34,139 nucleotides of DNA from Thermoanaerobacteraceae bacterium. Its GTDB lineage: Bacteria > Bacillota > Thermoanaerobacteria > Thermoanaerobacterales > UBA4877. Below are positions 1 through 34,139 of the stretch, piece after piece. The notes under the pieces were generated by a model. That model was given only the letters and a program-made list of their open reading frames with translations. It was not told the DNA's origin and searched no databases. The DNA lies in assembly GCA_030016635.1 (NCBI GenBank), contig JASEJQ010000022.1, forward strand, positions 1 to 34,139, given 5' to 3'. The position numbers and the translations under genes are program-made. The stretch's first letter is position 1, and the number at the start of each line of letters is the position of its first letter.

Positions 1-254
1 GCTCTGTCTAGTCTTCTCAATACGTCTTGCAGTATCTGCGATTGTACCATTTTATACTCTGGATGTTCTTTTTTATACTGCGGCAGCATGTTTTGTTGTT
101 CTCTGTATGTAAGTCCTTTGCCTTTTTCCTTATAGTGTTTTATTCTTTGATCGAGTGAATAGTTATATAGTTTACGGCAAAGATACAGTGTATAGAACAG
201 CTTTTCTTCTTGCTCTTTCGTAGGTTCTATGAGAAAATGCTGACATATCATCAT
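1..254 (-). CDS. tnpB: TnpB-type IS200/IS605 RNA-guided nuclease, N-terminal part (cut by window edge)
   Basis: The minus strand from ATG 254 to the left edge reads an uninterrupted 84-residue N-terminus typical of TnpB proteins of the IS200/IS605 group. It begins MMICQHFLIEPTKEQEEKL, followed by LCRKLYNYSLDQRIKHYKE and LTYREQQNMLPQYKKEHPEY. TnpB proteins are transposon-encoded RNA-guided DNA endonucleases, ancestral to Cas12, and promote retention of the element. Only the N-terminal helical/OB region is present. The RuvC catalytic residues and zinc finger, if they exist, lie outside the window, so activity cannot be judged. No TnpA is seen upstream, so this may be a TnpB-only (IS1341-type) copy. 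The start is a choice between two adjacent ATGs (254 and 251). The family call rests on my recognition of the pattern. Confidence 0.75.
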   Translation of the reverse strand, partial: MMICQHFLIEPTKEQEEKLFYTLYLCRKLYNYSLDQRIKHYKEKGKGLTYREQQNMLPQYKKEHPEYKMVQSQILQDVLRRLDR

Positions 255-537
255 TTTTTTCTCACCTTGGCTTTCTATGATAAAACTTTCCACACCTATT
301 ATGACATATTATTCTAGGACATACAATAGAAATTTATCTCCCACCTATAGAGGATAGGAGACTTCTTTCAAGCTTTTTGTTAAAAATGACAGAATATGCA
401 AAGAAGTATGATATAATATAAATATTCGGAGGATGATATTATAAAAGTGAGCATATTTGATGACTTTTTTATTGACTTAAAGACAATTGTCGCTGTTTGA
501 CTTATAGAATAAGATTTACGGTATAATATATACATAC
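255..537. other. Gene-poor AT-rich stretch, probable IS left end
   Basis: No convincing intact gene lies here. Upstream of tnpB there is a small hairpin at 344-358 (CCTAT, 5-base loop, ATAGG). It is the kind of subterminal structure found in IS200/IS605 ends, but I cannot place the element boundary. A further AT-rich block around 400-530 contains two TATAAT-like words and a short reading fragment beginning near 447 that is soon closed by stops. I read the stretch as an element end joined to decayed sequence. Confidence 0.35.
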
Positions 538-687
538 GATGAACAGCATAAGATTAACTACAGATACATGATAGTAGACTTAGGAGACATACGCTTCGAC
601 GATATAAAGAATACCGAATATTATGACCTGTACTCTCTTCTACCATTAGTTGACAGGGCGAAAAGGCAAAGAGAAGGCATCAGATAG
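538..687 (+). pseudogene. C-terminal fragment of an Rpn/PD-(D/E)XK family transposase-nuclease
   Basis: The plus-strand frame from 538 to the TAG at 685-687 reads through VDLGDIRFDDIKNTEYYDL and LLPLVDRAKRQREG. This resembles the central part of Rpn-type (recombination-promoting nuclease/putative transposase) proteins common in Clostridia, where a VxLGe.. segment is followed by YYDLY-LLPL-DR-KR. There is no start codon with a ribosome binding site, an in-frame stop lies at 505-507, and the protein ends soon after the recognised segment. It is therefore a remnant of about 49 codons. Its position beside a tnpB gene fits a scarred mobile-element site. The assignment is by motif memory only. Confidence 0.5.
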
Positions 688-746
688 TGTATAAAAATTG
701 AAGGATTTTTTATCTCTATATCGAAATATATATCCTGGTGATGATC

Positions 747-1154
747 ATGAAAATGATAAATGTAAATACCCACAAGAGGCAGGAATTTGTAGATATTACC
801 CGGGAAATAGAGGAAATTGTCGTATCCTCTGGAGTAAAGGATGGGGCATGTCTCATATATGTGCCCCATACTACAGCTGGGGTTATGATAAATGAGAATG
901 CTGACCCCGATGTGATTTATGATGTTGATGGTTTCTTCAAGGATATGGTGCCGCAAAGCCTTCATTTCAAGCACAGAGAAGGTAATTCCGACGCCCATAT
1001 AAAGTCGGGACTCATAGGGACGTCCCTCATGGTGCCGATCTCGGGAGGAGGCCTGGCCCTTGGCACATGGCAGGGCATATACTTTGCTGAATTCGACGGA
1101 CCGAGGCATAGAAATGTATATATAACGATTTTAAAGGGGATAGACAATGATTGA
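747..1154 (+). CDS. yjbQ: YjbQ/UPF0047 family protein
   Basis: This is a small single-domain protein of about 135 residues, the usual family length. It carries the conserved segment IYVPHTTAGVMINENADPDV and a C-terminal GTWQGIYFAEFDGPR stretch; the His/Asn/Glu residues of these motifs form the family's active pocket. YjbQ proteins are cytosolic. Some have been reported to have secondary thiamine-phosphate synthase activity, but their physiological role is unsettled. Three in-frame starts are possible (GTG 738, ATG 747, ATG 753). I prefer 747 because GGTGAT at 737-742 sits just before it and because family members commonly begin with MK followed by the THKR segment. The stop overlaps the start of recJ by 8 bases, so the two are probably translated from one mRNA. 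Confidence 0.85.
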   Translation: MKMINVNTHKRQEFVDITREIEEIVVSSGVKDGACLIYVPHTTAGVMINENADPDVIYDVDGFFKDMVPQSLHFKHREGNSDAHIKSGLIGTSLMVPISGGGLALGTWQGIYFAEFDGPRHRNVYITILKGIDND

Positions 1155-3360
1155 CATAAACAGTATACCCTACGACATTTTAGAGGCCTGCAGCTTCAAT
1201 GAGCTGACAGCATATATACTGTACAGACGGGGGTTTAAAGACCCGACTACAATAAGGGAGTTCTTAGACCCAGGCCTATACAAGCCTACAGACCCTTTTG
1301 AGTTTGAGGACATGGACATGGCTGTCGAAAGGATAAACAGGGCCATACATGATGGTGAAAAAATTCTTGTATATGGCGACTATGATGTGGATGGGATAAC
1401 CTCCGCCTCTATACTCTATCTGACCTTAAAATCCTTGGGGGCAGACGTAATATGCCACCTCCCCGATCGATTCTCGGAAGGGTACGGCATGAGCATAGAT
1501 GTCATACACAACCTGCCGGGGCAAGGTGTCAAACTCATCATAACCTGCGACTGCGGCATTGGCAACTTAAGAGAGATAGCATATGCCAACTCCCTTGGTA
1601 TAGAGACCATAGTAACAGACCACCACACTCCGCCTGATGTGCTCCCGGATGCCCTCTACCTCTTAAATCCTAAATTCTTTCCTGAGGACCACCCAGCAAG
1701 GAATATAGCCGGTGCAGGCATGGCCTACTTCCTCTCCAAGGCTCTTATCCATGATGAGGCAGATGGCTTCTTAGACCTTGTGTCTCTTGGCACCATAGCC
1801 GACTCTGTCCCCATAAACTTAGAGAACCGTTACCTGCTCCAGAGAGGATGGGATAGCCTCATATCAGGAAAGAGGCCTGGCCTGGCCGCCCTTTTTCAGG
1901 TCTCACACCTTAAGGGAGACATCACAGAGGAGGACATAGCCTTCCAGATAATCCCACGGCTCAATTCAGCCGGCAGGATGGATACCGCCATACTCTCCTT
2001 TAAACTTCTTACGGAGGACAACATCAACACATGCCTCAACCTTGCAAAGACACTGGACAGGCTAAACAGCGATAGAAAAAAGGTGCAGGATGAAATCCTG
2101 TCAGCAGCAGAGAAAGAGATAGAGAACAACAGATTGTATAAGGATGGCATCATAGCCCTGTATAATCCCACATGGCATCAAGGGGTAATAGGTATAGCTG
2201 CAGGAAGGATAACAGAGGAATATGGGCTTCCCTCATTATTGATGACAAAAAACAGGGATGGCAATATAGTGGGCTCTGCCCGTTCCATTGACGGGGTATC
2301 AATCTACAACATCCTCTCTGGTTGTTCCGATAGCCTCCTTGGCTTTGGCGGCCACACCATGGCAGCGGGCTTTTCTTTAAAAGAAGAAAAACTGGGAGAC
2401 TTCCTTGACAAATTAAGGTCATACGGTGGGGATATCCAAAGAGTAAAATCGGCATCTTCCGAGCCGGAACTGGAACTTTTCCCAGAAGAGATAAACCAGG
2501 ACCTTTATAACGCCATAAGAGGCCTGGCCCCTTTTGGCGAGGGCTTCCCCGAACCGGTCTTTATAACGCGGTGCCTTGAGGTGATAGACGACAGCTATCA
2601 AAATTTCCATCGGCTCATAATTGGACTGGATGGCAAAAGACTTCACGCCCTGTGGTGGAATGGCCCCAGAAAAAAGCTTGAGCCTGGATACTATGATGTA
2701 TTGTACACTGTGAATATGGACAGGTATAGAGACATCATCTCCCTCACCATAGAGAATATTGAAAAGAGCATGGAAACGGCCAGGCCAAAGACTGTGCCTG
2801 AGTTAATAGACATGAAGGACAAGCCCATAGAAGAGGTCTTAAAAATGGAGGGCTCTTTCTACTGCGAAGGCACGGCCAATGCCAGGGAAGAGACCTGTAC
2901 AAGGTATACACTGCCTCAATCCGAAAGGCTGATTATCCTATCTGCACCGCCTTCCCCGGGTATACTGAGAGATATAGTCCTCATTTCAAATCCAAAAGAG
3001 GTTATATTGTCATTTGCTGCAGACAGCATATTAAGGCCTGACGACGTCCTAAAGAAAATTATGGGCGCTGTAAAATATGCTGAGGATAGAGGAAGGATAG
3101 TTGATATACAGTATCTATCCTCCCGTATTGGCATTACAGAGATGGCAGCTTTAAACGGCCTCATGTTATTGAACTCCATGGGGCTTATCGAACTGGAGGA
3201 AATAAACAAACTGAAATATTATGTCGTCACAAAAAATGACAAAAAGAAAGAGGATAAGCTGTTAAAGAAAAGATTTATAGATCTAATAGGTGAAATGAAC
3301 TCGTTCATGGCATGGCTTAAAAAGGCTGGTATAGATGAAATAAAAGACCTAATAAAATAG
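1147..3360 (+). CDS. recJ: Single-stranded-DNA-specific 5'-3' exonuclease RecJ
   Basis: RecJ degrades single-stranded DNA 5' to 3' in recombination and base-excision repair. The 737-residue product has the DHH phosphoesterase motifs in order: GDYDVDG (77-83), CDCGIG (134-139) and DHH (158-160) in the N-terminal half. The DHHA1 substrate-binding motif GGHTMAAG is at 401-408. An OB-fold region follows, and then a charged C-terminal extension of about 170 residues beyond the core, as in many Firmicutes RecJ proteins. AAAGGGGA lies just upstream of ATG 1147, and the start overlaps the yjbQ stop. The gene contains four or more copies of the iterated GGCCWGGCC word, including an overlapping pair at 1874-1887. 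It converges on the Wadjet operon. No frameshift is seen and it should be functional. Confidence 0.95.
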   Translation: MIDINSIPYDILEACSFNELTAYILYRRGFKDPTTIREFLDPGLYKPTDPFEFEDMDMAVERINRAIHDGEKILVYGDYDVDGITSASILYLTLKSLGADVICHLPDRFSEGYGMSIDVIHNLPGQGVKLIITCDCGIGNLREIAYANSLGIETIVTDHHTPPDVLPDALYLLNPKFFPEDHPARNIAGAGMAYFLSKALIHDEADGFLDLVSLGTIADSVPINLENRYLLQRGWDSLISGKRPGLAALFQVSHLKGDITEEDIAFQIIPRLNSAGRMDTAILSFKLLTEDNINTCLNLAKTLDRLNSDRKKVQDEILSAAEKEIENNRLYKDGIIALYNPTWHQGVIGIAAGRITEEYGLPSLLMTKNRDGNIVGSARSIDGVSIYNILSGCSDSLLGFGGHTMAAGFSLKEEKLGDFLDKLRSYGGDIQRVKSASSEPELELFPEEINQDLYNAIRGLAPFGEGFPEPVFITRCLEVIDDSYQNFHRLIIGLDGKRLHALWWNGPRKKLEPGYYDVLYTVNMDRYRDIISLTIENIEKSMETARPKTVPELIDMKDKPIEEVLKMEGSFYCEGTANAREETCTRYTLPQSERLIILSAPPSPGILRDIVLISNPKEVILSFAADSILRPDDVLKKIMGAVKYAEDRGRIVDIQYLSSRIGITEMAALNGLMLLNSMGLIELEEINKLKYYVVTKNDKKKEDKLLKKRFIDLIGEMNSFMAWLKKAGIDEIKDLIK

Positions 3361-3380
3361 GGTGCTATATAGTCAGCACC
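3361..3380. terminator. Short hairpin between convergent recJ and jetD
   Basis: GGTGCT (3361-3366) and AGCACC (3375-3380) form a perfect 6-bp stem with an 8-base loop, immediately after the recJ stop codon and 29 bases before the end of jetD on the other strand. Neither side has a good U-tract, so it is a weak candidate for a shared end structure. Confidence 0.35.
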
Positions 3381-3408
3381 GGCAGAGGCAGCCAGTACGG
3401 CCTGGCCA

Positions 3409-4608
3409 TTAAATCAGAATATTCTCCTGTTCCAATCTTACCATTTTCTCTACCATATAGCCAATAACATTGTGAAAATCAGCGTAGTCCTCATCCTCAA
3501 GCAAAGCAGTAAGTTTCTTTCTATAGGCTTCATCTATTGGTTTTGTAAAATGCTCATACTCCTTTAATGTATCCACATCCATCATGTATGGCTTTATATC
3601 TATCCCTATTGCCTTCCTTAGGTGTACCAGTATCTCAAAACCACCGAGGTCAATATCGCCCCAGTGGTAGAATGACGCACCAGATGGCTTTAATTTATTT
3701 AGAAAATTTCTCTTAACCCTATCGCTGAATCCACCCAGATAGAGAATGAGAAAGCCCTTTGGCCTCTTTCTCACAAACTGCTGGTATACAGTAAGGTTTT
3801 CTATGGTAAGGACAGCCTTTGAAGCCATTTCCACAACCTGTAACTTTTCCACCATTTCACCGGGTATACCCACGTCTGGCACAAAACTTGATATATCAAT
3901 TATTCCCTCACCGCAGCTTATTTTAATATTGCCGCTCACATAGAGGTATCCAGGGTTATCCACCACCCCCACGAGGGTTAGGACATCCTTGGGGTTTAGT
4001 TCTTTAAGACCCATAAAGTCCTTCAATATCCTGACTACTTTGGACTCCACAGCCTCAAAGGCCTTGGTGTCTCCCAGCATTCTTCCGCTGAAAACCCTCT
4101 TTGGTATATCCTCCTTGAGTTTCATTATGGCATTTAAGGATTTGAATATAGCTATAGCCTCATCTGCATTATCCACATCGATGTATATGGGGCTTTTGCC
4201 CTCTATAATCCTGCTTCTGACAAACCTATAAAATGGAAGAATCTCATCCGTGGCCTGGCCGGAATACTCCTCGATAGCCTTAAGCATCTCTTCCTCCTTG
4301 GAATGTCTCGGCCTCCTCCCCAGAAACTCATATATCTCGTTCGCCTTTTCCACATTCAACGAGACCTTGTCTATGAGGCTGCCCTCATTGTGTTTTACCC
4401 AATGTATCCTGATATACCCCTTCTCTACTAAAAACCTCATCTCGCTGTTTATATCCAGCCTGTAGCTTGATGTGGTGTCGTCATAATACTGGGGCATGGT
4501 GTCAGGAGTAAACCTGAAGTATATGCCCCTCCTGCCCTCACCCCTGTATGTGCTGCTCCTTTCAAACCTATCTATGAGCTGGTTTAAAACCTTAGCTGCG
4601 TACCTCAT
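3409..4608 (-). CDS. jetD: Wadjet defence system nuclease subunit JetD
   Basis: JetD is the topoisomerase-VI/Toprim-like nuclease of Wadjet, which cleaves circular DNA that the JetABC motor has extruded. The 399-residue protein has an N-terminal DNA-binding region and a C-terminal Toprim (DUF2220-like) domain. The likely metal ligands are Glu270 in TIENLTVYQQF and the two aspartates of GDIDLGG (317-323). ATG 4608 is supported by GAGGG six bases upstream and lies inside the end of jetC (17-base overlap), so translation is probably coupled. Length and motif order are normal for the family. A GGCCWGGCC copy at 4252-4260 encodes Gly-Gln-Ala in a non-catalytic region. The subunit call is strong because of the complete jetABCD order around it. 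Confidence 0.9.
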   Translation of the reverse strand: MRYAAKVLNQLIDRFERSSTYRGEGRRGIYFRFTPDTMPQYYDDTTSSYRLDINSEMRFLVEKGYIRIHWVKHNEGSLIDKVSLNVEKANEIYEFLGRRPRHSKEEEMLKAIEEYSGQATDEILPFYRFVRSRIIEGKSPIYIDVDNADEAIAIFKSLNAIMKLKEDIPKRVFSGRMLGDTKAFEAVESKVVRILKDFMGLKELNPKDVLTLVGVVDNPGYLYVSGNIKISCGEGIIDISSFVPDVGIPGEMVEKLQVVEMASKAVLTIENLTVYQQFVRKRPKGFLILYLGGFSDRVKRNFLNKLKPSGASFYHWGDIDLGGFEILVHLRKAIGIDIKPYMMDVDTLKEYEHFTKPIDEAYRKKLTALLEDEDYADFHNVIGYMVEKMVRLEQENILI

Positions 4609-7600
4609 CCAAGTCCCTCTTTATATCAAAGTTATATGTCCAGGCCTTTGCACCTTCCCTCATTACAAGGATTGTAGTGTTCACATAGGGCCCTATATAC
4701 TCGCATTTTTCCGTAGGGGCAGCCAGTATCACCTGGAGACCGAGGCTGTTCATAAACGTGAGGGTGGCCTCAATCCTTTCGCTGTCCATCTTGTTGAACG
4801 CCTCATCAAAGAGCATCAGGCCGATTGAGTCAATCCAGTTCTTGCCCCTATACATCTGTAGAAAAGAGGCTGTCATCACCACATAGTACGGGGTCTGCGT
4901 CTCGCCGCCGGACTTTTCCCTGCTTACCTTTGAAAAGCTGGATACCTGGCCATCTGAATGCCTTATCTCTATGTCATAGGTGAGGTAGTTCCTGTAGTCA
5001 GTAAGCTCCGTCATTACCTTCTCAAACTCCTCTTCGCTGTCGGTGGTTATCCTCTCAAAGAGTTCATCCATAGCCTCCTTGTGCCTGGCCTCAAAGGCAC
5101 TGCTGAAGAGGGTAAACCCCTCCATGAGGAGCGGGTCCATTATCATGTCATAAAAGTTCTTATACTTTGGGTTTGGCCTTATCACAAACCTGTAGCTGTC
5201 GCCGCCAAACTCTAAGTCCCTCAGGGCATCATTCAGCATGTCAAACTCCATCTTAGCGCTCTCTATGTTTTCCTTCAGGGAAGCAATGAAGTGCTCCTTA
5301 AACTCCTCCTCGGCCTCTTTCCTTGCAAGCTCAATCTTCTCCTCAAACTCCTCCAACTGGCTCTCTTTGAGCTTCTTATGAAACTCCTCAAAGTCAGATA
5401 AATCCGTCGAATCTACCCTGCCCCAGAAGTTAAAGTCGCTGTTAAACCTCTGCATGGCAAGCTCTATGCTGCTCTTTTGATTGGCTATCTGAGTCTCCAA
5501 GCCCTTCCTGCTGGTCTCAAAGTTTTTGAGGACATCGGCTATATCCCTCTTTGATGTCTCCTCCTCATACCTCTTTGATGCCCATTCCTCTATGTCCACA
5601 TGCTCTGCTATGAATTTGTCAAGGTCTGCCTTTAATTCCTCTGATACCTCCGTCTCCCTCTCTATCCTGTCATTCAGGTTATTTATATCTGACTCGAGAC
5701 TGCCTTGTATGCGGCTGCCTTTAAAGAGTTCCTCATCCACACCAGCCTTTTCTTTTTCAACCGCAGTGAGTTTCTGCTGAATGGCCACATATTCCCTCAG
5801 GTCCAAGGAGGCCAGCTTGTCCTCCCTCTCCTTTATCTCAGCCTCTGTGGTTTCTGCCTCATCTATTATGTCGTTTATATCCCTTGCTGAGTAATAGAAG
5901 TCATCAAAAGGCTTCAGGAGTTCTTTCACATTGCCCAGCCTGTCTATCTCGCTGTTTATAAGGGCCTTCTCCTCCTGTACCTGTCTTAACTCCCTCTCCT
6001 TCATCTCCAGCTGCTTGGATGCGGCCTTGCTGCCTATGAAAGGTGTCTCATAAACAGTAAAGTTTATCTGTCTGGCCACACTGTTTTGGTATGTCATGCA
6101 GGTAGGTGTTATGGCCCTATCGTATCTGTTAAGCTCATCCACATTTTCACACTTCATGAGGCGGCCCATTATCCTGTTGACATAGGCTCTGGCATATTGG
6201 TTTTGTGTCTCTACCTCCTCGGCCAGTGAGCCTGCCTCCATCTGGTCTACATACTTTAAGACCCGTGTGGTGTCCACAAGGCCAACGCCAAATATGTTCT
6301 TTCCCTTTTTAACCCTATCATATATGTGGAGGGCTAAATTGAAGTGCTCCTCCGGGACAATGAGGTCAAACCTCTGGGTATTCAAATACCCCTCTATGGC
6401 ATCTCTCCACCTCTCATCTTTCACTTCTAAAAGCTCACAGAGTATATCGGGGATGCACTCTACACCCTTTTTCTCTTTAAGTCCTTCTGCAATAAGCTGT
6501 CGTAGAAGGGTGATGTTCTTGTCATACACCAACCTCTTATTCTTAAGGCTCTTTACGCTGTCTGTAAGCTCCCTCTCCTTTTCGGCCAGGCCCTCAAGCT
6601 CTGTCCCCAAGCTGTATATCCGATTTGAGAGCTCATCCGATTCCTTCCTTATCGTTTCATAGGCCAGGCCGAGGCTGTCTGTATCAATGTGGCCCTTATC
6701 CTTTATAAAGATATCCAGGTCATCTACGAATGAACCTATCTCCTTGAGATAGCCCTGGCCTGCTGCCTTTTTTAATTTTTCCGATACACCCTTGGCCATG
6801 GAGTGAACCTTATCTATCCTGAACCTATCCTCATTCAGCTTATTCTTAAGGAGTTTTATCTCCCTCTGGAGTTGACCCTGCATCCTGTAGTTCTCATTCT
6901 GGTTCAGCATATCCTTCAATGTATCATACTCTGTAGAGAGCTTTTCCTGCCGCTTTTTCAGCTTTTCAATCTTTTTCTCGATATCCTTAAGGTCTTTCTC
7001 ACTTTTCTTTTTCTCTTCTTTAAGTCCTTCCAGTCTGTTTCTTGAAATCTCATAGGATGCCCTCTTTATGATGTATTCCTGAGCATTCAGCCTTTCCTGA
7101 AGCCTCTTTAATTCACCGCCCATGGATATTATCTCATCCAGCCTTGCTATCTGAGTCCTTATGCCGGCTGCCATGGCCTCATATTCCTTATACTTCCTGA
7201 AGTTTTCCCTCATGGCGTCTATGGTAAGCTTCTTCTCGTCCAATACATACTGGTATACAAACTCCTTCAGGTCCTTTAAAGGCTTAAAGGCCAAGGCCCT
7301 CACCAGATTGTCAAAAAACCTCTCATTGAGCGAGCCCAGCTTTACCAGGAGGTCCTGCCTGTACTGGCCAGGCGTCTGGTATACCTTTGCGTTGTACTGT
7401 TTCAGATGGTCTCTCAGGTTCTTCCTATCCCTTGCTCTCTTGCCATCTAAAAACATATCCTCTCTTATTTCTGCATCCTCTATCTTAAAAAAGTCATTGT
7501 CAAAGGTATTATCCCTGTAGCAGTCTATGCATGAGCCAATTATGAAATACCTGTCCTTATTCTCATCATAAAACTCCAGGGCGATGATGCTGGAAAAATC

Positions 7601-7867
7601 CCCGTTCCTTAGGTACCTCTCCCCTTTTTCGTCCACCCCAGTCTTGCCCTTGACATAGTCAACGAGCGTCCTCTTGGACTCGTCATCGGCAGAATAGTTA
7701 AACTTTATCTGCCTCAAGTCCGCAACCAGTACGTACTGGATGGCATCCAGTATGGTGGACTTGCCGCTCCCGTTTTCCCCAGTGATAAGCGTACTGCCGT
7801 CAATATATATATCCACATTGTCAAAGTAGTGCCAGTTTATCAGTTTAACCCTGGTAAGCCTCTTCAA
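4592..7867 (-). CDS. jetC: Wadjet SMC/MukB-like ATPase JetC
   Basis: JetC is the SMC-like motor of Wadjet; ATP-driven loop extrusion lets the complex sense the topology and size of circular DNA. Counting from GTG 7876, the Walker A motif GENGSGKST is at 33-41, the ABC signature SGGETQ at about 989 and the Walker B motif LMLFDEAFNKMD at about 1020-1031. Between them lie two long heptad-rich coiled coils flanking a hinge region (roughly 480-620). The total of about 1,090 residues is normal. GTG 7876 has no spacing from the AAGGGG upstream, whereas TTG 7867 is six bases beyond GGGGGTG and gives the usual MKRLTRVKLINWHYF start, so I choose TTG. It overlaps jetB by 23 bases and jetD by 17. Two GGCCWGGCC copies lie in the coiled coil (6584, 6662). 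Confidence 0.93.
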   Translation of the reverse strand: MKRLTRVKLINWHYFDNVDIYIDGSTLITGENGSGKSTILDAIQYVLVADLRQIKFNYSADDESKRTLVDYVKGKTGVDEKGERYLRNGDFSSIIALEFYDENKDRYFIIGSCIDCYRDNTFDNDFFKIEDAEIREDMFLDGKRARDRKNLRDHLKQYNAKVYQTPGQYRQDLLVKLGSLNERFFDNLVRALAFKPLKDLKEFVYQYVLDEKKLTIDAMRENFRKYKEYEAMAAGIRTQIARLDEIISMGGELKRLQERLNAQEYIIKRASYEISRNRLEGLKEEKKKSEKDLKDIEKKIEKLKKRQEKLSTEYDTLKDMLNQNENYRMQGQLQREIKLLKNKLNEDRFRIDKVHSMAKGVSEKLKKAAGQGYLKEIGSFVDDLDIFIKDKGHIDTDSLGLAYETIRKESDELSNRIYSLGTELEGLAEKERELTDSVKSLKNKRLVYDKNITLLRQLIAEGLKEKKGVECIPDILCELLEVKDERWRDAIEGYLNTQRFDLIVPEEHFNLALHIYDRVKKGKNIFGVGLVDTTRVLKYVDQMEAGSLAEEVETQNQYARAYVNRIMGRLMKCENVDELNRYDRAITPTCMTYQNSVARQINFTVYETPFIGSKAASKQLEMKERELRQVQEEKALINSEIDRLGNVKELLKPFDDFYYSARDINDIIDEAETTEAEIKEREDKLASLDLREYVAIQQKLTAVEKEKAGVDEELFKGSRIQGSLESDINNLNDRIERETEVSEELKADLDKFIAEHVDIEEWASKRYEEETSKRDIADVLKNFETSRKGLETQIANQKSSIELAMQRFNSDFNFWGRVDSTDLSDFEEFHKKLKESQLEEFEEKIELARKEAEEEFKEHFIASLKENIESAKMEFDMLNDALRDLEFGGDSYRFVIRPNPKYKNFYDMIMDPLLMEGFTLFSSAFEARHKEAMDELFERITTDSEEEFEKVMTELTDYRNYLTYDIEIRHSDGQVSSFSKVSREKSGGETQTPYYVVMTASFLQMYRGKNWIDSIGLMLFDEAFNKMDSERIEATLTFMNSLGLQVILAAPTEKCEYIGPYVNTTILVMREGAKAWTYNFDIKRDLDEVRS

Positions 7868-8456
7868 TGGTTTCACCCCCTTCTCTCTGGTATGAGGAGA
7901 TCCTATCGTAGACCGCCTTTATATCCTCAGCCCTCACTGCAGACAATATGGAGGGATAAACAATCAACCTGCACTCGGGGTCAAATATATCCTGGTCTAA
8001 ATTATCAATGATATTGAATCTCTTAAAGATTGAAACGGCATCCCTGAGGTTTGCCTTGTTTATGGGCCTGTCCTTCAGCCCGAGGCCCATATACCTCTCC
8101 TGCACCTCGCCTATGGTGATGACCACGTTCTGGGCCAGGCTTATCTCCCTCCGCTTCTCCTCATAGATGAGCCTGAGTATCAGCAGGATGATACTTTCAT
8201 CCAGAGTGAGGTTCACATGGTTATACCCAAACCTGTTTCTCACATAGTACACATAGTTGTTTTCATCAGACATCAGTTCCCAGCCGCCCATCATGAGGTA
8301 TTCGGATATACCCCTCTCGTTTCTCTCTATGAAGTAATAGTCCCTCCTGTCCTCATCGGACCTCTTATTGATATAGCAAGCTGAAAGGAGTTTATTCACC
8401 ACGCGGGTAAACGTGTTCTTCTCCTCCTGGCTCATCTCCTTGTACCATTCAAACAT
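7845..8456 (-). CDS. jetB: Wadjet subunit JetB (MukE/MksE-like, DUF4194-type)
   Basis: This winged-helix accessory protein of about 203 residues bridges the JetC motor and the JetA kleisin, as MukE does in MukBEF. It is rich in basic and aromatic residues and shows the VNKLLSACYINKRSD start and a winged-helix-like middle with LDESIILLILRLIYEEKR. The identification leans on position and length as much as on sequence. A GTG at 8462 is in frame, but ATG 8456 has AAGGAGG at an 8-base distance and is preferred. The ribosome binding site is itself embedded in the last codons of jetA (the Arg-Arg-Leu end). The 3' end overlaps the jetC start, so the operon is tightly coupled. Confidence 0.85.
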   Translation of the reverse strand: MFEWYKEMSQEEKNTFTRVVNKLLSACYINKRSDEDRRDYYFIERNERGISEYLMMGGWELMSDENNYVYYVRNRFGYNHVNLTLDESIILLILRLIYEEKRREISLAQNVVITIGEVQERYMGLGLKDRPINKANLRDAVSIFKRFNIIDNLDQDIFDPECRLIVYPSILSAVRAEDIKAVYDRISSYQREGGETIEEAYQG

Positions 8457-8458
8457 AA

Positions 8459-9862
8459 TCACAACCTCCTTATGATGGCTTCAGGGAATGAAAACATCTC
8501 GCCCTCCACCCTTTCATCAAGTATATCCACCCTGTACCCAACCCTCTTTGACTGAGAAAAGGCAAAAATGTATATAAGCCGGATAAAGTCCTCCACACTT
8601 TTTATATCCATCTCCGAAGCCCTTATGCTTGCCCTTTCCTTTAACACATCCATGACAAAGGCATTCACCCTGTCTCTGGTAAGACTCTTTTGCATCTTTT
8701 CTTTAATGGAGATAACCTTTTCGTTCTTTAGTGCCTCATCCAATTCAAAGCCCTCAATGACTTCAAATTGAGGTACCCTAATAGTCTTCCTTGGCTTATA
8801 TAGTGAGGAGTCATCTATATATCCCTGAGAATATATGGAATGTACGGCATCTATCTCCTCAGGCGGTGGGTCTTTAAAGTTCACGTCATTTCCCTTTATA
8901 TATCCTGAGAGCCAGGCCAGGACCTCAGCCAGTTGCCCCCTGGTATCCCTGTTGGAGTAGAGTGCATGGCGCACCTGGTTTAACGAGGCTCTGGTGTACT
9001 GGGCATTCCTCTTGTCTATCTCCTCCATCAGCCTCCCCATGTCCCTGTAGCCTTCCTGGATAAAATTCAGGGTCTTTATTATCCCTTCCTTTGCATCATC
9101 TATGCTTTTATATCTTTCCCTCTCCACCATGCCCTTAGCTATCCTGTCGAGGAGTTTATTATTCCTCTCCCAGTCGCTTATCTTCCTCAATATCCTGACA
9201 CGGTACTTGGATACATTGTCCGAGGTCTTGAGCCTGTGATAGCTCTTATCTATGACCTCACTCTTATAGTCTATGAAATGGCTGCTTAATACCTCACTTG
9301 CTTCTTTTTCCTCCAGTATCCTCTCTGTGTATGTCTTAATGCTGGAATAGAGCGACTTGAGGTTATTGATGAGACTGTACGTAGAATCGTAAACCTTCTC
9401 TAAGATAATGTCAGGATGCTTATCCGCACCTTCCGAATAGAGGTTATTGTACGTATCAAAGACGTAGCCCTGAAACTCTTCCTCATAACCATCCCGTATC
9501 TTTTTGAGCACATCCAATATCTTAATGGCATAATCAGTGAGGTTTACATACTGAGTGTAGTCCGTAAACGTCTCTATCTCTATCCATCCCGTATCCTCAA
9601 GCTTGCGAAGGACCATGCTGGCCCTGTCTCTGGGACTTTGAGCGGCCTCCCCAATATCCTCCATAAGCTCAGTATCCAGTGAATCGCTCTCTACTTCCTC
9701 TATGTAAGAGGTTATTATCCTAACACAGTCCTCCCGCTTTACACCCATGGCAGAGATTGAATATTCATCATATATAAAAAAAAGGATATCCGAATAGAAC
9801 TCCTTAAGCGGACTGGAAAGAATACTGAAAAACCTGTCCGGTATCCTCGAAAAAAGATTCAT
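8459..9862 (-). CDS. jetA: Wadjet kleisin-like subunit JetA
   Basis: JetA is the MukF/kleisin-like subunit that closes the SMC ring in the Wadjet complex. The 467-residue protein opens with NLFSRIPDRFFSILSSP, a pattern I associate with the JetA family often called DUF5716 in Clostridia, rather than with the DUF3375 JetA of type I systems. An N-terminal winged-helix region (about 1-115) is followed by long helices, then a C-terminal domain with a DEALKNEKVISIKEKMQKS segment. ATG 9862 follows AGGAGTGATTTC. It is the first gene of jetABCD. The system subtype (I recall DUF5716 JetA as type III) is from memory and untested. Confidence 0.85.
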   Translation of the reverse strand: MNLFSRIPDRFFSILSSPLKEFYSDILFFIYDEYSISAMGVKREDCVRIITSYIEEVESDSLDTELMEDIGEAAQSPRDRASMVLRKLEDTGWIEIETFTDYTQYVNLTDYAIKILDVLKKIRDGYEEEFQGYVFDTYNNLYSEGADKHPDIILEKVYDSTYSLINNLKSLYSSIKTYTERILEEKEASEVLSSHFIDYKSEVIDKSYHRLKTSDNVSKYRVRILRKISDWERNNKLLDRIAKGMVERERYKSIDDAKEGIIKTLNFIQEGYRDMGRLMEEIDKRNAQYTRASLNQVRHALYSNRDTRGQLAEVLAWLSGYIKGNDVNFKDPPPEEIDAVHSIYSQGYIDDSSLYKPRKTIRVPQFEVIEGFELDEALKNEKVISIKEKMQKSLTRDRVNAFVMDVLKERASIRASEMDIKSVEDFIRLIYIFAFSQSKRVGYRVDILDERVEGEMFSFPEAIIRRL

Positions 9863-9879
9863 GAAATCACTCCTACGGT

Positions 9880-9926
9880 ATATCTTCTCCGTATATTATA
9901 TCATAGATTCCATTGACAAGTGCATG
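9880..9926 (-). promoter_or_regulatory. jetA: Candidate promoter region of the jetABCD operon
   Basis: Reading the minus strand, a TATAAT -10 element lies about 40 bases before the jetA start. The sequence 17 bases further upstream is a poor -35 (CACTTG), while a nearer TTGTCA has only a 13-base spacing. A transcription start here would place jetABCD on its own unit, downstream of the MFS terminator. The -10 is clear; the -35 is not. Confidence 0.4.
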
Positions 9927-9954
9927 AAAAAAGCCGGGAAAACCCGGTTTTTTT
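9927..9954. terminator. Bidirectional-looking Rho-independent terminator after the MFS gene
   Basis: AAAAAAGCCGGG (9927-9938), loop AAAA, then CCCGGTTTTTTT (9943-9954) form a GC-rich stem with U-tracts on both sides. On the minus strand it ends the chrB-like/MFS unit right at the MFS stop codon, so jetA begins a separate transcript. Confidence 0.85.
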
Positions 9955-11084
9955 CATAGCACTAAATATAACCCTAAGGAGGCCAGTATGCCCATAAAAC
10001 CTCCGAAATAGAAGGTGGCTGCAGGATTTATGGCATCCCAGAGAAGGCCAGCTATAAAGGAGGCAGGCATAAGGCCAATGCCTACAAAGGTGTCGTGCAG
10101 TCCTATGAGGGTTCCCTTAAGGTTTTCAGGAGCTATTTCCGCAACCAGTGCCTTTTCTACACCTTCTGTGAGGGCTATATAAATACCATACACAGCAAAA
10201 AGTGTCCAGACTGCGGCCTTGCTTGTAAAGAACGCAAAACCCAGATATACAAGACCGTAGAATAGGTAGCCTGCCACCAGAAGTCTCTTCCTGCCTATCC
10301 TGTCAGAGAGGCGTCCTAATGGATATGACAATACCATATAGACCACATTGTAGGCAAGGTACAGAAGGATGACTGTTGCATCGGTAAAACCAACGTTTTT
10401 AGCCCTTAACAGCAGAAACTGGTTGGATGAGTTGCCCAGAGAGAATATGAATATGACAATTAAAAACATCTTAAGTCTTGTATCTAATTTGCTCCATGAA
10501 AATGATATGTTCTTTGCCAACGGTTTTAAGCCCCTTGTTTCTTTAGCAAAAAACAGTACTATCACTCCAAGGGCTGCCGGTATGAGGGAATACATAAAGA
10601 CTGCAGTATAGTCTCCCTTATATGATGTCAGGAAGTAATATGCTAAAATTACACCAATCACTGCCCCTGCAGAGTCCATGGCCCTGTGGAGGCCGTATGC
10701 CTTACCCAGATTTTCTTTATCTGTAGACTCTGCTATGAGGGCATCCCTGGGGGCATTCCTTACACCCTTTCCGAAACGGTCTACAGTCCTCCCTGCAAAC
10801 ACCCAACCCCAGCTTGAAGAAAAATATAGCAGAATCTTTCCAATGGTGGAAGATGCATATCCCAGTATGGCCAGCGGTTTTCTTTTGCCTACCTTATCGG
10901 ATATGTATCCTGAGAAAACTTTTAACAAGCTGGCCAGGCTTTCCGCCACGCCCTCTATTAAACCAACTGTTGCCGCACCAGCCCCTAACCTCTGAGTGAG
11001 GTAAAGAGGGATGAGCGGATATACCATCTCTGTGGAGATGTCTGTAAAAAGGCTAGTAAGCCCCATTATGATAACATTTAACAT
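9954..11084 (-). CDS. Major facilitator superfamily transporter
   Basis: This 376-residue membrane protein has about 11-12 hydrophobic segments and the MFS loop signature G-x-x-S/A-D-x-x-G-R/K-R twice: GYISDKVGKRKP near residue 58 and GRLSDRIGRKR near 255. The region TVDRFGKGVRNAPRDALIA is characteristic of a bacterial MFS clade whose substrate is unknown. The start has GGAGGGG upstream, and this binding site is formed by the 3' end of the ChrB-like gene two bases away, so the pair is translationally coupled. In other bacteria ChrB-domain proteins sit beside chromate efflux (ChrA) genes. Here the partner is MFS rather than ChrA, so chromate export is only a possibility. Confidence 0.85.
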   Translation of the reverse strand: MLNVIIMGLTSLFTDISTEMVYPLIPLYLTQRLGAGAATVGLIEGVAESLASLLKVFSGYISDKVGKRKPLAILGYASSTIGKILLYFSSSWGWVFAGRTVDRFGKGVRNAPRDALIAESTDKENLGKAYGLHRAMDSAGAVIGVILAYYFLTSYKGDYTAVFMYSLIPAALGVIVLFFAKETRGLKPLAKNISFSWSKLDTRLKMFLIVIFIFSLGNSSNQFLLLRAKNVGFTDATVILLYLAYNVVYMVLSYPLGRLSDRIGRKRLLVAGYLFYGLVYLGFAFFTSKAAVWTLFAVYGIYIALTEGVEKALVAEIAPENLKGTLIGLHDTFVGIGLMPASFIAGLLWDAINPAATFYFGGFMGILASLGLYLVL

Positions 11085-11086
11085 TT

Positions 11087-11776
11087 TTACCCCTCCTTAA
11101 TGCTTAAATATATATATCTATACCCGTCCTTTACTGTGGTTACAAAAAATCCCATATCCTTTCCTTTTTCTATTTTTTCGATTACATCATTTAAAATGTC
11201 CACGGCCTGGCCGGATGTAAACCTGTCCATCTTATATGTACCGTCTCCACCACTCTCTTCTCTGGAAATGACGCTTCTCTCAAAATCATACAACGCCTCC
11301 TCACACTGCTTGATTAAAACATCCACCTTGCGTCCCTTATCGCTGCCGAAATAGTCTCTCTTCTTCACCCCCTCATACCATTCCTTCAGGTGGGAGAGCC
11401 TCTTTTCATTCTCCTCAAACTCTGCGTAAGAGAGGTTGTCCCTCTCAGTCTCCTTTTCAATCTCCCTAAAAAAAGCACCACACTCTTCTATAATCTCGTC
11501 ATACTCCTTCTCAATGCCTTTGATAAAGCTTTCTATTATCTCCTTTTCTTGTTCCACATCCAATGTGTCTGTGGTCAGTATCTTAGCATCGCCAGCATAG
11601 CCAGCAATCTGCTTTTTTAAAGCTTCAAGGCCTGGCCTCACCGACTGGTCGTCCGGCAGGATATAAACGGACTGCTGCAACGAAACAGCTCCCAGCTCCT
11701 TTATCTTTTTCCATATATTTACCCTTGCTGTAGAGGGTTCTGCAGGTACCTTATAGATGAATAAAAGCCACCTCAT
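11087..11776 (-). CDS. ChrB N-terminal-domain protein
   Basis: The first 70 or so residues match the N-terminal domain of ChrB: MRWLLFIYKVPAEPSTARVN, followed by WKKIKELGAVSLQQSVYILP. In ChrB this domain is coupled to a chromate-sensing C-terminal domain and controls chrA. Here it is followed instead by a long charged helical region (about 80-155) and a C-terminal segment without the usual ChrB C-domain. It is 229 residues with no signal peptide or membrane segment, so it is probably a cytosolic regulator or partner of the MFS transporter two bases downstream. Two GGCCWGGCC copies lie within it (11204, 11629). The family call for the N-domain is firm; the function is inferred. Confidence 0.75.
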   Translation of the reverse strand: MRWLLFIYKVPAEPSTARVNIWKKIKELGAVSLQQSVYILPDDQSVRPGLEALKKQIAGYAGDAKILTTDTLDVEQEKEIIESFIKGIEKEYDEIIEECGAFFREIEKETERDNLSYAEFEENEKRLSHLKEWYEGVKKRDYFGSDKGRKVDVLIKQCEEALYDFERSVISREESGGDGTYKMDRFTSGQAVDILNDVIEKIEKGKDMGFFVTTVKDGYRYIYLSIKEG

Positions 11777-11991
11777 AGCATCACCTCAACAATCGTTATA
11801 TTTATAATAACAGATGTTTTAAGATATTGCAATCTAAATTTTATTTAAATGCAACAACCTGCTTGGGCATAATCCGCTAATACAGACTATCCCACAGAAT
11901 CAATTTCCTTTATGGCGCAGATATTCCTCATATATACCCTATGTAACACCAATTGTATGTCATTCATATATTGTTAAGGGGTGAAAGTGAC
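11777..11991. other. Intergenic region between divergent chrB-like and 64-residue genes
   Basis: This stretch must hold two divergent promoters. It is AT-rich, with TATTATAAAT on the minus strand about 30-40 bases before the ChrB-like start and a TTGCAA upstream of it at a rather long 19-base spacing. I see no strong promoter match for the plus-strand gene and no RNA structure I can name. Confidence 0.3.
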
Positions 11992-12186
11992 ATGATATCT
12001 TTTGCAGCAGATATAAGAGTATTTAGTAACTTTGTGAATCCTGTTTCAGGTGTAAAAGTCGATGACACTGATAACTCAATGTCCATTATATCTGCAGTCA
12101 TGACCAACGGTGGGGCATCTATAATATTATCTGATGATTCGGAAAAGACCTTGGCCTCAATAGTTTCCGCCATACAGGCAATGTAA
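11992..12186 (+). CDS. 64-residue protein of unknown function
   Basis: A small acidic protein with no signal peptide or membrane segment: it contains VFSNFVNPVSGVKVDDTD, then a hydrophobic/glycine run TNGGASIILSDD and an amphipathic end. I do not recognise the family. ATG 11992 has AAGGGGTG eight bases upstream, which is better than the upstream in-frame TTG at 11953. The gene stops 17 bases before the DNRLRE-domain gene, which has its own binding site, so the two are very likely one transcript. Its shape and pairing suggest a small structural or assembly partner of the larger protein, but that is inference. Confidence 0.65.
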   Translation: MISFAADIRVFSNFVNPVSGVKVDDTDNSMSIISAVMTNGGASIILSDDSEKTLASIVSAIQAM

Positions 12187-12203
12187 TATAAGGGAGTGGT
12201 TTT

Positions 12204-13064
12204 ATGCCTACCTCTACTTTTTCATCCACGCAGGATGCCTATATCTCACAGTATTTCCCCAATCAAAACTTCGGTGGGGCACCAATCCTGTATGTTGGTC
12301 TCTTTCAGGGGTTAACCGATAGATATAGAAGTCTCTTGAGTTTTGACATTTCGTCTCTCCCTTCTGGAATAGACATCACATCAGCAATACTGAGGATGTA
12401 TATCTCAAGAAACGATATACCGATTATACCCAAGTCAATAAACGTATACAGACTAACTGACAGCTTCACAGAAGACACAGTCACCTATAGTAACCAGCCT
12501 TCCACAGGAGCTACTCCGGATAGCACTGCTACTATAACCTCAGAGATAAATACCTTTATAGAATGGGATATTACAGACCTGGTAAGAGAATGGTATACAG
12601 GTAGTGTCCCCAACAACGGCATAATGCTTACAGGCATTGAAACAGCCAGGTCCCTTGTAGGCTTCTGGAGCAGAGAGTATTTGGACAGCATATTGCGTCC
12701 AACCTTGATCATACAGTACAGCACACTACCCGAAGAGGGCCTCATAGAATATCCCGAAGAGACAGTGACAACCACGGATACCTGGACAGGTTCCACACCT
12801 ATACCCCTTGGGAGCAGAAATGCAACCTTCGGCATAATAAATATAGGCAGTGCAAACAGCGCCCAGGTGGTGGTACAGCTAAGTCCTGATGGAACAACCT
12901 GGATAGATAATATACTTCCATTCGTATCTATATCCACATTTGCACCCGGCAACCATTTGATAATGAATACCGACGGGCACATGGAATACGCCAGGGTAGC
13001 CTTCAAGTCCGTTATAGCCGGCATGCCGGCCACGCTGGCCATATATGCAGCTACAGCACCATAG
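12204..13064 (+). CDS. DNRLRE-domain protein with DUF6385-like C-terminus
   Basis: The 286-residue protein has two parts. Residues 1-175 form a beta-rich DNRLRE domain, starting STFSSTQDAYISQYFPNQNF, with DITSAILRMYISRN, FIEWDITDLVREWYTG and ending RPTLIIQYS. Residues about 185-286 look like a DUF6385-type beta domain, with FGIINIGSANSAQVVVQLSP and MEYARVAFKSV. DNRLRE domains occur in surface or cell-wall-associated proteins of archaea and bacteria. Here there is no signal peptide, so export by the Sec route is not expected; spore or other self-assembling structures are possible. ATAAGGGAG lies seven bases before ATG 12204. It follows the 64-residue gene and precedes a strong hairpin. The domain calls are from pattern memory. 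Confidence 0.75.
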   Translation: MPTSTFSSTQDAYISQYFPNQNFGGAPILYVGLFQGLTDRYRSLLSFDISSLPSGIDITSAILRMYISRNDIPIIPKSINVYRLTDSFTEDTVTYSNQPSTGATPDSTATITSEINTFIEWDITDLVREWYTGSVPNNGIMLTGIETARSLVGFWSREYLDSILRPTLIIQYSTLPEEGLIEYPEETVTTTDTWTGSTPIPLGSRNATFGIINIGSANSAQVVVQLSPDGTTWIDNILPFVSISTFAPGNHLIMNTDGHMEYARVAFKSVIAGMPATLAIYAATAP

Positions 13065-13071
13065 ACGCACT

Positions 13072-13111
13072 AAATGAAGGAGCACCTTTATATAAAGGCG
13101 CCCCTTCATTT
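13072..13111. terminator. Long hairpin terminator after the DNRLRE gene
   Basis: AAATGAAGG (13072-13080) pairs with CCTTCATTT (13103-13111), and the interior GC/CCTTT and AAAGG/GC segments continue the stem. The tail CATTTTCCC on the plus strand is modest. The hairpin lies between the plus-strand pair and the convergent alcohol dehydrogenase gene and can serve both. Confidence 0.8.
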
Positions 13112-13119
13112 CATTTTCC

Positions 13120-13209
13120 CTAACCCAAAGGTAATATCAGGTTTTCAACGAATTTTAGGCCACATAAACCGTCCTCTGCAGCATCCATCCATTGTTGATT
13201 GATAAGTAT
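13120..13209 (-). other. Short open fragment, possibly a C-terminal gene remnant
   Basis: On the minus strand a 29-codon frame ends in TAG at 13120-13122 and reads NQQWMDAAEDGLCGLKFVEN, then LILPLG. Its composition looks protein-like, but it has no start with a binding site and is closed upstream by a stop. I do not recognise the family, and it may be chance. Confidence 0.15.
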
Positions 13210-13266
13210 TCAAAAAACTACATCGTAATCAATTAAGCTTTTCTGCTGCCATAAAATATACTTTAT

Positions 13267-14412
13267 TTATTTGAGTGCCATATTAAGTACCATCAGGTAG
13301 TCCTCTTTTTCCATAGGTCTGGGATTACTGTCCGTTGATATGTTTATAGCAGACTTTTCCGCTATTATCTCCAGGTCCTCCATCCTTATACCCAGATCCT
13401 TGAATTCTGGTATGCCTATCTCCCTGTTCAGATTTTTAATCCAGTCCACAGCCATCGCCGCTGCATTGTCGCCTGAAAAACCCATGGCCCTGGCTATATC
13501 ATCATACCTGTGCCTTGCATACGGCATGTTATATTCCATGACATAGGGTAGCATCACAGAGTTGCACACCCCATGGGGCAGGTCGTACATACCGCCTAAA
13601 GCCTCAGCTATGCAGTGGACTGATGCCACATCGGAGTGGCTGAAGGCCAGGCCTGCCAGCAGGCTGCCCATCATCATGCCCTCCCTTGCCTCCATATCAC
13701 TACCATTCTCCACAGCCCTCTTAATATATTTATGTATGAGGGATACGGCATGAAGCGCTAAAGCGTCGCTTATCGGTTCATGGCATGTGGCAGAATAAGC
13801 CTCAATGGCATGAGTAAGGGCATCAACACCTGTAGAGGCTGTAACTGATGGCGGCATACTTACAGTAAGCCCAGGGTCCACCAGGGCCACCTTAGCCGCA
13901 ATCAAGGGCGACTTAACAGTAAACTTGAAGTTTCTTTCCGTATCGGTTATGACAGATGAAAATGTAATCTCACTACCCGTACCTGCCGTTGTAGGTACTG
14001 TAACAAGTGGCGGCACTGGATTCTTTACCTTGCCCTTCCCCTGATATTCCTTTATATCCCCACCATTGGTTAAAACTACACCGATGGACTTGGCAGCATC
14101 TATCACACTGCCACCTCCGAGAGCAATCAATCCATCGGCCTTAAAGTTTGCCGAAATCCTGGCCCCCTCCATGACATTTCGGTCTTTTGGGTTAGGCTCA
14201 ATCCCATCAAAAAACACAGATTCAATGTCGCTTTTGCCCAGTATGCCCTCCACTCTATCGGGTATATCCGTATTCATTATTCCTCTGTCAGTTATGACCA
14301 CAGGCCGTCTGATTCCCAGGCTTACACATATTTCCCCCAGTTTAGTCAGTGAGTCAACACCATACTCTATCCTTGTTGGAAGTTCAAAGCTGAATGAATT
14401 AAAAAGATCCAT
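13267..14412 (-). CDS. Iron-type (group III) alcohol dehydrogenase
   Basis: This cytosolic NAD(P)-dependent oxidoreductase of the Fe-ADH family interconverts aldehydes or ketones and alcohols. The 381-residue length is normal. The nucleotide-binding motif GGGSVIDAAK is at 99-108. The four metal ligands are expected at Asp197, His201 (DALTHAIEAY), His266 and His280 (LPHGVCN), and all are present. The loop near His266 reads SHSDVASVHCIAEALGG rather than the more common SNAGLGAVHAIAHPLG, so it belongs to a divergent subgroup and the substrate cannot be named. GGGGGGAT precedes ATG 14412, and an extended -10 promoter lies just upstream. It is a single-gene unit transcribed towards the shared hairpin at 13072-13111. 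One GGCCWGGCC copy is at 13645. Confidence 0.9.
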   Translation of the reverse strand: MDLFNSFSFELPTRIEYGVDSLTKLGEICVSLGIRRPVVITDRGIMNTDIPDRVEGILGKSDIESVFFDGIEPNPKDRNVMEGARISANFKADGLIALGGGSVIDAAKSIGVVLTNGGDIKEYQGKGKVKNPVPPLVTVPTTAGTGSEITFSSVITDTERNFKFTVKSPLIAAKVALVDPGLTVSMPPSVTASTGVDALTHAIEAYSATCHEPISDALALHAVSLIHKYIKRAVENGSDMEAREGMMMGSLLAGLAFSHSDVASVHCIAEALGGMYDLPHGVCNSVMLPYVMEYNMPYARHRYDDIARAMGFSGDNAAAMAVDWIKNLNREIGIPEFKDLGIRMEDLEIIAEKSAINISTDSNPRPMEKEDYLMVLNMALK

Positions 14413-14433
14413 GATAATCCCCCCTTATCACAT

Positions 14434-14442
14434 AGTATACCA
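14434..14442 (-). promoter_or_regulatory. Extended -10 promoter element of the alcohol dehydrogenase gene
   Basis: The minus strand shows TGGTATACT, matching the TG-n-TATAAT extended -10 form, about 22 bases before the start codon. No good -35 accompanies it, which extended -10 promoters can tolerate. Confidence 0.45.
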
Positions 14443-14507
14443 CATTCATTGCTGTGAAAAAGACAGGATCTTATAAGTTTACAACCCGATAATATTAATA
14501 AAAGGTC

Positions 14508-14654
14508 GCATTGTCAGGAACTATAGGAACAGTGATAGGAGGCAGACTATTTGCAAGATTTGCAAACAGGGTGAACGGAGCTGTTCTGAAAAGGGTTGTT
14601 GGTACAGCCTTTAGGTTATTTGGGGTTATGATGTTGATCGATCTTGGAAAATAA
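14508..14654 (+). pseudogene. C-terminal remnant of a TauE/SafE-type membrane permease
   Basis: The plus-strand frame ending in TAA at 14652-14654 reads GTIGTVIGGRLFARFANRVN, then GAVLKRVVGTAFRLFG and VMMLIDLGK. This is the pattern of the last two segments of sulfite/sulfonate exporter (TauE/SafE) proteins: a glycine-rich G-x-R-L helix, a basic VNG..LKR loop and a final membrane helix. The frame is closed by a stop at 14499-14501 and has no start codon or binding site, so about 48 codons of a lost gene remain. It lies between two intact minus-strand units. Confidence 0.45.
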
Positions 14655-14659
14655 ATACA

Positions 14660-14686
14660 GGCATACATCCTGTTTATATGTATGCC
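14660..14686. terminator. Terminator hairpin at the end of the sugar operon
   Basis: GGCATACAT (14660-14668) and ATGTATGCC (14678-14686) form a perfect 9-bp stem 16 bases beyond the ROK kinase stop. On the minus strand it is followed by a T-rich tail (TGTATTTATTTT). It closes the mgl operon and also lies just after the TauE-like remnant. Confidence 0.7.
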
Positions 14687-14702
14687 CGTAGCAGTCAGTT
14701 AT

Positions 14703-15650
14703 TTACAACCAGAATTTGTCACCGTCCAGGTAATGGAACACCATTGCACCAGCACCTACTACACCTGCGTCATTACCCAGTTGTGCCATTGTAATCCTGC
14801 ATACCTGCTTAGATACATCTAAGGCATACCTTTGATATGCTTCAAATGCAGGCTTGAGCAACAAATCACCAACACTGGCCAGGCCACCGCCTATTATCAC
14901 CAACTCAGGATTTATCAGGTTGACATAACCTGCAATTGCTATTCCCAGATAATAGCCAGCAGTCTGAAATATTTCAAGAGCAGTCTTATCACCATCATGC
15001 GCCCTTTCTGCCACTTCTGAGGCTTTAAGGGATGTGTCTACCCTACCCTCTAATTTTTCTCCTTCTACTATTTTGTGATATGCCGTAGCAATGGCCGGCC
15101 CTGATGATATAGCCTCAAGAGTGCCATCCATATCAAGGGTTGAAGAGAGCCAGTCTTCTTTTAATTTGACGTGTCCTATCTCTCCAGCAGCACAGTTACT
15201 CCCACGCCATAGTTTTCCCCTTATAATTATTCCAGAACCTATACCTGTACCAAGTGTAACACATATTATGGTATTGGCATCTTTACCGGCACCATACCAA
15301 AACTCTCCCAGTGTTGCAACCCGCACATCATTATCTATATATACAGGTATCTTAAATTCCTCCTGAAGAATCTCAACTACAGGGGTGCCCTTTAGAGCCG
15401 GGCAGTTACCCGCATATATAGCAACTCCCCTCTCGACATCCTGAAGCCCCGGTACTCCTACACCAATGCCGCACACATCATATCTTCCGAGCATATCCCT
15501 TATATTTGCCTTTAAAATATTCATGAACTCATCTCTGGGGGAAAATGCCGGTGTAGGGATACGGAATTTATTCTCTAAACCCCCGTCCTCATTTACAATG
15601 GCAAAATTTATCTTTGTACCTCCGATATCAATCCCAATAGATTTTCTCAT
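14703..15650 (-). CDS. ROK-family sugar kinase (glucokinase-type)
   Basis: Cytosolic ATP-dependent kinase of the ROK family, expected to phosphorylate the hexose delivered by the adjacent MglB-type ABC system. ASKHA motifs are present: the phosphate-1 loop GIDIGGTK (6-13), the catalytic Asp108 in IDNDVR, the LGTGIGSG loop (133-140) and His160 in AGEIGH. The cysteine-rich zinc motif (CxCGxxGCxE) that normally follows His160 is missing: residues 161-180 read VKLKEDWLSSTLDMDGTLEA with no cysteine. Since the repressor in the same operon keeps the zinc motif, this is a real difference of the protein, not of the reading. It is the last gene of the operon. The start at 15650 has only a distant GGTGG upstream. 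Confidence 0.85.
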   Translation of the reverse strand: MRKSIGIDIGGTKINFAIVNEDGGLENKFRIPTPAFSPRDEFMNILKANIRDMLGRYDVCGIGVGVPGLQDVERGVAIYAGNCPALKGTPVVEILQEEFKIPVYIDNDVRVATLGEFWYGAGKDANTIICVTLGTGIGSGIIIRGKLWRGSNCAAGEIGHVKLKEDWLSSTLDMDGTLEAISSGPAIATAYHKIVEGEKLEGRVDTSLKASEVAERAHDGDKTALEIFQTAGYYLGIAIAGYVNLINPELVIIGGGLASVGDLLLKPAFEAYQRYALDVSKQVCRITMAQLGNDAGVVGAGAMVFHYLDGDKFWL

Positions 15651-15690
15651 ACAAAATCAAGACACCACCTAAAATTTAGTTGTATTCCAA

Positions 15691-16692
15691 TTATCTCTTT
15701 GCAATATACTTACGAATATCAAAGGCAACTGTAGCTATGATTATAATACCCTTTATCACCTGCTGCCAGTATGCAGATACACCAAGTATAACGAGCCCAT
15801 TGTTCATTACCTCAAAAATCAGTACACCAGTAATTATACCCGGCACAGTTCCTATACCACCTGACTGTGAAACGCCGCCTATGGTGCACGCTGCAATTGC
15901 GTCAAGTTCATATGATAGACCATAGTTATTTGTTGCCCCACCAGTCCTGGCAGCAAGAAGAGCACCGGCAAGTCCGTAAAGGGCACCAGCAAGTGCATAT
16001 ACACTTATGAGAGTGCGGTTTATATTTACGCCTGAAACCATTGCGGCATTGGGATTACCGCCGATAGCATATATATATTTGCCAAACGGTGTCTTATTAA
16101 GTATAAACCAAATAATACATGCCACAATAAGTGCGATTATTATAAGGTTGGGTATAGAGATTACAGAACCAGAAGCAAGCCTGGTAAAGTCATCTCTTAA
16201 ACCGCCAATAGGTTGAGCATTTGTATATATACATGCAATACCATATGCGATCACCATTGTACCCAATGTGGCTATAAAAGGAGGTAACTTTAAAAATGCT
16301 ATAGTTGCACCATTTAAAATTCCAATTATCAAACCAACACACACTGCAAGAAGTATTGGTATCCAAAGAGGGAGTTGAGGCAATTTCTCAAACATTTTAT
16401 ATGCATAATCTGATCTCTGCAACATACTTGCTGCTATACACGCTGTGAGTCCAACCACACGGCCTGCAGAAAGATCTACACCGTGAGTTATTAAAACTCC
16501 GCCCTCTCCAAGGGCTATAATAACTCGAACCGAAGCTATTATTAATATATTCCTCACATTATTTATAGAAAAAAAATTTTTATCTATCAAGCCTATCCCT
16601 ATAAACAATGCAAAAAGTACCAAATAGATAGCATATCTGCTTGCTAAATCCCTTATAACGAATCCTTTTGTCTTGTTTATTGTGCTCTCCAT
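15691..16692 (-). CDS. mglC: Galactose/glucose-type ABC transporter permease (MglC)
   Basis: Inner-membrane channel subunit of a CUT2 (RbsC/MglC-type) sugar importer. The 333-residue protein has about eight to ten hydrophobic segments and the family's HGVDLSAGRVVGLTACIA, AIGGNPNAAMVSGVN and GGVSQSGGIGTVPGIITG segments. TAGGAGGT stands before ATG 16692, 20 bases after the ATPase stop. MglC rather than RbsC is chosen from the neighbouring MglB-type binding protein. Together with the ATPase it forms the membrane part of the transporter. No GGCCWGGCC copy occurs in this or the next two genes. Confidence 0.88.
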   Translation of the reverse strand: MESTINKTKGFVIRDLASRYAIYLVLFALFIGIGLIDKNFFSINNVRNILIIASVRVIIALGEGGVLITHGVDLSAGRVVGLTACIAASMLQRSDYAYKMFEKLPQLPLWIPILLAVCVGLIIGILNGATIAFLKLPPFIATLGTMVIAYGIACIYTNAQPIGGLRDDFTRLASGSVISIPNLIIIALIVACIIWFILNKTPFGKYIYAIGGNPNAAMVSGVNINRTLISVYALAGALYGLAGALLAARTGGATNNYGLSYELDAIAACTIGGVSQSGGIGTVPGIITGVLIFEVMNNGLVILGVSAYWQQVIKGIIIIATVAFDIRKYIAKR

Positions 16693-16712
16693 ATTTTTTA
16701 AACCTCCTAAAC

Positions 16713-18224
16713 TTAAGCAAATTGAGTAGCATATCTCATTATAAGTTCTTCATTTGCATCTTTTCCATCAACGAAGCCACTCACCCTTCCCTCACACATT
16801 ACCATTATCCTATCAGACATACCAAGAAGTTCTGGCATCTCTGAAGATATCATAATTATGCCCTTCCCCTGTGCAGCCAGTTCTACCATTATGTTGTATA
16901 TTTCATACTTAGCTCCTACATCAATACCGCGGGTCGGCTCATCCAAAATAAATATCTCCGGTTCTGTAAACAGCCGTCTCTCGAATATTACCTTTTGCTG
17001 ATTGCCACCAGATAGAAACTGTATTAGAGTCTTATGCGAAGGTGTCTTTATGTTTAGTGTTTTTATACTGTTATCAACATCCTTTAATGCTTTTCTTTCA
17101 TCTATGACAAATCTATAATTTACATATTTGTCCCAACTGGCTATCAATATATTGTCTGATACTGATAAAACCGGGAAGGTACCCATCTCTCTCCTGTCCT
17201 CTGTAACCAATGCAAGTTTGTTTGACCTGGCTTCTATAGGATTTCTTATAGTGACCTCTTTTCCATTTATATATATGTGACCGTTTGCAATACGACGAAT
17301 ACCAAATATCGCCTCCATAAGTTCTGTCCTTTGAGCCCCTACGAGTCCTCCAACACCCAGTATTTCTCCTCGCCTAAGTTCAAATGAGACATTCTTGAAG
17401 GATTTTGGATTTATAGATGTCAAATTTTCAACCTTTAAAATCACATCGCCTGGTACATTATGTCTCTCAGGAAATCTGTTGGTAAGTTCCCTGCCTACCA
17501 TTCTGGATATCACCATATCCATAGTAAGCTCATCAGTTTGCCATGTACCTATATAGTGACCATCCCGCATTATAGTTACTTCATCTGCCACTTTAAAGAT
17601 TTCTTCCAGTCTGTGAGAAATATATATAATGGCAACACCCTGCTCTTTTAATTTAAGAATTATATTAAAAAGCTGTTCAACTTCATTTTCTGTAAGGGAT
17701 GAAGTTGGCTCATCCATCACAATCACCCTGGCATTGTAAGAAACAGCCTTAGCAATTTCCATCATCTGTACCTGAGATACCGACAGCGTAGTAACAAGAT
17801 CCCTTGGGTCTATATCAATATTAAGCTCATCAAAAAGAGCTTTTGTGTCCTCATACATCTTTTTGTCATCTATAACACTTATCCCTGCATAGTTTTTTAC
17901 AGGATACCTCCTCAACCATATATTTTCCATTACTGTCATGTAGGGAATAGGATTGAGTTCCTGCTGTATCATCGATATCCCATTTGCCAGCGCCTCTCTT
18001 GGATTTTTAAATAAAACTGTCTCACCATCAAAAACTATCTCTCCTGTATCATATATATAGATACCAAAGAGGCACTTCATAAGAGTAGACTTGCCAGCAC
18101 CGTTTTCACCTACCAAAGCATGAACAGAACCGGGCCTTACTTTTAATGTGACATTATTTAAGGCTTGTACGCCCGGAAAACTTTTTGAGATATTTCTCAT
18201 CTCTAAAATATATTCATTAGGCAT
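16713..18224 (-). CDS. mglA: Sugar ABC transporter ATP-binding protein (MglA)
   Basis: The 503-residue duplicated ATPase of CUT2 importers energises sugar uptake at the inner face of the membrane. Half 1 has Walker A GENGAGKST (about 38-46), the signature LSVSQVQMMEIAKA and Walker B VIVMDEPTSSL. Half 2 has the usual degenerate Walker A region (GVGGLVGAQRTELMEAIFG) but a good signature LSGGNQQKVIFERRL and Walker B ILDEPTRGIDVGAK. This asymmetry is normal for the family. AGAGGTGAAGAT precedes ATG 18224. The gene lies downstream of mglB after a 90-base gap that holds a hairpin. Confidence 0.92.
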   Translation of the reverse strand: MPNEYILEMRNISKSFPGVQALNNVTLKVRPGSVHALVGENGAGKSTLMKCLFGIYIYDTGEIVFDGETVLFKNPREALANGISMIQQELNPIPYMTVMENIWLRRYPVKNYAGISVIDDKKMYEDTKALFDELNIDIDPRDLVTTLSVSQVQMMEIAKAVSYNARVIVMDEPTSSLTENEVEQLFNIILKLKEQGVAIIYISHRLEEIFKVADEVTIMRDGHYIGTWQTDELTMDMVISRMVGRELTNRFPERHNVPGDVILKVENLTSINPKSFKNVSFELRRGEILGVGGLVGAQRTELMEAIFGIRRIANGHIYINGKEVTIRNPIEARSNKLALVTEDRREMGTFPVLSVSDNILIASWDKYVNYRFVIDERKALKDVDNSIKTLNIKTPSHKTLIQFLSGGNQQKVIFERRLFTEPEIFILDEPTRGIDVGAKYEIYNIMVELAAQGKGIIMISSEMPELLGMSDRIMVMCEGRVSGFVDGKDANEELIMRYATQFA

Positions 18225-18273
18225 ATCTTCACCTCTCTGTTATATCAGCACTGTATATATGTTATAGGATTCA

Positions 18274-18302
18274 GAGAGCCTCACGGTTCCCTGAACCCTC
18301 TC
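18274..18302 (-). terminator. Intra-operon hairpin between mglB and mglA
   Basis: On the RNA-like minus strand, GGTTC/GAACC with a 3-base loop (18285-18297) sits inside an outer GAGAG/CTCTC pair (18274-18278 and 18298-18302), 12 bases after the mglB stop. There is no U-tract. Hairpins of this kind after binding-protein genes usually protect the upstream mRNA and raise its expression relative to the membrane genes. Confidence 0.5.
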
Positions 18303-18312
18303 AATACAAGTC

Positions 18313-19410
18313 TTATTTTTTAAACTCGCCCATGTTCTCTTTTGTGACAGGCTTATATGGTACCCACAGATATTTACCGTCAGTAATCCCTTGAACCACA
18401 TTTGTGGGATCTTCTCCTTTGGCAAGGGCATAGCTTATGTCAAATATCCCTTTTGCCTGACCTTCCGAATCGTTGAGTACTGTTCCCAAAAGTTGTCCTG
18501 CGGCAAGAGCGTCCAACGCTGGGGCAGTAGCATCAACCCCCACTACAGGTATAAACTTATCTCCCTGAAAGTAACCAGCCGCCTTCAGTGCCTCTATGGC
18601 GCCAAGGGCCATATCGTCATTATTGGATAAAACAGCCTCTATTTTGTCACCATAAGCAGCAAGCCAGGCTGCCATCTTTTCCTGTCCCTGTGCTCTTTGC
18701 CAGTTTGCTGTATCCTTTGCAAGTTCTTCAAGTTTTATACCTGCATCCTGCAAGGCTTTTACCGAGTATTCGGATCTTAATATAGCATCCTGATGCCCCG
18801 GTTCACCCTGTAACATCACATACTGCATAACACCATCTTTGTTTTTGTCAGCTTCTGGATGGTTTTTCCAATAATCGGCAAGTATCTGTCCCTGAATCGT
18901 ACCTGATTCTTCTGCTTTTGCACCCACATAGTAAACCTTATCCCACTTCTGAAGATCTTCTTTTACAGGCTCACGGTTGAAGAATACTACAGGAATATTT
19001 GCCTGCTTTGCCTTGTCAATAATTACAGAAGCAGATGTACGGTCTACCATGTTTACAGCAAGCACATTGTAACCCTGGGTTATAAAGGTATCTATCTGAT
19101 CATTCTGCGTTGCCTGCTGACCCTGTCCATCAACAGCATTAATTGTTATTTTTTCACCTGTCTCCTGGCTCTTAGCCGCTGCATCTCTTTCTATTGCCTC
19201 ACGTACTGTAGAGATGAACGTATCATCAAATTTATAGAGAGCTACGCCTATCTTTATTTCCTTATTTGACTGTTCACTGTTTCCGTCGTTCTGTGCCGTA
19301 TTAGAATTGCTTCCTGTACTGCTTGAACCACCACATCCTGCAACCGCACCCACAATCAATACCAATACAGCTACTACAACAGCAAATCTTTTAAGTTGCT
19401 TAATATTCAT
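18313..19410 (-). CDS. mglB: Galactose/glucose-binding lipoprotein (MglB-type)
   Basis: Extracytoplasmic sugar receptor of the ABC importer. A lipoprotein signal peptide ends in the lipobox AVAGC with Cys26 as the anchoring residue, and a Ser/Asn/Gln linker follows to about residue 48. The mature part matches E. coli MglB closely in layout: GVALYKFDDTF, NDQIDTFITQGYNVLAVN, VVFFNREP and LQGEPGHQDA. The calcium loop DKNKDGVMQ (188-196) corresponds to the EF-hand-like site of MglB. These are strong reasons to call galactose/glucose rather than ribose or xylose. GGAGGTAAGGAA precedes ATG 19410. The leader is 130 bases from the kinase gene upstream in the operon. Confidence 0.9.
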   Translation of the reverse strand: MNIKQLKRFAVVVAVLVLIVGAVAGCGGSSSTGSNSNTAQNDGNSEQSNKEIKIGVALYKFDDTFISTVREAIERDAAAKSQETGEKITINAVDGQGQQATQNDQIDTFITQGYNVLAVNMVDRTSASVIIDKAKQANIPVVFFNREPVKEDLQKWDKVYYVGAKAEESGTIQGQILADYWKNHPEADKNKDGVMQYVMLQGEPGHQDAILRSEYSVKALQDAGIKLEELAKDTANWQRAQGQEKMAAWLAAYGDKIEAVLSNNDDMALGAIEALKAAGYFQGDKFIPVVGVDATAPALDALAAGQLLGTVLNDSEGQAKGIFDISYALAKGEDPTNVVQGITDGKYLWVPYKPVTKENMGEFKK

Positions 19411-19542
19411 TTCCTTACCTCCTCAAAAAATAATTTTGACAGGACAATATTGTTGTCATAAATTCCCGGTGACATCTTATTTATTAACTATATCACCTCC
19501 TTTAATTAAATTTTAATAATTTTATGTAAAAATATATAAAAC
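19411..19542 (-). promoter_or_regulatory. Leader between the PfkB kinase and mglB, with an unpaired ribosome binding site
   Basis: Minus-strand AAAGGAGGTGATA (19491-19503) is an excellent anti-Shine-Dalgarno match but has no start codon at normal distance. The nearest ATG (19475) is about 18 bases on and opens a 22-codon frame whose TGA overlaps the mglB start (ATGA). Nested inverted repeats (TGACA/TGTCA around GACAA/TTGTC) lie at about 19437-19461. This may be an mRNA-stabilising 5' end or a translational control region. Confidence 0.35.
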
Positions 19543-20475
19543 TTATTCCAGTTCGTTGATTATAACATCATCCAGGAGATCGTTTACATCTTTTTTATAT
19601 ACAAGGCCAGTGGCCTCTGTCATAGCGTTAGCAGCCGATATTGCAACCGCAAACCTGATTGTCTCCACCTCACCATAACCCTTATTTATCCCTACGGCCA
19701 AGCCAGCTGTCATGGCATCACCACTTCCTACAGCGTTCTTAACTTTTACCTCTGGAGGAATATATCTATAGACATCATCCTTTGTTGCCACATAGCCACC
19801 TTCTACTCCTAATGTAATTGCAGCCATTTCAATTCCGTCTTCAATAAACGTTTTCATAAGGGCTATAATGTCTTTCTCATCTTTAATCCTTTTACCGTAG
19901 ATGTCTTCTGCCTCATATCTGTTTGGCTTTATGACCGTTGGCCTTGCCTTTAGCCCTTCTTTTAAATATTTTCCGCTGGTGTCTAAAATAACTTTCTTGT
20001 CTCTGTCTTTAGCAAGTTTGATAAGCTCAGCATAAAAATTGTCACTTATCCCCTTCGGCATACTGCCTGATATTGTAACTACATCGCACCTATCCAAGAG
20101 CGATATATATTTATCCTTGAATTTTTCTTGATATATCATATTGAGGAGGGGGCCGGGTTCCAGGAGCTCTGTCTGGACCCCGGTGGTTTTATTTATTATG
20201 TTTATACATGTCCTCGTTTCACCGTCAACCTCTACAAAGTCATGCTTAATACCCTCTTTATCAAGTTCACTTTTTATAAATTCTCCTGAATATCCTCCGA
20301 CAAAGCCAGTAGCTATGACATCCTCCCCCAGTGATTTTACTACCCTGGCCACATTTAGGCCCTTGCCGCCTGCTGTGGCAAAGACCTCTTCTACCCTCTG
20401 GACCTTGCCAACCTCAAAGCTGTCAATTATATAGGCTTTATCTATGGATGTATTTAACGTAACAGTTAAGATCAT
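19543..20475 (-). CDS. PfkB-family hexose-phosphate kinase (1-phosphofructokinase/tagatose-6-P kinase type)
   Basis: The 310-residue protein is a cytosolic PfkB kinase of the FruK/LacC/PfkB subgroup: start MILTVTLNTSIDKAYIIDSF, signature 1 GGKGLNVARVVKSLG (37-51), and signature 2 GSGDAMTAG (250-258) with catalytic Asp253. Family members phosphorylate fructose 1-phosphate, tagatose 6-phosphate or fructose 6-phosphate to the bisphosphate. Because the operon has a PGI/PMI-type isomerase before it and a class II aldolase beside it, fructose 6-phosphate (or tagatose 6-phosphate) is a better guess than fructose 1-phosphate. There is no PTS gene here to make fructose 1-phosphate. The start overlaps the isomerase stop (ATGA), so translation is coupled. 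Confidence 0.85.
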   Translation of the reverse strand: MILTVTLNTSIDKAYIIDSFEVGKVQRVEEVFATAGGKGLNVARVVKSLGEDVIATGFVGGYSGEFIKSELDKEGIKHDFVEVDGETRTCINIINKTTGVQTELLEPGPLLNMIYQEKFKDKYISLLDRCDVVTISGSMPKGISDNFYAELIKLAKDRDKKVILDTSGKYLKEGLKARPTVIKPNRYEAEDIYGKRIKDEKDIIALMKTFIEDGIEMAAITLGVEGGYVATKDDVYRYIPPEVKVKNAVGSGDAMTAGLAVGINKGYGEVETIRFAVAISAANAMTEATGLVYKKDVNDLLDDVIINELE

Positions 20476-21545
20476 TCAGCCATCTTCCTCTTAAAGAGAT
20501 TTATCACATCTACAGGTGTTGGATCTATTCCCCTATATACCGGTGTATAAAGAGTAACAAAGTCTCCCAAATATATGAGCGAGAACATCCTGGCAAGCCT
20601 GTTATTGCCCCTGGCATAGACCTCTCTAATACCCCCCATCCTGTCTCTTAATATGGATGCCGTTATGTCCTTCCTCTTTTTTATCTTCTTGCTGTCAAGC
20701 TCATCATCTCTTAACATTATAAGGTAGAGTTTTTTTATCTCGCTTTCTGGCATATCCCAGCCCACTGCCTCATCATGGTGGAGGTTTGGTATGACATTGT
20801 AAAAGCCCATGAGTTTGCTGTTTTCACCAAACTGATTTTTCCACCGCCAGGCCACTGAGTCATAAAAGTCCAGTGAACCATATATCAGCGGTATGTGTCC
20901 GTAAATCTCCATTGCTATCTGCTTTGCCAGGTTTTTCTCTATTGGGACTTCTGCACCATACTCCTTCTTTAATTCACCGAAAAGGTCTATCAGGCTTTTG
21001 AGATCTTCTGTCTTATCCTCTATAAGACCTAACTTATTAAGGATTATTACCATTGGTACAAATATATAGCCAATATCCCTGCGTGGATGGCCTATATCAT
21101 ATGGTACCAGAAGACATGGTATGTTGTCTCTTTCACACCTTTCCTTTAATTGGCCCCCCGCTGTTATGGCAATTATGTGAGCTCCTGTTGATACGGCCTG
21201 GCCATATGCACTGAGTGTTTCCTCTGTGTTGCCGGAGTGAGACACCACTAAGACCAATGAATTTTCATCTACAAAGGAAGGGATATTATACCCTTGATTC
21301 ACTATCACCGGTGCCCTTAGTTCGTCAAAAAGGTATGACCTCAAGAAGCCACCTGCTACAGAAGACCCCCCACCCGTTCCAAGTATCACCACTTCATCTA
21401 TTTTGCCATTAAGCTTCTTTACATCAAATGCTTCAGCTAAGTCTATAGCTTCCTTAAATTGCTTGTCATACTCCTCGGTGAACTTTATGGAGCCCATGGT
21501 ATCAATTTCTCTTATTTTATTTGCATCATTTAAATCAACTGTCAT
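20472..21545 (-). CDS. SIS-domain phosphosugar isomerase (bifunctional PGI/PMI-type)
   Basis: The 357-residue protein has two SIS halves: GTGGGSSVAGGFLRSYLFD near 56 and VLVVSHSGNTEETLSAYGQA near 98, followed by a C-terminal PGI/PMI domain with NSKLMGFYNVIPNLHHDEAV (about 245-270). This layout is that of the bifunctional phosphoglucose/phosphomannose isomerase known from archaea and some bacteria, which interconverts glucose 6-phosphate, fructose 6-phosphate and mannose 6-phosphate. Gly-Asn-Thr-Glu-Glu and the late His-His-Asp-Glu are the expected catalytic elements. GAGGAAGAACA precedes ATG 21545. It lies between aldolase and kinase in the operon and supplies the missing isomerisation step. 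One GGCCWGGCC copy (21195) encodes the GQA after the HSGNTEE motif. Confidence 0.85.
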   Translation of the reverse strand: MTVDLNDANKIREIDTMGSIKFTEEYDKQFKEAIDLAEAFDVKKLNGKIDEVVILGTGGGSSVAGGFLRSYLFDELRAPVIVNQGYNIPSFVDENSLVLVVSHSGNTEETLSAYGQAVSTGAHIIAITAGGQLKERCERDNIPCLLVPYDIGHPRRDIGYIFVPMVIILNKLGLIEDKTEDLKSLIDLFGELKKEYGAEVPIEKNLAKQIAMEIYGHIPLIYGSLDFYDSVAWRWKNQFGENSKLMGFYNVIPNLHHDEAVGWDMPESEIKKLYLIMLRDDELDSKKIKKRKDITASILRDRMGGIREVYARGNNRLARMFSLIYLGDFVTLYTPVYRGIDPTPVDVINLFKRKMAE

Positions 21546-21557
21546 TGTTCTTCCTCC

Positions 21558-22412
21558 TCATGTCCTATTTTTACATCCGGCTAAACTTATCTTATGCTTG
21601 GCAACCTCTTTTGCCGCTTCAATAGCAGGTGTAAAGTACTTTCTTGGGTCGCTTTCTTCTGGGTGTTCCTCAAGATATTTTTTCATAGCCTTAACAAAGG
21701 CAACCTTTATATCTGTGGCTATGTTTATCTTGTTTATCCCGTACTCCACCGCCTTAGCAATCATTTCATCTGGTACATCGGACGCACCGTGGAGCACCAG
21801 CGGTATTCTTACCCTCTTTTTTATCTCTTTTAGCCTATCATAGTCCAGCCTTGGTGTACCTTTATAAAGCCCATGGGCAGTGCCTATAGCTACTGCCAGT
21901 GAATCAATCCCTGTCTTTTCTGCAAATTCTGCTGCCAGATCTGGGTTGGTAAGAGATGATTCATATTCACTCACATTCAAGTCATCTTCAGCCCCTACAA
22001 GCCGCCCCAGTTCCGCTTCAACCTGAACCCCTCTTGGGTGTGCATACTCCACCACTTTTCTTACTGCAGCAACATTCTCGTCAAAGGGAAGCTTAGAACC
22101 ATCAATCATTACTGATGTATACCCTGAGTCTATGCATCTGACAATGAGATCATAGTCCTCCGCATGGTCGAGGTGGAGCACCACCGGTATATCGTTTTCT
22201 TTCGAGGCAACATCTGCCATAGCATGTAGATAGGAAAGGCCTGCATATTTTACCGTGCCCGGCGTGGTCTGGAGTATCACCGGTGATTTCAACTCACTGG
22301 CTGCTTCCACCACAGCCTTTAAGGTCTCCAGGTTATGAATGTTAAACGCCGCTACAGCATAATTTGTTTCCTTAGCGTTTTCAAGTAAATCTTTCGATGA
22401 AATAAGCCCCAT
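21558..22412 (-). CDS. Class II fructose/tagatose-bisphosphate aldolase
   Basis: A zinc-dependent aldolase of 284 residues, the length of the GatY/KbaY/Fba group. The catalytic Asp82 and zinc-binding His83 lie in VLHLDHAED. Further zinc/phosphate motifs are AIGTAHGLYKG, IPLVLHGASDVP and GINKINIATD. It splits the ketose 1,6-bisphosphate made by the PfkB kinase into dihydroxyacetone phosphate and glyceraldehyde 3-phosphate. The tagatose and fructose specificities cannot be separated by eye. AGGAGATGATTGA precedes ATG 22412, 15 bases after the repressor gene. The 12-base gap to the isomerase indicates a single transcript. Confidence 0.88.
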   Translation of the reverse strand: MGLISSKDLLENAKETNYAVAAFNIHNLETLKAVVEAASELKSPVILQTTPGTVKYAGLSYLHAMADVASKENDIPVVLHLDHAEDYDLIVRCIDSGYTSVMIDGSKLPFDENVAAVRKVVEYAHPRGVQVEAELGRLVGAEDDLNVSEYESSLTNPDLAAEFAEKTGIDSLAVAIGTAHGLYKGTPRLDYDRLKEIKKRVRIPLVLHGASDVPDEMIAKAVEYGINKINIATDIKVAFVKAMKKYLEEHPEESDPRKYFTPAIEAAKEVAKHKISLAGCKNRT

Positions 22413-22427
22413 TCAATCATCTCCTGA

Positions 22428-23630
22428 CTATATTACTTCTTTTAATACCATGTTGGCAGCGCCCTTTAGAGTAGCCTCATCTCCCAGCTTTGAGAAGACT
22501 ATATTCCCTGACCCATAGCAGCTCTCCAGAGACCTCTCCTCCACTGTCTCTATCATCTTTTCTTCTATCAGGTCCTTTGCTTCTGTTATACCTCCCCCTA
22601 TGACCACCAGCTCAGGGTTAAATATATTAAATATATTGGCTATACCTATGCCAAGGTATCTGGCCTCCTGGTCCATAATGGAGAGGGCCAGGCCATCTCC
22701 TTCCCTCGCTGCAGTATATATATCAGAAGGTGCTATTTCATCTATATTCCTGGCTTCATCAGCCAAGTGGGAATATTGACCTTCTTTAATCGCTTTAATA
22801 AACCTCTGGGTGAGGGCATGTTCTGAAGCTAAAGCCTCAAAACAGCCATAATTACCACAGCTACATCTGGGTCCTGATATATCTATTGTGGTATGGCCAA
22901 CCTCACCGGCACTGTCGTTTATCCCTCTGTATAGGCTCCCGTCGAGCACTATAGCAGACCCAAGGCCGTATCCCACCTTTAAAAAGACCATATTATTGAC
23001 ATCCTTGCCAGAACCGTACCAGTATTCACCCAGTGCCATGGCCCTGACATCGTTTTCAACAAAGACCGGGATATCATACTTTTCTTCAATTATAGATTTT
23101 ATGGGGACGTTTCTCCAGCCAAGGTTTGGTGCAAAGAGTGATATACCCTCTCTCGACTTGGCCGGACCATGTACAATAACACCTATCCCCTCAATCTCCC
23201 TGTCAGACTCATCCATGAGCTTTGAGATAAACTCCTTAGCTCTATCGATTACCCAGTCTCTATCCCCGGAAACCGGAATACCTTCAGACAGTTTATCCTT
23301 AACATTTATCTCCACATCGGTAAGGTAAGCATTTATCTTGTTAGAGCTTATGTGCACCACAATTATGTTAAATGCCTCAGGGTTTATCTTTAACAGCACC
23401 GGTGGCCTCCCACCGCTGGATTCCCCCATCATATATTCAAAGATAAGCTCTGACTCCAGGAGCCTGTTTGTGATATTTGTTACAGTTGGAGGAGTGAGGT
23501 TGGTAAGTTTAGCTATATCAGACCTGGAAATAGGCCCCCTTTCCCTTATTACGTTTAATATCAGGGATTCATTCATACCTTTTAATAATTTGTAGCTTAC
23601 CGGAATTAAATTGTCCATATGTCTGCTCAC
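22428..23630 (-). CDS. ROK-family transcriptional repressor (NagC/XylR type)
   Basis: The 400-residue regulator has an N-terminal winged helix-turn-helix (22-65: LILNVIRERGPISRSDIAKL, TPPTVTNITNRLLE) and a ROK sugar-binding domain with His246 in AGEVGHTTID and the intact zinc motif CSCGNYGC (256-263). It likely represses its own operon and is released by the sugar or sugar phosphate. It is the first gene of the sugar operon, so the loop is autoregulatory. The start at 23630 is a GTG without a clear binding site; ATG 23618 is an alternative. Direct repeats and an AT-rich -10 lie upstream. One GGCCWGGCC copy is at 22686. Confidence 0.88.
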   Translation of the reverse strand: MSRHMDNLIPVSYKLLKGMNESLILNVIRERGPISRSDIAKLTNLTPPTVTNITNRLLESELIFEYMMGESSGGRPPVLLKINPEAFNIIVVHISSNKINAYLTDVEINVKDKLSEGIPVSGDRDWVIDRAKEFISKLMDESDREIEGIGVIVHGPAKSREGISLFAPNLGWRNVPIKSIIEEKYDIPVFVENDVRAMALGEYWYGSGKDVNNMVFLKVGYGLGSAIVLDGSLYRGINDSAGEVGHTTIDISGPRCSCGNYGCFEALASEHALTQRFIKAIKEGQYSHLADEARNIDEIAPSDIYTAAREGDGLALSIMDQEARYLGIGIANIFNIFNPELVVIGGGITEAKDLIEEKMIETVEERSLESCYGSGNIVFSKLGDEATLKGAANMVLKEVI

Positions 23631-23652
23631 TTTCTTAAATCTTTTAACTAAG

Positions 23653-23706
23653 TCTATATTATATATACGACATAAAACTCAAAAATCCTTCTTTACACAT
23701 AAAACT
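23653..23706 (-). promoter_or_regulatory. Promoter region with direct repeats upstream of the ROK repressor
   Basis: The minus strand has TATATAATATAG (about 23653-23664) as a -10. Two identical 10-mers read ACATAAAACT on the plus strand (23670-23679 and 23697-23706), with a 27-base repeat distance. The repeats are good candidates for binding by the ROK regulator or an activator. No consensus -35 sits at 17 bases. Confidence 0.4.
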
Positions 23707-23723
23707 TTTTTAAAATATTTTAC

Positions 23724-23847
23724 TAAATCGGGAACTATTTCTGCAGCAAAGCTGAAAAAATTGGGTGCTTACAAGGTATCGAATGGCGAAAAATGGCACT
23801 GGGTGATAAAACCTGATTATAAAGATGGGGAGGTATTCGAGCTTTGA
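23724..23847 (+). pseudogene. C-terminal fragment of a small gene preceding a HEPN fragment
   Basis: The plus-strand frame ends at a TGA (23845-23847) and reads AAKLKKLGAYKVSNGEKWHW followed by VIKPDYKDGEVFEL, with good coding character only near its end. Its stop overlaps the TTG start of the HEPN fragment, the arrangement seen in toxin-antitoxin operons. I do not firmly recognise it; a nucleotidyltransferase-type partner is possible. The region upstream is AT-rich and runs into the ROK promoter. Confidence 0.3.
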
Positions 23848-23966
23848 ATAATGTCACTTTAGCTATAAGCTACCTAGAAAAAGCAAAAGTTAGACTGAAA
23901 ATAATTCAATTACTTATGGATGAAGGAGCTTATTCTGATGTAATAAGAGAGGCTCAAATAAATTGA
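23844..23966 (+). pseudogene. N-terminal fragment of a HEPN-domain protein
   Basis: From TTG 23844 the frame reads NNVTLAISYLEKAKVRLKII, QLLMDEGAYSDVIREAQIN, then TGA at 23964-23966. YLEKAKxRLKxxxLLxDEGxYSDVIREAQ is a typical start of archaeal/thermophile HEPN proteins, which continue for about 80 more residues. Here homology stops after REAQ, exactly where the panD terminator hairpin begins (23962), so the domain and its RNase motif are lost. It is a decayed HEPN toxin gene. Confidence 0.55.
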
Positions 23967-23989
23967 GCCAGGTTAATCCCTGGCTCAAT
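23962..23989. terminator. Hairpin terminator after panD
   Basis: ATTGAGCCAGG (23962-23972) and CCTGGCTCAAT (23979-23989) form a perfect 11-bp stem with a 6-base loop, two bases beyond the panD stop. The minus-strand tail is T-rich (TTATTTG) but not pure. It should end the panC-panD transcript. Confidence 0.75.
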
Positions 23990-23990
23990 C

Positions 23991-24338
23991 TTATATAATT
24001 CTGTTATCCTTATCTACAAAAACTACTTTAGGTTTATAGTTTTCAAGCTCTTCCTTATCATATATCCCATAGCTTATGATTATTACAACATCTCCTGCCT
24101 GGGCCAGCCTGGCAGCTGCCCCATTGAGGCAGATTACGCCGCTGCCGGCCTTGCCGGGTATGGCATATGTCTCAAACCTCTCCCCATTATTGAGGTTTAC
24201 TACCTGGACCTTTTCATTGGGAAGTATGTCGGCCTCCTTCATCAGTGTTTCATCTATGGTTATGCTGCCCATATAATTGAGATTGGCCTCTGTAACCACT
24301 GCCCTGTGTATTTTGGACTTCATCATCTCTCTAAGCAT
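23991..24338 (-). CDS. panD: Aspartate 1-decarboxylase (PanD)
   Basis: PanD makes beta-alanine from aspartate for pantothenate synthesis. It is a pyruvoyl enzyme made as a proenzyme that cleaves itself before a serine. [20 protein letters not shown] is the standard opening, and the YMGS cleavage site gives Gly24-Ser25 when counted from ATG 24338, the canonical position. This is why I prefer that start over ATG 24344. The substrate-binding Lys9 (in MMKSK), Tyr58-type region (FETYAIPG) and [12 protein letters not shown] follow. The 115-residue length is normal. The start overlaps the panC stop by 8 bases, and a perfect hairpin follows the gene. Confidence 0.95.
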
Positions 24339-25185
24339 CTTCATACCCCCAGAGGATATTATCTATGAGTCTCGTTTTGCCGACATACACAGCCAATGCC
24401 ACAAGGGCCTTATCCTTTATAACTTCCAGGTCCTCTAATGTGCAGGGGTTTGCAATGGATATATATTGGATGCTGGTATATGGTTTTGAAGATATCATTA
24501 CCTCCATGACTTTCTTTATATTATCAGGGTTTCTCTCTCCTTTATCCAGCATGCCCTTAGCCTTTAAAAGTGATTGATAAAGTACGGGTGCCACTTTCCT
24601 TTCTTCATAAGATAGATAAGAGTTTCTTGAACTCCTGGCCAAGCCGTCCTCTTCTCTTACTGTGGGTGCTCCGATTACTTCAACAGGTATATTTAAGTCC
24701 CTTACCATCCTCTTTATTACAACAAGCTGCTGATAGTCCTTTTGCCCGAAGACAGCTATGTCAGGCTGGATTATGTTAAACAGCTTGCTTACCACTGTGG
24801 CTACGCCGGTGAAGTGGCCTGGCCTGAATGTACCGCACAAATTGTCTGTAATTTTTTCTACCACCACATGGGTAAGCAGCTCTTCCGGATACATCTCCGG
24901 CACCTCTGGTGCGAATACAACGTCTATACCTACATCTTCACAGAGCCTCAGGTCTCTTTTCATATTTCTCGGGTAACTTTCATAATCCTCATTAGGGCCA
25001 AACTGTATAGGGTTTACAAATATGCTCACCGCAACGAAGTCTGATTTCTCTCTTGCCATCCTCATGAGAGAGAGATGGCCCTCATGGAGGTAGCCCATGG
25101 TTGGTACCAGTCCTATCCTTTTGCCCTCTTTTTTAGCCTTTCTCACAATGCTCCTTACCTCATTGATCGTCTTTATGCATTCCAT
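24331..25185 (-). CDS. panC: Pantothenate synthetase (PanC)
   Basis: PanC joins pantoate and beta-alanine with ATP to give pantothenate. The 284-residue protein has [15 protein letters not shown] with the nucleotide-binding HxGH at 34-37, the [13 protein letters not shown] pantoate segment, FGQKDYQQL and [11 protein letters not shown] (the KMSKS-like loop). AAAGGAGGATT precedes ATG 25185, and panD follows at once. panB (ketopantoate hydroxymethyltransferase) is not in the window, so the pathway is split or relies on another locus. A GGCCWGGCC copy at 24816 lies inside. A structured leader upstream suggests attenuation. Confidence 0.95.
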
Positions 25186-25350
25186 AATAAAAAATCCTCC
25201 TTTTCTGGGAGGGAAAATAAAAGGCCTTTCCCGCGCAGAGAAAGACCATCATACTCTATCTTTCCCGTCCCGGTCTAAAATAAGATCCAAGCGGTATGCT
25301 ATTAACATACTCCTTGCGGTCAGGCTCATAAAAGATGCCCACCATCTATA
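25186..25350 (-). promoter_or_regulatory. panCD leader with terminator-like attenuator and short open frame
   Basis: On the minus strand a TATAAT (about 25350) is followed by roughly 150 nt of leader. It contains a 29-codon open frame (25345-25256), whose peptide starts MVGIFYEPDRKEYVNS, and a stem GTATG/CATAC with AAG/CTT outside it. Next comes a stem GGTCTTTC/GAAAGGCC (25223-25247) with TTTTATTTT directly after. A second pairing, GGGAAA with TTTCCC, would overlap the terminator stem. The shape is that of a regulated leader, such as the pan motif RNAs reported upstream of pan genes, but I cannot confirm that consensus. Confidence 0.45.
25214..25247 (-). terminator. Attenuator-type terminator in the panC leader
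   Basis: On the minus strand, GGTCTTTC (25240-25247 reversed) pairs with GAAAGGCC (25223-25230 reversed), with a 9-base loop and one G-U pair. The U-rich TTTTATTTT follows at 25214-25222. It lies upstream of the panC start, so it can only work as a leader attenuator or as the end of an upstream RNA. Confidence 0.6.
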
Positions 25351-25411
25351 TTATAACATAGCCTTCTTTAATCTGCCTAAGAGTTTTTGCCGCATATTTT
25401 TTGATACTATA

Positions 25412-25780
25412 TCATTGACCTTTAAGCATAACGCTTTTAGATAATTGATAAATAATATACTGGTTCAAACTTACTTTCTCCATAGCGGCCCTTTCACTCA
25501 AAACTTTATGCAGACTCTTTGGAATTCTGACAACAAACTTGCCTGAATATTCTTCTCCTACGGGTTCAGGTATTTTCTCACTGTTTTCAAGAGCATCTTC
25601 TATCCAGCATCTTTTTGCATCCTCCAGCATTGTATAGACTTCTTCGATTGTGTCAGCCTGAGTTATGCATCCTGGCAGTTCTACTATCCTCGCAGCAAAG
25701 CCGCCTTCCGGACTTGGTTTTATTTCTATGGTGTATGGTAGTTTCATATAATAATCCATGTCTTTATTCAAACTCGTCAT
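25412..25780 (-). CDS. HicB-like antitoxin with C-terminal ribbon-helix-helix domain
   Basis: Residues about 12-65 show the HicB partial RNase-H fold: MKLPYTIEIKPSPEGGFAAR, IVELPGCITQADTIEEVYTM. The C-terminus FVVRIPKSLHKVLSERAAME, then VSLNQYIIYQLS, is a ribbon-helix-helix DNA-binding domain. This pairing is typical of HicB antitoxins, which neutralise HicA mRNA interferases and repress their operon. No hicA gene is found on either side: upstream there is a short interrupted frame, downstream the panC leader. It is therefore an orphan. The start is uncertain (ATG 25780, a TTG at 25771 or ATG 25759 or 25747). A good -35/-10 pair lies upstream. Confidence 0.75.
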   Translation of the reverse strand: MTSLNKDMDYYMKLPYTIEIKPSPEGGFAARIVELPGCITQADTIEEVYTMLEDAKRCWIEDALENSEKIPEPVGEEYSGKFVVRIPKSLHKVLSERAAMEKVSLNQYIIYQLSKSVMLKGQ

Positions 25781-25825
25781 CTCCCTCCAATAAATCTATA
25801 GCCATCTCTACATAAGTCTATAATT
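25757..25825 (-). pseudogene. Tiny interrupted frame upstream of the HicB gene
   Basis: After AGAGGTG, a TTG starts MSKL and hits an amber stop. The same frame then continues TYVEMAIDLLEGDDEFE to a stop overlapping hicB in another frame. Only about 22 codons are involved, so it may be a relic of a small partner or chance. Confidence 0.2.
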
Positions 25826-25850
25826 TACTCAAGGTTTCACCTCTCTTTAT

Positions 25851-25879
25851 ATAGTACCGCATATAGTATCATTAGTCAA
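25851..25879 (-). promoter_or_regulatory. Sigma-A promoter of the HicB gene
   Basis: The minus strand shows TTGACT (25874-25879), a 17-base spacer and TACTAT (25851-25856). This is the best sigma-A type match near this gene. It lies about 70 bases before the ATG. Confidence 0.6.
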
Positions 25880-25916
25880 GTGTTTTTTAACTTAACTACT
25901 ATTTTATTAGATTATA

Positions 25917-27212
25917 TCATTCTTCTCCCAACAATTTCCTACCTTTATTGTAGAACTCGTCCATAAGGTCTTCAGGTACAAATATCCCCCCTGTAGCCCA
26001 TGCCATATGTATACCTTTCCCCCTTATACCCAGAAGACCGGCTGCAGCCGAGGGCTCTACCTTTATTCCCTCCTTATCCTTTAATATGGCCAGCATTCTG
26101 TAGAGGTCATCGTCATTTACTGTAAATATGCCGCCTACAAGCCTTTCTACTATCCTGCCGGCGAATTTAGATGGCCTGCCTACGGCCAGGCCATCGGCCT
26201 CCGTCCTGCCATCCAGACCAAAGTCAAATACACTCACCCTGTCATGCAGGCCAGTCATAAGTCCTAAAAGCATACATGGAGAATGGCTGGGCTCTGCAAA
26301 ATAACATCTTACATTGTCACCGAACACATGCTTCAGGCCGAAGGTTATGCCTCCCGGTGCCCCACCCACACCGCAGGGTATATACACGTTTATCGGGTTA
26401 TCTTCCGATATATTTATACCCATGTCATCCAACTGTTTTTTTAGCCTCAGTGCGGCAACACTGTAGCCGAGGAATAGGTCCTTTGAGTTTTCATCATCTA
26501 CAAAATAGTCCATAGGATTTTGAGAGGATAACCTCCTGCCCTCCTCCACTGCCTTAGAGTAGTCTGATGTATACTCTATTACATTTACACCTCTCTCCCT
26601 CAAGAGCCTCTTCTTCCACTCCTTTGCATCTGCAGACATATGTACTGTCACTTTGAACCCTAAGGCAGAGCCCATTATACCTATGCTGAGTCCCAGGTTA
26701 CCCGTAGAACCAACAGATATTGAGTAGTTACTAAAAAATTCTCTGAATTTCGGTCCAGACATAATGGAGTAGTCATCTGTAATATTTAGCAGGCCATTGT
26801 TTATTACCAGTTCTTCTGCATGTTTTAAGACCTCATAGACCCCTCCCCTGGCCTTTACCGACCCGGCCACAGGAAGCTCATTGTCGCATTTAAGATACAG
26901 CGGCCCCTCAAAAGCCTCTCCAAATCTTTTCTTTAATTCCTTAGCAACATCAGATATCTCTACCAGTCTTGACTCAATTATGCCATCCTCCACCTTCGGA
27001 AAGAGTTTCTTAATAAGCGAAGCAAACCTTTTCCATCGTGCCTCAGCATCAAGTATATCATCAAATGTCAGAGGTAAATTAGGTAATATTTCTTTTGCCA
27101 TGCCAACCTCTGGATTTTTCCAAAAGACCGGCTTACAATGGGTTACATCCTTTAAGAGTGGGTATTCATTTAACCATGTCTCCATTGGTTTCCCAAGGAC
27201 TATGTTATTCAT
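25917..27212 (-). CDS. dsdA: D-serine dehydratase (D-serine ammonia-lyase)
   Basis: This PLP enzyme converts D-serine to pyruvate and ammonia. The 431-residue protein is of normal length. It shows LPVAGSVKARGGVYEV with the PLP-binding Lys120, the phosphate-binding SVGSTGNLGLSIG, the VKVEPSAAAG-like end (GIKVEPSAAAGLLG) and the N-terminal VTHCKPVFWKNP typical of DsdA. GGAAGGAG precedes ATG 27212. It is a single-gene unit: it follows the terminator of the hydantoin operon and has its own promoter. One GGCCWGGCC copy is at 26184. In context it could handle D-amino acids, but no direct link to the hydantoin operon is shown. Confidence 0.93.
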   Translation of the reverse strand: MNNIVLGKPMETWLNEYPLLKDVTHCKPVFWKNPEVGMAKEILPNLPLTFDDILDAEARWKRFASLIKKLFPKVEDGIIESRLVEISDVAKELKKRFGEAFEGPLYLKCDNELPVAGSVKARGGVYEVLKHAEELVINNGLLNITDDYSIMSGPKFREFFSNYSISVGSTGNLGLSIGIMGSALGFKVTVHMSADAKEWKKRLLRERGVNVIEYTSDYSKAVEEGRRLSSQNPMDYFVDDENSKDLFLGYSVAALRLKKQLDDMGINISEDNPINVYIPCGVGGAPGGITFGLKHVFGDNVRCYFAEPSHSPCMLLGLMTGLHDRVSVFDFGLDGRTEADGLAVGRPSKFAGRIVERLVGGIFTVNDDDLYRMLAILKDKEGIKVEPSAAAGLLGIRGKGIHMAWATGGIFVPEDLMDEFYNKGRKLLGEE

Positions 27213-27260
27213 AATTATTCTCCTTCCTGCAGCTTATTCATGTTATTAAGTTTGTACATT

Positions 27261-27289
27261 ATTTTATATTAGTTATAATATATTGCCAA
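27261..27289 (-). promoter_or_regulatory. dsdA: Candidate promoter of dsdA
   Basis: On the minus strand TTGGCA (27284-27289), a 17-base spacer and TAAAAT (27261-27266) lie about 50 bases before the start codon. A second TATAAT lies further upstream with a weak -35. Confidence 0.5.
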
Positions 27290-27409
27290 TTAACCAGAAA
27301 TTCATGATTCAGATCTCACAGATAAAATCGGATAGCTAAAAGGTTGGGTTAGTTATATTATACCTCAATTGTAAAACAATGTTGGACTAAAATAAAGGGG
27401 CAGATTGGC

Positions 27410-27429
27410 ATGTGCTGGTACCACCACAT
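27410..27429. repeat. 20-bp near-perfect palindrome upstream of dsdA
   Basis: ATGTGCTGGTACCACCACAT reads the same on both strands except at positions 6 and 15. It stands just outside the operon terminator and upstream of the dsdA promoters, where a dimeric regulator could bind. Confidence 0.4.
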
Positions 27430-27435
27430 AAGGGA

Positions 27436-27466
27436 CAAAAACAGGCCGGAATTTATCCAGCCTGTT
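27436..27466 (-). terminator. Terminator of the hydantoin operon
   Basis: AACAGGC (27440-27446) and GCCTGTT (27460-27466), with inner GGA/TCC pairs, form a stem. On the minus strand it is followed by TTTTTG. It lies about 45 bases after the racemase stop. Confidence 0.75.
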
Positions 27467-27510
27467 CCTTTTAGATCATAGACATGTTTTACGACAAAAC
27501 AGCTTATATA

Positions 27511-28236
27511 TTAATCCCACCATTTACGTACCTTCTCTGGTGGCTTCATATACGTGAGCCTGCTGTGTTTCACACCCATTAATATATATGCCTCTAACAT
27601 TTTTAAAGCGGCAAAGGCCGGGTCAATAACCGGTACGTCATAGCCTGCCTCTTTTAGCCGATTTTGAAGTGATCTGGCCAGGCCTACCATGCCTGTACAG
27701 CCCAGTATAATCACGTGTACATCATCTTCTTTTATAGCATTAACACTTTCATCATATAAGGCATTCTCTAACTTGCTTCTATCACCCAGCTCTAATACGG
27801 GTATATTTACATACCTTATGGACTTTAGTCTATCCTCAAGCCCCATCCTCATTATGGAGTCTTCCAGCATGGGCAAAACATTGGGTAGGACAGTAACAAT
27901 GCCCAAGTGTTGTCCCAAACCCGCTGCCAGGAGTATAGATGGTTCAAATCCACCAACGACAGGTATATCCACAATTTCTCTTGCAGCCTTAACCCCAGGG
28001 TCACCAAAGCAGTCACTTATAACCCCATCAAAGCCCTCTTCCTCGGCCTTCTTCACCTTTCTTAATATATCAGGTACAGCAAGGGCCTCATCATATTCGC
28101 ACTCTATAGATGCAGGACCATAGTCAAGATTTTCTGTCTCGATTTCTACTCCTTCTGACGCAAATCCTTTAAATTCTCTCACAGTATCTTCATTGAGTGC
28201 CTTTGATATAATTGGTATTATGACCTTTATCTTCAT
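27511..28236 (-). CDS. Aspartate/glutamate/hydantoin racemase family protein
   Basis: The 241-residue cytosolic protein has the two-cysteine acid/base pair of the Asp/Glu/hydantoin racemase family: Cys76 in ISDCFGDPGV and Cys180 in ILGCTGMVGL. The N-terminus MKIKVIIPIISKALNEDT and the late VIDPAFAALKMLEAYI are those of the hydantoin racemase branch. It probably interconverts the enantiomers of a 5-substituted hydantoin or related amide before ring opening by the other operon products. AAAGGAGTGAAATT precedes ATG 28236, and a hairpin lies in the 80-base gap upstream. It is the last gene of the operon. One GGCCWGGCC copy is at 27676. Confidence 0.85.
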   Translation of the reverse strand: MKIKVIIPIISKALNEDTVREFKGFASEGVEIETENLDYGPASIECEYDEALAVPDILRKVKKAEEEGFDGVISDCFGDPGVKAAREIVDIPVVGGFEPSILLAAGLGQHLGIVTVLPNVLPMLEDSIMRMGLEDRLKSIRYVNIPVLELGDRSKLENALYDESVNAIKEDDVHVIILGCTGMVGLARSLQNRLKEAGYDVPVIDPAFAALKMLEAYILMGVKHSRLTYMKPPEKVRKWWD

Positions 28237-28267
28237 AATTTCACTCCTTTACTTTTATTTTTTATTT

Positions 28268-28289
28268 GGGGTGGGAGTGTACCCACCCC
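28268..28289. terminator. Perfect GC-rich hairpin between HyuA-like and racemase genes
   Basis: GGGGTGGG (28268-28275), loop AGTGTA, CCCACCCC (28282-28289) form a perfect 8-bp GC stem. On the minus strand an A-rich run follows rather than T, so it is not a classic terminator. It may separate mRNA segments or protect the upstream one. Confidence 0.45.
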
Positions 28290-28316
28290 TCTATAGGAAG
28301 TTATGGAGAATGAAAA

Positions 28317-29870
28317 TTAACCTGCAAGATTTCCGGCAGCCTTTATTTTTATCCTGGTGGCATTGCCGGGTAGATACGCCAGCGGTATGTCCTCTCTTTC
28401 TACTATTTCTATAGTATCTCTTTGAGCACCTGCTTTTACGCATTCCTCTATAGCCATCTCTTCAGCCTGCCTCAATGCCTCGGCCCTGCTCATGCCATCC
28501 AAAGAGAATATCCTATCTATCTCTGCACCGACCTGCGCTATGGCTACCCCTATGGCATTGGCAACCTCATAATGCTGAGGCCTTATTACCTCGCTGCATC
28601 CTTTCAATGTCTCCGGCAATAGTACGCTACCTCCACCTACCAGTATGAGAGGTATATCACCAGCTGTCGTCTTTATCTTATCTATATTGTCTTCAACCAT
28701 TTCTTTTATTTTATATAAAGCTTTTTCAACCAGGCCTTTATCCAGTCCTTTTACTTTCTCGGGATTACCCATTACGGCCAGGCCGCCTGCCACGGCCACA
28801 TCAGACGCAGTCAGTGTGGACCCGCCAAAGACAAGTCCCTTTTCTTCCAGCTTGTAACCTACGCTGTCAGGACCCACTGTCACTATATCGTCCTTTTCCC
28901 TTACAATGCTACCGCCACCCAATCCAATGGATATGAGATCTGGCATACGGAAATTAGTCCTCACTCCACCAATCTCCACAGCCATGGCAGACTGTCTTGG
29001 AAAGCCATTCACCAAAACTCCTATATCCGACGTAGTACCTCCCACATCTACCACTACAGCATTTTTTGCCCTTGAGAGATATGCTGCCCCTCTCAAGCTA
29101 TTAGTAGGCCCACTGGCTATTGTCATTATAGGGTATCTCATGGCATATTCTACCGACATTAAGGTCCCATCGTTTTGGGCTAGATATAAGACTGCTTCAA
29201 TCCCCTTTTTCTTTAAAGCTTCCTGAAATCCACTGGCCAGCTTTTTAATCACCCCGGCCAAAGCGGCATTTAGTATGGTCGCATTCTCTCTTTCGATAAG
29301 GCCGATGCTTCCTATTTCATGGGAAACAGAAATATCAACCCTGTCCCCCAATCTTTCCTTAAATATCTCTGCCACTTTGTCTTCGTGCTCTGTGTTAACC
29401 GGAGAGAACACCGATGTTATTGCAATTGCATCAAAATCCCCGTCTATCTCTTCAGCTATCTTATCTATTTCATCATAGTCAAGCCCATACAGTTCCTCGC
29501 CGTTAAACTCATATCCGCCACTAATTATATAGTATTTCCTGCCTATGGCATCAATTAGGTCTTGAGGCCACCCCACCATTGGTTTTATGGCCATGGTAGC
29601 AGGTTTACCTATTCTAACTACTGCTACTCTTCTAAGTCCCTTCCTCTCTACTATGGCATTGGTACAGTGGGTTGTGCCCAACATAACATAATTTATATCC
29701 TTTGTATCAATATTTTTCTGGATTAATACCTTATTCAACGAATTATATATCCCTGAGGTTACATCCTCAGTAGTTGGAGATTTGGCTTTAGCAACAACAT
29801 TGTTATTTTCGTCCAGTATCACGGCATCTGTATTTGTGCCTCCTACATCTATCCCAATCCTGTAGTTCAT
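28317..29870 (-). CDS. Hydantoinase/oxoprolinase HyuA-like protein
   Basis: The 517-residue ASKHA-type protein shows the phosphate loops RIGIDVGGTNTDAVILDENN (4-23) and AVVVDVGGTTSDIGVLVNG (about 270), plus GLGGGSIV and VGGGSVLLPETL near the C-terminus. Proteins of this type form the ATP-dependent A subunit that opens hydantoins or 5-oxoproline. The classical partner HyuB (about 550 residues) is absent from the operon, and the usual long A subunit (about 650-700) is shorter here. This form therefore resembles the stand-alone HyuA-like proteins that travel with DUF917. The start overlaps the DUF917 stop (ATGA). The exact substrate is unknown. Confidence 0.8.
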   Translation of the reverse strand: MNYRIGIDVGGTNTDAVILDENNNVVAKAKSPTTEDVTSGIYNSLNKVLIQKNIDTKDINYVMLGTTHCTNAIVERKGLRRVAVVRIGKPATMAIKPMVGWPQDLIDAIGRKYYIISGGYEFNGEELYGLDYDEIDKIAEEIDGDFDAIAITSVFSPVNTEHEDKVAEIFKERLGDRVDISVSHEIGSIGLIERENATILNAALAGVIKKLASGFQEALKKKGIEAVLYLAQNDGTLMSVEYAMRYPIMTIASGPTNSLRGAAYLSRAKNAVVVDVGGTTSDIGVLVNGFPRQSAMAVEIGGVRTNFRMPDLISIGLGGGSIVREKDDIVTVGPDSVGYKLEEKGLVFGGSTLTASDVAVAGGLAVMGNPEKVKGLDKGLVEKALYKIKEMVEDNIDKIKTTAGDIPLILVGGGSVLLPETLKGCSEVIRPQHYEVANAIGVAIAQVGAEIDRIFSLDGMSRAEALRQAEEMAIEECVKAGAQRDTIEIVEREDIPLAYLPGNATRIKIKAAGNLAG

Positions 29871-30961
29871 TTAGAAGCCACCCCCTCATAGCGTTCCTCA
29901 ATAGGTACATAGTCAATATCATATCCGAAATATCTAGGCCCTACCAATTTTAAGCCTTCCTCTGTCCTCCACTGCTCGTTACATGGTATACCTATAACTA
30001 TACCTCTATAACCGTACTTTAACATCTCTGTGGTTATCGGTTTACCTGTGTCCGGGTCTAATACCGATATTAGGTCAGGAACTGAAGCCACAACGTTGTC
30101 ATCTACCCGTGCCACCAGATTTTCATTCTGAAATTCTATTTCCAGCTTTTTCCCTTTATACTCATCTATTCCATCAAAGAATGCATTGCCCCTCGCAAAA
30201 CCACCCATTGTCCGCCTTTGCACATCCGTAATCTTGCCCTTAAAGAGGAGATAACCATGGGTAATCTCCAGTATCTTATCTAAAGGGTTCTCATTTCTTA
30301 AACCTGCTTCTCTTATGGCCTTACCTATGGACTCGGCCAGTGTCATTGTACCCCTTACTGCCCCCTCTTTTAATTGTTTCCCCAGCATTGGATAAATAGC
30401 AATCATGGAACTGCCACCCATTTCTACAGTTGCTGTTCTGGCAAGTCTTTCAGACCATTTATTGGTTATAGTCTGGAGGAGCATCTTATTGCCCTTTTCG
30501 TCGCTAATACTCATAGGGGTGGAAGAGATGCCATGAAGTGTAAAAGTCACCATCTGCAGTTCAGGGAAAGCCCTGCCCATACCGTCGGCATCCACTACTG
30601 GAAGGTTAAGTCTTGCAGCTAAGGCAAGGGGTATCATTGAATTTAATCCACCTGCCTCTATGGAAATAGTGGCATAAATATCTTTACCAAGGTAATTCTT
30701 TAAAAGCTCAAAAGCCCAGAATGGTTCCTCCCCATTAGGTATTTTTTCAACCAGCACCGTCGGTGCCCCCATCATAGCAGATGGGACCACCAGGGCATTA
30801 TCCGGCACCTCATCTACATCTATTAATGTTACAGGTCCGTAGTCCTCTATGGCCTGCAGGGCCATTAATTTACCCACATAGGGGTCTCCTCCACCACCGG
30901 TACCCAGAATAGGTGCAGCAGTGGCAATGTCTTCTATTGCCTGTGCATTCAGTTTACGCAT
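29867..30961 (-). CDS. DUF917 family protein (S-methyl-thiohydantoin desulfurase-type)
   Basis: The 364-residue protein has the DUF917 opening: IATAAPILGTGGGGDPYVGK. Next come ALVVPSAMMGAPTVLVEKIP, LPVVDADGMGRAFPELQMVT and the C-terminal DLISVLDPDTGKPITTE. I recall the family's newer name as S-methyl-thiohydantoin desulfurase-like, from memory. It regularly occurs with HyuA-like proteins and NCS1 permeases. It should act in the cytosol on a hydantoin-related compound. An earlier in-frame ATG exists at 30991, but AAAAGGAGG lies six bases before ATG 30961, and the upstream permease ends at 30975. The true start is therefore 30961. Confidence 0.82.
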   Translation of the reverse strand: MRKLNAQAIEDIATAAPILGTGGGGDPYVGKLMALQAIEDYGPVTLIDVDEVPDNALVVPSAMMGAPTVLVEKIPNGEEPFWAFELLKNYLGKDIYATISIEAGGLNSMIPLALAARLNLPVVDADGMGRAFPELQMVTFTLHGISSTPMSISDEKGNKMLLQTITNKWSERLARTATVEMGGSSMIAIYPMLGKQLKEGAVRGTMTLAESIGKAIREAGLRNENPLDKILEITHGYLLFKGKITDVQRRTMGGFARGNAFFDGIDEYKGKKLEIEFQNENLVARVDDNVVASVPDLISVLDPDTGKPITTEMLKYGYRGIVIGIPCNEQWRTEEGLKLVGPRYFGYDIDYVPIEERYEGVASK

Positions 30962-30974
30962 AATTGTCCTCCTT

Positions 30975-32240
30975 TTACTTTTTTTCTTCATCCAAAGCAG
31001 TGGCTGGTTTTAATACATAATACAATACCAAATAGCATACCATTGAAGATATTATGCCATTTATGGCTGAAATACCCATCTTCATAAACAATGCAGCGGT
31101 AAAGCCTATAACCCACGATGCTATTCCTATCCAGTTGATGTCTGCCACACCGGCTCCCCACATATCCTTGTTTCCTCTTTTGCATATCCAATAATCGGCA
31201 ATCATACTGCCGGCAATAGGTGGTATGCCTGCAGTAAGCACAGTAAGGAAAGAAGTAAAATAGTTCAGTATGCCCATGACGGCAAGGACAGTACCTATGG
31301 CACCGGCTATACAGGTCATAAGTGGTCTGAGTTTATCCTCCATGTTAAAAAGACTTACAATGGCCAGGCCACCTGAATAGGCATTTACAGTATTCGTGGT
31401 CCATGTAGCTAAAATCAAGATTACAGAACCCACAAAACCCATCCCCAATTGAGCTAAGGCAATTGTTATGTCAAAGGTACCGGCTACTACAGTGAGGAGT
31501 GATCCAACTACAAGTAGAAACATCCCCGCTGGCCAGACACCCACAAGTCCTGATATCGTAGCATCATTTCTACTTTTTGCATACCTTGAAAAGTCAGCGG
31601 CAATGACACCTCCTACTGCAAACCCTCCCACGGCCAGGCCGATAGAATAACTCCAGGAGTAATGTTCTTTTGGCACATAATTTATTATATTATCCACTCC
31701 AAATTTTTTAAGAACAAGTATAAGACCTGCTACTGAAAGTACTATAAGAGCTGGTATGGCAATATAATTTAAGTATTCCAGTGCCCTATAGCCATATACA
31801 GCAGTCATTAGCATAATAATACCCCATACCAGTCCGCTTAACCATACAGGTATATTAACCCCAAGCCACATGTTCATTATTTGAGAAAATGCAGCTCCAC
31901 ACACACTCGCCTGTACTCCAAACCATCCTATACAGGATATTGCAAGGATAGTAGAGATTACAAATCGTGCCCCCTGCCTGCCAAAAGCCGATGAGGATGT
32001 AACCACAGTGGGAACACCTAAGTCGGCACCCTCCATCCCCTGAAATGTCATAAATACGACTATTATTGTATAGCCTATAGCTCCAGCAATTATAGCCTCT
32101 AATAGTGGCATGCCCTGAACTATCACACCCCCTACCATCAAAGATGGTACACATATCATTGCTCCCGCCCATACAAGGGCTATACTATACCATGGCCTCC
32201 TTTCTGACTCTGGAATTGGATCCAATGCATGCTGTTCCAT
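30975..32240 (-). CDS. NCS1-family cytosine/purine/hydantoin-type permease
   Basis: A membrane transporter of about 421 residues with 11-12 hydrophobic segments. It shows the NCS1 hallmark regions WAGAMICVPSLMVGGVIVQG, VTSSSAFGRQGARFVIS, FAVGGVIAADFSRYAKSRND and PPIAGSMIADYWICKRGNKD. NCS1 proteins carry cytosine, purines, allantoin, thiamine or hydantoins (Mhp1) with Na+ or H+. Given the downstream genes, hydantoin uptake is a fair inference. ATG 32258 is in frame, but ATG 32240 has GAGGGGAG at proper spacing and gives MEQHALDPIP, so I choose it. It is the first gene of the sigma-54 operon. Two GGCCWGGCC copies lie inside (31362, 31632). Confidence 0.87.
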   Translation of the reverse strand: MEQHALDPIPESERRPWYSIALVWAGAMICVPSLMVGGVIVQGMPLLEAIIAGAIGYTIIVVFMTFQGMEGADLGVPTVVTSSSAFGRQGARFVISTILAISCIGWFGVQASVCGAAFSQIMNMWLGVNIPVWLSGLVWGIIMLMTAVYGYRALEYLNYIAIPALIVLSVAGLILVLKKFGVDNIINYVPKEHYSWSYSIGLAVGGFAVGGVIAADFSRYAKSRNDATISGLVGVWPAGMFLLVVGSLLTVVAGTFDITIALAQLGMGFVGSVILILATWTTNTVNAYSGGLAIVSLFNMEDKLRPLMTCIAGAIGTVLAVMGILNYFTSFLTVLTAGIPPIAGSMIADYWICKRGNKDMWGAGVADINWIGIASWVIGFTAALFMKMGISAINGIISSMVCYLVLYYVLKPATALDEEKK

Positions 32241-32283
32241 AATAACGACTCCCCTCATATATTATTTTTTAGCAGATATCCTT

Positions 32284-32300
32284 AGCAAAAATCGTGCCAA
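32284..32300 (-). promoter_or_regulatory. Sigma-54 (-24/-12) promoter of the hydantoin operon
   Basis: The minus strand reads TTGGCACGATTTTTGCT. The GG at -24 (32297-32298) and the GC at -12 (32285-32286) are separated by 10 bases, as required, and nearly every consensus base (TGGCACG-n4-TTGCT) matches. Transcription should begin near 32273. It lies between the sigma-54 activator gene and the permease. Confidence 0.9.
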
Positions 32301-32332
32301 AATAAAAAACCCACAAATTAAATATTTGCAGG
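32301..32332 (-). terminator. Terminator of the sigma-54 activator gene
   Basis: On the minus strand, CCTGCAAAT (32324-32332) pairs with ATTTGTGGG (32310-32318) through a 5-base loop, with two G-U pairs, followed by TTTTTTATT (32301-32309). It ends the regulator mRNA only one base before the sigma-54 promoter, so the two units stay separate. Confidence 0.8.
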
Positions 32333-32349
32333 CTTACTCAAAGTTTTAA

Positions 32350-32386
32350 ATTCTCATGCGACTATATCATTCTCATCTCACTGAGA
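32350..32386. promoter_or_regulatory. Candidate upstream activator sites for the sigma-54 regulator
   Basis: ATTCTCAT occurs twice as a direct repeat (32350-32357 and 32369-32376), and a palindrome TCTCA-C-TGAGA overlaps at 32376-32386. The cluster lies about 50-90 bases upstream of the -24 element, the normal zone for enhancer sites, and abuts the stop codon of the activator gene. The sites are inferred from repetition alone. Confidence 0.5.
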
Positions 32387-34139
32387 CTAAATAACATTAT
32401 TTATTCCATGATTTATATTATTTTCTGTCATATATTTCTTAATCCATCTATAGAGTGTAGCACGACTTATACCTAAATAATTAGCAATCTGTTCTTTATT
32501 TTGATACCCAAATATGTTTATTGCCTTCAGAAGCCTGTCTCTCTCCTTAGTTTCTGTATCTTTAATATCAGATGACATACCTTGATTTAAATTCAAAAAA
32601 GCATGTGGGAGAGACTCCTTTGTAATGTATTTGCTGTTCTCCATCACCACTGCATACTGGATGGCATTCTGGAGTTCTCTTATGTTGCCTGGATAACTAT
32701 ACCGCATAATCACTTCCATGACATCTTCTTTAAAACCCATGATCTTTTTATTTAATTTATTACAGTAGTATCTTAAAAAATAGTCAGCCAGCATCTTTAT
32801 ATCTTCTTTCCTTTCACGAAGAGTAGGGAGGTAAAGCTGAGAGACACCTATCCTGTAGTAAAGGTCAGCCCTGAACTCCCCTGAAGCTATCATCGCCTCT
32901 ATATTTTTGTTAGTGGCAGATATTATTCTCACGTCCAGCCTCACAGGTTTGATATCGCCAAGCCTTGTAACGCTTTTGTCTTCCAGAACCCTCAAGAGCT
33001 TTGCCTGAAGGTGTAAAGGCATGTCTCCTATCTCATCTAAAAAAATAGTGCCTCCATCAGCCAGTTCAAACTTACCTGGTTTACCGCCCCTTTTGCCGCC
33101 TGTGAAAGCACCTTCTGCATATCCAAATAGTTCACTTTCTAAAAGGGTCTCTGGTATTGCAGCACAATTAATTGGAATAAAAGGCTTTCCCCTCCTTGGA
33201 CTGTTATTATGGATAGAACGAGCAAACATTTCTTTACCGGTTCCGCTCTCTCCTCTAATCATCACATTCAAATCGGATATAGCAAGCTTTTTTGCCTTTA
33301 TTATAGCCTCATTTATAACGGCACTTTTCCCAACAATATCATCAAAGTCATAGTCCTCATTGTCTCCTATATAATTTTTGGTTACTCTATGGGCTTCTAT
33401 AATATCCTGGAAAGTCACAACTCCACCTGCACATTTATCTCCACTTAAAAATGGTGTTATGTCCGCTACAAAAGTCTCTCCATTGTTTCCAAAAAGCTTG
33501 TAACTTTTAAAGCTGCATCCATCCTGCATAACTTCTTTCAATGGGAAATTCTCAAAAATTTCATTTATATTATGTTTGCACATAAAATTAATTTTTAATA
33601 AAGACTCCGCCCTGCTGTTGACATGTATTATATTGCCCTCTTTATCAAATGCGACTATCCCCGAGTCTATAGATTGGATTATGCCATTTAGTTGGGTATT
33701 TAAATCCTCAATTTTATTTATCATGTGGGATTCATTTATTTTTGAAGTTATATAATCTACTAGTTTTTCCATAAGAAGGGTAAGTTTTTTCTGTTCTATA
33801 ATAGCATACAGCTTTTGTTTTCTGGTAAATGCCACAAGAAATATAACTCCTTCTGTCCTTCCTCTGTAGCTTATTGGATAGCCAATTACCGCTTCAAGGT
33901 GGCATAAAACCTTCGATGGACACATATTACAAAGTTCAAAAAACATCGGATCATCTACAACAATTTTTTCATTTTCTTTAATGACAAAATTTCCTAAGAG
34001 TGAATCTTTTGCAATCTTACCTATGTAGAACTTATAGTCATTGGTAGCCGTAATAACTTCCATGTTACTATCAATTATGAAAATATCAAGATTGACATTG
34101 TATGAAAGGACATCACAGAACTGCTCAAGGTCGTCCTTC
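32387..34139 (-). CDS. Sigma-54-dependent transcriptional activator with PAS domain (5' end outside the window)
   Basis: This enhancer-binding protein very likely activates the -24/-12 promoter next door. Counting from the in-frame ATG at 34063, a sensory region with CNMC and a nearby Cys54 (45-54) is followed by a PAS domain (about 125-225). The AAA+ core has Walker A GESGTGKE (271-278), the sigma-54-contacting GAFTGG (318-323) and Walker B GGTIFLDEIG (337-346). A Fis-type helix-turn-helix ends the protein (NKEQIANYLGISRATLYRWI). The frame stays open from 34063 to the right edge, reading for example LEQFCDVLSYNVNLDIFIID, so the true start lies beyond the window and 34063 is not the start. 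The inducer is not known. Confidence 0.92.
   Translation of the reverse strand, partial: KDDLEQFCDVLSYNVNLDIFIIDSNMEVITATNDYKFYIGKIAKDSLLGNFVIKENEKIVVDDPMFFELCNMCPSKVLCHLEAVIGYPISYRGRTEGVIFLVAFTRKQKLYAIIEQKKLTLLMEKLVDYITSKINESHMINKIEDLNTQLNGIIQSIDSGIVAFDKEGNIIHVNSRAESLLKINFMCKHNINEIFENFPLKEVMQDGCSFKSYKLFGNNGETFVADITPFLSGDKCAGGVVTFQDIIEAHRVTKNYIGDNEDYDFDDIVGKSAVINEAIIKAKKLAISDLNVMIRGESGTGKEMFARSIHNNSPRRGKPFIPINCAAIPETLLESELFGYAEGAFTGGKRGGKPGKFELADGGTIFLDEIGDMPLHLQAKLLRVLEDKSVTRLGDIKPVRLDVRIISATNKNIEAMIASGEFRADLYYRIGVSQLYLPTLRERKEDIKMLADYFLRYYCNKLNKKIMGFKEDVMEVIMRYSYPGNIRELQNAIQYAVVMENSKYITKESLPHAFLNLNQGMSSDIKDTETKERDRLLKAINIFGYQNKEQIANYLGISRATLYRWIKKYMTENNINHGINNVI

Follow-up and report, generated by a model that had tools for sequence, protein, structure and literature searches.

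The whole contig of 34,139 nucleotides (the window) carries an operon that probably serves the catabolism of a hydantoin-like cyclic amide and is probably under the control of a sigma-54 activator of its own. Comparative support for the regulatory part of this explanation is strong, and the predicted sigma-54 switch is conserved in many bacteria. The metabolic part is one that we infer from protein families and conserved residues.

Organization of the locus

The elements lie on the minus strand in the order activator gene, terminator, -24/-12 promoter and operon. The genes and the downstream hairpins are as follows.

32387–34138 (to the contig end), minus strand: activator gene, sigma-54 enhancer-binding protein with PAS, AAA+ and Fis-type HTH domains
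30975–32258, minus strand: NCS1-family permease (PF02133, 108.6 bits)
29867–30991, minus strand: DUF917/S-Me-THD-like protein (PF06032 and PF20906)
28317–29870, minus strand: short HyuA-like ATPase, 517 aa (PF05378, PF01968)
28268–28289, minus strand: strong hairpin between hyuA and the racemase gene, GGGGTGGG-TACACT-CCCACCCC, without T tract
27511–28236, minus strand: Asp/Glu/hydantoin racemase (PF01177, Asp_Glu_race, 147.9 bits)
27437–27469, minus strand: operon terminator (AACAGGC...GCCTGTTTTTG)

The initial annotation had proposed an operon with genes for an NCS1 permease, a DUF917 protein, a HyuA-like protein and a racemase. The places and families of all four were confirmed, as was their location on the minus strand. 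The true start of the permease is likely the ATG at 32240, preceded by GAGGGGAG, and that of the DUF917 protein the ATG at 30961, preceded by AAAGGAGG. The folds of the hyuA-racemase intergenic region (z of -3.7) and of the operon terminator (z of -4.5) were each reached by none of 200 shuffled sequences. A D-serine ammonia-lyase gene (25917–27212) was considered as a further member and left out, because a terminator and a sigma-70-like promoter intervene and because such a gene is found near none of the related operons. None of the genes adjoining the operon names its substrate.

The activator gene does lie directly upstream of the operon, as first proposed. Its putative start at 34063 did not hold, however, as this ATG is internal to the conserved protein; the gene continues past the contig end, which cuts off the N-terminus. 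In relatives, the activator gene has a second DUF917 gene at its side. The protein matches the profiles Sigma54_activat (231.9 bits), PAS_8 and HTH_8, and its translation contains GAFTGG; the AAA+ domain, the GAFTG loop and the HTH are thus all present. The best named model, that of the proline reductase activator PrdR, scored 430 bits, below its cut-off of 795. A phylogenetic tree places the protein among the other activators linked to such operons and separates it from the remaining sigma-54 activators of the genome, with moderate support for the separation (86/85). The activator found near the operon of locus L021 was rejected as a counterpart: it is distant (33% identical, 885 aa), and no site lies upstream of that operon.

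A conserved, predicted sigma-54 promoter

Two signals fill the space immediately upstream of the operon.

32307–32335, minus strand: intrinsic terminator of the activator gene, 12 pairs, -12.1 kcal/mol, z of -3.1
32284–32299, minus strand: sigma-54 promoter TGGCACGATTTTTGCT, 16 of 16 positions matched, 0 mismatches

The promoter, initially described as nearly perfect, is in fact perfect, and it is the sole perfect -24/-12 match in the window. From its position the transcript start is predicted near 32273. The terminator stands hard against it, as had been claimed: the stem runs from 32335 to 32307 and its T tract continues straight into the -24 box. Genome-wide, TGGCAYNNNNNTTGCW has 31 matches, versus 3 for the reversed control. 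The gene rpoN, whose absence had been named as a refutation, is present elsewhere in the genome (contig 22; PF04552, 203.5 bits), which also encodes about 20 sigma-54 activators.

In about 22 related loci with a linked activator belonging to the same group, the operon follows a -24/-12 site, which scores 10.5–13 of 13 and outranks every other upstream match. No comparable site was found upstream of the NCS1-DUF917-HyuA operon in some 60 loci without such an activator. Since promoter and enhancer are present with a linked orthologous activator and missing without it, the regulatory reading is supported; phylogenetic footprinting thus bears out the proposed arrangement of a sigma-54 promoter, an adjacent cognate activator and an enhancer between them.

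It is highly improbable that the main promoter is of another kind and the -24/-12 match decorative, with the operon expressed either constitutively or through transcripts reading in from the activator gene. A sigma-70-like sequence (TTGCTA-16-AATAAT, 9 of 12) does overlap the -24/-12 site, but such matches occur in the region at chance level (21 vs 24.7 expected). Moreover, the terminator separates the activator gene from the operon, and the -24/-12 site is conserved jointly with the activator.

Predicted direct-repeat enhancer sites

Candidate enhancer repeats had been proposed between activator gene and promoter. Repeats do exist there, of the same type as a conserved array in the relatives, but they are weak when the window is taken alone. 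In the relatives, TGAGAA forms direct repeats at an exact 10-bp spacing. Across 19 related loci it is the most enriched upstream hexamer, with 63 copies against 5.9 expected (z of 23) and occurrence in 17 of the loci; 36 of 43 pair spacings of up to 45 bp equal 10, 20, 30 or 40. Its density is 4.31 per kb upstream of activator-linked permeases versus 0.56 per kb upstream of unlinked ones. A triple array had 16 near-matches in 15 related genomes, every one of which, when its position was compared with the loci, proved to lie at the operon; the reversed control gave 0. A strict array was matched outside the operon only once in the phylum, in genome G206; this match was judged to be due to chance because it lies at a gene start with no activator or operon genes nearby. 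The motif derived from the 19 loci identifies these sites in the window.

32375–32380, minus strand: imperfect half-site TGAGAT
32370–32375, minus strand: half-site TGAGAA, at -76 from the -24 box
32351–32356, minus strand: half-site TGAGAA, at -57 from the -24 box
32335–32340, minus strand: possible degenerate half-site TGAGTA, weak, overlapping the base of the terminator stem

Only the two exact copies of TGAGAA occur in the window, 19 bp apart and without the 10-bp phasing, and the enhancer is short and nearer to the promoter than in the relatives. Pairs like this one number 13 genome-wide, versus 8 for a control. A palindromic enhancer, suggested by the dyad TCTCAGTGAGA in the window, was rejected: it has no support across the loci, where direct repeats dominate. 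On this comparative basis the TGAGAA sites are considered a real predicted enhancer, with unusual short repeats that lie one DNA turn apart in the relatives. The activator would dock on these half-sites upstream of the operon and drive the RNA polymerase-sigma-54 complex at the -24/-12 promoter, while the terminator would prevent transcripts of the activator gene from extending into the operon. The inducer, presumably the substrate or a product, may be recognised by the activator through its N-terminal part.

Permease and likely substrate

Among solved structures the permease is nearest to CodB (130 bits); Mhp1, with 66.5 bits, is not its closest relative. All three share the NCS1 fold and the aromatic sandwich residues. 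The permease, closer to CodB in overall score, is Mhp1-like at the hydantoin-binding Gln and Asn. Mhp1 contacts hydantoin through Trp117, Gln121 and Asn318 (PMC4195764). The counterparts of these residues lie in the conserved WFGxQ (WFGVQ in the window) and at a conserved Asn (WTTN); Trp220 of Mhp1, treated as an optional criterion, is replaced by Phe. CodB reads cytosine through Gln105 (PMC9379551), a position occupied by Cys in the window. These residues bear on whether sigma-54 control holds for a substrate other than a hydantoin, namely a pyrimidine- or nucleobase-like ring entering through a CodB-like permease, with HyuA and DUF917 acting on a derived lactam or imide. This is rather doubtful: the overall resemblance to CodB and a score of 206.7 bits with the cytosine permease model (cut-off 326) favour it, but the binding-site residues do not, and the racemase and HyuA families indicate hydantoin-type rings. 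The permease gene is 87% identical in nucleotide sequence to those of loci L018 and L022; this identity is confined to it, and the permease gene alone was exchanged recently between lineages.

The racemase contains DCFGDPG and LGCTGM, in which both catalytic cysteines align with those of 3qvj; the catalytic Cys is replaced in 3qvk and 3qvl. As these cysteines and the Mhp1-type ring contacts of the permease are conserved, the substrate is likely hydantoin-like. A hydantoin-like ring compound, as initially proposed, is a probable substrate that agrees with the protein families, the cysteines of the racemase, the ATPase fold of HyuA and the contact residues of the permease.

A HyuA paired with DUF917

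The short HyuA matches Hydant_A_N (146.6 bits) and Hydantoinase_A (126.3 bits), and its model (pLDDT 89.6) has the fold of N-methylhydantoinase, caprolactamase and acetone carboxylase. The fold and ATPase motifs are common to the HyuA+HyuB family (hydantoinase, 5-oxoprolinase, caprolactamase, acetone carboxylase), in which HyuA is about 690–730 aa long and partnered by HyuB, whereas here it has 517 aa and DUF917 as partner. HyuB (PF02538) was found neither in the same genome nor in six related genomes, and the DUF917 and HyuA genes are adjacent in 75 of 86 loci. We infer that DUF917 takes the place of HyuB beside the short HyuA. It was not retained as a fold relative of HyuB: its model (pLDDT 90) matched 2o3i only. 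What looks like an 1848-aa HyuA fusion in L018 reflects a stretch of N in the assembled sequence.

The DUF917 protein matches S-Me-THD_N and S-Me-THD_C with 200.7 and 249.5 bits. Pfam and NCBIfam name this family after thiohydantoin and S-methyl-thiohydantoin desulfurases, which would suit a sulfur compound pathway where DUF917 is a thiohydantoin-type desulfurase and HyuA then opens the resulting hydantoin. Such a pathway is unlikely, as the protein reaches only about 99 bits with the equivalog models of these desulfurases (NF058529, 98.6 bits, cut-off 440; NF058532, 99.9 bits, cut-off 450), and ergothioneine-type genes were not recognised among the common neighbour families around the operon.

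The short HyuA and the DUF917 protein probably open a hydantoin-like ring. The NCS1 permease would import the ring compound, whose enantiomers the racemase would interconvert; DUF917 and the short HyuA ATPase would then open or otherwise break the ring, which may supply an amino acid and nitrogen.

Discussion

The locus resembles the Clostridiales sigma-54 regulons (Nie et al. 2019, PMC6615313), in which an activator lies beside a single target operon with several upstream half-sites and a -24/-12 promoter, and which concern the catabolism of amino acids and related compounds. Table 1 of that study lists no NCS1/DUF917/HyuA operon, and the enhancer motifs in its main text are TGT-N10-12-ACA inverted repeats, in contrast to the phased TGAGAA direct repeats. 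N-methylhydantoinase A (COG0145) is a predicted sigma-54 target in Bacilli (PMC12316311), and rhizobial hydantoinase operons carry RpoN boxes (PMC5979394); the cases as given there are gene-class statistics or other hydantoinase operons, with no description of the activator, the enhancer or a DUF917 partner. In Clostridioides difficile R20291, permease, DUF917 and hydantoinase genes have the consecutive locus numbers CDR20291_1615-1617, a likeness by annotated product only, and this cluster appears in the expression table of PMC12915319.

It is tentatively proposed that the operon defines a widespread group of sigma-54 activators, previously without a name, which act on helically phased TGAGAA direct repeats, spaced by 10 bp on one DNA face and not palindromic, and may control a ring-opening enzyme of two parts, a short HyuA ATPase and DUF917, that works without HyuB. 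No assigned reaction was found for DUF917 with a short HyuA, a large family in Firmicutes, Chloroflexi and archaea, and the locus offers a handle on its role, as well as on the way in which a direct-repeat enhancer is recognised by a sigma-54 activator. The activator, the array and the promoter make up a compact module, which in the genomes checked apparently serves one target only. Compounds could therefore be screened with a reporter for the one that induces, which would in turn lead to the substrate.

Organization of the operon

The window is one whole contig (C29); the genome comprises 114 contigs totalling 2.35 Mb. Every gene discussed lies on the minus strand of the window.

Elements of the activator-operon region
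34138-32387, minus: sigma-54 activator gene, start lost at the contig end
32335-32307, minus: terminator after the activator gene
32299-32284, minus: perfect -24/-12 promoter
Downstream of the promoter, minus: NCS1 permease, DUF917 protein and short HyuA genes, in transcription order
28268-28289, minus, between the hyuA and racemase genes: strong, very stable hairpin without a T tract (intergenic fold z -3.7)
After the hairpin and before the operon terminator, minus: racemase gene
27469-27437, minus: operon terminator

Read directly from the sequence, the likely real starts of the permease and DUF917 genes are ATG 32240 and ATG 30961, each preceded by a good Shine-Dalgarno sequence. The ATG at 34063 in the activator gene is internal, because conserved protein sequence continues upstream of it. 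The hairpin could give the racemase an expression level of its own.

Directly downstream of the operon lies a D-serine ammonia-lyase gene (25917-27212; TIGR02035, 603 bits), apparently with its own promoter. Between the operon terminator and this gene, a near-palindrome, ATGTGGTGGTACCAGCACAT (minus strand, 27410-27432), is a possible operator. Further on, an Rfam 'pan' motif (RF01749, 50.5 bits; 25261-25344, minus) is found directly upstream of a panC-like gene (24331-25185).

A predicted sigma-54 promoter linked to the adjacent activator

The initial annotation had placed the operon beside its own activator and under a sigma-54 promoter; this is confirmed, and the regulatory interpretation is well supported. 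The perfect -24/-12 match is the single one within the window. The absence of rpoN, which would have argued against such control, was checked genome-wide, and the gene is present. A relaxed -24/-12 consensus gave 31 matches in the genome versus 3 for the reversed control, and about 20 sigma-54 activator genes are encoded; together with rpoN, these indicate a real sigma-54 regulon in the organism.

The main evidence that the predicted promoter exceeds chance is comparative, from 80 loci retrieved by a DUF917-alignment scan of genome contigs and six from relatives of the same order. About 22 loci have a linked activator from the group of the window's activator; at these, the highest-scoring match upstream of the operon reaches 10.5-13 of 13, in nearly every case with p ≤ 0.005 versus shuffles, and in 20-kb loci it is essentially the sole site. 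No such site was found upstream of any NCS1-DUF917-HyuA operon at loci without a same-group activator; the few moderate scorers among these have their match inside genes or distant from gene starts. At 13 activator-less loci, mostly from Bacillaceae (L038, L046, L048, L049 and nine others), the permease of the permease-DUF917-HyuA operon is preceded by a short gene that was read by inspection as a TetR-type regulator. The same enzymes have thus come under different regulators.

A tree that also included 14 further activators from this genome separates the operon-linked activators, that of the window among them, from all the rest (support 86/85; one fragmentary row, L082, is unplaced). The recognition helix of the operon-linked activators is conserved among relatives, typically ISLATLYRWLKKY, and differs slightly in the window, ISRATLYRWIKKY.

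In rhizobia, RpoN boxes are known at hydantoinase operons (PMC5979394); in Bacilli, COG0145 has been reported among the classes enriched for sigma-54 (PMC12316311); and C. difficile has a three-gene permease/DUF917/hydantoinase cluster (PMC12915319). The main table of a published Clostridiales sigma-54 catalogue does not include this operon.

A phased enhancer array

Across 19 non-redundant loci with a linked activator, no hexamer is more enriched than TGAGAA in the 260 bp that precede the -24 box (63 copies versus 5.9 expected, z 23). The copies are mostly direct repeats, whereas the main text of the Clostridiales catalogue gives TGT/ACA inverted repeats as enhancer motifs. Among 43 pairs spaced by at most 45 bp, 17 are exactly 10 bp apart, 10 are at 20, 6 at 30 and 3 at 40 bp; phased arrays of a similar kind, differing by single substitutions, are present in L017 and L100. 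Upstream of permeases without an activator, TGAGAA density is eight-fold lower and no phased pairs were found.

In 15 operon-bearing genomes, all 16 matches to three phased copies (≤1 mismatch) fall at this operon when positions are compared with locus coordinates, and the reversed pattern gave 0 matches. The strict pattern occurred once in 398 genomes of the phylum, which was judged chance. The array is thus specific, which suggests a single-target regulator. To our knowledge, no sigma-54 enhancer has been described as a 10-bp-phased direct-repeat array, and a non-exhaustive literature search found none.

The candidate enhancer repeats of the initial annotation hold as a phased array in relatives; the window itself is a weak case, in which two exact copies at a distance of 19 bp, plus two near copies, are crowded into the space from the activator stop codon to the activator's terminator.

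Exchange of the permease

By overall score the window permease is closer to CodB than to Mhp1. It nevertheless retains the Trp, Gln and Asn through which Mhp1 contacts hydantoin (PMC4195764) and lacks Gln105, which reads cytosine in CodB (PMC9379551). A WFGxQ motif is common to nearly all operon permeases.

Between the window and the related loci L018/L022, the DNA at 32271-30979, which spans the predicted transcript start through the end of the permease gene, is 87% identical, versus 64-69% for the DUF917, HyuA and racemase genes around it and 71% over a short part of the activator. Within one genus (g5), L017/L019 have in the same place a permease with just some 30% identity to the window's and thus unlike the L018/L022 permease. 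The permease has been exchanged as a unit beneath an otherwise diverged operon, in a gene-sized horizontal exchange.

HyuA and DUF917 without HyuB

The HyuA fold resembles those of ATP-dependent N-methylhydantoinase, caprolactamase, and acetone and acetophenone carboxylases (TM about 0.75). The protein retains the glycine-rich ATPase motifs as invariant alignment columns but is shorter by about 180 residues. HyuA is present in single copy, and its usual partner HyuB was not found in this genome or in six related genomes. DUF917 adjoins HyuA in 75 of the 86 loci, the genes often overlapping. The predicted DUF917 fold does not match HyuB; its sole match is 2o3i, itself a DUF917 protein. By sequence, DUF917 scores far under both desulfurase models. 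The simplest reading is that DUF917 would fill the place of HyuB beside HyuA. In the racemase, both cysteines that are catalytic in the solved hydantoin racemase 3qvj are present.

In most relatives the activator is followed on its other side by a further DUF917 gene of about 30% identity, in some cases together with a second HyuA (L017, L018, L025, L027, L040, L090, L100); in the window this side is hidden by the contig end. L024 (G000, contig C92, 9019-9894) is a second, distant copy of DUF917 within the same genome and has stop codons in its matched stretch, possibly a pseudogene; a related copy is intact in genome G001.

The locus is a good comparative case of an ordinary kind, a sigma-54 activator next to its operon. 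Its two unusual features are an enhancer of phased direct repeats and a HyuA/DUF917 pair that lacks HyuB.

Follow-up and report, generated by a model that had tools for sequence, protein, structure and literature searches.

The DUF917 protein and the short HyuA-like protein encoded side by side in the window (the whole stretch of 34,139 nucleotides analysed here) probably constitute one heteromeric ATP-dependent enzyme, which would open a hydantoin-like cyclic amide imported by an NCS1 permease and racemised by the product of a neighbouring gene. The pairing of short HyuA with DUF917 is specific and obligatory in the genomes surveyed, is independent of HyuB and is accompanied by co-evolution and a confident predicted association of the two proteins. 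From these computed properties we infer phosphorylation, ring opening and the class of substrate, with DUF917 as the catalytic partner acting on hydantoins. If so, each pair would encode one coherent enzyme whose reaction can be put to the test, and HyuA would act as a transferable activating unit, joined in the course of evolution to either of two second subunits that are unrelated to each other. A broader proposal, given slightly less than even weight, is that the HyuA kinase and the unrelated DUF917, with its carboxylate/arginine site, form a second, independently assembled class of ATP-dependent cyclic-amide hydrolases, with members in five or more bacterial phyla, and that in some lineages DUF917 copies may serve as exchangeable substrate modules of a single kinase. 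Annotation of such pairs goes no further than "DUF917" and "hydantoinase", as in Clostridioides difficile (PMC12915319). A literature search covering titles and abstracts, with most subscription papers outside its scope, retrieved no description of a DUF917-HyuA complex.

The gene pair and its genome

The features of the locus are as follows.

29867..30961, minus strand: DUF917 protein (PF06032 + PF20906; S-Me-THD-like; Pfam), proposed ring-opening partner in place of HyuB
28317..29870, minus strand: short HyuA-like ASKHA kinase subunit of 517 aa (PF05378 and the N-terminal stretch of PF01968), proposed as the kinase acting on the cyclic amide
29867..29870, minus strand: ATGA overlap of DUF917 stop and HyuA start, translational coupling (sequence)
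30975..32258, minus strand: NCS1 permease (CodB/Mhp1-like) that probably brings in the cyclic substrate (Pfam, PDB matches)
32284..32299, minus strand: sigma-54 (-24/-12) promoter TGGCACGATTTTTGCT, 5' of the permease gene (exact consensus match)
32387..34063, minus strand: PAS/sigma-54 enhancer-binding activator (PrdR-like), probable operon regulator (Pfam, NCBIfam)
27511..28236, minus strand: Asp/Glu/hydantoin racemase family protein (PF01177, 4.6e-43)

The initial annotation had described a DUF917 gene joined to a HyuA-like gene of 517 residues by an ATGA overlap, with no HyuB alongside, and the open reading frames, the Pfam matches and the minus-strand letters at 29867-29870, which read ATGA, all agree with it. 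Counted from the ATG at 30961, which directly follows a GGAGGA Shine-Dalgarno sequence, DUF917 is 364 aa long; a longer frame reaching 30991 reflects an upstream in-frame start. Its matches to PF06032 (1.7e-59) and PF20906 (1.8e-74), both formerly DUF917 and now named S-Me-THD-like, are strong, as are those of HyuA to the full length of PF05378 (Hydant_A_N, 8.2e-43) and to positions 1-171 of the 291 of PF01968 (Hydantoinase_A, 1.9e-36). Given such matches for both genes, and an adjacency that recurs in five phyla, the pair is not a chance association.

The genome (2.35 Mb, 114 contigs, 100% complete) codes for a single HyuA, that of the window, and for two DUF917 proteins, the second of which, on another contig, lacks a HyuA. 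A HyuB elsewhere in the genome had been named as an observation that would speak against DUF917 as the partner, and a genome-wide search for PF02538 gave 0 matches.

Distribution of short HyuA, DUF917 and HyuB

A survey of DUF917-HyuA pairs lacking HyuB, as had been suggested, was carried out in 398 genomes of the host phylum with a neighbourhood radius of 4 kb. Short HyuA occurs in 35 of them, about 9% of those sampled, and all 35 code for DUF917 within 4 kb; these include eight genomes recovered through short HyuA alone and then checked, every one with DUF917 nearby. The HyuA count excludes nine of 81 rows (seven second pieces of the same frame and two below the cut-off). Since the carriers include gut bacteria, the module would have a bearing on nitrogen metabolism there. 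The pairing is obligatory for short HyuA and not for DUF917: of the 77 places in the phylum set where DUF917 occurs, 42 have no HyuA within 4 kb, the second copy of the window genome among them, which indicates that DUF917 is able to work alone. Gene order is free (46 DUF917-HyuA and 33 HyuA-DUF917 combinations), the intergenic gaps mostly range from -23 to +50 bases, and natural fusions were not met: open frames with a DUF917 match reach at most 471 aa in the phylum set and, in Pseudomonadota, 709 aa. Several loci combine a single HyuA with between two and four copies of DUF917, the conserved residues being retained in most of these copies; such an arrangement is not accounted for by an enzyme of plain 1:1 composition.

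Classical enzymes of this type combine HyuA with HyuB (PMC5214803), so that the short HyuA might serve a HyuB encoded elsewhere while DUF917 is a mere neighbour. Among 30 named genomes that have a DUF917 match, 25 do contain a HyuB somewhere (the 30 derive from 31 of 39 named loci, L010 being left out). However, it is absent from the window genome, from 24 of the 35 short-HyuA genomes of the phylum and from five of ten Pseudomonadota genomes holding the pair, and whole-genome searches refute the idea for all genomes without HyuB. Moreover, each HyuB in a 45-genome set has its own HyuA no more than 700 bases away, the one exception being a split HyuB in G070. A HyuB acting in trans is thus extremely improbable. 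The Pseudomonadota set comprised 25 places in 21 genomes, of which 23 places were taken as 20 regions; G362 (below threshold) and G278 (already covered as L041) were left out.

Features of the two proteins

Both ASKHA phosphate motifs, which in the window protein are DVGGTNTD (residues 8-15) and DVGGT (residues 275-279), are nearly invariant among 77 short HyuA proteins, and the same kinase domains and motifs occur in the HyuA of HyuA-HyuB hydantoinase, 5-oxoprolinase and caprolactamase CapAB. The two types differ in length, 75 of the 77 short proteins having 511-559 aa and 12 of 13 HyuB-linked ones 677-709 aa. Pfam finds no C-terminal PF19278 domain in the window HyuA, whereas the HyuB-linked protein of L148 carries it, and the PGP of the GxxPGP motif is present in two of 77 short and 13 of 13 HyuB-linked sequences. 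Profile coverage assigns all 12 HyuA proteins that neighbour only HyuB to the long type (one of them is truncated by the end of its contig), and in three operons that hold both systems (L099, L106, L107) the long HyuA accompanies HyuB and the short one DUF917. An annotation rule would follow, whereby a HyuA that lacks PF19278 and measures about 515 aa is to be taken as the partner of DUF917 and not half of a HyuAB enzyme.

The HyuA tree, built from 97 rows with a minimum of 440 aa (for the DUF917 tree, 147 rows with a minimum of 320 aa; shorter pieces were dropped in both), places short and HyuB-type proteins on opposite sides of a single branch with support 100, which splits 13 HyuB-type and six partnerless rows from all others. 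A single clade of all 76 DUF917-linked rows as labelled was rejected by the test (p-AU 1e-7); the HyuA of L113, with DUF917 on the opposite strand, and that of L099, which adjoins both DUF917 and HyuB, fall within the short group.

The model of locus L090 aligns with CapA (6yra_A) over residues 6-612 (Z 29.0), the short HyuA stopping before the C-terminal barrel of CapA (623-696). The position of the omega loop (CapA 553-560) is still there, with a YLPGN signature in 41 of 77 short proteins and thus not universally. The notion that short HyuA has been stripped of HyuB-docking elements was abandoned, since the 23-column gap ahead of the GGG strand may correspond to either CapA helix N or the helix preceding it.

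In the DUF917 protein, residues E72, E102, N107, D126, R130, N279, E280 and D296 are invariant in 85 of 85 HyuA-adjacent relatives, and no conserved His or Cys that could form a HyuB-like metal site appears in these aligned sequences. The metal ligands of HyuB are Asp-His-Asp-His (PMC8453981). In contrast to HyuA-HyuB enzymes, the partner here is unrelated to HyuB in sequence, with no PF02538 match and a profile-comparison probability of 0.2%. Most structural rows listed for the L090 model span the HyuA half only; no HyuB subunit is found among the top 50 Foldseek rows or the VIA-align rows, although such an absence does not prove that the folds differ.

The DUF917 half of that model matches the family member 2o3i (Z 40.1), a fold shared, together with PF06032 and PF20906, with thiohydantoin and S-methyl thiohydantoin desulfurases (NF058529, NF058532). 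These are ATP-free enzymes of ergothioneine breakdown, acting on a hydantoin-like ring, and their relatedness suggests that the DUF917 fold itself is an enzyme on such a ring. The window protein nevertheless scores 98.8 and 100 bits, below the cut-offs of 440 and 450. Two loci that do pass NF058529 (L140, L141) have no HyuA in their 13-kb regions and show A or P, Q, V and T where HyuA-linked DUF917 has E72, E102, D126 and E134.

Predicted complex, proposed reaction and operon context

The distance matrices of DUF917 and HyuA are closely correlated (r = 0.969; partial r 0.935), compared with about 0.73 for each against the neighbouring permease. Folded by AlphaFold2 as one chain, with the stop codon read through, the pair gave a pTM of 0.84 from an alignment in which just 3 of 76 rows were paired, where rigid independent domains would give about 0.57-0.64; the HyuA-racemase combination, the sole negative control and one with a shallower alignment (40 rows), gave 0.62 against an expected 0.64-0.71. 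Judged by pTM, the prediction supports a defined DUF917-HyuA interface, and the two proteins likely form a complex. The proposal that DUF917 takes the place of HyuB as the partner of HyuA, made from the sequence alone, is well supported, as genomic HyuB is missing, the pairing of short HyuA in the phylum set is without exception, the matrices agree and association is predicted.

The two proteins could also be separate, co-transcribed pathway enzymes, DUF917 alone acting on a hydantoin-like ring and HyuA phosphorylating another intermediate. The DUF917 places devoid of HyuA fit this, as do the family desulfurases of L140 and L141, yet short HyuA in the phylum set always has DUF917 nearby, co-evolves with it more than the permease does and exceeds the racemase control in pTM, which makes separate action unlikely.

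In the favoured enzyme, the NCS1 permease would import the hydantoin-like cyclic amide and the neighbouring racemase would racemise it. The ASKHA kinase HyuA would place a phosphate on the amide carbonyl in its iminol form and hand the activated ring to DUF917, which, replacing HyuB, may add water at a Glu/Asp/Arg/Asn site rather than at the Asp-His-Asp-His metal site of HyuB. Acetone and acetophenone carboxylases likewise possess a HyuA-like kinase, believed to supply a second subunit with phosphorylated substrate, but that second subunit is HyuB-like and joined by further subunits, none of which is found at the window locus.

A complex whose HyuA-made phosphate drives another step (carboxylation, dehydration, desulfurisation or C-N bond formation) is not the expected outcome, though it deserves some weight. 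HyuA-type kinases power carboxylation in those carboxylases (PMC5214803), and the named relatives of DUF917 are desulfurases. Against this, the permease and hydantoin/allantoin-racemase-like neighbours suit a hydantoin-type catabolic pathway, and M19 and M24 peptidases beside the pair in some loci suit amide or peptide products. It is very unlikely that HyuA is instead an activase, remodelling or reactivating DUF917 like other ASKHA reactivases: the window HyuA does match the MutL and BadF/BadG families weakly in Pfam, and the structural rows include dehydratase activators and a corrinoid activator, but the nearest structures are those of the HyuA-type subunits in lactamases and carboxylases (Z 18.8-29.9, some 500 residues aligned), and DUF917 has no conserved His or Cys hinting at a cofactor in need of reactivation.

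The neighbouring racemase and permease also speak for the proposed enzyme. Hydantoin salvage clusters of the Mhp1/HyuE type comprise an NCS1 permease, a hydantoin racemase, ATP-independent hydantoinases and carbamoylases; permease and racemase are in common with the window, and neither of the latter two activities is represented among its annotated neighbours. The permease (Transp_cyt_pur, 4.4e-31) is closest in the PDB to cytosine permease 7qoa (1.1e-36), followed by hydantoin permease Mhp1 (2e-17); an internal ATG at about 32240 has a better ribosome-binding site. The closest PDB matches of the racemase are hydantoin and allantoin racemases (3qvj, 5.4e-34; allantoin racemase 5lfd, 2.4e-26), and such a gene lies directly 3' of a HyuA in L003-L006, L038, L088-L091, L093 and L113. 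The D-serine ammonia-lyase downstream at the window is absent from the relatives and therefore falls outside the module. Peptidases of families M19, M24 and M29 near the pair in some loci keep a diketopiperazine substrate possible, but hydantoins or allantoin are the likelier substrates in view of the racemase and permease.

Sigma-54 control of the operon is probable from its sequence. The regulator matches Sigma54_activat (4.3e-69), PAS_8 and HTH_8 in Pfam and the NCBIfam PrdR model at 430 bits (below the cut-off of 795). The promoter is the sole exact match among 40 window sites with 0-2 mismatches, and 15 related loci that carry this regulator contain 13 exact sigma-54 sites, each of them adjoining the regulator gene.

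Gene pair and operon

The feature under study lies in an operon whose genes, with a promoter-like site, are all on the minus strand:

32387-34063, minus strand, PAS/sigma-54 activator, upstream of the pair (Pfam)
32299-32284, minus strand, exact -24/-12 site TGGCACGATTTTTGCT, between activator and permease
30975-32258, minus strand, NCS1 permease, upstream of the pair (Pfam)
29867-30961, minus strand, DUF917 gene, PF06032 and PF20906 (Pfam)
28317-29870, minus strand, HyuA-like gene of 517 aa, PF05378 and PF01968, the latter over positions 1-171 of 291 (Pfam)
27511-28236, minus strand, Asp/Glu/hydantoin racemase, downstream of the pair (Pfam)

The two central genes are joined by an ATGA overlap, and both coordinates and overlap agree with the initial annotation, which had described a short HyuA-like gene coupled to DUF917 with no HyuB beside it. 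The latter point extends to the whole genome (complete, 2.35 Mb, 114 contigs), which codes for one HyuA, two DUF917 proteins and no HyuB. The second DUF917 gene, on contig C92, has no HyuA; its cluster includes a racemase-like gene and an OPT-type transporter. This HyuA-free cluster (C92, L002 and L114) contains racemase, OPT transporter, M29-like peptidase, DUF1177, AroM and PucR-type genes.

The order permease-DUF917-HyuA is a core that recurs in relatives, often with the racemase. The closest PDB entries to the permease are cytosine permease and the hydantoin permease Mhp1, and those to the racemase are hydantoin and allantoin racemases. The site TGGCACGATTTTTGCT is the sole exact -24/-12 match among 40 near-matches in the window, and where related loci carry an activator of this kind (15 loci, searched over 259,556 bases on both strands), each of the 13 exact sites falls no more than 420 bases from the activator gene. 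Sigma-54 control of the operon is probable.

The racemase is followed, some 300 bases downstream, by a D-serine ammonia-lyase gene (25917-27212, likewise minus strand); none was seen beside the DUF917-HyuA module in the relatives' loci. Elsewhere in the window are a HicB-family antitoxin-like gene (25412-25780, minus strand) and a complete type I Wadjet defence operon, JetA-JetB-JetC-JetD (3409-9862, minus strand), with best PADLOC scores of 478, 228, 1173 and 416 bits, respectively.

Two kinds of HyuA and their partners

Among 39 named loci, all found by their DUF917, HyuA is nearby in 34, and the remaining five start at a contig end. In the phylum of the window's organism, DUF917 occurs in 45 of 249 genomes, at 77 places; HyuA lies within 4 kb at 35 of these and at 42 it does not, so that DUF917 is generally independent of HyuA. 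The same 45 genomes hold 72 HyuA places (nine rows being omitted, seven as second pieces of one frame and two below cut-off), which have, inside 4 kb, DUF917 only (27), both DUF917 and HyuB (3), HyuB only (12) or neither (30). All 12 HyuB-only proteins are of the full-profile type, one being clipped by a contig end. A DUF917 match was found in 21 of 299 Pseudomonadota genomes, where, in the regions examined, HyuA adjoins strong-class DUF917 in 10 of 11 (the exception, L134, has a truncated DUF917) and divergent-class DUF917 in none of nine. At loci L099, L106 and L107, HyuB and DUF917 systems share one operon, each type of HyuA standing beside its own partner.

The reverse relationship is tighter. 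Across 398 genomes of the phylum, a profile built from the short HyuA alone matched 39 places in 35 genomes with at least 289 bits, the others among the matches listed reaching at most 222, a clean split. DUF917 was previously known nearby in 27 of these genomes (on the opposite strand in G070), and in the eight newly found, which were then searched, it adjoins HyuA in every one. The survey suggested by the initial annotation, for pairs lacking HyuB, thus yielded DUF917 near the short HyuA in 35 of 35 genomes, 24 of them without HyuB (18 of 27 known and 6 of 8 new). Beyond the phylum set, HyuB is likewise missing in 5 of the 10 Pseudomonadota genomes with the pair and in 5 of 30 named genomes; since most named genomes carry one somewhere, its absence is not a universal rule. 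Computation across genomes shows both the pairing and its independence of HyuB.

The two kinds of HyuA also differ in themselves. DUF917-linked proteins measure 511-559 aa in 75 of 77 cases and HyuB-linked ones 677-709 aa in 12 of 13, the exceptions being shorter pieces. In the HyuA tree, a branch with support of 100 parts 13 HyuB-type and six partnerless rows from all DUF917-linked rows. A clade of exactly the 76 DUF917-labelled rows was rejected by topology test, because L113 and L099 nest inside them under other labels. PF19278, present in the HyuB-linked protein of L148, is missing from the short HyuA, whose structural alignment to CapA, the HyuA-type subunit of caprolactamase, stops at CapA residue 612, ahead of the C-terminal barrel placed at residues 623-696 in PMC8453981. 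Both phosphate motifs are retained in DUF917-linked HyuA, whereas the PGP adenosine motif occurs in 2 of 77 such rows, compared to 13 of 13 HyuB-linked rows. A third class of about 565 aa (L119, L120, L121) has its own conserved cluster, adjoining neither HyuB nor DUF917.

Co-evolution and predicted association

Co-evolution and a predicted association of the two proteins were likewise shown by computation. With one pair taken per permease (39 loci), pairwise distances correlate at r=0.969 for DUF917-HyuA, 0.734 for DUF917-permease and 0.725 for HyuA-permease, and the partial correlation for DUF917-HyuA, controlled for the permease, is 0.935. A dereplicated set of 34 loci gave 0.961, 0.731 and 0.713, respectively. 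Adjacent genes being inherited together accounts for part of this.

At locus L090 (identical to the window in 232 of 360 DUF917 and 318 of 515 HyuA residues) the two genes are in frame, with one stop separating them. Translated through this stop, the 882-residue chain (alignment of 76 rows, three paired) was predicted by AlphaFold2 with pLDDT 90.7 and pTM 0.84, its linker being of low confidence; a control, the HyuA of L088 joined likewise to the next gene, a racemase, gave 85.9 and 0.62. Rigid domains without defined placement would be expected to give an estimated pTM of about 0.57-0.64 for DUF917-HyuA and 0.64-0.71 for the control, and a pTM of 0.84 would correspond to a cross-domain error that averages, by estimate, some 6 to 7 angstroms. 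The complex prediction called for by the initial annotation therefore favours association, as one test and one control of unequal alignment depth, read from pLDDT and pTM rather than from a view of the interface.

DUF917 and the candidate reaction

Profile comparison detected no homology of DUF917 to HyuB (probability 0.2%). The DUF917 half of the L090 model matches 2o3i (Z 40.1), a DUF917-family protein that is itself uncharacterised. All 85 HyuA-adjacent DUF917 sequences have E72, E102, N107, D126, R130, N279, E280 and D296. They share no conserved His or Cys, in contrast to the Asp-His-Asp-His metal site of CapB, the HyuB-type subunit of caprolactamase (PMC8453981). Two family members that pass the cut-off for thiohydantoin desulfurases (L140, L141) lie in regions devoid of HyuA and deviate from the HyuA-adjacent sequences at E72, E102, D126 and E134. 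The thiohydantoin desulfurases of this family have ergothioneine desulfurase chemistry.

For HyuAB enzymes, PMC5214803 and PMC8453981 present a probable division of labour, in which the amide carbonyl is activated by the kinase subunit and then opened by the second subunit. By analogy, the short HyuA would phosphorylate or activate the amide carbonyl of the substrate, and DUF917 would perform the second, ring-opening step in place of HyuB; the best-supported reading is that DUF917 may take this second step of a HyuAB-type reaction. We infer phosphorylation, hydrolysis and a hydantoin-type substrate. Cyclic dipeptides are possible substrates, because peptidases of families M19 (adjoining HyuA in five Bacillus-type loci), M24 and M29 lie near some pairs.

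We rate the pair as a variant of the ATP-dependent hydantoinase kind. No description of HyuA partnered by DUF917 instead of HyuB was found in the literature searched; fungal fusions of HyuA domains with DUF917 may exist. The component families are not new, and public genomes carry annotations of similar pairs; in C. difficile, for instance, PMC12915319 lists a permease, a DUF917 protein and a hydantoinase under consecutive locus tags. That DUF917 proteins are hydantoinases was already suggested in 2024, in a study of cyclodipeptide oxidase (PMC11055893) that also recorded their occurrence with hydantoin racemases and, in the passages covered, does not discuss HyuA.

Chloroflexota and actinobacterial loci carry two to four DUF917 genes per HyuA, and most of the extra copies retain the conserved residues. 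Tandem arrays of this kind, most with those residues, were seen at L007-L009, L011 (which starts at a contig end, so that no HyuA is seen there), L013, L014, L020 and L025; a single kinase may serve several DUF917 partners, or DUF917 may form hetero-oligomers. At L087-L092, L094 and L113 a second DUF917 gene lies behind the sigma-54 activator, oriented divergently to the main operon, and is accompanied at L089, L092 and L113 by a second HyuA-like gene. In Bacillus-type loci (L003-L006, L038), two DUF917-HyuA pairs of different subtypes surround a single racemase and a single permease, and an M19 dipeptidase comes next.
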